Of a DNA stretch of 39,361 bases, positions 1 through 39,361 are shown in pieces. The stretch's first letter is position 1. Every line of letters begins with the position of its first letter. The position numbers were made by a program, and so were the translations under genes. The notes beneath the pieces are model-generated. The model ran no database searches and was not told the origin of the DNA. It saw only the letters and a program-made list of their open reading frames with translations. The stretch spans positions 1 through 39,361 of the forward strand of contig JAGXNS010000013.1 in NCBI GenBank assembly GCA_019894855.1, in the 5' to 3' direction. Source of the stretch: Promethearchaeota archaeon. GTDB lineage: Archaea > Asgardarchaeota > Lokiarchaeia > Sigyniarchaeales > SOKP01.

Positions 1-2
1 CA

Positions 3-173
3 GCACCTTCTCCGTTAGGTGGAAAGAAAATAGATGTTCTGGCAACAGCACTAGCAGCGAAAATGAAAATAGAAGATATTCAAAAGCTTGATCTCTCTTA
101 TGCCCCTCCATTTGCTCCAGTTTGGGATCCTATTCTTATAGCTGCGAATGTGGCGCGAAAAAAATGCCGTTAA
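3..173 (+). CDS. C-terminal end of FAD-dependent CoA-disulfide reductase / NADH oxidase family protein (partial)
   Basis: An open frame enters from the left edge and runs 56 codons to a TAA at 171-173. The translation ends in a segment around LDLSYAPPFAPVWDPI followed by AANVARKK. This is the characteristic tail of the pyridine nucleotide-disulfide oxidoreductase dimerisation domain in CoA-disulfide reductases and NADH oxidases. The FAD- and NAD(P)H-binding domains and the redox cysteine lie outside the window, so the exact substrate cannot be named. These enzymes are cytoplasmic flavoproteins used in thiol or oxygen defence, which fits the two OsmC-family genes that follow on the same strand. 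Family assignment is good; specific activity is not determined. Confidence 0.8.
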   Translation, partial: APSPLGGKKIDVLATALAAKMKIEDIQKLDLSYAPPFAPVWDPILIAANVARKKCR

Positions 174-220
174 AGATTATTAAAAAAACGATTAATAAAA
201 TAAAATAATGGTGAAAAAGA

Positions 221-697
221 GTGGATAATTTTAAATTAACAATTTTTCAACGAGAAAGCGAAACATTAAAAGAAAATAATCGAAAGAGAGTTCAAACAAT
301 TCAGATACCTGATAGTACTTACATATCTGAAATTGATTTTCAACTACCCCTTGCTTATGATGGTCCTAAAGGAGAAGATGGGTTAAGGAAGTATTATACT
401 CCCGAACATTTTTTTATCGCCGCTGTGTCGGGGTGCTTTTTTACGACTTTTTCTGTAGTCTCAAGTAATTCAAATTTAAAATATAAAACGCTTAAAATTA
501 GCGCAGAAGGTTGCATTGATACATCAACAGGTATTAAAATAATGGAAAGAATAGAAAATAAAATTACTTTGACAATCCCATCGACCGAGAAGAAAAAAAA
601 AGCCTTGAAAGTCCTAGAGCTAACAGAAAAAGCATGTCCTCTCGCTAATTCCGTGAAAACAAAGATAGAAAATACATATAATATCATCGTTGAATAA
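221..697 (+). CDS. OsmC/Ohr family peroxiredoxin-like protein
   Basis: The 158-residue protein has the OsmC fold signature. One conserved cysteine, C72, lies in the central helix (EHFFIAAVSGCFF). A second, C139, lies in KACPLANSV, about 67 residues later, as in hydroperoxide-reducing OsmC/Ohr enzymes. In this family the two cysteines form a thiolate/disulfide pair that reduces organic hydroperoxides in the cytoplasm. The start is a GTG at 221; the ATG at 208 is in another frame and stops at once. Length matches the family (about 140-160). It lies 47 bases after the flavoprotein fragment and is followed by a hairpin plus T-run. A second, divergent OsmC gene comes next. Physiological substrate is unknown. 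Confidence 0.82.
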   Translation: MDNFKLTIFQRESETLKENNRKRVQTIQIPDSTYISEIDFQLPLAYDGPKGEDGLRKYYTPEHFFIAAVSGCFFTTFSVVSSNSNLKYKTLKISAEGCIDTSTGIKIMERIENKITLTIPSTEKKKKALKVLELTEKACPLANSVKTKIENTYNIIVE

Positions 698-699
698 TA

Positions 700-722
700 A
701 ATACAATTGTATTCTTTTTTTT
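700..722 (+). terminator. Hairpin plus T-run after the first OsmC gene
   Basis: A self-complementary stretch has 5-base arms AATAC and GTATT around an AATT loop. One C and eight consecutive T residues follow. It starts three bases after the OsmC stop codon. Archaeal termination depends mostly on the T-run, so the hairpin may be incidental. A similar element lies at 23649-23666. Confidence 0.45.
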
Positions 723-880
723 AATGAATCATCATATTGTTATGATTTTACTTTTATTCAAATCTTTTATCTTATAAATTAAATATAAAAGATTTAAGAG
801 TAAAATGTTTGTTTCAAATTATATCCGCTTAAGTGGATTGAACAAAAAATTTTAAATTAATCAATATCGATGTGTATTAG

Positions 881-1321
881 ATGTCTGATGGAATGAAAAC
901 AAAAGTAGGTTTATCATTAGAAGAAGAAATGATATTTTCATGCGAACTTGGGAACATGAAGGTAAAAGATTGTTACATTGACGATAGTCATACTGAAGAA
1001 GTTGATATGCTCGGCCCTAATCCTACTAGGATGCTGGGATTAGCGTTGTTAGGGTGTTTGAGTGCCAGTTTCATCTTTTGTTTGAAGAAAAAAAATCTTA
1101 CTCTTGACGATTTAAAGGCAGAAGCAGAATTAACGATTGCTCGTAATAAAAAGGGATTTTGGAGAGTAATGAAAATTGATGTTGACCTTAATATTATTAT
1201 TATTAATGATCCTATTACTCGCAGAAGAGCAGATCAATGTAAGAAGATGTTTGAGCAATATTGTATTGTTACTCAAGCCGTAAGAGATGGTATTGATGTC
1301 GAAGTAAATGTTAATTATTAA
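881..1321 (+). CDS. OsmC family protein (second, divergent copy)
   Basis: The 146-residue protein follows the OsmC layout. After a short N-terminal beta region comes the central helix GPNPTRMLGLALLGCL with C59. A beta-rich middle follows, then a C-terminal helix carrying C128 (KMFEQYCIVTQAV). The two cysteines are 69 residues apart, as in functional OsmC/Ohr proteins. It is only distantly similar to the OsmC protein just upstream, so this is an old paralogue or a separately acquired subfamily rather than a recent duplication. Start ATG at 881; an in-frame ATG four codons later is an alternative. It is convergent with radA, 37 bases between stops. Substrate unknown; thiol-dependent peroxidase or sulfur-compound handling is the family expectation. 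Confidence 0.78.
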   Translation: MSDGMKTKVGLSLEEEMIFSCELGNMKVKDCYIDDSHTEEVDMLGPNPTRMLGLALLGCLSASFIFCLKKKNLTLDDLKAEAELTIARNKKGFWRVMKIDVDLNIIIINDPITRRRADQCKKMFEQYCIVTQAVRDGIDVEVNVNY

Positions 1322-1358
1322 TCTTAATTATTTCTTTTAATTTAATTAACACACTTAG

Positions 1359-2357
1359 TTAATCTTTTATCCCCTCATCTGTAATTGAAAATATTGCCTC
1401 TGCTTCGGGTAAATGGGGTGCGTCAATCATTTTCGCTACCCTCTGTTCTCCCTTTCCTTTCCTTAGATATATTCTTACAGTAGCACCGTGAGCGATAATG
1501 TGGCCACCCGTAGCCACTGTTGGATTACCATAGAATACATCCGGTTTCGATGAAACTTGGTTAGTGAACATTACAGCTAGCTCATCAAACACTTCTGTTA
1601 GTCGTAATAAATCGTGAATATGAACGTTTAGAGTTTGTTGTCTATTTGCTAAAGTGCCCCTTCCTACGTATTCGCTTCGAAAATGACCTATTATTGAATC
1701 TACAATAACCAATTTAATATTTTTTTCTTTAATTATTTTTGAAGCTTCTTGGATTAATAACACCTGATGATCGCTATTGTAAGCACGCCCAACGATGATA
1801 TTTTGCAATGTTTTGTTATAATCTAAATCTTTCGCTTCTGCCATATGAATTATTCTCTCAGGCCTAAAAGTTGCTTCTGTGTCAATGTAAAGCGCATTAC
1901 CTTCCAAACCTCCTTCTTCATAAGGTAATTGAACATTAACGCAGAGTTGATGAGCAATTTGAGTCTTACCTGTTCTATATTCTCCATAAAACTCAGTAAC
2001 AGAACCTGGTTCTATACCTCCTGCTAAGATTTCATCTAGGTTTGCACTATTTGTTGTCAAGCGGTTCAGATGTTTTCTTTTTTCCCAAATGATATCAGCA
2101 CTTTTAAATCCCATATTTTCAATATCTTGGGCCGCTTTAATTATATTCTTAGCAGTTTTTTCCCCTATCCCGGCATCTTCCATCAATTTAGTGACGGGAT
2201 AAATAGCTAAAATTCTAATTGAAACAATACCCGCATCTCGCAATTTTTTTACGGTAGTATCCCCTACTCCAGGTAGGTCCTTTAGATTGTAAACTACTTC
2301 AGTTTTAATTGTACCATTTTGTTCGTCTTCTTTAGATTCTACATTTTTCTTAGCCAT
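1359..2357 (-). CDS. radA: DNA repair and recombination protein RadA
   Basis: RadA is the archaeal RecA/Rad51 recombinase, forming ATP-dependent filaments on single-stranded DNA for strand exchange. The 332-residue protein has an N-terminal helix-hairpin-helix domain (about 24-80: DLPGVGDTTVKKL, then GIGEKTAKNII), a linker, and the RecA-type ATPase core. Walker A is GEYRTGKT at 125-132, where most archaeal RadA have GEFGSGKT. Walker B is LVIVD ending at D220, followed by SIIGHFRSEYVGRG. The C-terminal part has the expected NQVSSKPD and GGHIIAHGATVRI blocks. Length is close to the usual 320-350. ATG start at 2357. The upstream membrane protein gene is on the same strand about 100 bases away; no functional link is evident. 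Confidence 0.97.
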   Translation of the reverse strand: MAKKNVESKEDEQNGTIKTEVVYNLKDLPGVGDTTVKKLRDAGIVSIRILAIYPVTKLMEDAGIGEKTAKNIIKAAQDIENMGFKSADIIWEKRKHLNRLTTNSANLDEILAGGIEPGSVTEFYGEYRTGKTQIAHQLCVNVQLPYEEGGLEGNALYIDTEATFRPERIIHMAEAKDLDYNKTLQNIIVGRAYNSDHQVLLIQEASKIIKEKNIKLVIVDSIIGHFRSEYVGRGTLANRQQTLNVHIHDLLRLTEVFDELAVMFTNQVSSKPDVFYGNPTVATGGHIIAHGATVRIYLRKGKGEQRVAKMIDAPHLPEAEAIFSITDEGIKD

Positions 2358-2457
2358 AGTCTTAGTACCACTTATGATTTTATATTATTTTTACTGATTT
2401 CGATAATGTATGATTCTATATATATAAAAATAATAACAAAAAAATAAAAATTATACT

Positions 2458-3150
2458 TTATTTCTTTTTCTTGACTTCCTTGCCGCTCCTAGTAATAATA
2501 AGCAATACAATAAAGAGGAGAACGCTCATAAGAAAAGTTAATACTCCCATCGCTTGGGGTAACCATATATAACTTAGGTATAGAAAAGGTAGGATAAACA
2601 AACCAATTATTATTACGAATACCGGAAGAGGTACCTCTTCATCTCTAAGATCAACAAGTAAAGGAACAATGACTAATCCTATCAACACCGATGCAGTAAT
2701 TCGGAATACCAACAATATTGTATCATTCACCCAGAGTTCAATACCATATGCCGCAGTGTAAATATCAGGAAAATAGAAAAATCCATACGGCATAGTATTA
2801 GTTTGCATACTTATTATTGACACTGGTAAAATCGCTGTTATAATGATTTGGATGATTACTCCTAATACCAAGTACAATAATATGTCGTTGATTTCTTTCG
2901 GATCGTTTTTTCGTGATACGCCAAACAAATCCCGTAATAAGCACAAATTCCATAGTATAAACAGTATCATATACACACCAAGAACATCAAATTGAAGAAA
3001 CCATAGGAAATTTACCGGTACTAAAGCAACAATATACGCTAAATAACCATACCTTTCGTTTCTCTTGAAAAGATCGAAAAATAAAAAGACTCCAAATATA
3101 ACAAATAACGTTCCTGTGATAATCATAGAATTTATATCAAATACAGCCAC
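2458..3150 (-). CDS. Seven-helix integral membrane protein of unknown function
   Basis: I do not recognise this 230-residue protein. It is very hydrophobic, with about seven transmembrane segments near residues 9-27, 33-51, 54-73, 90-115, 145-168, 175-195 and 200-221. A short basic C-terminus (GKEVKKKK) should lie in the cytoplasm. Between helices 4 and 5 is a loop of about 30 residues rich in aromatic residues (MPYGFFYFPDIYTAAYGIELW). There is no signal peptide beyond the first helix and no recognisable transporter, protease or rhodopsin motif; no lysine sits in the last helix as a retinal opsin would need. It precedes radA on the same strand by about 100 bases, so co-transcription is possible but functionally uninformative. 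Confidence 0.7.
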   Translation of the reverse strand: MAVFDINSMIITGTLFVIFGVFLFFDLFKRNERYGYLAYIVALVPVNFLWFLQFDVLGVYMILFILWNLCLLRDLFGVSRKNDPKEINDILLYLVLGVIIQIIITAILPVSIISMQTNTMPYGFFYFPDIYTAAYGIELWVNDTILLVFRITASVLIGLVIVPLLVDLRDEEVPLPVFVIIIGLFILPFLYLSYIWLPQAMGVLTFLMSVLLFIVLLIITRSGKEVKKKK

Positions 3151-3333
3151 AATAAAAACTCCATTCTAATTATTATTTTTAATTTAGTTTTCAATTATAT
3201 ATATTATAACAACATATTATTTTAAATTAATACAAGACCATTTTTATTTTCGCTTCATGGTTTTTAAAATGATATGCTAAAATTAGTATTAATTTAACTT
3301 TACAGGTAATTAAATTTTAGTGTTTTTGTGTGT

Positions 3334-4719
3334 TTAAAATTTAGAGATGATTTTTGATAGTTCCGATATCATTTTTTCTGATTTGTTTTTATTATCTGAC
3401 TCAGCAGAAAGTAATATCGCATTTCTATTAAGAGCAGCTTTAATATTTACGTATACATCATCATCAATTATTTTTAATTCATTGATTATATCTTGATACT
3501 TTAAGTTATGTTCATCTGCAAACTCTATTAATCTGTTGTGTATTGATTGCAATACTTCTGATGAAACTGGTATTGTTTTGTTGACTTTTATACCCTTGGG
3601 AAACCCTTTTGTAAGAGAACTTATTAAGTCCTTTTGAAGTGCCATTATTTCTAAAATTTTGAGTAAAATATAGTTACCATCGCTTATAGGAGCATATTGA
3701 GGAAAATAAAATTTCAAGGAATCGGCAGCAGCAAAACAAGCTCTTTCTTGTCTTATTTGACGCGAAAGCTCTCCAGGATAATTTTCTACAAGTTTTAGTG
3801 GATGTCCACTCTCCTTTATAAAATCTTTAACAACGCGAGAGATAGAAGGTGTTGTAATTATCGTGCTACTTTTAGCCTTTTGTATTCCTTTATCATAAGC
3901 GACGAAGAGCATCAACATATCTTCGAAACTAATTTCTAAGCCATTTTCATCAACTACCAATAAGCGTGATCCATCAACATCGAAACATACTCCTAAATGA
4001 CTATTTGATGCTTTTACGATATCCGCAGTATTCTTAATGGTATTTATGCTTGGAACAGGAACTAGTGATCTCTCACGATAATGAGTATTTAGCGCAATTA
4101 CTTCAATCCCTACTTCATTGATTAAGAGTGGAGTTATTTTGCCGGTTGGACTGAACGAGCAATCTACTACTATTTTTAAATTAGCTTCTTTAATAAGTTT
4201 TTTGCTGACAAATTGCTCTAGCGATTTTATATACACATCTTGAGTCTGAGGGATTGCAATGATACGTCCAATCCTCCTAGGATCAACGCGTCTAATTTGA
4301 GAGGGGTAGGTATTGTATGATTCAATGATTTTTTTTATTTCTAGAGGTGCTAATTCTATCCCTCCAGCATCTGCAAATCGCACTCCTACATCTTCACTAT
4401 AGAGATGACCTCCTGAAAAATAAGCTCCTCCACTTGCTCCAAATCGCCTTATGGTAAATTCTAATAATGGAAATGTACATTCTGTTAGATTTAATACATT
4501 TACTCCAGTACTCATTACTCCCGCAGTATAAGCTCTCTTTAACATCCGGCTATCGTTATGATAATCTCGTCCAATAACAATTGTCTCGTCTTTCTTAAAA
4601 GAACTCCCATGAATAGAACCAATAGAACTCGCTATCTCGGGTGTAAATATATAATTAGCCCTTCCTACAATTCGACCATTTTTATTAAGTTCATCTAACT
4701 TTTGTACGCGTGAAGTCAT
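3334..4719 (-). CDS. Phosphohexomutase (PMM/PGM)-like protein lacking catalytic residues
   Basis: The 461-residue protein has the length and domain order of alpha-D-phosphohexomutases. The strongest blocks are VIGRDYHNDSRML (48-60), the region after GASGGAYFSGGH and the DVDGSR loop (247-252). The catalytic positions are lost. The phosphoserine loop TASHNP reads SGGHLY (102-107), with Gly at the serine position. The metal loop DGD reads DGS (249-251). The sugar-binding GExSGH and phosphate-binding RxSGTEP loops are not recognisable. This pattern matches the degenerate mutase-like domain that some bacterial nucleotidyltransferases carry at their C-terminus, after a beta-helix domain. A nucleotidyltransferase with a beta-helix tail lies 3.6 kb away, so this may be a stand-alone partner or regulatory subunit. 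ATG start; it is divergent from the GH13 gene. Confidence 0.8.
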   Translation of the reverse strand: MTSRVQKLDELNKNGRIVGRANYIFTPEIASSIGSIHGSSFKKDETIVIGRDYHNDSRMLKRAYTAGVMSTGVNVLNLTECTFPLLEFTIRRFGASGGAYFSGGHLYSEDVGVRFADAGGIELAPLEIKKIIESYNTYPSQIRRVDPRRIGRIIAIPQTQDVYIKSLEQFVSKKLIKEANLKIVVDCSFSPTGKITPLLINEVGIEVIALNTHYRERSLVPVPSINTIKNTADIVKASNSHLGVCFDVDGSRLLVVDENGLEISFEDMLMLFVAYDKGIQKAKSSTIITTPSISRVVKDFIKESGHPLKLVENYPGELSRQIRQERACFAAADSLKFYFPQYAPISDGNYILLKILEIMALQKDLISSLTKGFPKGIKVNKTIPVSSEVLQSIHNRLIEFADEHNLKYQDIINELKIIDDDVYVNIKAALNRNAILLSAESDNKNKSEKMISELSKIISKF

Positions 4720-4748
4720 TTTAACCTTTCAAATTTTGAATAATATAA

Positions 4749-4776
4749 TTAGTATAATATTAATATTATTAGTATA
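4749..4776. promoter_or_regulatory. Palindrome and repeat in the divergent promoter region
   Basis: A perfect 16-base palindrome (ATAATATTAATATTAT, 4754-4769) is flanked by two direct copies of TTAGTATA starting at 4749 and 4769, 20 bases apart. It lies between the divergent mutase-like and GH13 genes, about 35 bases from the first and 100 from the second. It could be an operator overlapping TATA elements. Low base complexity makes chance palindromes fairly likely here. Confidence 0.3.
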
Positions 4777-4867
4777 GCTTGTTTTAAAATAATAATAACT
4801 TTCGTTTAAAAATACATTAGTTAATAAAAATTAGGGCACATTTAATAAAATATTAAAGTAATAAGAT

Positions 4868-7800
4868 GTGATTCCCATGAAAATATCGAGAGATGCTAGG
4901 AACAAGTACGAATTTACTGAGTTTAAATTTTCAGAAAAGGGTAATATTGAATTTAACGGAAATATCCATTTAGTTAGGAAGTTCGTTCAAAAATTAAATC
5001 AAAAAAGAGATTTAATTAATTTTCCGGAACTTGCTATTCGAATTGGTGAATTCAATGGAATGGCGTTAATGTACGAAATTAATAAATTCTTGTTCAATTT
5101 GTACAAAGAAGAAACCCAGAATTCACGGTTAAATAATGAACTTTATGAATTTTTAGAAGATAAAATTGGTAGTTCTAAATTAGAAGAGGCAATTTACTCC
5201 TTGATAGAGGAATTTCCTCCAGATATTGTATACCAAGAGGAAGAAAAAATTGAAGTGTTCTTAAAAGATGAAGTAGGGGGAGTTGAAAACGAAATCCATT
5301 TTGTTGATGAATTTGTAAATCTCTGGCTCGGAAATATGAATCCATCCTATTCTCCTTTTATTGAGCTATTTGACGATGAATCGCTTGAAAAACAGACGGC
5401 GTATAGGGATATCATTAATGAGATCTCTAATTTTTTTGAAGAAAAAGCTAAATTTGGCCCCAATAATCAGAATTTAATTGAAATGTTGAAAGAACCTGTA
5501 GAAAAATATCCACATTCAATTCGAGAACAATTGATGTACATTCATGACAACTGGGGACCGGTATTAGGAAAGTATACATTCCAAATCTTAATTGCTCTTG
5601 ATATTATAAGGGAAGAAGAAATGTTAAGGGGATTAGGTCCTGGAGAGTCAGAAGCTTATGAATATGATTCTATGGAAATAGAAAATTATACTATAGACAA
5701 AGAATGGATGCCAAAGGTAATCATGATCGCTAAAAACATTTATGTATGGATGGACCAGCTTTCAAAAAAGTACAATAGAACAATTACAAAATTACATGAT
5801 ATCCCCAATGAAGAATTAAATCAACTGAAAGAATGGGGTTTTACCGGTCTTTGGCTCATTGGATTATGGGAAAGAAGTCAAGCGTCCAAAACAATTAAAC
5901 GATGGTGTGGTAATCCCGAAGCAGAAGCAAGTGCTTATTCAACTTACGATTATGTTATAGCGCATGATTTAGGAGGTCACGATTCTTATGACAATTTAAA
6001 AAATAGGGCAATCGAGAGAGGAATTCGTCTCGCTTGTGATGTGGTACCTAATCACACTGGAATTGTTTCAAAATGGGTATTAGAACACCCTGATTGGTAT
6101 ATCTCTCTGCCGTACTCTCCGTTTCCATCTTATAATTTTTCAGGTGAGAATTTATCTGGAGATCCAAACATAGGTATCTATCTGGAAGATAAATATTTTA
6201 CTAGAACTGATGCTGCAGTTACATTTAAGTACGAAAATTTTCGTACTGGTGAAATCAAGTATGTTTATCATGGAAATGACGGTACTAGTTTTCCATGGAA
6301 TGATACAGCTCAATTGGATTTTTTAAATCCAGAAGTTCGAGAAGCAGTTATTCAGAGTATTTTGCACATTTCTAAAATGTTTCCTATTATTCGGTTTGAT
6401 GCTGCCATGACCCTCACGAGAAAACATTACCAAAGATTATGGTTTCCAGAACCTGGAACTGGAGGTGCTATCCCTTCAAGAGCGGAGCATGGAATCTCCA
6501 AAGATGAGTTTTATAAAGCGATGCCATCAGAGTTTTGGCGAGAAGTTGTTGACAGGATCAATAAGGAAAATCCTGATACGTTATTATTGGCGGAGGCATT
6601 TTGGTTGCTTGAAGGATTTTTTGTGAGAACATTAGGGATGCATCGAGTGTATAATTCTGCTTTCATGAATATGCTTAGAGACGAGGATAACGCCATGTAT
6701 CGTTTAGTATTAAAAAATACACTCCAATTCGATCCAGAAATACTTAAAAGATTTGTAAATTTTATGAATAATCCAGATGAAGAAACCGCTATAAAGCAAT
6801 TTGGTGATGGAGATAAATACTTTGGTGTTTGCGTAATGTTGGTAACCATGCCAGGGCTTCCAATGTTTGGCCATGGGCAAATCGAGGGATATCACGAAAA
6901 GTATGGTATGGAATACAGACGGGCTTACTGGGATGAAGAAATCAATTTAGGTTTACTTGAGCATCATAAGGAGATTTTATTTCCAATAATGAAGAAACGC
7001 TATCTTTATGCTAATGCTAATAATTTTTTACTGTATGACTTTTGGACCGGCAATGTAGTCAACGAAGATGTATTTGCCTATTCTAACCGAGTTAATAATG
7101 AGCGCGCATTAATAATTTTTCATAATAAGTACGCTGAGGTAAATGGTTTTATCAAAAACTCAGTTGGATTTGCACAAAAAGTTGACGATAATAAAAATAT
7201 AATCCAGAGGACCTTAGCAGAGGGTTTAAAATTACCCATAGAAGGATATTGTATCTTTAAAGATCATCTTACAGGATTGGAATACATAAGGCGAAATAAG
7301 GAACTCCATGATGATGGTTTATATATAGAACTACATGCATATCAAAAGTTCTTGTTTATGGACTTTCAAATTATCTCCGATAATGAGTTTTTCCATTATG
7401 CCCAGCTCCATGATCTTTTAAATGGTAAGGGGGTCCCTAACATACATGAAACCCTACACGAACTTGTATATCAGCCTTTGCATGAATCTTTTAAGCTTTT
7501 ACTCAATACAAACTCATTAAAAGATCTATTAAATCTAAAAAAAGTAAAAAAAGAAACAGAATTGATTTTCAATAATCTTGATGCATTTTTACTTGAAGTA
7601 AAAAAGTATTCAACAAGTCAAAAGGATTATACGGACATTAAGAATGATATCGTGTTGAGAATTGAAGTTTTACTAAAATTAAAACATAACAATAGAGAAC
7701 TGAGAACTCTAGAGGAATATAATGACATTTTTATTAACTTACTTCCACTATCTGAAGTTGATTGGGGTATTTTATTTTCATATCTTATTGTTCACCAATT

Positions 7801-8290
7801 AGGACGATTCGAATTGAATGATAATTATAAGCTCTTAAGTCGAAGTTTATTTGATGAATGGAGGCTCTCTAAGTATATTGACAACACCATTAATGAATTG
7901 AGCAAAGATAAAAAGGATAAGAGATTAGAAGTAAGTTCAATTATTAAGTTAATGATAGGTTTACAAGACTGGTCCAATTCACTCATAAATGGTAAAACGG
8001 ATTTGTATTCCGTTTTCCAACTGTTTTTTAGCGATCCCGAAGTGCAGCAATATTTAAAGGTTAACCGATATCAACAGCTTCTATGGTATAATGCGGAATT
8101 GTTTGATAAATTTATTAAATGGATGTGGTTAATTGCTATTATTGAATTGCTTGTTAAATCAAAAGAGGATGTAGGTGAGGAATTAAAGAAATTATTACAT
8201 TATTATTTAATAATTAAAAAAGTTTCAAAAACTACTAACTTCCAGGTTATTAAGTTATTGGATGATTTGCATAATTATCCTCAAACCTAA
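4868..8290 (+). CDS. Large GH13 alpha-amylase family enzyme with a helical C-terminal extension
   Basis: GH13 enzymes hydrolyse or transfer alpha-glucan or related alpha-glucosidic bonds. The TIM barrel occupies roughly residues 300-720 of 1140. Region I is DVVPNH (391-396). Region II is RFDAAM with nucleophile D511. Region III is LLLAEAFW with acid/base E576. Region IV is MNNPDEE with D637, where Pro replaces the usual His. All three catalytic acids are therefore present. About 290 N-terminal residues and about 350 C-terminal, mainly helical residues have no assigned function. Length far exceeds ordinary amylases. The start may be GTG 4868 or ATG 4877; no clear ribosome site decides. There is no signal peptide, so cytoplasmic glucan metabolism is likely. 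It sits among sugar-phosphate genes. Amylase, glucosidase and glucanotransferase activities cannot be told apart. Confidence 0.85.
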   Translation: MIPMKISRDARNKYEFTEFKFSEKGNIEFNGNIHLVRKFVQKLNQKRDLINFPELAIRIGEFNGMALMYEINKFLFNLYKEETQNSRLNNELYEFLEDKIGSSKLEEAIYSLIEEFPPDIVYQEEEKIEVFLKDEVGGVENEIHFVDEFVNLWLGNMNPSYSPFIELFDDESLEKQTAYRDIINEISNFFEEKAKFGPNNQNLIEMLKEPVEKYPHSIREQLMYIHDNWGPVLGKYTFQILIALDIIREEEMLRGLGPGESEAYEYDSMEIENYTIDKEWMPKVIMIAKNIYVWMDQLSKKYNRTITKLHDIPNEELNQLKEWGFTGLWLIGLWERSQASKTIKRWCGNPEAEASAYSTYDYVIAHDLGGHDSYDNLKNRAIERGIRLACDVVPNHTGIVSKWVLEHPDWYISLPYSPFPSYNFSGENLSGDPNIGIYLEDKYFTRTDAAVTFKYENFRTGEIKYVYHGNDGTSFPWNDTAQLDFLNPEVREAVIQSILHISKMFPIIRFDAAMTLTRKHYQRLWFPEPGTGGAIPSRAEHGISKDEFYKAMPSEFWREVVDRINKENPDTLLLAEAFWLLEGFFVRTLGMHRVYNSAFMNMLRDEDNAMYRLVLKNTLQFDPEILKRFVNFMNNPDEETAIKQFGDGDKYFGVCVMLVTMPGLPMFGHGQIEGYHEKYGMEYRRAYWDEEINLGLLEHHKEILFPIMKKRYLYANANNFLLYDFWTGNVVNEDVFAYSNRVNNERALIIFHNKYAEVNGFIKNSVGFAQKVDDNKNIIQRTLAEGLKLPIEGYCIFKDHLTGLEYIRRNKELHDDGLYIELHAYQKFLFMDFQIISDNEFFHYAQLHDLLNGKGVPNIHETLHELVYQPLHESFKLLLNTNSLKDLLNLKKVKKETELIFNNLDAFLLEVKKYSTSQKDYTDIKNDIVLRIEVLLKLKHNNRELRTLEEYNDIFINLLPLSEVDWGILFSYLIVHQLGRFELNDNYKLLSRSLFDEWRLSKYIDNTINELSKDKKDKRLEVSSIIKLMIGLQDWSNSLINGKTDLYSVFQLFFSDPEVQQYLKVNRYQQLLWYNAELFDKFIKWMWLIAIIELLVKSKEDVGEELKKLLHYYLIIKKVSKTTNFQVIKLLDDLHNYPQT

Positions 8291-8306
8291 AATCTTTATT
8301 TAGAGT

Positions 8307-9455
8307 TTAAATATCAGTACCCAAATCCAGAGTTTTATCTCTTATCTGAGTGTTGTTACTAATTCGACTATTTGGTGCTACAATTGCATTGTGTAAAACT
8401 ACATTATCACCTATGTCGCAATTATTACATACAATGGACTCGTCTATTCGGCACCCTGCACCGATATTTACATCGTCCCATATAACACTTTTCTCAATAA
8501 TTGTATCTTCTCCTACTTTAACCCGATTTCCTATTGAAGTTAAAGGTTTAATTATTGCTCTATTAAGTAACTCTACGTTTTCACCAAAACACGAAGGTTT
8601 TTCGATTGTTGTATTTTGCCCAGAATTGATAATTCCCATTACAAAAACTCCGTCGTATTCATCACCATTTGGGGTAATTGGCCAGGAATACTTTCTTAAT
8701 AAATCCCAGTTCGCCCACAAATACGTTTGAGCGTTTCCGCAATCAAGCCAATAATAATTTTGTACAAAACCATAGAGGTCATAATTATTTTCAAGGAGAT
8801 ATGGAAAAACTTCTTCTCCAAAATCCATCAAACCTGTTTCTTGAAGTATTTGATCAATTTCCTTTCTGAAACAATAGATTCCTGTATTGATTATATTTGT
8901 ATGGAGAAACAAATCTGTTCTTTGAGCCATACTGCTTAAGTATAACTCCATAGGAGCAGGTTTCTCTAAAAATAAGTAAATTTTGCGGTTGTTATCTAAA
9001 AGAACTACTCCATATTGACTTGTATGGCTTTCGCTGGTTTTCATCGAAATTGTCGTAGTTCCACCTTTCTCGATGTGAAAGTCCATAAAACTAGCCATGG
9101 GAAGATTAGTCACAATGTCAGCCATGCTAACAACAATATTTTCAGAATCGATTCTTTCTCTAATTAAGCGGTAAGCATCAGCAGTACCCTTACTTTCTTG
9201 AATAACGCATTCTAACTCAACATCCCCTAATTTATCTGCCGTCCAAGTTTTTTCTATATAACTTTTTAATTCTTTGCCCATATAAGCTAATGCGAGTATA
9301 ATATGCTTTATATTAGCATACTTCAGATGAGCAATAGAATAATCTACCATAGCTTTGTTTGTTACCTTTACTAACGGTTTAGGAACTAAAGATGTTAGAG
9401 GTAAGAGCCTTTTGCCTTGACCTCCAGCTAGAACTATGGCAGACCAATCTCTCAA
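8307..9455 (-). CDS. Sugar-1-phosphate nucleotidyltransferase with left-handed beta-helix tail
   Basis: This 382-residue cytoplasmic enzyme should join an NTP and a sugar-1-phosphate to give an NDP-sugar and pyrophosphate. The N-terminal Rossmann-like domain has the nucleotide loop LAGGQGKRLLPLT (9-21) followed by PKPLVKV, a metal-site segment SMADIV, INTGIYCF and YWLDCGNAQTYLWANWDLL, all typical of GlgC/RmlA/GDP-mannose pyrophosphorylases. Residues about 290-372 are hexapeptide repeats (VKVGEDTIIEKSVIWDDVNIG and onward), the beta-helix of the family. The base and sugar cannot be assigned from motifs; glucose-1-P or mannose-1-P are the main candidates. It lies 70 bases downstream of the GalT-like gene on the same strand, so the two probably form an operon, and it is convergent with the GH13 gene (16 bases). 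Confidence 0.9.
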   Translation of the reverse strand: MRDWSAIVLAGGQGKRLLPLTSLVPKPLVKVTNKAMVDYSIAHLKYANIKHIILALAYMGKELKSYIEKTWTADKLGDVELECVIQESKGTADAYRLIRERIDSENIVVSMADIVTNLPMASFMDFHIEKGGTTTISMKTSESHTSQYGVVLLDNNRKIYLFLEKPAPMELYLSSMAQRTDLFLHTNIINTGIYCFRKEIDQILQETGLMDFGEEVFPYLLENNYDLYGFVQNYYWLDCGNAQTYLWANWDLLRKYSWPITPNGDEYDGVFVMGIINSGQNTTIEKPSCFGENVELLNRAIIKPLTSIGNRVKVGEDTIIEKSVIWDDVNIGAGCRIDESIVCNNCDIGDNVVLHNAIVAPNSRISNNTQIRDKTLDLGTDI

Positions 9456-9525
9456 CTTAATCTTCTCAAAAAAGTTTTCATTATTTATATGGTGAATAAT
9501 AGATAAAAATCTATTTCCACTCTCA

Positions 9526-10758
9526 CTAATTAATATATTTTTGAATCGAATTCCTTATCTCTTTTGCGGCGATATGGGGTAATTTTCTTGCAACTCTCAT
9601 GTCATCTACCATTTCAGCGCCCCCAATAATTTCATGAGGGATAATATCGCCAAAAAGATGGAAATTTGCGTCGTAGTGAAAGGGACAACAGTTAAATAGA
9701 ATATTTCGGTTTTTGTCAATAGAAATATCATCTAAACCTTGGAAGATGATCCTAAGGATATTTGCTAAATCACTTATCTGGTTGACTTTTAATTGAGAAA
9801 ACCTCCGTAAGTGTTCATTTGGATGAAATCGAATGTGGTAGTTCCTCACTGGACTTCCTGTTGTGTAAAAAGTCCAGTATTTAGTTTTTAATATTACGCG
9901 ATCGCTATCTCCGTGAGAGGTCTGACATAGATGACAATTGTCCCCCATCTCTTTAAATGCTTCAAGATGACCTTCTAATCGGCTTCCGTGACCATCCATG
10001 TTCAAATCAATATAGACTTGGCCGTGTATGCGAGGTTGGGAGCCACCAACTTTAAGGCCTATGTTGAAGAATGGTGTTACTGGAATATCGTAATAATCTC
10101 TTTCAATTGCTTCTTCCACACAATAAAGAATTGCAGCTTTCATTGAAAGAAAAATTCCTGCTAATACATCTTCAGGTATTAAATTAAAGCATAAGGAAGG
10201 GTAGAAATCTCTAGAAATCGTAACTAAATTTATTCCCCTCGAGAGTTTCAAATGTAAAGGTAATTTATCTGTGATTAATTTTTCAACATCAGGATCAACA
10301 ATTCGAGCCATAGACGGATATCTGTTAATTAGTGTTAAAGCTTTACAATCCTCTGGTATTCTCTTGGCTTGGTGGGGTATTTCTAAAAATGGATTGTCTT
10401 TTCTTTTCTCATCTTCCGTAATAATAATCGTAAAACCATCACCTAACCGTTTTCCCCATTCATCATGAATTGGCTTTCCTTCTGTAATCGATGTAAAGAT
10501 ATCTTTATACTTGAACGCAATTTTCTTTGAGCAATCGTAAAATTTTCTTTTTTCTTCAATGTTTGTAAAACCCTTTGGTCTTTCCCCACGAATGGGGCTT
10601 AAATAAGCGTAATGACCATAGAATTTAATCTTTTCTTTTCTAAGACCAAAATCTTCAGTTCTTACAGTCACAGTTGATAACGGATCCCATCTTTTAATTG
10701 GAACATCGTAGGTTGTTTTTCCTACAAAGTTTTCAGTTGAAATAATACCCCACTCCAT
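9526..10758 (-). CDS. GalT-like hexose-1-phosphate nucleotidylyltransferase (HIT superfamily)
   Basis: GalT exchanges UMP between UDP-glucose and galactose-1-phosphate through a histidine-linked intermediate. This 410-residue protein has two HIT-like halves. The first carries GGSQPRIHGQVYIDL, where H245 fits the nucleophile of the HPHxQ motif, although the preceding motif His is Arg243. The second starts at CHLC (275-278), a probable zinc pair, and has WTFYTTGSPVRNYHIRFHP and FHYDANFHLFGDIIPHEIIGGAEM, as in GalT C-terminal halves. Length is somewhat above bacterial GalT (about 350). It may be UDP-specific or a related nucleoside phosphate transferase such as an ADP-glucose or diadenosine phosphorylase. 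It is the first gene of the pair with the nucleotidyltransferase, supporting sugar-nucleotide metabolism. ATG start at 10758. Confidence 0.75.
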   Translation of the reverse strand: MEWGIISTENFVGKTTYDVPIKRWDPLSTVTVRTEDFGLRKEKIKFYGHYAYLSPIRGERPKGFTNIEEKRKFYDCSKKIAFKYKDIFTSITEGKPIHDEWGKRLGDGFTIIITEDEKRKDNPFLEIPHQAKRIPEDCKALTLINRYPSMARIVDPDVEKLITDKLPLHLKLSRGINLVTISRDFYPSLCFNLIPEDVLAGIFLSMKAAILYCVEEAIERDYYDIPVTPFFNIGLKVGGSQPRIHGQVYIDLNMDGHGSRLEGHLEAFKEMGDNCHLCQTSHGDSDRVILKTKYWTFYTTGSPVRNYHIRFHPNEHLRRFSQLKVNQISDLANILRIIFQGLDDISIDKNRNILFNCCPFHYDANFHLFGDIIPHEIIGGAEMVDDMRVARKLPHIAAKEIRNSIQKYIN

Positions 10759-11113
10759 AAAATCCGGAAATATTCTTTTGCTCGAAATATTATTACACCC
10801 TTTACTATTAGTAATATCATAATTAGAATTTGCTTCTCTTAAATATTTAACTTAAAGACAGTTAAAGAATGATTATTTCTATAATTGAGATTAAGAATTT
10901 GTATTACTTAGAAAATCTTCTAGTTATATTGAAAATTTTTGTTAGTATAACAGAAAAAAACAGATTTTTGTTCATTTATACAAAAGTGCATTGCTTACAA
11001 TAACATTAATTTACGCGTAGTTCTAATAAAATAAAAAAAAGAAGAATAAAAAGAAACCAAAATTTGTTATTATTTATGAGAAAATCCGTACTTCAATAGA
11101 TGTTTTCAGCTTT
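10759..11113. other. Intergenic region of about 355 bases
   Basis: This AT-rich stretch lies upstream of the GalT-like gene and downstream of the ribbon-helix-helix gene, both on the minus strand. It should hold the promoter of the galT-nucleotidyltransferase pair. I see no ORF of useful length, tRNA fold or clear long inverted repeat. There are several short A/T runs and nothing I can call with confidence. Confidence 0.5.
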
Positions 11114-11404
11114 CTAGTGTTCCAACCTCTTTAAAATTTTATAAGTTCTAAATTCTCGTACCGGTTCAGATCTTTCATTTACAGTTTCTACTGGTACTCT
11201 TACAAAATTTTTATCGTCAAAATCTTCAATTTCTACTTCATTATATTTTGCCATATTATTAGCAAGCTTAAGTTCTTTTATTAGGAACTCTCTAACAGCA
11301 CATCTTATCAATTCTGATCGACTGGGGTACAATCCGTCTCGCCCAATTAATTTTTTTATAGCTTCTATATAACTTTCAGGTACATTAACTGTAACAATTT
11401 TCAT
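11114..11404 (-). CDS. Ribbon-helix-helix (CopG/NikR-type) transcriptional regulator
   Basis: The 96-residue protein begins with MKIVTVNVPESYIEAIKKL, the beta strand and first helix of a ribbon-helix-helix domain. SRSELIRCAVREFLIKEL follows as the second helix. Such proteins are dimers or higher oligomers that insert the paired beta strands into the DNA major groove. Residues 50-96 form a short acidic then basic tail (VEIEDFDDKNFVRVPVETV) with no NikR metal site, so nickel sensing is not supported. It stands alone between long AT-rich gaps, which suggests a free-standing repressor, possibly autoregulated or acting on the neighbouring 2-hydroxyacid dehydrogenase or galT operon. Targets are not known. 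ATG start at 11404. Confidence 0.8.
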   Translation of the reverse strand: MKIVTVNVPESYIEAIKKLIGRDGLYPSRSELIRCAVREFLIKELKLANNMAKYNEVEIEDFDDKNFVRVPVETVNERSEPVREFRTYKILKRLEH

Positions 11405-11954
11405 GAAATCGCCTTAACTATATTTTTTTCTGATTATCGGTTATATAATAATTTATTACAAAATACTATATAAATATTTTTTTTTAGTGGGTTAATATAT
11501 TTTTATAAAATTTATTTTGCCAAATCTATAATTTGAGGTATTATTTATCCCATTAACTCATTCTGGCTCTAAATATTACGCTAAAGATAATGATTTTCAT
11601 TTTAAGGTAATATTTGAAAATATTTTTGAAAATTTTTTATGGTATCTGAATTTTTTTTAATTTTTTTTTAATTTTTATAGAGCAATTAATGTCCAACTTT
11701 TAAATTCGTAAAAAAATTTATATATCCTTTTTTTCGCGAGAAAATTCGGAAATTACCAGCACTTAAATTAGTATAATTTTTATTACAAATCAGTGGTAGT
11801 TATACCTAGAATTTTTTAAATAATTGCTTATGATTAATTATTCTACCCTAATATCTTCCTTGTTCTCTAGAGCCTCGAAATATTATAGGTTTATAGTTTT
11901 TTATTAGGAATAAAGAATCTTTTAACTCCTTTTGACATATTTTTAATTAACATT
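11405..11954. other. Intergenic region of about 550 bases
   Basis: This is very AT-rich. Heavy T-runs occur at about 11651-11676. A TATA-like stretch near 11466-11477, read on the minus strand, is suitably placed to be the promoter of the ribbon-helix-helix gene. No ORF above about 30 codons, no tRNA or rRNA and no direct repeat array was seen. A small RNA cannot be excluded by eye. Confidence 0.5.
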
Positions 11955-12980
11955 TTAATATTCTTCTTTCAGATCAATAACATTGATTAAATCACTTCGA
12001 CCTTGACTTATTCGATTAATATTTTCGATAACTTCATCCCATCGTAAGAGATCATTAAAAGGGGAATAGCCCCTATGCGGAGATAAAACAATGTTATCGA
12101 GATTATGAAAAGGAACTTCGTACGGATATTTTAAACCTCCTTTGTTAGCTTTTGGGTGATAATTGTACCAAACATCTATAGCGGCACCCAATATTGACTC
12201 ATTTTTTAAGGCGCTGTATAAATCTTCTTGATTTATTATATCTCCTCTTGCAACATTGATAATCAGTCCTTTAGGGCCTAAAAGTTTAAGCTCTCTTGCT
12301 TTAATCATTCCCGAAGTCTGTGAAGTATGTGGGACAGTTATTATTAAAACATCTATTTCTTTTAAAAAATTATCTATCTCAGTAATACCATATTTCTTAG
12401 CTTCTGTCGGTAATTTATCTTTTTGTTTATTCCAATTTTTTCTTAGAATATGAAATTTTATGTCAAAACCAGCAAGAAATTGATGAACTTTTTTGTTAAT
12501 CGCACCATAACCTAACAACCCCACTTCACGAAAACGCAGTGGAATCGAAGAAGCATCTCTATCACCAGTCCTCCATTTTCCTTCTTTCATCCAAATGTGA
12601 TGCGGTATAGTTTTATTGGTAAGTGTTAGGAGCAATGCTACAGCATGTTGAGCTACAAAATAGGAATTTCCATGACCGTTAATTAGGATAATTTTTCTAA
12701 ATCTATTTAATTCAATAAATAAATCTAGTAGGTGTTTAACACCCGCTCCTGGATTAATAAATACCTTCAATTTTTTCCCGGATTCTAATAAAATTTTAGA
12801 CGGCCTCCATCCGATTAGAACATCCACCTCTGAAACTATGTTTTTTAGATAGTCATCCGATGTATCTTCTGGAAACATAAGTTTTACGTTTGAAAGCGTT
12901 TTTAAACTTTCCTTTAAATGATTTTGGGTTTCAATAGAAACTTTAGAGCTAAAACATACGACAATTTTCTTACCATTCAC
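11955..12980 (-). CDS. D-isomer-specific 2-hydroxyacid dehydrogenase family protein
   Basis: These NAD(P)-dependent enzymes interconvert 2-hydroxy and 2-oxo acids. The 341-residue protein has the split catalytic domain and a Rossmann domain with GLLGYGAIN (154-162), in which the last Gly of GxGxxG is Asn. The active-site Arg is present in NVARGDIIN (R245), and the catalytic His in LSPHRGY (H302). The canonical DVFxxEP segment reads DVWYNYHP (269-276), so the usual Glu of the Arg/Glu/His set is not visible. A DVWYNYP-like segment occurs in a recognised branch of the family, so the protein may still be active. Substrate (glyoxylate, hydroxypyruvate, phosphoglycerate or other) is undetermined. 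The gene stands alone on the minus strand, divergent from the zinc-ribbon protein gene. Confidence 0.82.
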   Translation of the reverse strand: MNGKKIVVCFSSKVSIETQNHLKESLKTLSNVKLMFPEDTSDDYLKNIVSEVDVLIGWRPSKILLESGKKLKVFINPGAGVKHLLDLFIELNRFRKIILINGHGNSYFVAQHAVALLLTLTNKTIPHHIWMKEGKWRTGDRDASSIPLRFREVGLLGYGAINKKVHQFLAGFDIKFHILRKNWNKQKDKLPTEAKKYGITEIDNFLKEIDVLIITVPHTSQTSGMIKARELKLLGPKGLIINVARGDIINQEDLYSALKNESILGAAIDVWYNYHPKANKGGLKYPYEVPFHNLDNIVLSPHRGYSPFNDLLRWDEVIENINRISQGRSDLINVIDLKEEY

Positions 12981-13070
12981 TTTCTCATTACACCTCTTTT
13001 AAAAATATTACACATCAATATCTAATAGTGAATTGATTGTGTTTTAAATAAATTTTTATATTCAAATCGT

Positions 13071-13086
13071 TCCTATAATTATAGGA
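13071..13086. promoter_or_regulatory. 16-base palindrome upstream of the zinc-ribbon protein gene
   Basis: TCCTATAATTATAGGA is a perfect palindrome ending 30 bases before the start codon at 13117. Its centre is TATA-like, so it could be a core promoter with an overlapping operator. It also lies about 90 bases upstream of the divergent dehydrogenase gene. Confidence 0.4.
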
Positions 13087-13116
13087 TTATTAAATCTATA
13101 TAGGAAGGTATTAAAA

Positions 13117-14544
13117 TTGTCTGAAACAAAATTGTTTGAAATCTTTATAAACAGTCTGGATTTTGATGTAAGTGATTATTTAGTGGAAGAACTTACAGAA
13201 CTACAAAGTGAGATTGTAAACGATGCTACTTTTATTTTAAAAGATAATATCGTAGGAGATGTAAAATCTTTTGGAGGATCAGTGAAAAAGAATGAGGCAA
13301 AGTTCAAAGAGTTTATGAAAAAGGCTGAGGCTGAATTAGAGAAAGACAAATATAAAGAAATTAAAAAAAAGCTAAAGGAATATCTTAAAAAATTATCAGA
13401 ATTGATTATTAAGACTTGTGTTGCCATAATACCTGTAAAAGAACTTCCTTGGGTCGACCTCATTTTTCGCACTATTCCTCGTATATCGTATTATGACAAA
13501 GTTCAACTCATGGATAGTGCGATTGCGTATTATGGGGAAATAAAATGTTTTGTTGGCAGAACAACTATATATGGGAAAATTAAAGGTCAAGAACCATTGT
13601 TCGCACCTTTTACGGGAAATGTTGATCTAGGGGGATATAAGCTTGATGAATCCCAGAAAGAACCCAAATCTCATGTTTTTCCCTATGTAAGCGCCATAAT
13701 TAATTCACTAGATTCTACTATTACGAAAAATCAATTATCGAAATATCACGAGGAATTTCAAAGACACGGCGACCCAATTTGTGATTTCTTGATGAAGGAT
13801 TCTGATTTAAGCGACTCCATGGGAAAAATTACTACTGCTATAGAATCCGAGAGAGCTAAGTCAGATACTGCTGTTTGTAGTGTTGTTTTTCCTCTTCCTT
13901 CCGACAAAAAAAGTATCGTTCTTATTTCCGATGAAAGTCAAGAACAGTCTCGATTTGGAAATTGTTTTGAAGCTTTATTAAAATTGTCAGCTTCATGTTG
14001 TCAGATTCCTTTACCAGCACCACAACAGCCTATTTCCAGAGGACAAGTGCCTGGACCTTCAGGAGGAGGGGTTAGGACGCCGGGAGGTCAAGAATTAAAA
14101 AGCTGGACTGCTGAAGAGCTCGCCAACGAAGCCCAAAAAAGATTAGCTACGCAACCAAACCTTCCCACTTGGAAAGAAGAAGACTTGCATAAATTAGCTG
14201 AAGAGCGCGGTTCGGGAATCCCTGAGGGGATGGAGGTATGGAAAGAAGAAGATTTGATAGATTTAGCGGAAAAAAGAAGAAGAGGGGGACTGAATATTCC
14301 TGAGTGGAAACCCGATCAAGATATGTCAGAATGTGCTAGTTGTGGATATAGTTTAAGGCCAGGATGGAAAAAATGCCCCGTTTGCGATGCTCTAGTTGGA
14401 GAAACCCCTAAAAAGGGAACAGATGAACCCATAGAACCTTCTAGTGATAATGGAGCAGATAAACCTATAGAATCTCCTAATGAAGTTCAAAATGACGATC
14501 CAGAACAAGAAACTGATTCTTCTGAAGAAAATACCGATCCTTAA
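13117..14544 (+). CDS. Unknown protein with tryptophan-periodic repeats and a C-terminal zinc ribbon
   Basis: I do not recognise this 475-residue protein. The start is a TTG at 13117 preceded by GGAAGGT about 7 bases upstream, a good ribosome site. Residues 1-110 are helical, with a Lys/Glu-rich predicted coiled coil at about 56-95. Residues 110-300 look globular. A Pro/Gly-rich linker (298-326) leads to a repeat with Trp at 330, 352, 375 and 397, two units reading WKEEDLxxLAExR. A zinc ribbon follows with C406, C409, C420 and C423 (CxxC-x10-CxxC), then an acidic low-complexity tail. The N-terminus has no signal peptide, so it is probably cytoplasmic. It heads a plus-strand run with a GTPase and a V4R protein, with 165 bases to the former. 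An adaptor or scaffold role is only a guess. Confidence 0.75.
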   Translation: MSETKLFEIFINSLDFDVSDYLVEELTELQSEIVNDATFILKDNIVGDVKSFGGSVKKNEAKFKEFMKKAEAELEKDKYKEIKKKLKEYLKKLSELIIKTCVAIIPVKELPWVDLIFRTIPRISYYDKVQLMDSAIAYYGEIKCFVGRTTIYGKIKGQEPLFAPFTGNVDLGGYKLDESQKEPKSHVFPYVSAIINSLDSTITKNQLSKYHEEFQRHGDPICDFLMKDSDLSDSMGKITTAIESERAKSDTAVCSVVFPLPSDKKSIVLISDESQEQSRFGNCFEALLKLSASCCQIPLPAPQQPISRGQVPGPSGGGVRTPGGQELKSWTAEELANEAQKRLATQPNLPTWKEEDLHKLAEERGSGIPEGMEVWKEEDLIDLAEKRRRGGLNIPEWKPDQDMSECASCGYSLRPGWKKCPVCDALVGETPKKGTDEPIEPSSDNGADKPIESPNEVQNDDPEQETDSSEENTDP

Positions 14545-14561
14545 AAATTTGTTTTATAACG

Positions 14562-14594
14562 CTTTTTTTGCGCTAGATGCGCTTTTGCTTTTTG
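14562..14594 (+). terminator. T-rich terminator-like region
   Basis: Two T-runs flank a small hairpin (GCGC, loop TAGAT, GCGC, then TTTT), beginning about 17 bases after the stop of the zinc-ribbon protein gene. It may end that transcript before the GTPase gene. Confidence 0.4.
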
Positions 14595-14709
14595 CTTATT
14601 AGGGGGTCAATAGCATAAAGTTTATAAGAAAGAACATCTGCTAATTCCAAACTTTTTTTAAGCATTTTTTATTTACTTCCTTAAGGGAATAATTGATTAG
14701 GAAACTTCT

Positions 14710-15747
14710 TTGTTATCAAAAATATTTTTGTTAAAGCGCAAAAATCACCTTGATTTAGACAGTCTTGATATTTATAGCTATCCCGAAGACATACACAAAA
14801 AGGATAATAAAGAAATATTGTTACAAATCATCCAAGGACACGATCAAGGTTCCTTAGAAGATAACTGTTGCGAAATTCTCAAATCAGAAAGTAAAGCAAA
14901 TTCTACGCAAGATTCATCTAATCCGTTTGTAATTGGTAATCCAGTTTCTCAATTGATTGGGAACCAAAACCTCTATACTATATGCATTAATGCTGAAATG
15001 CTTATCGGATTAGTATTTGAGAAAGAAGATAATCCTTACGATTATCGAGAAATTTTTGTTGATATGTCTAACGAATTGTTAAATACTGAAAGAAGCTGCT
15101 CTTTTAAAGACGATATCGAAATAGAAAACTTCTTAATAACCTTGTTTATTGATATAAAAAGATATGGGGATGAAACTCTTGAAAAAGCTCATGAAGTTTC
15201 CTTTCATCCCTCGGGATTGTTTACAAAGGTTTTTCTTTTTGGAATAGACGAAGTTGGAAAAAGTTCCTTTACTAGGAGAATTAAAACAGGTAAGTTTAAC
15301 GACAACTTTTTTACACCGAGCAGAAGATTTAACATTGAGTATATCCAGAGACAAGATGGGCTTCTCTCAATATGGGATAGCCCAGGGCAAAGCACCTTCA
15401 GGGAAAAGTGGTTGTTAGGTCTTCAAGATTCAAACATAATTATTTATATAATCGATGTAGCTAACCAATTACGTTTTGACGAATCAAAAACTGAGTTTTG
15501 GAAAATATATAACGAAAATGATCTAAAGGATACTCCCCTTTTAATCCTTGGGAATAAGATTGATCTAATTAATCATAACGATAACAATAATGATGATCAA
15601 TTAAAAAGAACGGAAAAAGAAATCATAGACTTCTTTGAATTTGATAGTTTACAGCATAACAATTGGAAATTTGTTTTTACATCTGTTAAAACTAGCCATA
15701 ATATTGAAAAAGTATTAAACACGATTTTTACCATGGTCTCAGCTTAG
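14710..15747 (+). CDS. Ras-superfamily small GTPase with a possible N-terminal longin-like domain
   Basis: The C-terminal half (about 172-345) is a small GTPase. G1 is GIDEVGKSS (178-186). T202 fits the switch I threonine. G3 is WDSPGQ (222-227), close to eukaryotic WDTAGQ. G4 is GNKID (281-285), and a TSVKT segment fits G5. The C-terminus has no prenylation cysteine. The roughly 170 N-terminal residues are unusual. NLYTICINAEMLIGLVFEKE and the helix PYDYREIFVDMSNELL look like the sheet and helix of a longin or roadblock-type domain, but this is by eye. GTPases switch between GTP and GDP forms to recruit effectors. The start is TTG 14710, weakly supported by AGGA about 8 bases upstream. The V4R gene follows after 125 bases, suggesting linked function. 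Confidence 0.85.
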   Translation: MLSKIFLLKRKNHLDLDSLDIYSYPEDIHKKDNKEILLQIIQGHDQGSLEDNCCEILKSESKANSTQDSSNPFVIGNPVSQLIGNQNLYTICINAEMLIGLVFEKEDNPYDYREIFVDMSNELLNTERSCSFKDDIEIENFLITLFIDIKRYGDETLEKAHEVSFHPSGLFTKVFLFGIDEVGKSSFTRRIKTGKFNDNFFTPSRRFNIEYIQRQDGLLSIWDSPGQSTFREKWLLGLQDSNIIIYIIDVANQLRFDESKTEFWKIYNENDLKDTPLLILGNKIDLINHNDNNNDDQLKRTEKEIIDFFEFDSLQHNNWKFVFTSVKTSHNIEKVLNTIFTMVSA

Positions 15748-15872
15748 AAAATCTATACAAATTTTGATTTATCAATAAATTTATAAGCCTAGCCGATTAA
15801 ATTTCTATTATATTAAATTTGTTTAATGATATTACTCGTTGAGAGATATAACAATTATAAAAGGATTGAATT

Positions 15873-16469
15873 ATGTTTAAACGTCTCAAAAAAGAATTGC
15901 AAATAAATGTTGAGGAAAAAGAAGGACAACTATTTTTAGGCGAAAAAGATAAAGATATGAGGCTTGTAATGCTCCGTCCGAATGAGATAATGGAATTTTG
16001 CGAATTTGCTGGAACAAACGCTGATGATATCCTAATATGGGTGGGGAAATCTCTGGGCAAAATATTTTTGGAGAAGTTTTTTTCTAACAAAGATTGGAGT
16101 GATGATCCTATGGAGACTAAAAAGGAAGTTGTCTTGGGAACTCTCGAGGCTTTAACACTTATGGGATACGGGGGGCTCAAAGGGATGTTTAAAAAAGACC
16201 ATATTATCATAAATGTGTACGATTCTTTAGCAAGTCAAGAAATAGGTAATATTTTGGCTAAGAACTTGTGTTTATTATATCTTGGAATTTTTAACAGTAT
16301 ATTTGATATACTTGGGATTGATGTTGATGGAAGTGAAGAAGAGTGCGTTTTAACAGGAGATGAGAAATGTTCATACAAATTTGATCTCCTCTCAGGAGAA
16401 ATTGATGATGCATTAATAGACGAACAGCTTTCTGACGCCGTTGTATCTGATTTCTTAGCTTCACTTTAA
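15873..16469 (+). CDS. V4R (4-vinyl reductase / Bet3-like) domain protein
   Basis: The 198-residue protein is essentially a single V4R domain. It has LVMLRPNEIMEFCEFAG (31-47), a helix with GKSLGKIFLEKFF, a strand IIINVYDS, the helical pair around NLCLLYLGIFNSIFDILG, and the C-terminal signature C158-VLTGDEKC166-SYKF170. V4R domains bind hydrophobic ligands or act as sensors. They have been proposed as the prokaryotic ancestor of the eukaryotic TRAPP subunit Bet3, part of a GTPase exchange factor. There is no enzyme domain attached. AGGA lies about 9 bases before the ATG at 15873. It follows a small GTPase gene with a possible longin-like domain and precedes cdhA on the same strand. Ligand is unknown; family membership is fairly sure. 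Confidence 0.82.
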   Translation: MFKRLKKELQINVEEKEGQLFLGEKDKDMRLVMLRPNEIMEFCEFAGTNADDILIWVGKSLGKIFLEKFFSNKDWSDDPMETKKEVVLGTLEALTLMGYGGLKGMFKKDHIIINVYDSLASQEIGNILAKNLCLLYLGIFNSIFDILGIDVDGSEEECVLTGDEKCSYKFDLLSGEIDDALIDEQLSDAVVSDFLASL

Positions 16470-16570
16470 AGGGCATTTTCTAATCTCTTCGTTTTATCGA
16501 AATCTATAAGATTTAACGCATTGAATGAAAATTCACACTAATTTTTTGAAAATAAATTACGAATATGTAT

Positions 16571-16586
16571 TTTAGAATATTCTAAA
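16571..16586. promoter_or_regulatory. 16-base palindrome upstream of cdhA
   Basis: TTTAGAATATTCTAAA is a perfect palindrome lying about 115 bases upstream of the cdhA start, in a 232-base gap. It is a candidate binding site for a dimeric regulator; its position is somewhat distal for a core promoter. Confidence 0.35.
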
Positions 16587-16701
16587 TATCTTTAAATTCG
16601 CAGCATAATTCTTTCAATAAAAAAATAAATTGTATAATAACACTACATATAGTTCTACTTATCTTTAATGGATTATTATTCAAAAAAAAAATAAAAACTT
16701 C

Positions 16702-19056
16702 GTGGAAAATATGGAAAAAAAAGGCGCAAAAATCAAAATTGATAGTTATTCTGGTCCTTTCGGACAAATTAAAGGATTTGAACTCACCGCTGGCAATATT
16801 ATAAGCGAAGGAGATGAATCAGAATGGGAACCAATGGGACCCCATCCTAAACCTGAGATTCAGACGCTTCGCTCCTGGTTTTTTAAGCTCTTGGAACGAT
16901 ATAAACCATTTTATATGCCAATCTGCGACCTCTGTTGTTTATGTACTTATGGTAAATGTAACCTCTCAAAGGGTAGAAGGGGAGCATGCGGTATTAATTC
17001 TGAGACACAACAATCTAGAATTGTCGAAATTGCTTGTTGTGTGGGAGCAGCTTGTCATTCATCACATGGTGATCATTTACTCCACTGGCTAAAAGAGAAA
17101 TATGGAAACGTTCCTTTAAATATGGGAAATAACATCGCCGTTGAAATGCCAATGACTCGATTAATTGTTGGCATGAAACCTGAAAACCTCGATGATTTAG
17201 AAACTGCAATGAATTGGGTTCACTACACAATTACTCAGCTTTTATCTGCTGGTCATACTGGTCAAGAATCAAGCAATCTTGACTTTGAAGCAAAAAGCTT
17301 CTTAGCTGGGCTATGCGATACTGTTGGAATGGAAGTTTCTGATGTAGCGCAAATGGTAGCTTATGGAATGCCAATAGGTGATCCTGACGTTCCAATTGTT
17401 GAACTTGGCATGGGAACAATGGATACAGATAAAGCAACCATTCTTATGATTGGACACAATGTAGCTCCAGGAGTAGAATTAGTTGATTATATGCGAGAAA
17501 AAAATTACGATGAAATAATCGATGTAGGAGCAATTTGTTGTACTGCTCACGATTTAACTCGATATTACGAAGGTGCTAAAGTTATTGGTTCTTTTTCAAG
17601 ACAAATCCCTTACATTCGTTTAGGTTTTGCGGATGTTGTTATGGTTGATGAGCAATGTGTTAATTTAAGGACATTTGAGGAGGCTAAAGCTGTAGGAGCC
17701 CCCTATATTACAACTAACGCAAAAGTTATGGGGGGTTTAGTTGATAGAACTGACGATTCTGTATCAGAAATCATTGACGACTTAGTAAGTGGGCGAGAAC
17801 AAGGCGTATTAATATTAGATCCCATTAAAGCTGGGGTTGTAGCAGCTGAAACTGCGATCAAAATTAAACCACTAAGAAAAGGGAAAAGTGCTGTACCAGA
17901 TGATGCAGGTTGTCAATCCATGGCTATAAGATGCAACGGTTGTGGAAACTGCCAGAGAAATTGTCCAAACGATCTCCCTCTTGTAGAAGGAGTTAATCTT
18001 GCAAAAGATGGTAATTTTGCATTCTTAGGCGATCTATTCCATGAATGTCTCGGATGTGGAAGGTGCGAAGAGGATTGCATGCAAAATGTTTCTCCTCTTA
18101 CTTTGATAAACCATGGAGCAAGAGATTATATTAAAAACGAAAAATATAATTGTCGTTCTGGAAGAGGACCCATTCTCGACACGGAAATACGAAATGTTGG
18201 CGCTCCCATCGTTTTAGGCGAAATTCCAGGAATTGTTGCATTAATCGGTTGCAGTAACTATTCTCACGAAATTCAAGAATTACATACGATGGCGGAAGAA
18301 TTCTGTAAACGTAATTATATCGTTCTTGTAAGCGGTTGTGCTGCCATGGACATCGGTTTACTCAAGGATGAGGAAGGGAAAACCATTTATGACCGATATC
18401 CTGGAGATTTTGATAGAGGCTGTATCGTAAATGTTGGATCCTGTGTAGCTGATGCTCATATTGCAGGAGCAGCTTGTAAAGTTGCTAACATATTCGCTAG
18501 AAGACCTCTACGGGGCAATTATGAAGAAATTGCAGATTACATATTAAATCGTGTAGGGGCCGTTGGGGTTGCCTGGGGTGCTTATTCTCAGAAAGCAGCT
18601 AGTATTGCAAGCATGGCAAACGGATTGGGTATACCTGCAGTTATTGGACCACATGCAGCAGAATATAGAAGGCTTTACGTCGGTAGATCTGATGACGAAA
18701 ATACATGGAGAGTTTACAACGCTAGGGATGGAACTGAGGATCATTTGATTGGACCTGCACCTGAGCATCTTTTAACAACCGCAGAATCAATAGAACAAGC
18801 AATTTGCCTTGTAGCAAAATTAGTGATAAGACCTGCTGACAATAGCAAAGGCCGTATGATTAAATTATCTCATTGGATTGATTTGGAGCGAAAATACAAA
18901 GGAGTAGACTTTCCAAACGACCTGGAAAAGTTCATTCGGGTCGAAGCTGATATTCCAATCAATCTAAAAACAGAAATTCAAGAATATCTTAAAGAAAAAG
19001 ATTGGCAGCCTAAAGAAATAATCGATCCTACCCTTTTAAAGAGAATATGTCGATAA
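16702..19056 (+). CDS. cdhA: CO dehydrogenase/acetyl-CoA synthase alpha subunit
   Basis: CdhA interconverts CO and CO2 at a nickel-iron-sulfur C-cluster and feeds acetyl-CoA synthesis or cleavage in the archaeal ACDS complex. The 784-residue protein has the N-terminal cluster-binding cysteine block (CDLCCLCTYGKC, then GACGI), the CODH core (ACCVGAACHSSHGDH, DVGAICCTAHD), two ferredoxin-type 4Fe-4S motifs (CNGCGNCQRNCP and CLGCGRCEEDC), and late catalytic cysteines in LIGCSNYSHE, LVSGCAAMDIG and NVGSCVAD. Length agrees with the archaeal subunit. The start is GTG 16702 or ATG 16711. The other cdh genes (epsilon, beta, delta, gamma) are not adjacent, which is unusual. The next gene is a 69-residue His-motif protein. 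T-runs after the stop may end transcription. Confidence 0.97.
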   Translation: MENMEKKGAKIKIDSYSGPFGQIKGFELTAGNIISEGDESEWEPMGPHPKPEIQTLRSWFFKLLERYKPFYMPICDLCCLCTYGKCNLSKGRRGACGINSETQQSRIVEIACCVGAACHSSHGDHLLHWLKEKYGNVPLNMGNNIAVEMPMTRLIVGMKPENLDDLETAMNWVHYTITQLLSAGHTGQESSNLDFEAKSFLAGLCDTVGMEVSDVAQMVAYGMPIGDPDVPIVELGMGTMDTDKATILMIGHNVAPGVELVDYMREKNYDEIIDVGAICCTAHDLTRYYEGAKVIGSFSRQIPYIRLGFADVVMVDEQCVNLRTFEEAKAVGAPYITTNAKVMGGLVDRTDDSVSEIIDDLVSGREQGVLILDPIKAGVVAAETAIKIKPLRKGKSAVPDDAGCQSMAIRCNGCGNCQRNCPNDLPLVEGVNLAKDGNFAFLGDLFHECLGCGRCEEDCMQNVSPLTLINHGARDYIKNEKYNCRSGRGPILDTEIRNVGAPIVLGEIPGIVALIGCSNYSHEIQELHTMAEEFCKRNYIVLVSGCAAMDIGLLKDEEGKTIYDRYPGDFDRGCIVNVGSCVADAHIAGAACKVANIFARRPLRGNYEEIADYILNRVGAVGVAWGAYSQKAASIASMANGLGIPAVIGPHAAEYRRLYVGRSDDENTWRVYNARDGTEDHLIGPAPEHLLTTAESIEQAICLVAKLVIRPADNSKGRMIKLSHWIDLERKYKGVDFPNDLEKFIRVEADIPINLKTEIQEYLKEKDWQPKEIIDPTLLKRICR

Positions 19057-19065
19057 ATTAATTCA

Positions 19066-19084
19066 TTTTTTTTAATCTTTTTTT
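19066..19084 (+). terminator. T-run terminator after cdhA
   Basis: Two runs of seven to eight T residues separated by AATC begin ten bases after the cdhA stop codon. This is the kind of T-rich signal at which archaeal RNA polymerase terminates; some read-through into the small gene at 19153 is possible. Confidence 0.4.
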
Positions 19085-19152
19085 AAAATCGGAATAACAA
19101 CTATTATAATCACTTTTTTTTAATTTGCACAATTAACTAGAAGGACATTATT

Positions 19153-19362
19153 ATGGTAGATAAACAAATATTAAAACTTTCCAAATTATGCGAACATTGG
19201 GCGAATCACAACGATTCTCATAAAGATAGTTTCATAAAATGGAGAAATATTGCAAAAGAAAAAAATTTACTCACTGTCGCAGAAAAACTAGAAAAAGCAA
19301 TCGAGATGATGGATAAAAGTACCGAATTTTTACTTTCAGCAAGAAAAGATATTGAAATGTAA
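19153..19362 (+). CDS. Small helical protein with an HxxxHxxxH motif
   Basis: The 69-residue protein is predicted almost wholly helical. Its first helix carries C13, then H15, H19 and H23 at four-residue spacing (CEHWANHNDSH), so the side chains would line one face and could bind a metal. A second helix pair follows (FIKWRNIAKEKNLLTVAEKL and beyond). Short proteins and domains with an HW-HN-H pattern occur in many prokaryotes; I know of no established function. The ATG at 19153 is preceded by AGAAGGA, about 10 bases upstream. It starts 96 bases after cdhA on the same strand, with T-runs in between. A role with the nickel enzyme is possible but unproven. Confidence 0.65.
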   Translation: MVDKQILKLSKLCEHWANHNDSHKDSFIKWRNIAKEKNLLTVAEKLEKAIEMMDKSTEFLLSARKDIEM

Positions 19363-19394
19363 ATAGAAATATCAAAATTTAAGGTGCATATATT

Positions 19395-19934
19395 TTAAAG
19401 GGTATAACTTTTAGATATTTCATAGACTGTTCTATTCTTAAATGTATTATTGTCAATCATCAAGGTAAAATCATTAATATTAGATTTTTTAAATTTTAAT
19501 TTTTTTTTAAATTCCTCTAAACTCATTTCGTTTAGAATAGTTCTCTTAATCTCTTTGAAACCATCAAGATATAATAAATAAAATTTTTTAACTTTGCTAT
19601 GAGAAATAATTAAGTTTGCTAGATCTTTCATGTCTTCAAAATCGTCTTCTGGAATAAGATAATGGTGACCTTGATATAGAATTCCATCGTTATTCCCCTT
19701 AAATTCCTCAAACATTTTATAGATTGGTTGGCATATATGGCAATCCGCATAAATAGGCATCTTATCTCGATAGGTTAATTTATAGAATATATTATAGGGT
19801 GCCTTTTTCATGCTTTTCAATTTTTCTTTTATTAAATTTCTCACACTATCCTTATCAGTTTCTTTCCAAATTCCTTGGGCAAAAATAAGAACACAAAAAT
19901 GTTCATATGCTCCTGTATTTCTATGCTTCACCAT
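19395..19934 (-). CDS. Hypothetical protein with a CxxC motif
   Basis: I do not recognise this 179-residue protein. It begins with a mixed strand/helix segment (YEHFCVLIFAQGIW), followed by a basic helix, a CHIC motif in ADCHICQPIYKMFEEF (about 77-92), and a likely alpha/beta second half containing KKFYLLYLDGF. The CHIC pair might hold zinc or a disulfide, but there are not enough further ligands to define a zinc finger. There is no signal peptide and no membrane segment. Base usage is like that of its neighbours. It is convergent with the small His-motif gene (32 bases) and stands alone, 128 bases downstream of the Arf-like fusion gene on the same strand. ATG start at 19934. Confidence 0.55.
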   Translation of the reverse strand: MVKHRNTGAYEHFCVLIFAQGIWKETDKDSVRNLIKEKLKSMKKAPYNIFYKLTYRDKMPIYADCHICQPIYKMFEEFKGNNDGILYQGHHYLIPEDDFEDMKDLANLIISHSKVKKFYLLYLDGFKEIKRTILNEMSLEEFKKKLKFKKSNINDFTLMIDNNTFKNRTVYEISKSYTL

Positions 19935-20062
19935 GATGCGATTTTTCTTTTTTACATTTTCAATGCTTTTATTCTCGATTTAGTAAATACGACATTTTAA
20001 TTTTAGTAAAAGAAGATTTGAGCGAATAATGATTAAATTATAACTTACAAATAAATGATTGA

Positions 20063-21271
20063 TTAAAGAAATAAATTAATCAAAGGTAGCAGTTGTTGTT
20101 TAAAGTAATCGATTTTCTCCTTCAGTAGATCGAAATTTTCACTAAGGATCCATAAATATACAGGTATTTTTAGCTCAGAATATTCAAAAAGTTTTTCTCC
20201 TCGAATAGCAAATCTATTTAAGGGAAAATCAAGAGTGATAGAAGGTTCTCTAGTTAATCCTATCGAGCTATGAAAGTTCGAAAGCGTTTGCATAATTAAT
20301 GCTGTATTATTTAGTAAAGCCTCATCAACATCCGAGCTCGTGAAGCTTCCAAAGATTAAACCGTCCATTGAAATTAAGGTCGAAGCCTTACCTTCAATAG
20401 TATTAGTAAAATCCTCTAAGATGTTCTCAATTATTTCTGAAGTTTCAGAAACTAATTTTAAAGCTTCGCTGAACATTTGCATAATGGTTTCTTTTTGATA
20501 AATAGTCGTATCAGAATAACTGATTAATATATTTTCATATTCGCCTACTATGTTATTGAATTTATTCTTTATAGCAGATACATTATTTTGCCATTCGAGA
20601 GATGTACGAATATCTTTATCGCTTTTTGAGAGAACTACATGGATTGGAGGGAATTCATTTAATTCTACCAATGCTTTTAAAACTTGACGGAAGTAATTTG
20701 CAGTTTCAGCAAATCTATCATTATCTTGTGTATCAATAACGTAAAGTACCAAATCGGCTTCAGTAAAGAATAATTCAGGTCTATTAAAATAAAGTTTTTC
20801 TCGATATTGGACCTGACCGCCTAAATCCCACGAAAGTATTGGATATCCAAAAAAGTCCAGTTTTTCGCGTTTAACGCCCCTTGTGGGAAGAAGAGACTTA
20901 ATAATTGAAAATTTATCTTGAAGAACTGCTAAAATGCTACTTTTCCCCCCATTATCCAATCCTATCATTAAAATTTTCTTATGCGTTTTAGTTTTCTCTC
21001 TGATTGCTTTTTCAAGTACTTGTGCGATTTTTACCCATTTGTGAAGGATTTTAGGAGGAATTTCTTCAATAGTTGGAAGACTCTCGATCGATAATTTCGC
21101 TAGATCATCAATATTTTTTATATTATTTTCTACTAATTTGTCTGAGGAAATTTGATCAATTCCTATTAATGAATCTGGTTTGAATTTTAACGCTTCATCT
21201 AATTCGTTGATTATTACAGACCTTTTAAAAAAGTCTTTAATTACAACGCTTTTTGTCTCCTCTTCAGACAT
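20063..21271 (-). CDS. Arf-like GTPase fused to N-terminal helix-hairpin-helix and C-terminal roadblock/longin-like domains
   Basis: The central part (about 97-275) is an Arf/SAR-type GTPase. G1 is GLDNGGKSS (104-112), matching Arf GLDNAGKTT. T130 fits switch I. G3 is WDLGGQ (148-153), and VLYVIDTQDNDRF follows. G4 is SKSD (215-218) in place of NKxD. Residues about 33-90 (DSLIGIDQISSDKLVENNIKNIDDLAKL) resemble the helix-hairpin-helix N-terminus of RadA-like proteins. The C-terminus (about 280-402) contains LISMDGLIFGSFTSSD and PLNRFAIRGEKL, consistent with a roadblock or longin-type domain. So one polypeptide seems to join a helical module, an Arf-type switch and a profilin-like module. The usual Arf N-terminal myristoylation glycine is absent. 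It is divergent from the VWA zinc-finger gene. ATG start at 21271. Function unknown; GTPase fold very sure. Confidence 0.85.
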   Translation of the reverse strand: MSEEETKSVVIKDFFKRSVIINELDEALKFKPDSLIGIDQISSDKLVENNIKNIDDLAKLSIESLPTIEEIPPKILHKWVKIAQVLEKAIREKTKTHKKILMIGLDNGGKSSILAVLQDKFSIIKSLLPTRGVKREKLDFFGYPILSWDLGGQVQYREKLYFNRPELFFTEADLVLYVIDTQDNDRFAETANYFRQVLKALVELNEFPPIHVVLSKSDKDIRTSLEWQNNVSAIKNKFNNIVGEYENILISYSDTTIYQKETIMQMFSEALKLVSETSEIIENILEDFTNTIEGKASTLISMDGLIFGSFTSSDVDEALLNNTALIMQTLSNFHSSIGLTREPSITLDFPLNRFAIRGEKLFEYSELKIPVYLWILSENFDLLKEKIDYFKQQLLPLINLFL

Positions 21272-21379
21272 AATACATCGGATTTAAAATCAATTTTACT
21301 TTAATTTATAGTGTAACTTAATTTTATAGTAAAATATCTAATTAATAAAATTTTAGTTTTGTGTAAAAACATAATTATT

Positions 21380-21407
21380 TATTTAAAAATTAGTATTTAA
21401 AAATTAG
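21380..21407. repeat. Two tandem copies of a 14-base repeat in a divergent promoter region
   Basis: TATTTAAAAATTAG occurs twice head to tail (21380-21393 and 21394-21407) between the divergent Arf-like and VWA zinc-finger genes. Each copy contains a TATA-like element, so this may be a duplicated promoter or regulator site. Confidence 0.45.
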
Positions 21408-21468
21408 TAAATAAATACGGGCTTATGTAGAAGCTTAATTCATACATATCGAAAAAAAACACGTTAAA

Positions 21469-22662
21469 ATGTCAGAACGGCACCCGGAAAACATAGTTGT
21501 TTGCATCGATACTTCAAGATCAATGTATCGAACAGATTATGCCCCAAACCGATTAGTATGTAGTATAGATGCTTTGAAAAAATTAATTAGTGAGAGAATT
21601 GCTCAAGATTCCTCAAGCGCGTTTGCAATTGTAAATTTTTCGAATAAACCAAAAAAAATAATTGATTTTACAAACGAAAAAAATAAACTTTTTGAAGTAT
21701 TAGATGATTTAGAAGTTTCTGGAAAATCTGCTTTGGGAGAAGCCTTAGGTCTTTCTATTAAATTAATCATTTCTGAATTACGAAAGATTTCCGCTAAAAT
21801 ACCTCGAATCCTTGTTATTTCGGATGGCAATATTACTACGACCTCTATTGATCCATTGAAAATGGCACGTTTAGCTCAAGGATTAAACGTAAAAATAGAT
21901 ACTTTTCGATTGGGTGAACTCTCTCCGCTCAATATCTTAAAAAGGATGAGCGACCTCACAGGGGGAATCTATTATTACAATAATGACGCTCAATCTTTAC
22001 TACAAGCAGCTCATGACTTAGCAGGATCTAATATTAAAACTTATGGCGATGGGACAACATCAATTATTGAAAATCCCGCTTTTCTTAGAAAAATAGCAGC
22101 AGATCTTTTAAGAGTCCAAGATCTGACAAAAGATCAAGAACAACGGTTATTACAGATAAGAGGCTTGGTAGATTATAAAAAGTGTTCGATCTGCTTTTCA
22201 GATTTAAATCCCTATACCAAAAGTTCCTTTTATGTTAGCGGTCGTTATTGCCCTAATTGTCAAGCACCATATCACATTCATTGTTTATCAGCTTGGGCTA
22301 ATTCCCAAAAAGACAGAATAATGAAACAAGCGGGAACAGTTCGATGCCCCCATTGCTTCTATTTATTAAAAATTCCAACTGAAGTGTCTCAAGTCCAAAA
22401 GCTCACATCTCTTGTCAAACCAAGAATAAAATCTAAAAAAGAGCCCAAACCACCCGAACTTTCTCATGTAGATTTAATCAAATTTAGCGATTTAGAATCG
22501 GATGATGTGTTTAGCTCGTGCCCGGTGTGTAATTTTATATTTGAAGAAGGGCAAAATATCTTAAGGTGCAATAATTGTAAAACCCTCTACCATGAGCACT
22601 GTTTTAAAGATTTAATCGATAGTCGCTGTAAAAACTGTGGAGTAAAATTGCATCAATTTTAA
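21469..22662 (+). CDS. VWA-domain protein with two C4HC3 zinc fingers (p44/Ssl1-like architecture)
   Basis: The 397-residue protein starts with a von Willebrand A domain (about 7-186). Its metal site DxSxS reads DTSRS (14-18), with S86/S87 in GKSALG and D119 in ISDG. The stretch D23-YAPNRL-29 matches the corresponding position in TFIIH p44/Ssl1 (DLKPNRL) and, less well, Rpn10 (DFLPTRL). A helical linker precedes finger 1 (C239, C242, C261, C264, H269, C272, C293, C296) and finger 2 (C351, C354, C367, C370, H375, C378, C387, C390), each C4HC3 like RING-CH or PHD fingers. p44 also has VWA then two zinc modules. Function could be in transcription/repair, a ubiquitin-type system or scaffolding. 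ATG start at 21469, divergent from the Arf-like gene. Confidence 0.85.
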   Translation: MSERHPENIVVCIDTSRSMYRTDYAPNRLVCSIDALKKLISERIAQDSSSAFAIVNFSNKPKKIIDFTNEKNKLFEVLDDLEVSGKSALGEALGLSIKLIISELRKISAKIPRILVISDGNITTTSIDPLKMARLAQGLNVKIDTFRLGELSPLNILKRMSDLTGGIYYYNNDAQSLLQAAHDLAGSNIKTYGDGTTSIIENPAFLRKIAADLLRVQDLTKDQEQRLLQIRGLVDYKKCSICFSDLNPYTKSSFYVSGRYCPNCQAPYHIHCLSAWANSQKDRIMKQAGTVRCPHCFYLLKIPTEVSQVQKLTSLVKPRIKSKKEPKPPELSHVDLIKFSDLESDDVFSSCPVCNFIFEEGQNILRCNNCKTLYHEHCFKDLIDSRCKNCGVKLHQF

Positions 22663-22760
22663 GGTCAAAAATATTATTATATCTACTCAATTAAATAAGA
22701 TAAAATATAACTGGCGCAAAATATAATTTCTTTAATACGTATTTAGGCTTTGAAACGACT

Positions 22761-23642
22761 ATGAATGAGGACTATTATTTATATGGCAATGTTAAGTTAG
22801 GATATGGAAATTTTAGAATAAATCCAATTTTAATTGGCACGATGTTCTATCAAGGTCAAACATTGGTGGATAGAAAAAATGACCTCCAATTTGATGAATC
22901 TAAAGCAAGAAAAAGAATTGATGCTCAAAAGAGTCTAGCTTCTCAATATAAACTCTCAGATTTAATCGAAATCTCTGCTACAACACCTAAAGCAATGGTG
23001 AAATATTTAGATTTTTATTTGGACTATTATAGCCCTCCGTTCGTTTTAGGTGGTAGTTTTGATGCAAGAATTGCTGGAATTGAACATTTAAACGAACGAG
23101 GGATAAAACCGGAAGATTATATTTATAATTCCATATCAAATCTCAAAAATACAAAAGAAATTGAGTTAATCCAAAAATATCGAATAAAATCTGCCGTAGT
23201 TTTAATACTTGGTCCTACTAACATGCGATCGAGTCAGAGATACGCTTATATTACAGAGAATAACCAACCAGGAGATGTTAATATAATAGATGGATTAAAA
23301 AAAATTGGGGTTGAAAAGATATGGATTGATGGAGGAGTAATTGATATTGAAAGTTTCTCACACATCCTTGAAACTCAACAAATTATCAGTAGCGCTCTAA
23401 AACTTCCCGTAGGTACAGCACCAACTCTTTTTCTCTTTCTTCTTTCAACGCCAAGATTAAACAAAAAATTTCACACAAAGGCTCGAAAAGCGAGTGTAAT
23501 GTTTATTACTTCCTGGTATTCTAATTTTATTTTTTATGGAGCAATTGAAGACGCAAGAGAATGCTTTGCGTCTGTCTATCAAGCCACTGAGCTTAAAAAA
23601 GTAATGAAAAAAGAGAATATACGACTCTTTGACAATTTGTAG
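22761..23642 (+). CDS. MtrH-like methyltransferase (tetrahydromethanopterin S-methyltransferase subunit H family)
   Basis: MtrH moves the methyl group of methyl-tetrahydromethanopterin (or tetrahydrofolate) to a corrinoid protein. This 293-residue TIM-barrel protein follows the family: an early segment INPILIGTMFYQGQTLVD, ISATTPKAMVKYLDFYLDY, then ARIAGIEHLNERG, DYIYNSI and AVVLILGPTNMR. The C-terminal part has LPVGTAPTLF and a TSWYSNFIFYGAIEDAREC segment. No mtrA-G genes and no corrinoid protein are in the window, so it is probably one of the stand-alone MtrH-like methyltransferases used for methylated compounds or C1 transfer rather than part of the membrane Mtr complex. ATG start at 22761; the preceding gene is 98 bases upstream. 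A hairpin with T-run follows the stop. Confidence 0.85.
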   Translation: MNEDYYLYGNVKLGYGNFRINPILIGTMFYQGQTLVDRKNDLQFDESKARKRIDAQKSLASQYKLSDLIEISATTPKAMVKYLDFYLDYYSPPFVLGGSFDARIAGIEHLNERGIKPEDYIYNSISNLKNTKEIELIQKYRIKSAVVLILGPTNMRSSQRYAYITENNQPGDVNIIDGLKKIGVEKIWIDGGVIDIESFSHILETQQIISSALKLPVGTAPTLFLFLLSTPRLNKKFHTKARKASVMFITSWYSNFIFYGAIEDARECFASVYQATELKKVMKKENIRLFDNL

Positions 23643-23648
23643 AATATG

Positions 23649-23666
23649 AATAGAATTCTATTTTTT
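23649..23666 (+). terminator. Hairpin plus T-run after the MtrH-like gene
   Basis: Five-base arms AATAG and CTATT enclose an AATT loop, with the T-run continuing to 23666. It begins seven bases after the stop codon and has the same layout as the element at 700-722. Confidence 0.4.
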
Positions 23667-23790
23667 AGTATCAAAATTTAAATAAGTTTAATTTCATTCA
23701 ATAACTAAAGAACTATCGCATTTGGATTATTTAACAGACTTATAAATTTAATCGATACTGATTTATCTAAATATCTTAGGGAATTTAATT

Positions 23791-24936
23791 ATGTATAACA
23801 ACGACGAAAATGAAGAAAAGGAAGCTGAAGCGATCATGTTAATTGACTCTGCTGAAAATTTAGCTGACAAAGGGCGGGGAGATGAATCAATTGAAGAATA
23901 CGAGAAAGCAGCTCAGATTTACCTTGATTTTGGAAGTTATCTTAAGTTAGATGAAATCTATATTAGAATAACTCAAATTATATCACAGTTTAAAAGCAAC
24001 ATTCAAGCAACTTATCGCTTAAAATCAATTATTCGAAAAACTGAAGAATTAAAGCTATATGAGATATCGGCAAAATTATTAATTCAGCTAGGTAATATTT
24101 CGTTTCGAATGAAAGACTGGGAAACAGCTGGTGAAAGTTGGAATACTGCATCAAATTATTTACATGAATCAGATCCAGAAGAATATTCTAGTTTGGCTTC
24201 AATTCTTCTTTTAGAGGCTGGGCAGTCGTTTGAAAGATCTCATATTACAAAAGATAAAGGAAAGCGGTTAATATTAAAAGCTGTAATGAAAATCAATAAA
24301 TTTGACGATCTCTATCAAGAAGAAGAAAAACGAGCTCGAACCTTAATAATAAATAAGGAATTTGAAGCTGCGGCCGATAAGTTATATACCATTTCTACTT
24401 ATTTTAAAAAATCGTTAGCCAACCTCGACGAATTGCTACAAAATGCTGAATCTAAAGATACTACGCTTAACACTAAAGCAAGGTTCATCCATTTTGTTGC
24501 TGAATACCAAACGGTTTCAGCAATCTGCTTAATTGCCACAAAAAAGGCTGATTCTAAGGAAAGAGTAGAAAAACTTGGGAACGATTCAATTAAACTTTTT
24601 AAAGAGTCAATTTTACTACTCAAGGATTATCTGTTTAAAATTAAAAAAGATTTTGACAGAGAAATCATACTAAGGGTCACATTTGATACGATGTTGCTCG
24701 CTATTATTCAAAGGATATTAGGAAGCAAGGAAATAAAATGTAGAGATTATTTATTGAATGGAATTGAAGCAAATAAAGCTCTAACAAAAACGCTTAAAAA
24801 AAGTCCTTACTATAAAATTGTTGAAAAAATAGAAATTGCAGGATTGAAAGATGCTTTAAACGACCTACTATTGGTTAATTTAGGACATTTTGAAAAAATT
24901 AAGAACGTGTTGATTTCGAACTTCCAGCAGAATTAA
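23791..24936 (+). CDS. SNAP/TPR-like helical repeat protein
   Basis: The 381-residue protein is all helical, with TPR-like units. One is DSAENLADKGRGDESIEEYEKAAQIYLDFGSYLKL (about 18-52). Later pairs fit the same pattern (AKLLIQLGNISFRMKDWETAGESWNTAS; EFEAAADKLYTISTYFKKSL). The order of helices and the Ala/Gly spacing are reminiscent of alpha/gamma-SNAP, which in eukaryotes links SNARE complexes to NSF. Other TPR families look similar, so SNAP homology is tentative. No NSF-like AAA protein or SNARE is in the window. No signal peptide or membrane segment, so a cytoplasmic adaptor is likely. ATG start at 23791, preceded by TTAGGGA about 8 bases upstream. It is convergent with a winged-helix regulator gene (38 bases). 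Confidence 0.7.
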   Translation: MYNNDENEEKEAEAIMLIDSAENLADKGRGDESIEEYEKAAQIYLDFGSYLKLDEIYIRITQIISQFKSNIQATYRLKSIIRKTEELKLYEISAKLLIQLGNISFRMKDWETAGESWNTASNYLHESDPEEYSSLASILLLEAGQSFERSHITKDKGKRLILKAVMKINKFDDLYQEEEKRARTLIINKEFEAAADKLYTISTYFKKSLANLDELLQNAESKDTTLNTKARFIHFVAEYQTVSAICLIATKKADSKERVEKLGNDSIKLFKESILLLKDYLFKIKKDFDREIILRVTFDTMLLAIIQRILGSKEIKCRDYLLNGIEANKALTKTLKKSPYYKIVEKIEIAGLKDALNDLLLVNLGHFEKIKNVLISNFQQN

Positions 24937-24974
24937 CTATTCCTAAATAATTTGGCGAAAAGGAATATGAAAAA

Positions 24975-25361
24975 TCAAAAATTAATAATTATTTGATTAA
25001 ATTTTATTTTACTAATTTTTCTAACTCCATGATTACCCGAACAATATTTACAAAATATTAAACCTGCGTCCTGAAGTTTTTTAATTTGAGCAGAAATGTT
25101 AGCTTCAGTCATTTTTAATGACGAAGCAATGTTAGAAACATCCATCCCATCACTTGAGTGCTGAATCTGATATAAAATGTGGCGTCTTGTTGGTGAAGAA
25201 AGTGCTTTTACTACCTTTTCAATGCTAAATTTAGATTCATTAGCGAATGAATTAAGATTATCATCGTACAATCCTAATTCTAAAACTTTTTCGATTTCTA
25301 CTTCATTTACGTCTGAATCTGTTATTTCATTACTCAATAAGTTAGTTTCACTTAATTCCAT
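24975..25361 (-). CDS. ArsR-type winged-helix transcriptional regulator
   Basis: The 128-residue protein has an acidic N-terminal stretch of about 45 residues. A winged-helix domain follows: KFSIEKVVKALSSPTRRHILYQIQ, then MDVSNIASSLKMTEANISAQIKKLQDAGLI, then the wing. This matches ArsR/TrmB-like DNA-binding domains that act as dimers. The ArsR metal-binding CxC is absent; two cysteines occur in FCKYCSGNHG (about residues 103-112), next to the wing, so metal or redox sensing is possible but speculative. The acidic N-terminal extension is unusual. It is followed by a 615-base gap on its upstream side and could control itself or the neighbouring ribbon-helix-helix gene. ATG start at 25361. Family assignment is good; effector and targets are unknown. 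Confidence 0.8.
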   Translation of the reverse strand: MELSETNLLSNEITDSDVNEVEIEKVLELGLYDDNLNSFANESKFSIEKVVKALSSPTRRHILYQIQHSSDGMDVSNIASSLKMTEANISAQIKKLQDAGLIFCKYCSGNHGVRKISKIKFNQIIINF

Positions 25362-25976
25362 TAATAATATTCAACCCATTACTAATTTTTTGGAGAACTT
25401 TGATCTTAGGATACATATTTACAAAGTTAAGTTATCCTTATAAGTCTAATTCAATATTCATTTGATAACATTTAACTAAAATAGTTACAAAAATTACAAA
25501 CGATGCGTAAGAAATAGTGTAAATTGAAAATTGTCAAAATTGTCGTGTCATTACATAATTACTCAATTTGATCAAAAAGTTTCTGAAATCGATTGATTTA
25601 TAGTGTATTAGCGTTTTTTAGTCATGTTCACTTAATGTTTGATAGTTAATTTTATTCAAAAAAGTGTTTATTTAATATAGAACTCCTTAAAACGAATTAT
25701 ATATTTTTTTACACTATTATTAATACAAAAATAATTGGGCAACACGGTTATGTAATCTATGATTGCTTATCGGTACAAGCTGATTAAAACTGGTCTATGC
25801 TTTTAACTGTAGACATATATATTTTTAGTAAGAGAATATAAAGATGGTAAATTCACATAAAAATCCCACTACCAGATCACAAAATTATATTAGTTAGGTT
25901 ACAATACTTACATCTGTTGCATATAATTATAAATGCATATAAATATTACTAATAATTTAATTTGAGATGATGGTCA
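25362..25976. other. Long intergenic region of about 615 bases between two divergent regulator genes
   Basis: This is the longest gene-free stretch in the window. It separates the ArsR-type gene (minus) from a ribbon-helix-helix gene (plus). Base composition is slightly less extreme than in other gaps. A TATA-like stretch at about 25930-25945 probably serves the plus-strand gene. I saw no tRNA, no long inverted repeat and no ORF above about 60 codons. It could hold an unannotated small RNA or regulatory sites for both regulators. Confidence 0.5.
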
Positions 25977-26585
25977 TTGAGCAAAAATTCTGAACCTAAA
26001 AAACTAACCAAAGTTATTACAATAAGGATTGATCAAGAATTGAGTGATAATTTAGATAGAATGAAAGATAGAATGGGTATCACAAAAAATAATCTTATAA
26101 AAAATTATTTAGAACTTAGTAAATACTTCCTAAAAGGCAAATCAACAATTCAATCATTAAACGATCGTGATTTAGTTGTTATTAAAAGAAGTTTTCTTCG
26201 AAATCTTATTGAGAGATTGGATGAAACGGAACAAATAAACTTTGGAGATAAACTAGGAAGACTCATAAACGATATTGCGAGAATCTATGGAAAACAAGAG
26301 GATTTACAATACAAGATTGATTTTTGCGATAACCTCGGATTTTTTAATAATCTACTTGATGAAAGCAACTATGTTCTGGTAGAAAAGAAATTTGGACCAT
26401 CTAAATTTGCTGAAGCTTTTTTATGGCGAATATTTGAACAAAAGGAATTGAATCCTAATTACATTGAAGAAGAAATGAAAGGGAATAAAAGTTTACGTCA
26501 AAAATATAAAAGTCAGATTAAACAATTAGAAATTTCCTCTTCGCATTATTCTTACGAATTCGCTAGAATAGATAAAGAAAGCTAA
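25977..26585 (+). CDS. Ribbon-helix-helix protein with a C-terminal domain of unknown function
   Basis: The 202-residue protein begins with a basic segment and VITIRIDQELSDNLDRMKDRMGITKNNLIKNYLEL, a ribbon-helix-helix DNA-binding motif. Residues about 55-200 are mostly helical and polar (VIKRSFLRNLIERLDETEQINFGDKLGRLINDIARIYG and onward), with no recognisable ligand-binding fold. Such extended ribbon-helix-helix proteins are often regulators of single operons. The start is TTG 25977; GATGATGG directly upstream gives a possible ribosome site. A C-terminal sensory role is plausible. It is convergent with the maltokinase-like gene (16 bases between stops) and could regulate it, but there is no direct evidence for this. 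Confidence 0.7.
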   Translation: MSKNSEPKKLTKVITIRIDQELSDNLDRMKDRMGITKNNLIKNYLELSKYFLKGKSTIQSLNDRDLVVIKRSFLRNLIERLDETEQINFGDKLGRLINDIARIYGKQEDLQYKIDFCDNLGFFNNLLDESNYVLVEKKFGPSKFAEAFLWRIFEQKELNPNYIEEEMKGNKSLRQKYKSQIKQLEISSSHYSYEFARIDKES

Positions 26586-26601
26586 AGATTAACGAGATAA
26601 A

Positions 26602-28353
26602 TTAATATTTATCTATAATTTCCTTCAAACCAAGAATTGGAATAAGAATTTTGTCAGGCCTAAAGAGCAGTTCGTAAGATAATTCTTGTAACACTCTTTC
26701 AATAGTAAAATAATTAATTAATGTGATTTGAAGCTCTGGACTTTGTTCAAAAATTTTACCTATTAATTTATTCTCCCAAACATTTAGGATTTTTAAGGCA
26801 TTTTCTAAAATTTTGTGCTTTTTCGTGATTTTTGAAGATTTTCTGAAGTAGAGATTAAAAAGGAATTCCGCTGGAACTTCAATCTTATCTTTATCTATTA
26901 TTCTCTCCTCAATAAATTTAAGCAGAGTATTAAATTTAATATAGCTAAGTGATCTTAAAAAACTGCCCATATCTTTTTCTATTGGGAATTTTTTTTCTTT
27001 TTCCTTGTTATCGAGCTGCGGATCTCCCTCAAAATCAATAAAATAGAACATGTAGTCGCCGTTAGATTTGTTAACCAGAATTTGTTGGAAGTGGAGGTCT
27101 TGATGAACTGGTTGGATATTAATTGTATCAACGTTAAATTCGGAACGAAATTTCTCAATAATATCCTTGATATCAATTAAAGTAGATAATACCTTAGGGG
27201 AGGAATAAAAAGCATCTTCAGAATTTCTACTCATAGTATCTTGCATTCTTTCTACCATCTCAAGTAGTTTATCAGTGTAATCTTTTAAATACTCAACGCT
27301 TGAAACTGTTTCCTTGGAATATAGTGGATCACTCTGTAGAATTAAGGCTTCGTGTAACTTTTTGATCTGGAGTCCTATTTTTTCAGACACTTGCAAAGAA
27401 TTAACACAGTAGTTTTTTATATATCCAGATATTTTCTCATTATCGCTTAAGGAGGGATCATCGTCATCAACACCTCTAAAAATCGAATTCACCATGTTAT
27501 TAAGTTCATTCCAATAGATGTCTCCTAAATTTCCACTGTTTGGGACATCTTCAAGTATCCCAATTGTTTCTCTATCCTGAATTTTTATCATACCATATAT
27601 TTTTGGAGCATTTGGAAAATTGTTTTTCACTAAAACAAATAATTTCCTTGGTTCCAAACTTCCTGAAAAGTCTTTATATGATTTTAAAACGTATGATATA
27701 GGTTTTTCGTGCGAATTTTTCTTATTCGATACTTTTAATGCAAATAACAAATTTGTTGTGTTCCCACCACCTAACTGCTGTAACCCATATTCATACCGTT
27801 CAGGGTATAAACTAGCCTCAATTAAATTGCGTACCTTCAACATATTAAATTCGTCTTCAAACTGTTCAGTATATAGTGTGAGTTCTAAAGACATGCTAGG
27901 GAAAGTTTCAGATATCGTCTTATCAAATAACATTTTCTTCCAAAATAAAATACAATACTCTGCTTCAATAAGATTCAGATAAGTTATCTTTTCTTTTGTA
28001 TTATCATGAACGCTTAGTGCTAGAATTTTGCTGAATGTGTTTTCAGTTAGTTTAACAACATTTTCTCTTGTAGTTTCGTTAGGTTCAAGTATATCTTGAA
28101 TTTTTTCATAGATTATAATCGGAAGGAAGTATTTTTTAGAATATTCATCGTAGGTAACCTCAATTATTGTTAAAAAAATACGTTCCGATATGATGTTGAA
28201 ATCGTAAACTGTTATCTTAAATAGTAAATTAGATAAAAATGATTTGTCACCAAACCATCTTCTCGAAAGAAGCCATCCTTTAAACTCGTTAGAATTAAAT
28301 ACTTCTTGGAATAAATTTTTATCAAAAAAATCTTTCATAATTATTAATACCAC
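26602..28353 (-). CDS. Maltokinase-like / trehalose synthase-associated kinase
   Basis: Maltokinases make maltose-1-phosphate from maltose and ATP, or form the C-terminal half of some trehalose synthases. The N-terminal cap has FKGWLLSRRWFGDKS (24-38), the family signature. The kinase part has LGGGNTTNLLFAL (194-206) as the nucleotide loop region, the catalytic block HQDLHFQQIL (417-426; canonical HGDLHLGQ) with D419, DFEGDP (440-445) for metal, and KDMGSFLRS (460-468). All essential acidic residues are present; only the Gly of HGD is Gln. Length (583) is above stand-alone maltokinase (about 450). The start is GTG 28353 or ATG 28338; the latter has GTGGT about 10 bases upstream. It is divergent from a GH57 glucanotransferase. 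No GlgE is recognisable in the window, so the acceptor and product use are uncertain. Confidence 0.85.
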   Translation of the reverse strand: MVLIIMKDFFDKNLFQEVFNSNEFKGWLLSRRWFGDKSFLSNLLFKITVYDFNIISERIFLTIIEVTYDEYSKKYFLPIIIYEKIQDILEPNETTRENVVKLTENTFSKILALSVHDNTKEKITYLNLIEAEYCILFWKKMLFDKTISETFPSMSLELTLYTEQFEDEFNMLKVRNLIEASLYPERYEYGLQQLGGGNTTNLLFALKVSNKKNSHEKPISYVLKSYKDFSGSLEPRKLFVLVKNNFPNAPKIYGMIKIQDRETIGILEDVPNSGNLGDIYWNELNNMVNSIFRGVDDDDPSLSDNEKISGYIKNYCVNSLQVSEKIGLQIKKLHEALILQSDPLYSKETVSSVEYLKDYTDKLLEMVERMQDTMSRNSEDAFYSSPKVLSTLIDIKDIIEKFRSEFNVDTINIQPVHQDLHFQQILVNKSNGDYMFYFIDFEGDPQLDNKEKEKKFPIEKDMGSFLRSLSYIKFNTLLKFIEERIIDKDKIEVPAEFLFNLYFRKSSKITKKHKILENALKILNVWENKLIGKIFEQSPELQITLINYFTIERVLQELSYELLFRPDKILIPILGLKEIIDKY

Positions 28354-28598
28354 TCAGTTTTAATTAAAGATACATTTCTCTAAAGTTTTCATGGATATTT
28401 TTTTTATATTATGTATATCCTTAAAGTGTTTAATATTTTTAGAGTTTTAAAATGTTTTTCTATTTTAATACACATTTGAAGTATGATTCAATTATACCTA
28501 AGGAATTGAAACTAGGTTTCTAAGGATTTCTTCTAAACTAATTAAATCAATCCAAATAGATTTATAGTTATCCTTTCTTAATTTTGTTATATTACAAA

Positions 28599-28617
28599 AT
28601 AATAACATCGTTATTAT
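28599..28617. promoter_or_regulatory. Inverted repeat overlapping the start of the GH57 gene
   Basis: Arms ATAATAAC (28599-28606) and GTTATTAT (28610-28617) are separated by three bases and include the first two bases of the GH57 start codon (ATG at 28616). This could be an operator or an RNA hairpin affecting translation. The gap to the divergent maltokinase-like gene is 262 bases. Confidence 0.4.
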
Positions 28618-30811
28618 GACCGAAAAACAAATTCATCTTCCTATTGTATTCCATTTTCATCAACCGGTTGGACAAAAGGATTTTATTTACGAGGATGTTT
28701 ATCTAAAATCTTATAAACCTCTTATAGACAGTATATTCAAATATGAGGAAATTAAATTCACACTACATTTTTCTGGAAATTTATTAGAATGGTTTCTTAA
28801 GAATAAGCCAGATTTTATTGACAAACTAAAAGCTATGGCAAAGAGAGGTCAGATAGAAATTATTGGTGGTGGATTTTATGAACCTATTTTTGCGATTATC
28901 CCTCATCGCGATAAATTAGCTCAAATAAAATTATTATCTGATTTAATAAAAAAAGAATTCGGATTAGAAGTGAAAGGAGCTTGGTTATCGGAAAGAGTAT
29001 GGGAACCGAATTACCCCTCTTTTTTAGATCAAGTTGGTCTGAAATATGTAATAGTTGATGATAATCACTTTAGATCAACAGGTATTACGGAGAACGATAC
29101 GCTTTATTCTTATATAACTGAAGATGAAGGAAAAACGTTAAGAGTCTTTCCAATTAATGAGGCTTTAAGATATTTGACCCCTTGGAAGCCTACATATATG
29201 TCAATTGAATATTTGAAAAATGTTGCTGATGAAGAAGGTGATAGGATTGCTTTATTTATCTCAGACGCAGAAAAAATGGGTGCATGGGCGACTACACACC
29301 AAATTTGCTATGTAGACGGGCAGGGTCATGAAGAGGGGGACGAAGGTAAACCTTTTATTCCTGCATTTTTCGATCAGATAATCAACCATAACTGGATAAA
29401 GTCTATTACGCTTTCGGAATATATGGAAAAATATCCTGCGAAAAGTTTAATATATCTACCAACCGCAAGTTACGATAAAATGGAGTTGTGGTCACTGCCG
29501 ACAGAATTGCGTAGGAGGTTCAAAAGGGCACGAGAGGAAATTAAGAACGATGAGAATAGACAAAATCTGTATGGCTTCCTTCGAGGTGGATTTTGGAGGT
29601 ATTTCTTAGTGAAATATCCAGAAGCAAATAATATGCATAAAAAAATGCTCTACGTTAGAAACAAACTCATTCACGTTGAAAACAATTTATATAAATTAGA
29701 GTCGCAAGAAAGTAGAAATAAAGCCAAAAAATTGATAAAAGATGCTTGGACAGAAATATATAAATCCCAATGCAACGATTGCTATTGGCATGGCTTATTT
29801 GGTGGGGTCTATTTACAATTTCTAAGGTTTTCCGTTTATACTCACCTCATCAATTCTGAAATCATCATTGACAGTTTGAATAAGAAGTTCCTTTCCTTAG
29901 AAAATAAGTATATCTCAGTTATACCTTTAGACTTCAACAAAGATAGTAGAATGGATATCATAATTGAATCTGATCTTTTAAACATGTATCTTAATCCATC
30001 TGATGGGGGTACTATTTTTGAGATAGACTATAAACCAAAATCCTATAACCTCTTAAATACGTTAACCCGGTGGCCTGAAGCGTATCATGATGACGAGGAG
30101 ATCGCCATCAATGATAAAGATAAAATTATGGTTGATAGGTTTAAGAGAAATATGTTAAGGATAAGATTTTATCACAACAACGATACATTTAAAGCTATCG
30201 AAGCAGACCAATATAGAGAATATGGATCGTTTGTAGATGGTGAATTTTCTGTTATTAAAAACGAAAAAAATGGAAAATCTGCCGTTATAGAATTAGAACA
30301 AAAAGGAAGCGTAATTGTTCCAGATTCTAATGAAACTCATCCTTGTTCTATCCTTAAGAAAATATATGTTGAGGAAAATAAAATTAAAATAATTATAAAA
30401 AGTCAGTTCGAGAAAATACCTGAGAAAGAAGATTTAGTCCAAAAAATCATTACTAATTTGAACTTAGGAATTGATCTTCCATTCTTTTTTAATGGTGATC
30501 CTGATAAATTTCAATGGGAAAGCAATCAATTGCTTCTTTTAAACGAGCCAAAAAATGATCTACTTAAACCATTTCAATATACAGGGTGCCATTTTAAAGC
30601 CCATGATTTATCTTATAATTTAAACCTCGAATATTCACTACAGAGTGAAACAAAGGCAGACACTGAATTAATTGAAATATTAAAATTTCCGATTGTAGCA
30701 TACGCATTCACTGACGAAGGGTATAAAACTATTTACCAAGGCTTAAATGTAATAGCTCAGTTTAAATTAAGGAAAGAACTGGAGATCGAAATAGAAATTA
30801 AAATCTATTAG
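28616..30811 (+). CDS. GH57 4-alpha-glucanotransferase / alpha-amylase
   Basis: GH57 enzymes cleave and transfer alpha-1,4-glucan chains. The 731-residue protein has HFHQP (13-17), GGGFYEPI (84-91), WLSERVWEP (123-131) with nucleophile E126, ISDAEKMGAW (215-224) with acid D217, and TASYDKMELWSLP (283-295). Both catalytic acids sit at an offset of three residues from those of Thermococcus litoralis 4-alpha-glucanotransferase (E123, D214). The C-terminal half carries the beta-rich domains usual for this branch (NPSDGGTIFEIDYKP), making the protein somewhat longer than the 659-residue T. litoralis enzyme. There is no signal peptide, so it acts on intracellular glucan or maltodextrin. The divergent neighbour is a maltokinase-like gene, consistent with maltose/glucan metabolism. 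ATG start at 28616. Confidence 0.9.
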   Translation: MTEKQIHLPIVFHFHQPVGQKDFIYEDVYLKSYKPLIDSIFKYEEIKFTLHFSGNLLEWFLKNKPDFIDKLKAMAKRGQIEIIGGGFYEPIFAIIPHRDKLAQIKLLSDLIKKEFGLEVKGAWLSERVWEPNYPSFLDQVGLKYVIVDDNHFRSTGITENDTLYSYITEDEGKTLRVFPINEALRYLTPWKPTYMSIEYLKNVADEEGDRIALFISDAEKMGAWATTHQICYVDGQGHEEGDEGKPFIPAFFDQIINHNWIKSITLSEYMEKYPAKSLIYLPTASYDKMELWSLPTELRRRFKRAREEIKNDENRQNLYGFLRGGFWRYFLVKYPEANNMHKKMLYVRNKLIHVENNLYKLESQESRNKAKKLIKDAWTEIYKSQCNDCYWHGLFGGVYLQFLRFSVYTHLINSEIIIDSLNKKFLSLENKYISVIPLDFNKDSRMDIIIESDLLNMYLNPSDGGTIFEIDYKPKSYNLLNTLTRWPEAYHDDEEIAINDKDKIMVDRFKRNMLRIRFYHNNDTFKAIEADQYREYGSFVDGEFSVIKNEKNGKSAVIELEQKGSVIVPDSNETHPCSILKKIYVEENKIKIIIKSQFEKIPEKEDLVQKIITNLNLGIDLPFFFNGDPDKFQWESNQLLLLNEPKNDLLKPFQYTGCHFKAHDLSYNLNLEYSLQSETKADTELIEILKFPIVAYAFTDEGYKTIYQGLNVIAQFKLRKELEIEIEIKIY

Positions 30812-30872
30812 TTTTTAAAGCTAACAAATTACAAATACGTATAATTCACCGCTAATTTCGTCGATTTTTAAA

Positions 30873-30890
30873 AAGTTTTAAATATATTAA
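30873..30890 (+). promoter_or_regulatory. Possible TATA-box promoter for the small ORF
   Basis: TTTTAAATATATTAAGG is a strong archaeal TATA-like element. It lies about 50 bases upstream of the ATG at 30940, so a transcript starting some 25 bases after it would have a leader of about 30 bases. A short 17-codon frame begins at the ATG at 30900 and overlaps the start of the small ORF. Confidence 0.35.
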
Positions 30891-30939
30891 GGGAGTAATA
30901 TGAATAATAACATCAAAAAAATTTCATATCGGTTTGGTT

Positions 30940-31083
30940 ATGAAGAATTATAGTAAAGAAAGACAGAATGGCTACGCATTTTCATCTAAATCTATAAAGC
31001 AACATATCGAACATAACGAATTCATTAAAATAATTCGAAAAAAATTGCTAGAAGAACGCACTAAGAAAACTTTTTCTAAATAA
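30940..31083 (+). CDS. Possible small basic protein of 47 residues
   Basis: An ATG at 30940 opens a frame of 47 codons ending in TAA at 31081-31083. The protein is strongly basic and probably helical (SIKQHIEHNEFIKIIRKKLLEERTKK). It lies in a gap of 282 bases between the GH57 gene and the convergent pcm gene, just after a good TATA-like element. No clear ribosome site is visible before the ATG, and I recognise no family. It may be a real small gene or chance coding; it is recorded because nothing else explains the promoter-like element. Confidence 0.35.
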   Translation: MKNYSKERQNGYAFSSKSIKQHIEHNEFIKIIRKKLLEERTKKTFSK

Positions 31084-31093
31084 GTTAAGCATT

Positions 31094-31768
31094 TCACTCC
31101 GGGAATCCCCATTCTCCTATTAAAGGTACGAACCTTACTCCCGTTATTTTCTTATACTCGAATTTCTTTCCAATTTTAGATACTATATACAGATCCTGAC
31201 CCCATTCTATTGAACCAGCAGGGATACAAAGAATTCCTTGATCTCTTAACTGTTCTTTTAACGGGGGAGGTACTTTCTTTGGCGAGGATGCGGTGACTAA
31301 AATTTTATCGTAAGGAGCTTCTTCGGGGTATCCTAACGTACCGTCCCCACGAATAACCGTAACTGCATCCCCGTAACCAGTATTAATTAAACTTTCTTCA
31401 GCTTCATTTGCTAACTCTTGGTGTCTTTCTATTGTATACACATGTCCAGGATTTTTTGAATGTTTTGGTGCTACAAGCTCAGCACACAAAGCAGCATGGT
31501 AACCCGAACCGGTTCCAATTTCAAGGACTTTTTCTCCCTCCGTAAGGTCTAAAAGTTCACACATCATAGCGTTCATGTGTGGAGCACTTATCGTTTGTCC
31601 CATTCCTATTGAAAGTGGAGAATCTATGTATGCAGATTCTATAGCACCCTTCGGTAAAAATTCATGTCTTGGAACCTTTAGCATAGCCTTGATTACGCTG
31701 GGCTTAGTTAATATGGCTCTCTTTGTAAGATTTTCTACTAATCCAATCCTCTTTTCTTCATAATCCAT
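31094..31768 (-). CDS. pcm: Protein-L-isoaspartate O-methyltransferase
   Basis: Pcm uses S-adenosylmethionine to methylate isoaspartyl residues, starting repair of aged proteins in the cytoplasm. The 224-residue protein has all family blocks: VPRHEFLP (32-39), the substrate loop GQTISAPHM (57-65), the SAM-binding motif VLEIGTGSGYHAAL (81-94), an acidic strand end VYTIERH, a GDG motif and the YDKILVTASSPKKVPPPLKEQL region. Length equals the usual 205-225. ATG start at 31768. The U32-family gene lies just upstream on the same strand with 58 bases between, so the two could be co-transcribed. It is convergent with the small ORF. Confidence 0.95.
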   Translation of the reverse strand: MDYEEKRIGLVENLTKRAILTKPSVIKAMLKVPRHEFLPKGAIESAYIDSPLSIGMGQTISAPHMNAMMCELLDLTEGEKVLEIGTGSGYHAALCAELVAPKHSKNPGHVYTIERHQELANEAEESLINTGYGDAVTVIRGDGTLGYPEEAPYDKILVTASSPKKVPPPLKEQLRDQGILCIPAGSIEWGQDLYIVSKIGKKFEYKKITGVRFVPLIGEWGFPE

Positions 31769-31826
31769 TATTTAATTCAACCCATACTAGCTAAATGTAC
31801 CCAATTCTTCATTTAGACCATTTGAC

Positions 31827-33077
31827 TTATGTTTGATATATGATATAAACTTTATCATCTATCTGAACCTCATTACTTAAACGCAGATTCACTTTAAAAG
31901 GATTATCGTATCGTTTTTTATATATATTTTTAATTTTTTCTCCTTTAAAGACCATATGCTTAACTTTTTGATGATGATATGTTTCATTCCCTATTATTAT
32001 TATCTCATCTCCAATTTTTAAGTTAAATTCCTTAATTTCAATCAAGATATTTGCTGTCATACTGTTCGTATTAAACGATAAAACTTTTCCAAGATAATGT
32101 TTTCTATACGGAGAGACGTTTCCTCTCTTTTCTAACTCAACGTCTTCAATTGTGGGTCTATGGAAATAAAATCCTGTGTGAAACCCGCGATTATATACTT
32201 TAGCTAACCTTTCTAACCAGTCGCGAACCTTTTCTTTTGAGAAAGTATTTTCAAAATAACTGTCAATTGCTTCTCGGTAGCACTTAGTTACTGTTTCTAT
32301 ATATAATGGATTTTTCATTCTACCTTCAATTTTGAAAACATTAATATTAGCTTCAATTAATTCTGGAATGTATTCAACCATGCAGAGGTCTTTAGCGTTC
32401 AAGAACATTTCTCCGTCGTATATGAGCTCTTTATTTTCATCGTCAATTACTCGCCACTCTCTTCTACACGGCTGAACACAATTACCTCGATTTGCCGAAA
32501 ATTCTTCAGAATCACAAATTGTAGCTGAAAGATAGCATCTACCTGAAATCGAAGTACACATCGAGCCATGAACAAAGCATTCAATTTGCGTCTTAGTTAA
32601 ATGATGTTTAATAAGCTTTATCTGTTTAAGAGATAGCTCTCTAGCTAAAATAATTCTCTCAGCGCCTAAATCTTCAAAAAATTTAGCAGATTCAACGTTA
32701 GATACATTTGCTTGAGTTGAAATGTGAAATTTTAGCTTTTCGCGTTTTGCAAATTTTATTACCGCTAAATCGTGAGCAATTATAGCGTCTATACCTGCTT
32801 TCTTTGCTTCTAATATCAATTTTTCTAAATCTTGCAATTCAGAATCGTAGATTAAGATGTTTGTCGCTAAATATGCTTTCAATGGTGGTTTTTGATGATG
32901 ACAGAATTTTACTATCTCTTTAAGTTCGCTTCTTTCGAAATTTTTAGCTTTCGCTCTCATATTATATTTTTTGACGCCAAAATAAGCAGCATCAGCTAAT
33001 CCAGCAATATTTCTTAAGGAAGTCCAATCTTGTGCTGGAGCGAGTAGTTCTGGTTTTTTTAACGACTTTTTTGCCAT
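31827..33077 (-). CDS. U32 peptidase family protein (TrhP/RlhA-type RNA hydroxylation enzyme)
   Basis: The 416-residue protein has a TIM-barrel N-terminal half beginning ELLAPAQDWTSLRNI, as in all U32 proteins. The family signature ECFVHGSMCTSISGRCYLS (about 166-184) and the following NCVQPCRREW supply four cysteines (in SMC, GRC, NCV and QPC) that probably hold an iron-sulfur cluster. FKIEGRMKNPLYIETV matches the next conserved block. A small beta-barrel C-terminal domain closes the protein. Bacterial members hydroxylate tRNA uridine or 23S rRNA; the old protease label for the family is not well supported here. Substrate in archaea is not established. ATG start at 33077; pcm lies 58 bases downstream. 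A 373-base divergent gap separates it from the membrane protein gene. Confidence 0.88.
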   Translation of the reverse strand: MAKKSLKKPELLAPAQDWTSLRNIAGLADAAYFGVKKYNMRAKAKNFERSELKEIVKFCHHQKPPLKAYLATNILIYDSELQDLEKLILEAKKAGIDAIIAHDLAVIKFAKREKLKFHISTQANVSNVESAKFFEDLGAERIILARELSLKQIKLIKHHLTKTQIECFVHGSMCTSISGRCYLSATICDSEEFSANRGNCVQPCRREWRVIDDENKELIYDGEMFLNAKDLCMVEYIPELIEANINVFKIEGRMKNPLYIETVTKCYREAIDSYFENTFSKEKVRDWLERLAKVYNRGFHTGFYFHRPTIEDVELEKRGNVSPYRKHYLGKVLSFNTNSMTANILIEIKEFNLKIGDEIIIIGNETYHHQKVKHMVFKGEKIKNIYKKRYDNPFKVNLRLSNEVQIDDKVYIIYQT

Positions 33078-33183
33078 GATAATTGAAAGTTTCTATTGCT
33101 CAATTGAAAAATAACAGTCTTCGTATTAAAAAATCTCTCTTTTTTACATTAATTGTTTTTTGATATGTTCTCTAATATAGCAG

Positions 33184-33205
33184 CAATTATTAGCCCTAAT
33201 AATTG
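33184..33205. promoter_or_regulatory. Perfect 10-base inverted repeat with 2-base spacer
   Basis: Arms CAATTATTAG (33184-33193) and CTAATAATTG (33196-33205) flank CC. The spacer is too short for a comfortable RNA hairpin, so a DNA operator for a dimeric regulator is more likely. It lies about 107 bases upstream of the U32 start. Confidence 0.5.
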
Positions 33206-33250
33206 AGAAAAATTACACGAAAATAAATTAAAAGAAGAATTTCTTTTTTG

Positions 33251-33270
33251 TTCTCTGAATAATCAGAGAA
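33251..33270. promoter_or_regulatory. Perfect 8-base inverted repeat with ATAA loop
   Basis: TTCTCTGA (33251-33258) and TCAGAGAA (33263-33270) pair perfectly around a four-base loop. T-rich stretches flank both sides. Being upstream of both divergent genes, it is more likely regulatory than a gene-end terminator. Confidence 0.45.
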
Positions 33271-33450
33271 TTTTATACCTCATATATTTAAATAGATACT
33301 GTTATATAACATATAAAAAGACTAATAGAATTTTTTGTCCAATAATACAAAATTAAATATCTTGATTAAATTTTTTAGGAGATACTATTATCTTTAAGAA
33401 GATAATCAAAATTTTTTTGTAAAGTAATATAGAAAGTTAGGGGTTTAATA

Positions 33451-35703
33451 TTGAGGAAAACAAAAATTTTAATCGTAATTAACATAACATTGCTGGTTTT
33501 TTTACTAGGGTTAAATTTACGCCCAAATAATGTTAACGCTCAAAGTAATGGAGATTCTTTAACTATTCCAACTAATTTTACTTTGCTTGAACTCGGAGAA
33601 AATACAGGCAATACAGAAAATGTAAGCACTATTGATATAGTAATACCCACATCTTCTTGGAATCTAAACGAAGTGCAATTAAATTTTTCCAATATAAAGC
33701 TCGGGCAAGAAATTAAAACAATTGAAGATGATTCATTTGGGGTATACACTATATATCGCCAAAATCCATCTTTTAGAGTTCACGGATATGGAATTCAGAT
33801 CAATTTGACTGAACCTACAATTCTTTATGGGGTTGAGCTCTATGGCTCTAAAGGACTGTTAACAACCGAGTCAATTCAAATTCAAATCAGAGGATATGAC
33901 TATGTTAATAATAAACCAAACAACACGATTTATACAAGTACCACTTTGAATATGTCTAGCGTTTCAGGATGGCATAAACAATTATTTACGGACTCAATTT
34001 CTTTAGCAGAGGGTAGCTATTACTTAGTATTAAATGGATCGAATATTATAGACATAAATACAAAGTACTATTGGGCTTATAATAACATTGATCCATCTGA
34101 TCCAGATTTGCATTTATCTGAACTTATTGATGATTGGAGTAATGGAGTTAAAAATACAACCCTTCTCTATAAATTGATTCAACAAGTAGATAGAAGCTTT
34201 TTCCCCCAAGAAATTAACATGTCAGTTAATATAAATGGGGATTCTTATAGCGTAAAAGATGGTGCGTCTTTAGGTTCAGGAAATATTCTAATAACAAATT
34301 TAAACCATAATCTAGATGGACCAAATCTAAACATTCCGATTATTATAAATAAATCGATTGAGTTAGATTTTAACTTAAATTATAGCATAAGAATGAGTAA
34401 AAACTTAGAATGTGAGAGTAGTGTTATGATTGATGAAAATTATTATAATAGTTGGAGTGTAACTCCTCAACTTTTCAGAGAATTCAGTAATTATTCCGTT
34501 AAATTCTTCTTTCCGGAGAATTGGTTTGATTTAAGTGTGAAAAGAGATTCTGTTGATATGCAATCTCAAATTCAAATTGATAGTATAGATCATTTTATAT
34601 TTATTCCAAATAATACCATTTTAGATGGAGTTGATTGGTTGATTACAGCAAATTCGACAAGAAAATCATTCGACCTAGATGTTGACAGAACGGAGTTTAT
34701 AGCCGGTCAGGAATTGAAATTCTTTATCTCAGAGCCCTTGTTGAATGGAAATTATACTTTTATTTTAAACGACCCATTTCACGATAAAATTTACACGAGT
34801 AATAATTCTATATATTCACCTTCAGACTCAAATTCGTTTACTTACATTGTCCCATCAAGTGCTTTAGACGGAGATTACAAAGCATTTGTGTATTGGTTTA
34901 ACGGTACTGATGCGGGCGTAGTAACTCAAGTTTTCACAGTAATTTTGCCAGTTGTATTCGACTGGACTTTAGTTATTGGTATAGTAGTTATAGCGGGATT
35001 AGGATCAGCGGTAACAGCTTCATCAATTATACTAGTTAAGAAAAATAAAAGAAAAAAACTCGCAATAAAACAAAAAACTATCAATAAGTTTATGGATATT
35101 TTGAATTTAAATTATGTAATTGTCATTGAAAAGAATTCTTCACTGAATGTGTATGATCAAGCTTTTACTGGGAAAAAATTCAATTCTACGCTTATTTCAG
35201 GATTTTTAGAAGCAATCCGCACTTTTGGATTTGATATATCAGGGTCAGATGAACGCTCGCAAACAGTTAAACTCGAATATCAAAAATCAAAAATCTTAAT
35301 GTCAGACTTTAAACATTTCAGGCTCATATTTATTATGAAAGACTTACCTTCTTCACAGTTTTATGGAGTAATTGACGATTTGTCTTTAGAGATTGAGGAG
35401 AAATATGGAATGTATTTGGAAAAATTTAAGGGCAATCTTCAACCATTTGATGGTATTGAAAATTTATTGAGAAAACACCTAGGCACTGCCTTCTTATACC
35501 CCCTTAAGTTAACCGGAATTGGTAATATAAAAATTACTCCTACAGAAAAGTCCTTAATTAATAAAGCAATCGTTATAATGAAAAAAACACGGCTAGAGTC
35601 TTTTTACGTAACTCAATTAATTGGAGAGAAATCTTTTGATTCGAAGGAGATAGAGGCGTTGTATTCACTAATCATTAAAAGAATTTTCAATCCACACTCC
35701 TAA
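33451..35703 (+). CDS. Signal-peptide membrane protein with cytoplasmic longin/roadblock-like domain
   Basis: The 750-residue protein begins with a signal peptide (RKTK, then a hydrophobic core, with a plausible cleavage after NVNA at residue 30). A large beta-rich region (about 31-500) with more than a dozen N-x-S/T sequons should be outside the cell. One transmembrane helix (about 506-530, TLVIGIVVIAGLGSAVTASSIILV) is followed by a basic stop (KKNKRKK). The cytoplasmic part (about 545-680) has YVIVIEKNSSLNVYDQAF, LISGFLEAIRTFGF and a strand-helix pattern ending in EIEEKYGMYLEKF. This is the layout of longin/roadblock-type domains, which in eukaryotes and Asgard archaea often contact small GTPases. 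The start is TTG 33451, preceded by TTAGGGG about 9 bases upstream. The extracellular ligand is unknown; the tail assignment is by eye. Confidence 0.78.
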   Translation: MRKTKILIVINITLLVFLLGLNLRPNNVNAQSNGDSLTIPTNFTLLELGENTGNTENVSTIDIVIPTSSWNLNEVQLNFSNIKLGQEIKTIEDDSFGVYTIYRQNPSFRVHGYGIQINLTEPTILYGVELYGSKGLLTTESIQIQIRGYDYVNNKPNNTIYTSTTLNMSSVSGWHKQLFTDSISLAEGSYYLVLNGSNIIDINTKYYWAYNNIDPSDPDLHLSELIDDWSNGVKNTTLLYKLIQQVDRSFFPQEINMSVNINGDSYSVKDGASLGSGNILITNLNHNLDGPNLNIPIIINKSIELDFNLNYSIRMSKNLECESSVMIDENYYNSWSVTPQLFREFSNYSVKFFFPENWFDLSVKRDSVDMQSQIQIDSIDHFIFIPNNTILDGVDWLITANSTRKSFDLDVDRTEFIAGQELKFFISEPLLNGNYTFILNDPFHDKIYTSNNSIYSPSDSNSFTYIVPSSALDGDYKAFVYWFNGTDAGVVTQVFTVILPVVFDWTLVIGIVVIAGLGSAVTASSIILVKKNKRKKLAIKQKTINKFMDILNLNYVIVIEKNSSLNVYDQAFTGKKFNSTLISGFLEAIRTFGFDISGSDERSQTVKLEYQKSKILMSDFKHFRLIFIMKDLPSSQFYGVIDDLSLEIEEKYGMYLEKFKGNLQPFDGIENLLRKHLGTAFLYPLKLTGIGNIKITPTEKSLINKAIVIMKKTRLESFYVTQLIGEKSFDSKEIEALYSLIIKRIFNPHS

Positions 35704-35792
35704 TATTACTTAATTCTATTGCACTATAGTTTCAATTATTCTTATTAACGATATATCTAGAAAAAATTAATCTCTGAAATTGATATAACATA

Positions 35793-36296
35793 TTAAATCA
35801 ATCTTTTTTTAGCATAATTAACTAAGCCACCATCAGAAATTATTTCCTGGAGGAAAACTGGTTGTTTTTTAACTGTATAATGGTGTAGTGAAGTTGTATT
35901 ATTAATTATCCCTAATTTTAAATCGATCTCTAGCATATCTCCTATTTTTATATCATCAATATTAGATAATTCTACTATTTGTAAGCCAATGTTTATAGAA
36001 TTTCTAAAAAAAATCCTGGCAAATGAAGGTGCGATAATGCATTTTATCCCACTAGCTTTTAGTGCTAAAGGTGCTTGTTCTCTACTTGATCCACAACCAA
36101 AATTTGAATTCGCAACTAGGATAGAATAATTATATTCATTTACTTTTTTAATAAAATCGCGATCTAAATCCTCCATACAGTGCTGTGCTAAATAATTTTT
36201 ATCTGAATTTATTAAATATCTAGCAGGAATTATTAGATCAGTATTAATGTTTTTTAAATTATACTTAATTACTTTTCCAATCATTTGCAATCTCAC
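35793..36296 (-). CDS. leuD: 3-isopropylmalate dehydratase small subunit
   Basis: LeuD is the swivelling small subunit that, with LeuC, isomerises 2- to 3-isopropylmalate in leucine synthesis. The protein has IGKVIKYNLKNINTDLIIPARYL, VANSNFGCGSSREQAPLALKASGIKCIIAPSFARIFFRNSINIGL (as two adjoining blocks) and the usual C-terminal strand. The reading frame extends to a GTG at 36296, but the ATG at 36284 (giving MIGKVIKY) matches family starts better. GTGAG upstream of the ATG may serve as ribosome site. It follows leuC by 8-20 bases on the same strand, clearly an operon with leuC and leuA. An archaeal homoaconitase or citraconate hydratase small subunit is an alternative, but leuA and leuC next door favour LeuD. 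Confidence 0.92.
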   Translation of the reverse strand: MRLQMIGKVIKYNLKNINTDLIIPARYLINSDKNYLAQHCMEDLDRDFIKKVNEYNYSILVANSNFGCGSSREQAPLALKASGIKCIIAPSFARIFFRNSINIGLQIVELSNIDDIKIGDMLEIDLKLGIINNTTSLHHYTVKKQPVFLQEIISDGGLVNYAKKRLI

Positions 36297-36304
36297 ACTT
36301 TTTC

Positions 36305-37579
36305 TTATAAATTTTCTGGGGAGGTTATATACCCTTTTATCGCTGAAGCAGCTGCAATTGCAGGGCTGGATAAAAAAACCTCGCTCTTAACATCCCCCAT
36401 TCTCCCTTGGAAATTTCTATTTGTTGTAGACAACGCTTTCTCTCCCTCCGCTAAGACGCCCATATGACCACCTAAACAAGGTCCGCAAGTAGGAGTTGAT
36501 ACTATTGCACCAGCATTAATAAACATCTCAATATATCCTATTTCCATCGCTTTTAGATATATGTTTTGTGTTCCTGGTATTATTATGCATCTTAGCTTTT
36601 TATTGATTTTACGATTTTTAAGAATTTTCGCAGCATTTCTTAAATCGGCAAGCCGGCCATTTGTACACGATCCTATGACTACTTGATCTAATTCTATTTT
36701 CATACTATGCACTTCTGAAATCGATTTCACATTATCAGGTGAATGAGGAAGGGCAATCTGAGGTTCTATATTAGCACATTCAAAATCAATAATATCGTAA
36801 TATTCAGCATCTTTATCACTACTATAAAAACCATCTTTCGATATCTTAACAGAATCCAAATATGATCTGGTTATAGTATTAGGTTCAATGATTCCACTTT
36901 TTCCGCCAGCTTCTATAGCCATATTACACATAGTAAACCGATCTTCTATAGGTAAACTTTTTATTGAATCCCCTGTAAATTCCATAGCTTTGTATGTGGC
37001 TCCATCTACGCCAATTTCCCCTATTGTATATAATATCAAGTCTTTTCCAGAAACCCATTCATTTAATTTACCAGAATAAATGAACCTAATAGATTCTGGG
37101 ATTTTAAGCCAACATTTTCCTAACGCCATTGCTACACCTAAATCTGTAGATCCAACTCCTGTAGCAAACGCCCCGAGTGCACCATAAGTGCATGTATGTG
37201 AATCTGCCCCTATAAAAACTTCTCCTGGTTTCACCAATCCTTGTTCTGGTACAAGACAATGTTCAATGCCTCCTCTTCCAACCTCAAAATAGTTAGTAAT
37301 ATTATATCTGGAAGCAAAATCTCTAAGGATTTTACACTGAGCAGCAGAAGCCACGTCCTTATTTGGAGTAAAATGGTCAGGGATTAGAATGATTTTAGAA
37401 GAATCAAAAACTTCAGCTTTAGAATCTTCTGTCACTTTTTCAAATACTTCTATGGCTATGGGAGCAGTAATATCGTTAGCCAAACATTTATCGATATTGG
37501 CCATAATAAAATCACCAGCAACGGCTTTTTTATTTTGGCAATGGTCTCTAAGAATTTTCTCAGTAATTGTTAAGCCCAT
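36305..37579 (-). CDS. leuC: 3-isopropylmalate dehydratase large subunit
   Basis: LeuC is the aconitase-family catalytic subunit that carries the 4Fe-4S cluster in isopropylmalate isomerisation. The 424-residue protein has VPDHF-type metal chemistry near IPDHFTPNKD, HCLVPEQGLVKPGEVFIGADSHTCTYGALGAFATGVGSTD (two joined family blocks), VVIGSCTNGRLADLRNAAKIL, and TPTCGPCLGGHMGVL. The cysteines in DSHTC, GSC and TCGPC provide cluster ligands. Length (about 420) is that of archaeal LeuC. ATG start at 37579. It lies 32 bases after leuA and 8 bases before leuD on the minus strand, forming a leuACD operon. Confidence 0.95.
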   Translation of the reverse strand: MGLTITEKILRDHCQNKKAVAGDFIMANIDKCLANDITAPIAIEVFEKVTEDSKAEVFDSSKIILIPDHFTPNKDVASAAQCKILRDFASRYNITNYFEVGRGGIEHCLVPEQGLVKPGEVFIGADSHTCTYGALGAFATGVGSTDLGVAMALGKCWLKIPESIRFIYSGKLNEWVSGKDLILYTIGEIGVDGATYKAMEFTGDSIKSLPIEDRFTMCNMAIEAGGKSGIIEPNTITRSYLDSVKISKDGFYSSDKDAEYYDIIDFECANIEPQIALPHSPDNVKSISEVHSMKIELDQVVIGSCTNGRLADLRNAAKILKNRKINKKLRCIIIPGTQNIYLKAMEIGYIEMFINAGAIVSTPTCGPCLGGHMGVLAEGEKALSTTNRNFQGRMGDVKSEVFLSSPAIAAASAIKGYITSPENL

Positions 37580-37611
37580 AATTTACATCAATCGATTTTT
37601 TTAAAAGGTAT

Positions 37612-39231
37612 TCATTTTGTTTCAGCATTTTTTTTCTTAACTATAAGATTCAAACCTTTTACAAGAGCTAAAACCGAGCACATCACAATATCTTCATGAG
37701 TAGCACTTGCTTTAACTATGATATTACTTTCAATGTCTAAAATTTCGATAGCCACATGCCCTAAGGCTTCAGTTCCTCCAGTAATTGCATCAATTTGAAA
37801 GTTTAATAGCTTAATGGTACTCATAGGTTTAAAACATTTAACAATAGCATTGACTGACGCATCTACTGGACCAACTCCTATTGAAGATGCGACTTTTTCT
37901 ACAAAATCTCCATTTCTTATTTTTAAACGCACAGTTGATGTAGGGGTTATGGAACCGGTCAAAACTGTTAATTCTTCAAGAATTACGTATTGTTCTTCTT
38001 CGGGTATTTCTCCCATAACATCCTTAACAATTGCTAAAAAATCTTCTTCAGAAACTTCATGCCCTTTATCTCCAAATTCTTTAATGTGATTCATTATTTT
38101 ACCGAATTCTTTGTCATTCGTATTAATTCCAAGATCTCCCAATTTTGCTTTTAATGCATGTCCACCACTGTGTTTCCCAAATTTAATTGATTGCTTAAGA
38201 ATATCTATTACACTGTCAGATCTGCTTATTCCAATTAACTTAGGAGTGATCGGTTCGTATGTTCGCGCGTTTTTAATCATGGCGTGGGCGTGAATGCCTG
38301 CTTCATGAGCAAATGCGTTTTGCCCTATCAAAGGTTGGAGGCGTCCTATCCTAATTTTACCCCCACAATAACTTTCGATGAGTTTTGCAGTGGGAAATAT
38401 TTTTTGCGTAATGATATTCATTGGTAATTGATACAGAGCATAGAGTGACATTGCTGTTTCTTCAAAGGAAGCATTACCAGCTCGTTCTCCTAAACCCATA
38501 ATTGTAGTTTGTGCTTCCGAGGCTCCATTTTCGAATCCCGCAATAGTATTCGCAACGGCGAGTCCAAAATCGTTATGACAGTGTACTGCTATTCTAATGT
38601 CTCTTGGAATTGCTTTGTATACATTATTTACCATATATCCGAACGCTTTTGGCGAGATGGTACCTACAGTATCAGGAATGTTAATTCTCGTTGCTCCGCT
38701 CTCAATTGCAGTTAAATTTGCTTTAATTAAGAAATCCAAATCAGAACGAGTTGCATCTTCAGCTGAGAATAATACCGTTGAGTAATGCTCTTTAGCATAA
38801 GAAACGTATTTATGAATTTGTTCTATTACTTCATCGCGACTCATTTGAAGTTTAGATTTAAGATGTATGTCTGAAGTAGCAATAAAAAGGTGAATGCTAT
38901 CCATATCCGCTTCAATAACTTTATCTATATCAAGTTTTGCCATTCTCGCTAATCCCATTACTTCAGAATCTAAACCTAATTTAGATATAGATTTACACGC
39001 TTCAAAATCACCCATAGAAGTAACTGGAAATCCCGCTTCAATCACATCAATTTTCATGTCATTTAATGTTTGCGCAATAGAAATTTTCTCTTTGTAAGTA
39101 AAGCTTATACCGGGGGTTTGTTCACCATCACGGAGCGTAGTATCAAAAAAATATGCTTTATCTGGAAGATTAAGTGAGCCTCGAATTTCCTCCATTATTT
39201 GCGAAACACTTACATTGCTGTTTTTTTCCAT
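37612..39231 (-). CDS. leuA: 2-isopropylmalate synthase (LeuA family)
   Basis: LeuA condenses acetyl-CoA with 2-oxoisovalerate, the first step of leucine synthesis. The 539-residue protein has the catalytic loop FFDTTLRDGEQTPG (28-41), ARINIP-type TRINIPDTVGTISP, VHCHNDFGLAVANTIAG, MGLGERAGNASFEE, the second-site block FAHEAGIHAHAMI and a full C-terminal regulatory domain from about residue 400. The last supports feedback control by the product. Citramalate synthase (CimA) and homocitrate synthase are close relatives and cannot be fully excluded, but leuC and leuD immediately follow. ATG start at 39231; the operon order is leuA-leuC-leuD with no leuB in the window. A G/C-richer structured element lies upstream at 39273-39320. 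Confidence 0.93.
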   Translation of the reverse strand: MEKNSNVSVSQIMEEIRGSLNLPDKAYFFDTTLRDGEQTPGISFTYKEKISIAQTLNDMKIDVIEAGFPVTSMGDFEACKSISKLGLDSEVMGLARMAKLDIDKVIEADMDSIHLFIATSDIHLKSKLQMSRDEVIEQIHKYVSYAKEHYSTVLFSAEDATRSDLDFLIKANLTAIESGATRINIPDTVGTISPKAFGYMVNNVYKAIPRDIRIAVHCHNDFGLAVANTIAGFENGASEAQTTIMGLGERAGNASFEETAMSLYALYQLPMNIITQKIFPTAKLIESYCGGKIRIGRLQPLIGQNAFAHEAGIHAHAMIKNARTYEPITPKLIGISRSDSVIDILKQSIKFGKHSGGHALKAKLGDLGINTNDKEFGKIMNHIKEFGDKGHEVSEEDFLAIVKDVMGEIPEEEQYVILEELTVLTGSITPTSTVRLKIRNGDFVEKVASSIGVGPVDASVNAIVKCFKPMSTIKLLNFQIDAITGGTEALGHVAIEILDIESNIIVKASATHEDIVMCSVLALVKGLNLIVKKKNAETK

Positions 39232-39272
39232 TTTTTTTTACCTATATTTAATTTATTAATTTTTATACAAAA

Positions 39273-39320
39273 CCCCCCTAAAGAGAAAGAACTCTCCTTC
39301 CTTTCAATAGAAGAGAGGGG
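39273..39320. promoter_or_regulatory. Inverted-repeat element upstream of leuA
   Basis: Two overlapping complementary pairs are visible. CCCCT (39275-39279) pairs with AGGGG (39316-39320). CTCT plus CTTC (39292-39295, 39297-39300) pair with GAAGAGAG (39310-39317) with one bulged C. The element is notably richer in G and C than the flanks. A TATA-like stretch at about 39261-39268 (minus-strand TATAAAAA) between it and the leuA start suggests it is upstream of the leuA promoter, so it could be an operator or a terminator of a gene to the right. Confidence 0.35.
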
Positions 39321-39361
39321 TAGTTATAGTAATAATAAGAGAAGATTTAATAGTAACAATA

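Follow-up and report, generated by a model that had tools for sequence, protein, structure and literature searches.

The TFIIH subunit p44/Ssl1 consists, in this order, of a VWA domain, a zinc module and a last RING; in its sequence the middle finger has four cysteines only (C-x2-C-x8-C-x2-C) and the last one is C4C4. Other proteins with a similar VWA domain differ in this respect: the proteasomal Rpn10 (S5a) is without RING fingers, and fingers are lacking in the bacterial BatA and BatB, which carry annotations as membrane or aerotolerance proteins and have DUF4381 and another VWA gene next to them. Among RING proteins, Nse1, which works with Nse3 in SMC5/6, has a C4HC3 finger (zf-RING-like, PF08746) and no VWA, and RING-H2 E3 ligases such as Arkadia and RNF12 are C3H2C3. 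The plant RGLG copine/VWA-RING ligases presumably have a domain pairing similar to that of the archaeal protein described here. In archaea, the caldiarchaeal ubiquitin operon includes a small RING protein, srfp, that is a proven E3; E1, E2, ubiquitin and an Rpn11-type protease are encoded in the same genome (PMC5654768). We analyzed a protein from Lokiarchaeia, P0001, which bears RING-like fingers in a similar genetic setting, but which is a 397-aa VWA fusion encoded elsewhere in the genome.

The window, by which we mean the whole analyzed stretch of 39,361 nucleotides, comes from a Lokiarchaeia MAG that totals 2.5 Mb, is split into 170 contigs and is about 84% complete. The features that we refer to below are the following:

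20063..21271, minus strand: Rag-like GTPase, 402 aa, divergent neighbor (Pfam Gtr1_RagA, 72 bits, cut-off 22)
21272..21468, no strand: intergenic region, 197 bp, A+T-rich, common to the divergent pair (sequence)
21469..22662, plus strand: VWA plus double-finger protein P0001 (family A), 397 aa (ORF, conservation in 50 homologs, AlphaFold2 model)
21490..21999, plus strand: VWA domain, residues 8-177 (Pfam VWA_2/VWA/Ssl1; Foldseek match to the p44 VWA)
21508..21522, plus strand: start of the MIDAS, D14-T-S16-R-S18, with D119 (50-homolog conservation)
21535..21555, plus strand: D-x-x-P-N-R-L stretch, residues 23-29 (50-homolog conservation)
22183..22356, plus strand: finger 1, residues 239-296, C4HC3, Nse1-like RING (ligand conservation, hhalign to Nse1)
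22519..22638, plus strand: finger 2, residues 351-390, C4HC3, RING-H2-like (ligand conservation, Arkadia profile match, hhalign)
22761..23642, plus strand: MtrH-like methyltransferase (Pfam MtrH, 106 bits), recurrent downstream in the family of the window itself
23791..24936, plus strand: TPR-type helical protein, 381 aa (weak TPR matches), recurrent near family A

The initial annotation of this DNA had read positions 21469-22662 as a VWA protein with two C4HC3 fingers, and the open reading frame (plus strand, ATG start, 397 aa, with a stop-rich opposite strand), the Pfam matches and the alignment of 50 homologs all confirm it. A linker separates the VWA domain from the fingers. In the Pfam scan, VWA_2 (61 bits, residues 9-120) and VWA (48 bits, residues 8-177) were matched, Ssl1 (PF04056) passed its cut-off (36.6 bits against 27), and zf-RING_2, Prok-RING_1, C1, zf-RING-like and PHD fell slightly under cut-off over the fingers. 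The MIDAS appears intact as judged from the homologs, with D14 kept in 50/50, S16 in 46/50, S18 in 48/50 and D119 in 48/50. The AlphaFold2 model has a pLDDT of 87.5 and a pTM of 0.71.

The two fingers share one spacing, C-x2-C-xn-C-x2-C-x4-H-x2-C-xn-C-x2-C, with ligands C239, C242, C261, C264, H269, C272, C293 and C296 in finger 1, and C351, C354, C367, C370, H375, C378, C387 and C390 in finger 2. Fourteen of these 16 ligands are identical in all 50 homologs (all eight of finger 1), and finger 2 ranges from 47 to 50 of 50, the two variable positions being C351 (49/50) and C378 (47/50). The homologs go down to 23% identity, and such near-invariance is therefore far beyond chance. Finger 1 reads C-S-I-C ... 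C-P-N-C-x4-H-x2-C-L-S-A-W ... R-C-P-H-C. When aligned by pattern with c-Cbl, its C-x-I-C, C-[LA]-x-x-W and R-C-P-x-C occupy the positions of C-K-I-C, C-L-T-S-W and C-P-F-C (the letters compared for p44, Nse1 and c-Cbl are those of the PDB sequences). The I, W and P of c-Cbl at these positions are established contacts to E2 enzymes; in the archaeal family these E2-contact-type residues are I241 (49/50), W276 (49/50) and P294 (42/50). Position 297, directly behind C296 of finger 1, is F, Y or L in the homologs in place of the usual basic linchpin (Arg/Lys), which is frequent in active RINGs, though not found in all, and typical of the most active ones.

With hhalign, finger 1 reached 97% against the Nse1 RING and 3.7% against the C-terminal region of p44. 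It shares with Nse1 the C4HC3 order, C-x-I-C, C-x2-C-x4-H-x2-C and R-C-P-H-C. Finger 2 reached 96% against the Arkadia RING-H2, and the two fingers 91.5% against each other; the profile match of finger 2 among PDB sequences is also the Arkadia RING (1.9e-6). RING-H2 ligases thus resemble finger 2 by sequence, and the finger region by fold, but differ in being C3H2C3 and in the VWA domain attached in the Loki protein. In the AlphaFold2 model each finger has a strand-strand-helix topology. A Foldseek search with the finger region alone placed the RING E3s RNF12, Ark2C and RNF13 first, then p44, Slx1 and Nse1, with probability about 1 but weak E-values of 0.013 or worse. The fingers can accordingly be described as RING/PHD-type, as had been proposed; judged by topology and matches, their zinc ions may be cross-braced. 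C4HC3 fingers devoid of ligase activity are nevertheless numerous, with histone tails, lipids or protein partners as what they bind.

The proposed resemblance to p44/Ssl1 held for the overall architecture and failed for the fingers. A whole-chain Foldseek search against the PDB returned p44/Ssl1 at ranks 1-18 (about 400 columns, E from 1e-17 to 1e-13), followed by Rpn10 (7e-12) and BatB (2e-11); the p44-like order of domains and the Ssl1 match over cut-off likewise support the resemblance. The p44 VWA alone superposes on that of P0001 with an rmsd of 2.0 A and a TM of 0.86, and the full chains with an rmsd of 22-26 A, so that the domains are alike and their relative placement is different. The two proteins have in common the succession of VWA, zinc module and last RING, the VWA fold, the D-x-x-P-N-R-L stretch and the spacing of the last finger, where finger 2 can be aligned with the p44 RING ligand for ligand, ligand 5 being His rather than Cys. 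However, both fingers of P0001 are C4HC3, in contrast to the C4 (middle) and C4C4 (last) fingers of p44. The Loki protein also differs from p44 in its E2-contact-type residues, its intact-looking MIDAS, its missing link to XPD and an identity of about 15%. P0001 has the layout and the VWA fold of p44 without the finger part of its definition, and we advise against classing it as an ortholog of p44.

Other marks of p44 were less specific than they had appeared. The D-x-x-P-N-R-L stretch is well conserved in the homologs (D23 in 49/50, P26 in 48/50, R28 in 49/50), but we rejected it as a p44 signature because bacterial BatB (3ibs) carries D-V-Q-P-S-R-L; the corresponding stretch in Rpn10 is D-[FY]-x-P-[TS]-R-[LF]. 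A resemblance of TT-x-DP to the XPD-binding loop of p44, seen by eye, was dropped, since a comparable loop, G-V-L-E-P, exists in bacterial BatA. XPD-type helicases, suggested earlier as partners to look for, are indeed encoded in 52/58 genomes, but they occur also in Asgard genomes without the VWA-finger protein, and no XPD gene was seen near a VWA-finger gene in the 58 genomes; we therefore rejected XPD linkage as support for a p44 role.

The ancestry of the VWA domain was equally two-sided. Searched against PDB sequences, the P0001 VWA profile matched Rpn10 best (79 bits), then p44 (62), the BatA-like 4rck (59) and BatB (47), in agreement with the likeness to Rpn10 already noted, although the Loki protein has no recognized UIM (none was reported in the Pfam scan). 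The profile-profile comparison called for by the initial annotation did match Rpn10 and p44, yet at matched sequence number BatA scored highest (137, versus 109 for Rpn10 and 86 for p44), which makes the Bat VWA at least as similar. In a small tree of 35 VWA sequences, with eukaryotic sequences from the PDB alignments only, Loki, p44 and Rpn10 were separated from Bat at 94/93, but long branches meet there and the AU test did not reject a grouping of Loki with Bat (p 0.27). The Loki VWA may therefore share its descent with p44 and Rpn10, as the initial annotation suggested, or with Bat.

The genome of the window also encodes a ubiquitin system: contig 148 carries a cluster of two ubiquitin-like genes with E1, E2 and JAB, and contig 138 a second E1/E2 pair. 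The two ubiquitin-like proteins (L144:2502-2828 and 4687-5070, minus strand) end in ...AGN and ...AG, not in Gly-Gly, and no small RING gene is among the ORFs listed for the contig 148 cluster. E2 is present in 56/58 relatives. The earlier suggestion of a ubiquitin-like pathway gains from this co-occurrence and from the fit of the fingers, which would suit a ubiquitin-type role better than the p44 reading; it loses from the presence of E2 also in Asgard genomes without the VWA-finger protein. In one relative (G054, L139:7359-14368) the VWA-finger gene lies beside a ubiquitin-type cluster that encodes E1, E2, a JAB protein whose coiled tail is long, another ThiF protein, and an RWD/E2-like protein with a Cys/His-rich C-terminal region. 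Of about 110 genes, this one alone showed such an adjacency, roughly the number to be expected by chance (about 0.6 cases by a rough estimate that assumes about 3 E2 loci in each 3.5-Mb genome and windows of 6 kb). It is not kept in G053, the nearest relative of G054, where an E2/JAB pair is on another contig. We consequently downgraded this adjacency as main proof. A third-type VWA-finger gene in G026 (L141:9712-10824, plus strand) lies about 4 kb from E1/E2 with unrelated genes between, and was not used.

The VWA plus double-finger architecture is near-universal in the Lokiarchaeia that we searched and was found nowhere else among the sampled Asgard genomes. A family match was obtained in 53/58 genomes of relatives, and 38 loci were obtained from genome contigs, all labeled as Lokiarchaeia or Lokiarchaeota. 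At the thresholds used, full-length matches to profile A1 were confined to Lokiarchaeia among the Asgard genomes sampled; in the other classes, VWA and finger matches occurred in separate stretches, never combined. Pfam Ssl1 exceeded its cut-off in 68/197 Asgard genomes, all Lokiarchaeia, and in 0/14 control genomes, E. coli giving a match under cut-off only. The family is composed of at least two ancient paralogs, A and B, which separate in trees at 100/99, with the f7 members on the family A side when midpoint-rooted; the genome of the window has its own family B paralog on contig 108 (32% identity to P0001).

Several related proteins were seen outside these two groups. Modules like finger 2 recur across Asgard genomes as an accessory domain. 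On contig 33 of the same genome (L003:1489-2598, minus strand), for instance, a C-terminal C4HC3 finger with 39% identity to P0001 residues 347-392 follows an unrelated N-terminal domain. VWA relatives of about 610-620 aa are found in G054 (L097:160-1983, minus strand) and G053 (L099:1219-3075, plus strand). The C terminus of the former matches PCI (Pfam 5e-5, over cut-off), which is found in subunits of the proteasome lid, COP9 and eIF3; a similar longer VWA fusion in G052 (L098) is without a PCI match. Lastly, divergent proteins of 440-490 aa, often encoded as tandem pairs (L142:2663-4102, minus strand, and like genes), match profile A1 over residues 30-330; a Pfam scan of one member gave no match.

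The strongest signal in the genomic neighborhood of family A comes from a GTPase. Forty-two family A loci have flanks long enough to judge, and in 40 of them the Rag-like GTPase gene lies next door in divergent orientation, across three families and down to about 40% identity. The gap between the two genes is 111-660 bp in these 40 loci, and in the window we presume it to be a two-way promoter. Both exceptions are f2 loci with a TPR gene nearby, and in one of them the GTPase as well. The TPR-type gene recurs near family A even in distant families. Farther upstream of the P0001 gene, the window encodes an Arf-like GTPase with a long N-terminal extension, which lies beside a weakly matched V4R-domain protein (14710-16469, plus strand); the two genes stay adjacent in many relatives. 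Lokiarchaeota are known to have proteins of the Rag, roadblock and V4R types (PMC10933270). The family B and f4/f7 members examined have the same fingers and no Rag neighbor; the flanks of family B hold metG and a peptidase-like gene, a context that we discarded as uninformative.

From the combination of a p44 layout with fingers of the ubiquitin-ligase type and a Rag-like GTPase neighbor, we conclude that P0001 probably serves in ubiquitin ligation or docking and not as a DNA-repair subunit. More specifically, we favor, tentatively and a shade short of an even chance, a RING-type ubiquitin E3 ligase or E3-type adaptor, with a VWA domain that recruits a partner, plausibly of the Rag pathway. 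Finger 1, as an Nse1-like C4HC3 RING, would bind the E2~ubiquitin of the cell's own E1/E2/JAB system through I241, W276 and P294. The RING-H2-like finger 2 might stabilize the ligase or pair it with a partner, as the last RING of p44 does with the p34 VWA. The VWA domain, with its intact-looking MIDAS, would hold the substrate or partner, which for family A would most plausibly be the divergent Rag-like GTPase or something in its pathway. Against a ligase speak the missing linchpin of finger 1, the family B genes without a Rag neighbor and the weak Foldseek E-values of the fingers. The main rival, which we consider unlikely, also starts from the GTPase: P0001 would be a non-enzymatic scaffold or regulator of it (an effector, GEF/GAP helper or membrane tether) with no ubiquitin role. 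The conserved divergent pair and the recurrence of TPR, Arf-like and V4R genes nearby agree with this, as does the fact that VWA domains and treble-clef fingers, here with C1-type and PHD matches, are common protein-binding modules; but the conserved I, W and P of finger 1 are left unexplained, and fingers of the same kind exist in family B and f4/f7 members without the Rag neighbor.

Two further explanations set the p44 resemblance or the DNA-linked relatives of the fingers at the center. P0001 could be a forerunner or sister of p44/Ssl1 and Rpn10, sharing a direct common ancestor with them, and its paralogs A and B might pair as p44 and p34 do. The leading Foldseek ranks of p44/Ssl1, ahead of Rpn10 and BatB, the restriction of over-threshold Ssl1 matches to Lokiarchaeia, the register of finger 2 with the p44 RING and the VWA tree all argue for such descent. 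We nevertheless regard it as improbable, given that profile comparison brings BatA at least as near, that the AU test does not reject Loki with Bat, that the tree joins long branches, that finger 1 is unlike the p44 middle finger, that XPD is unlinked and that the architecture is absent from the other Asgard classes sampled. Least probable of all, and in our view very unlikely, is a nucleic-acid- or chromatin-linked factor in transcription or repair, with the C4HC3 fingers serving as PHD-like readers or DNA-binding adaptors. The PHD and Slx1 matches of the fingers fit this, and p44 and Nse1 both belong to DNA-repair complexes, but no repair or transcription gene is found among the conserved neighbors of family A.

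In the open-access literature, we found no paper that treats Asgard archaea together with Ssl1 or with VWA, and for Asgard archaea and TFIIH only one on an XPB-like family. Lokiarchaeia are related to the archaea from which eukaryotes arose. On a broader scenario, which we think has only a small chance of being correct, they would keep living forerunners of p44/p34 and Rpn10 in the form of VWA-RING ligases tied to Rag-type signaling, the ligase function having been lost on the way to TFIIH. The preferred reading of P0001 as a ligase or E3-type adaptor bears on the pre-eukaryotic origin of the VWA subunits of TFIIH and the proteasome and of large RING E3 ligases, and may link, in an archaeon, ubiquitin and Rag signaling, both of which are deemed eukaryotic.
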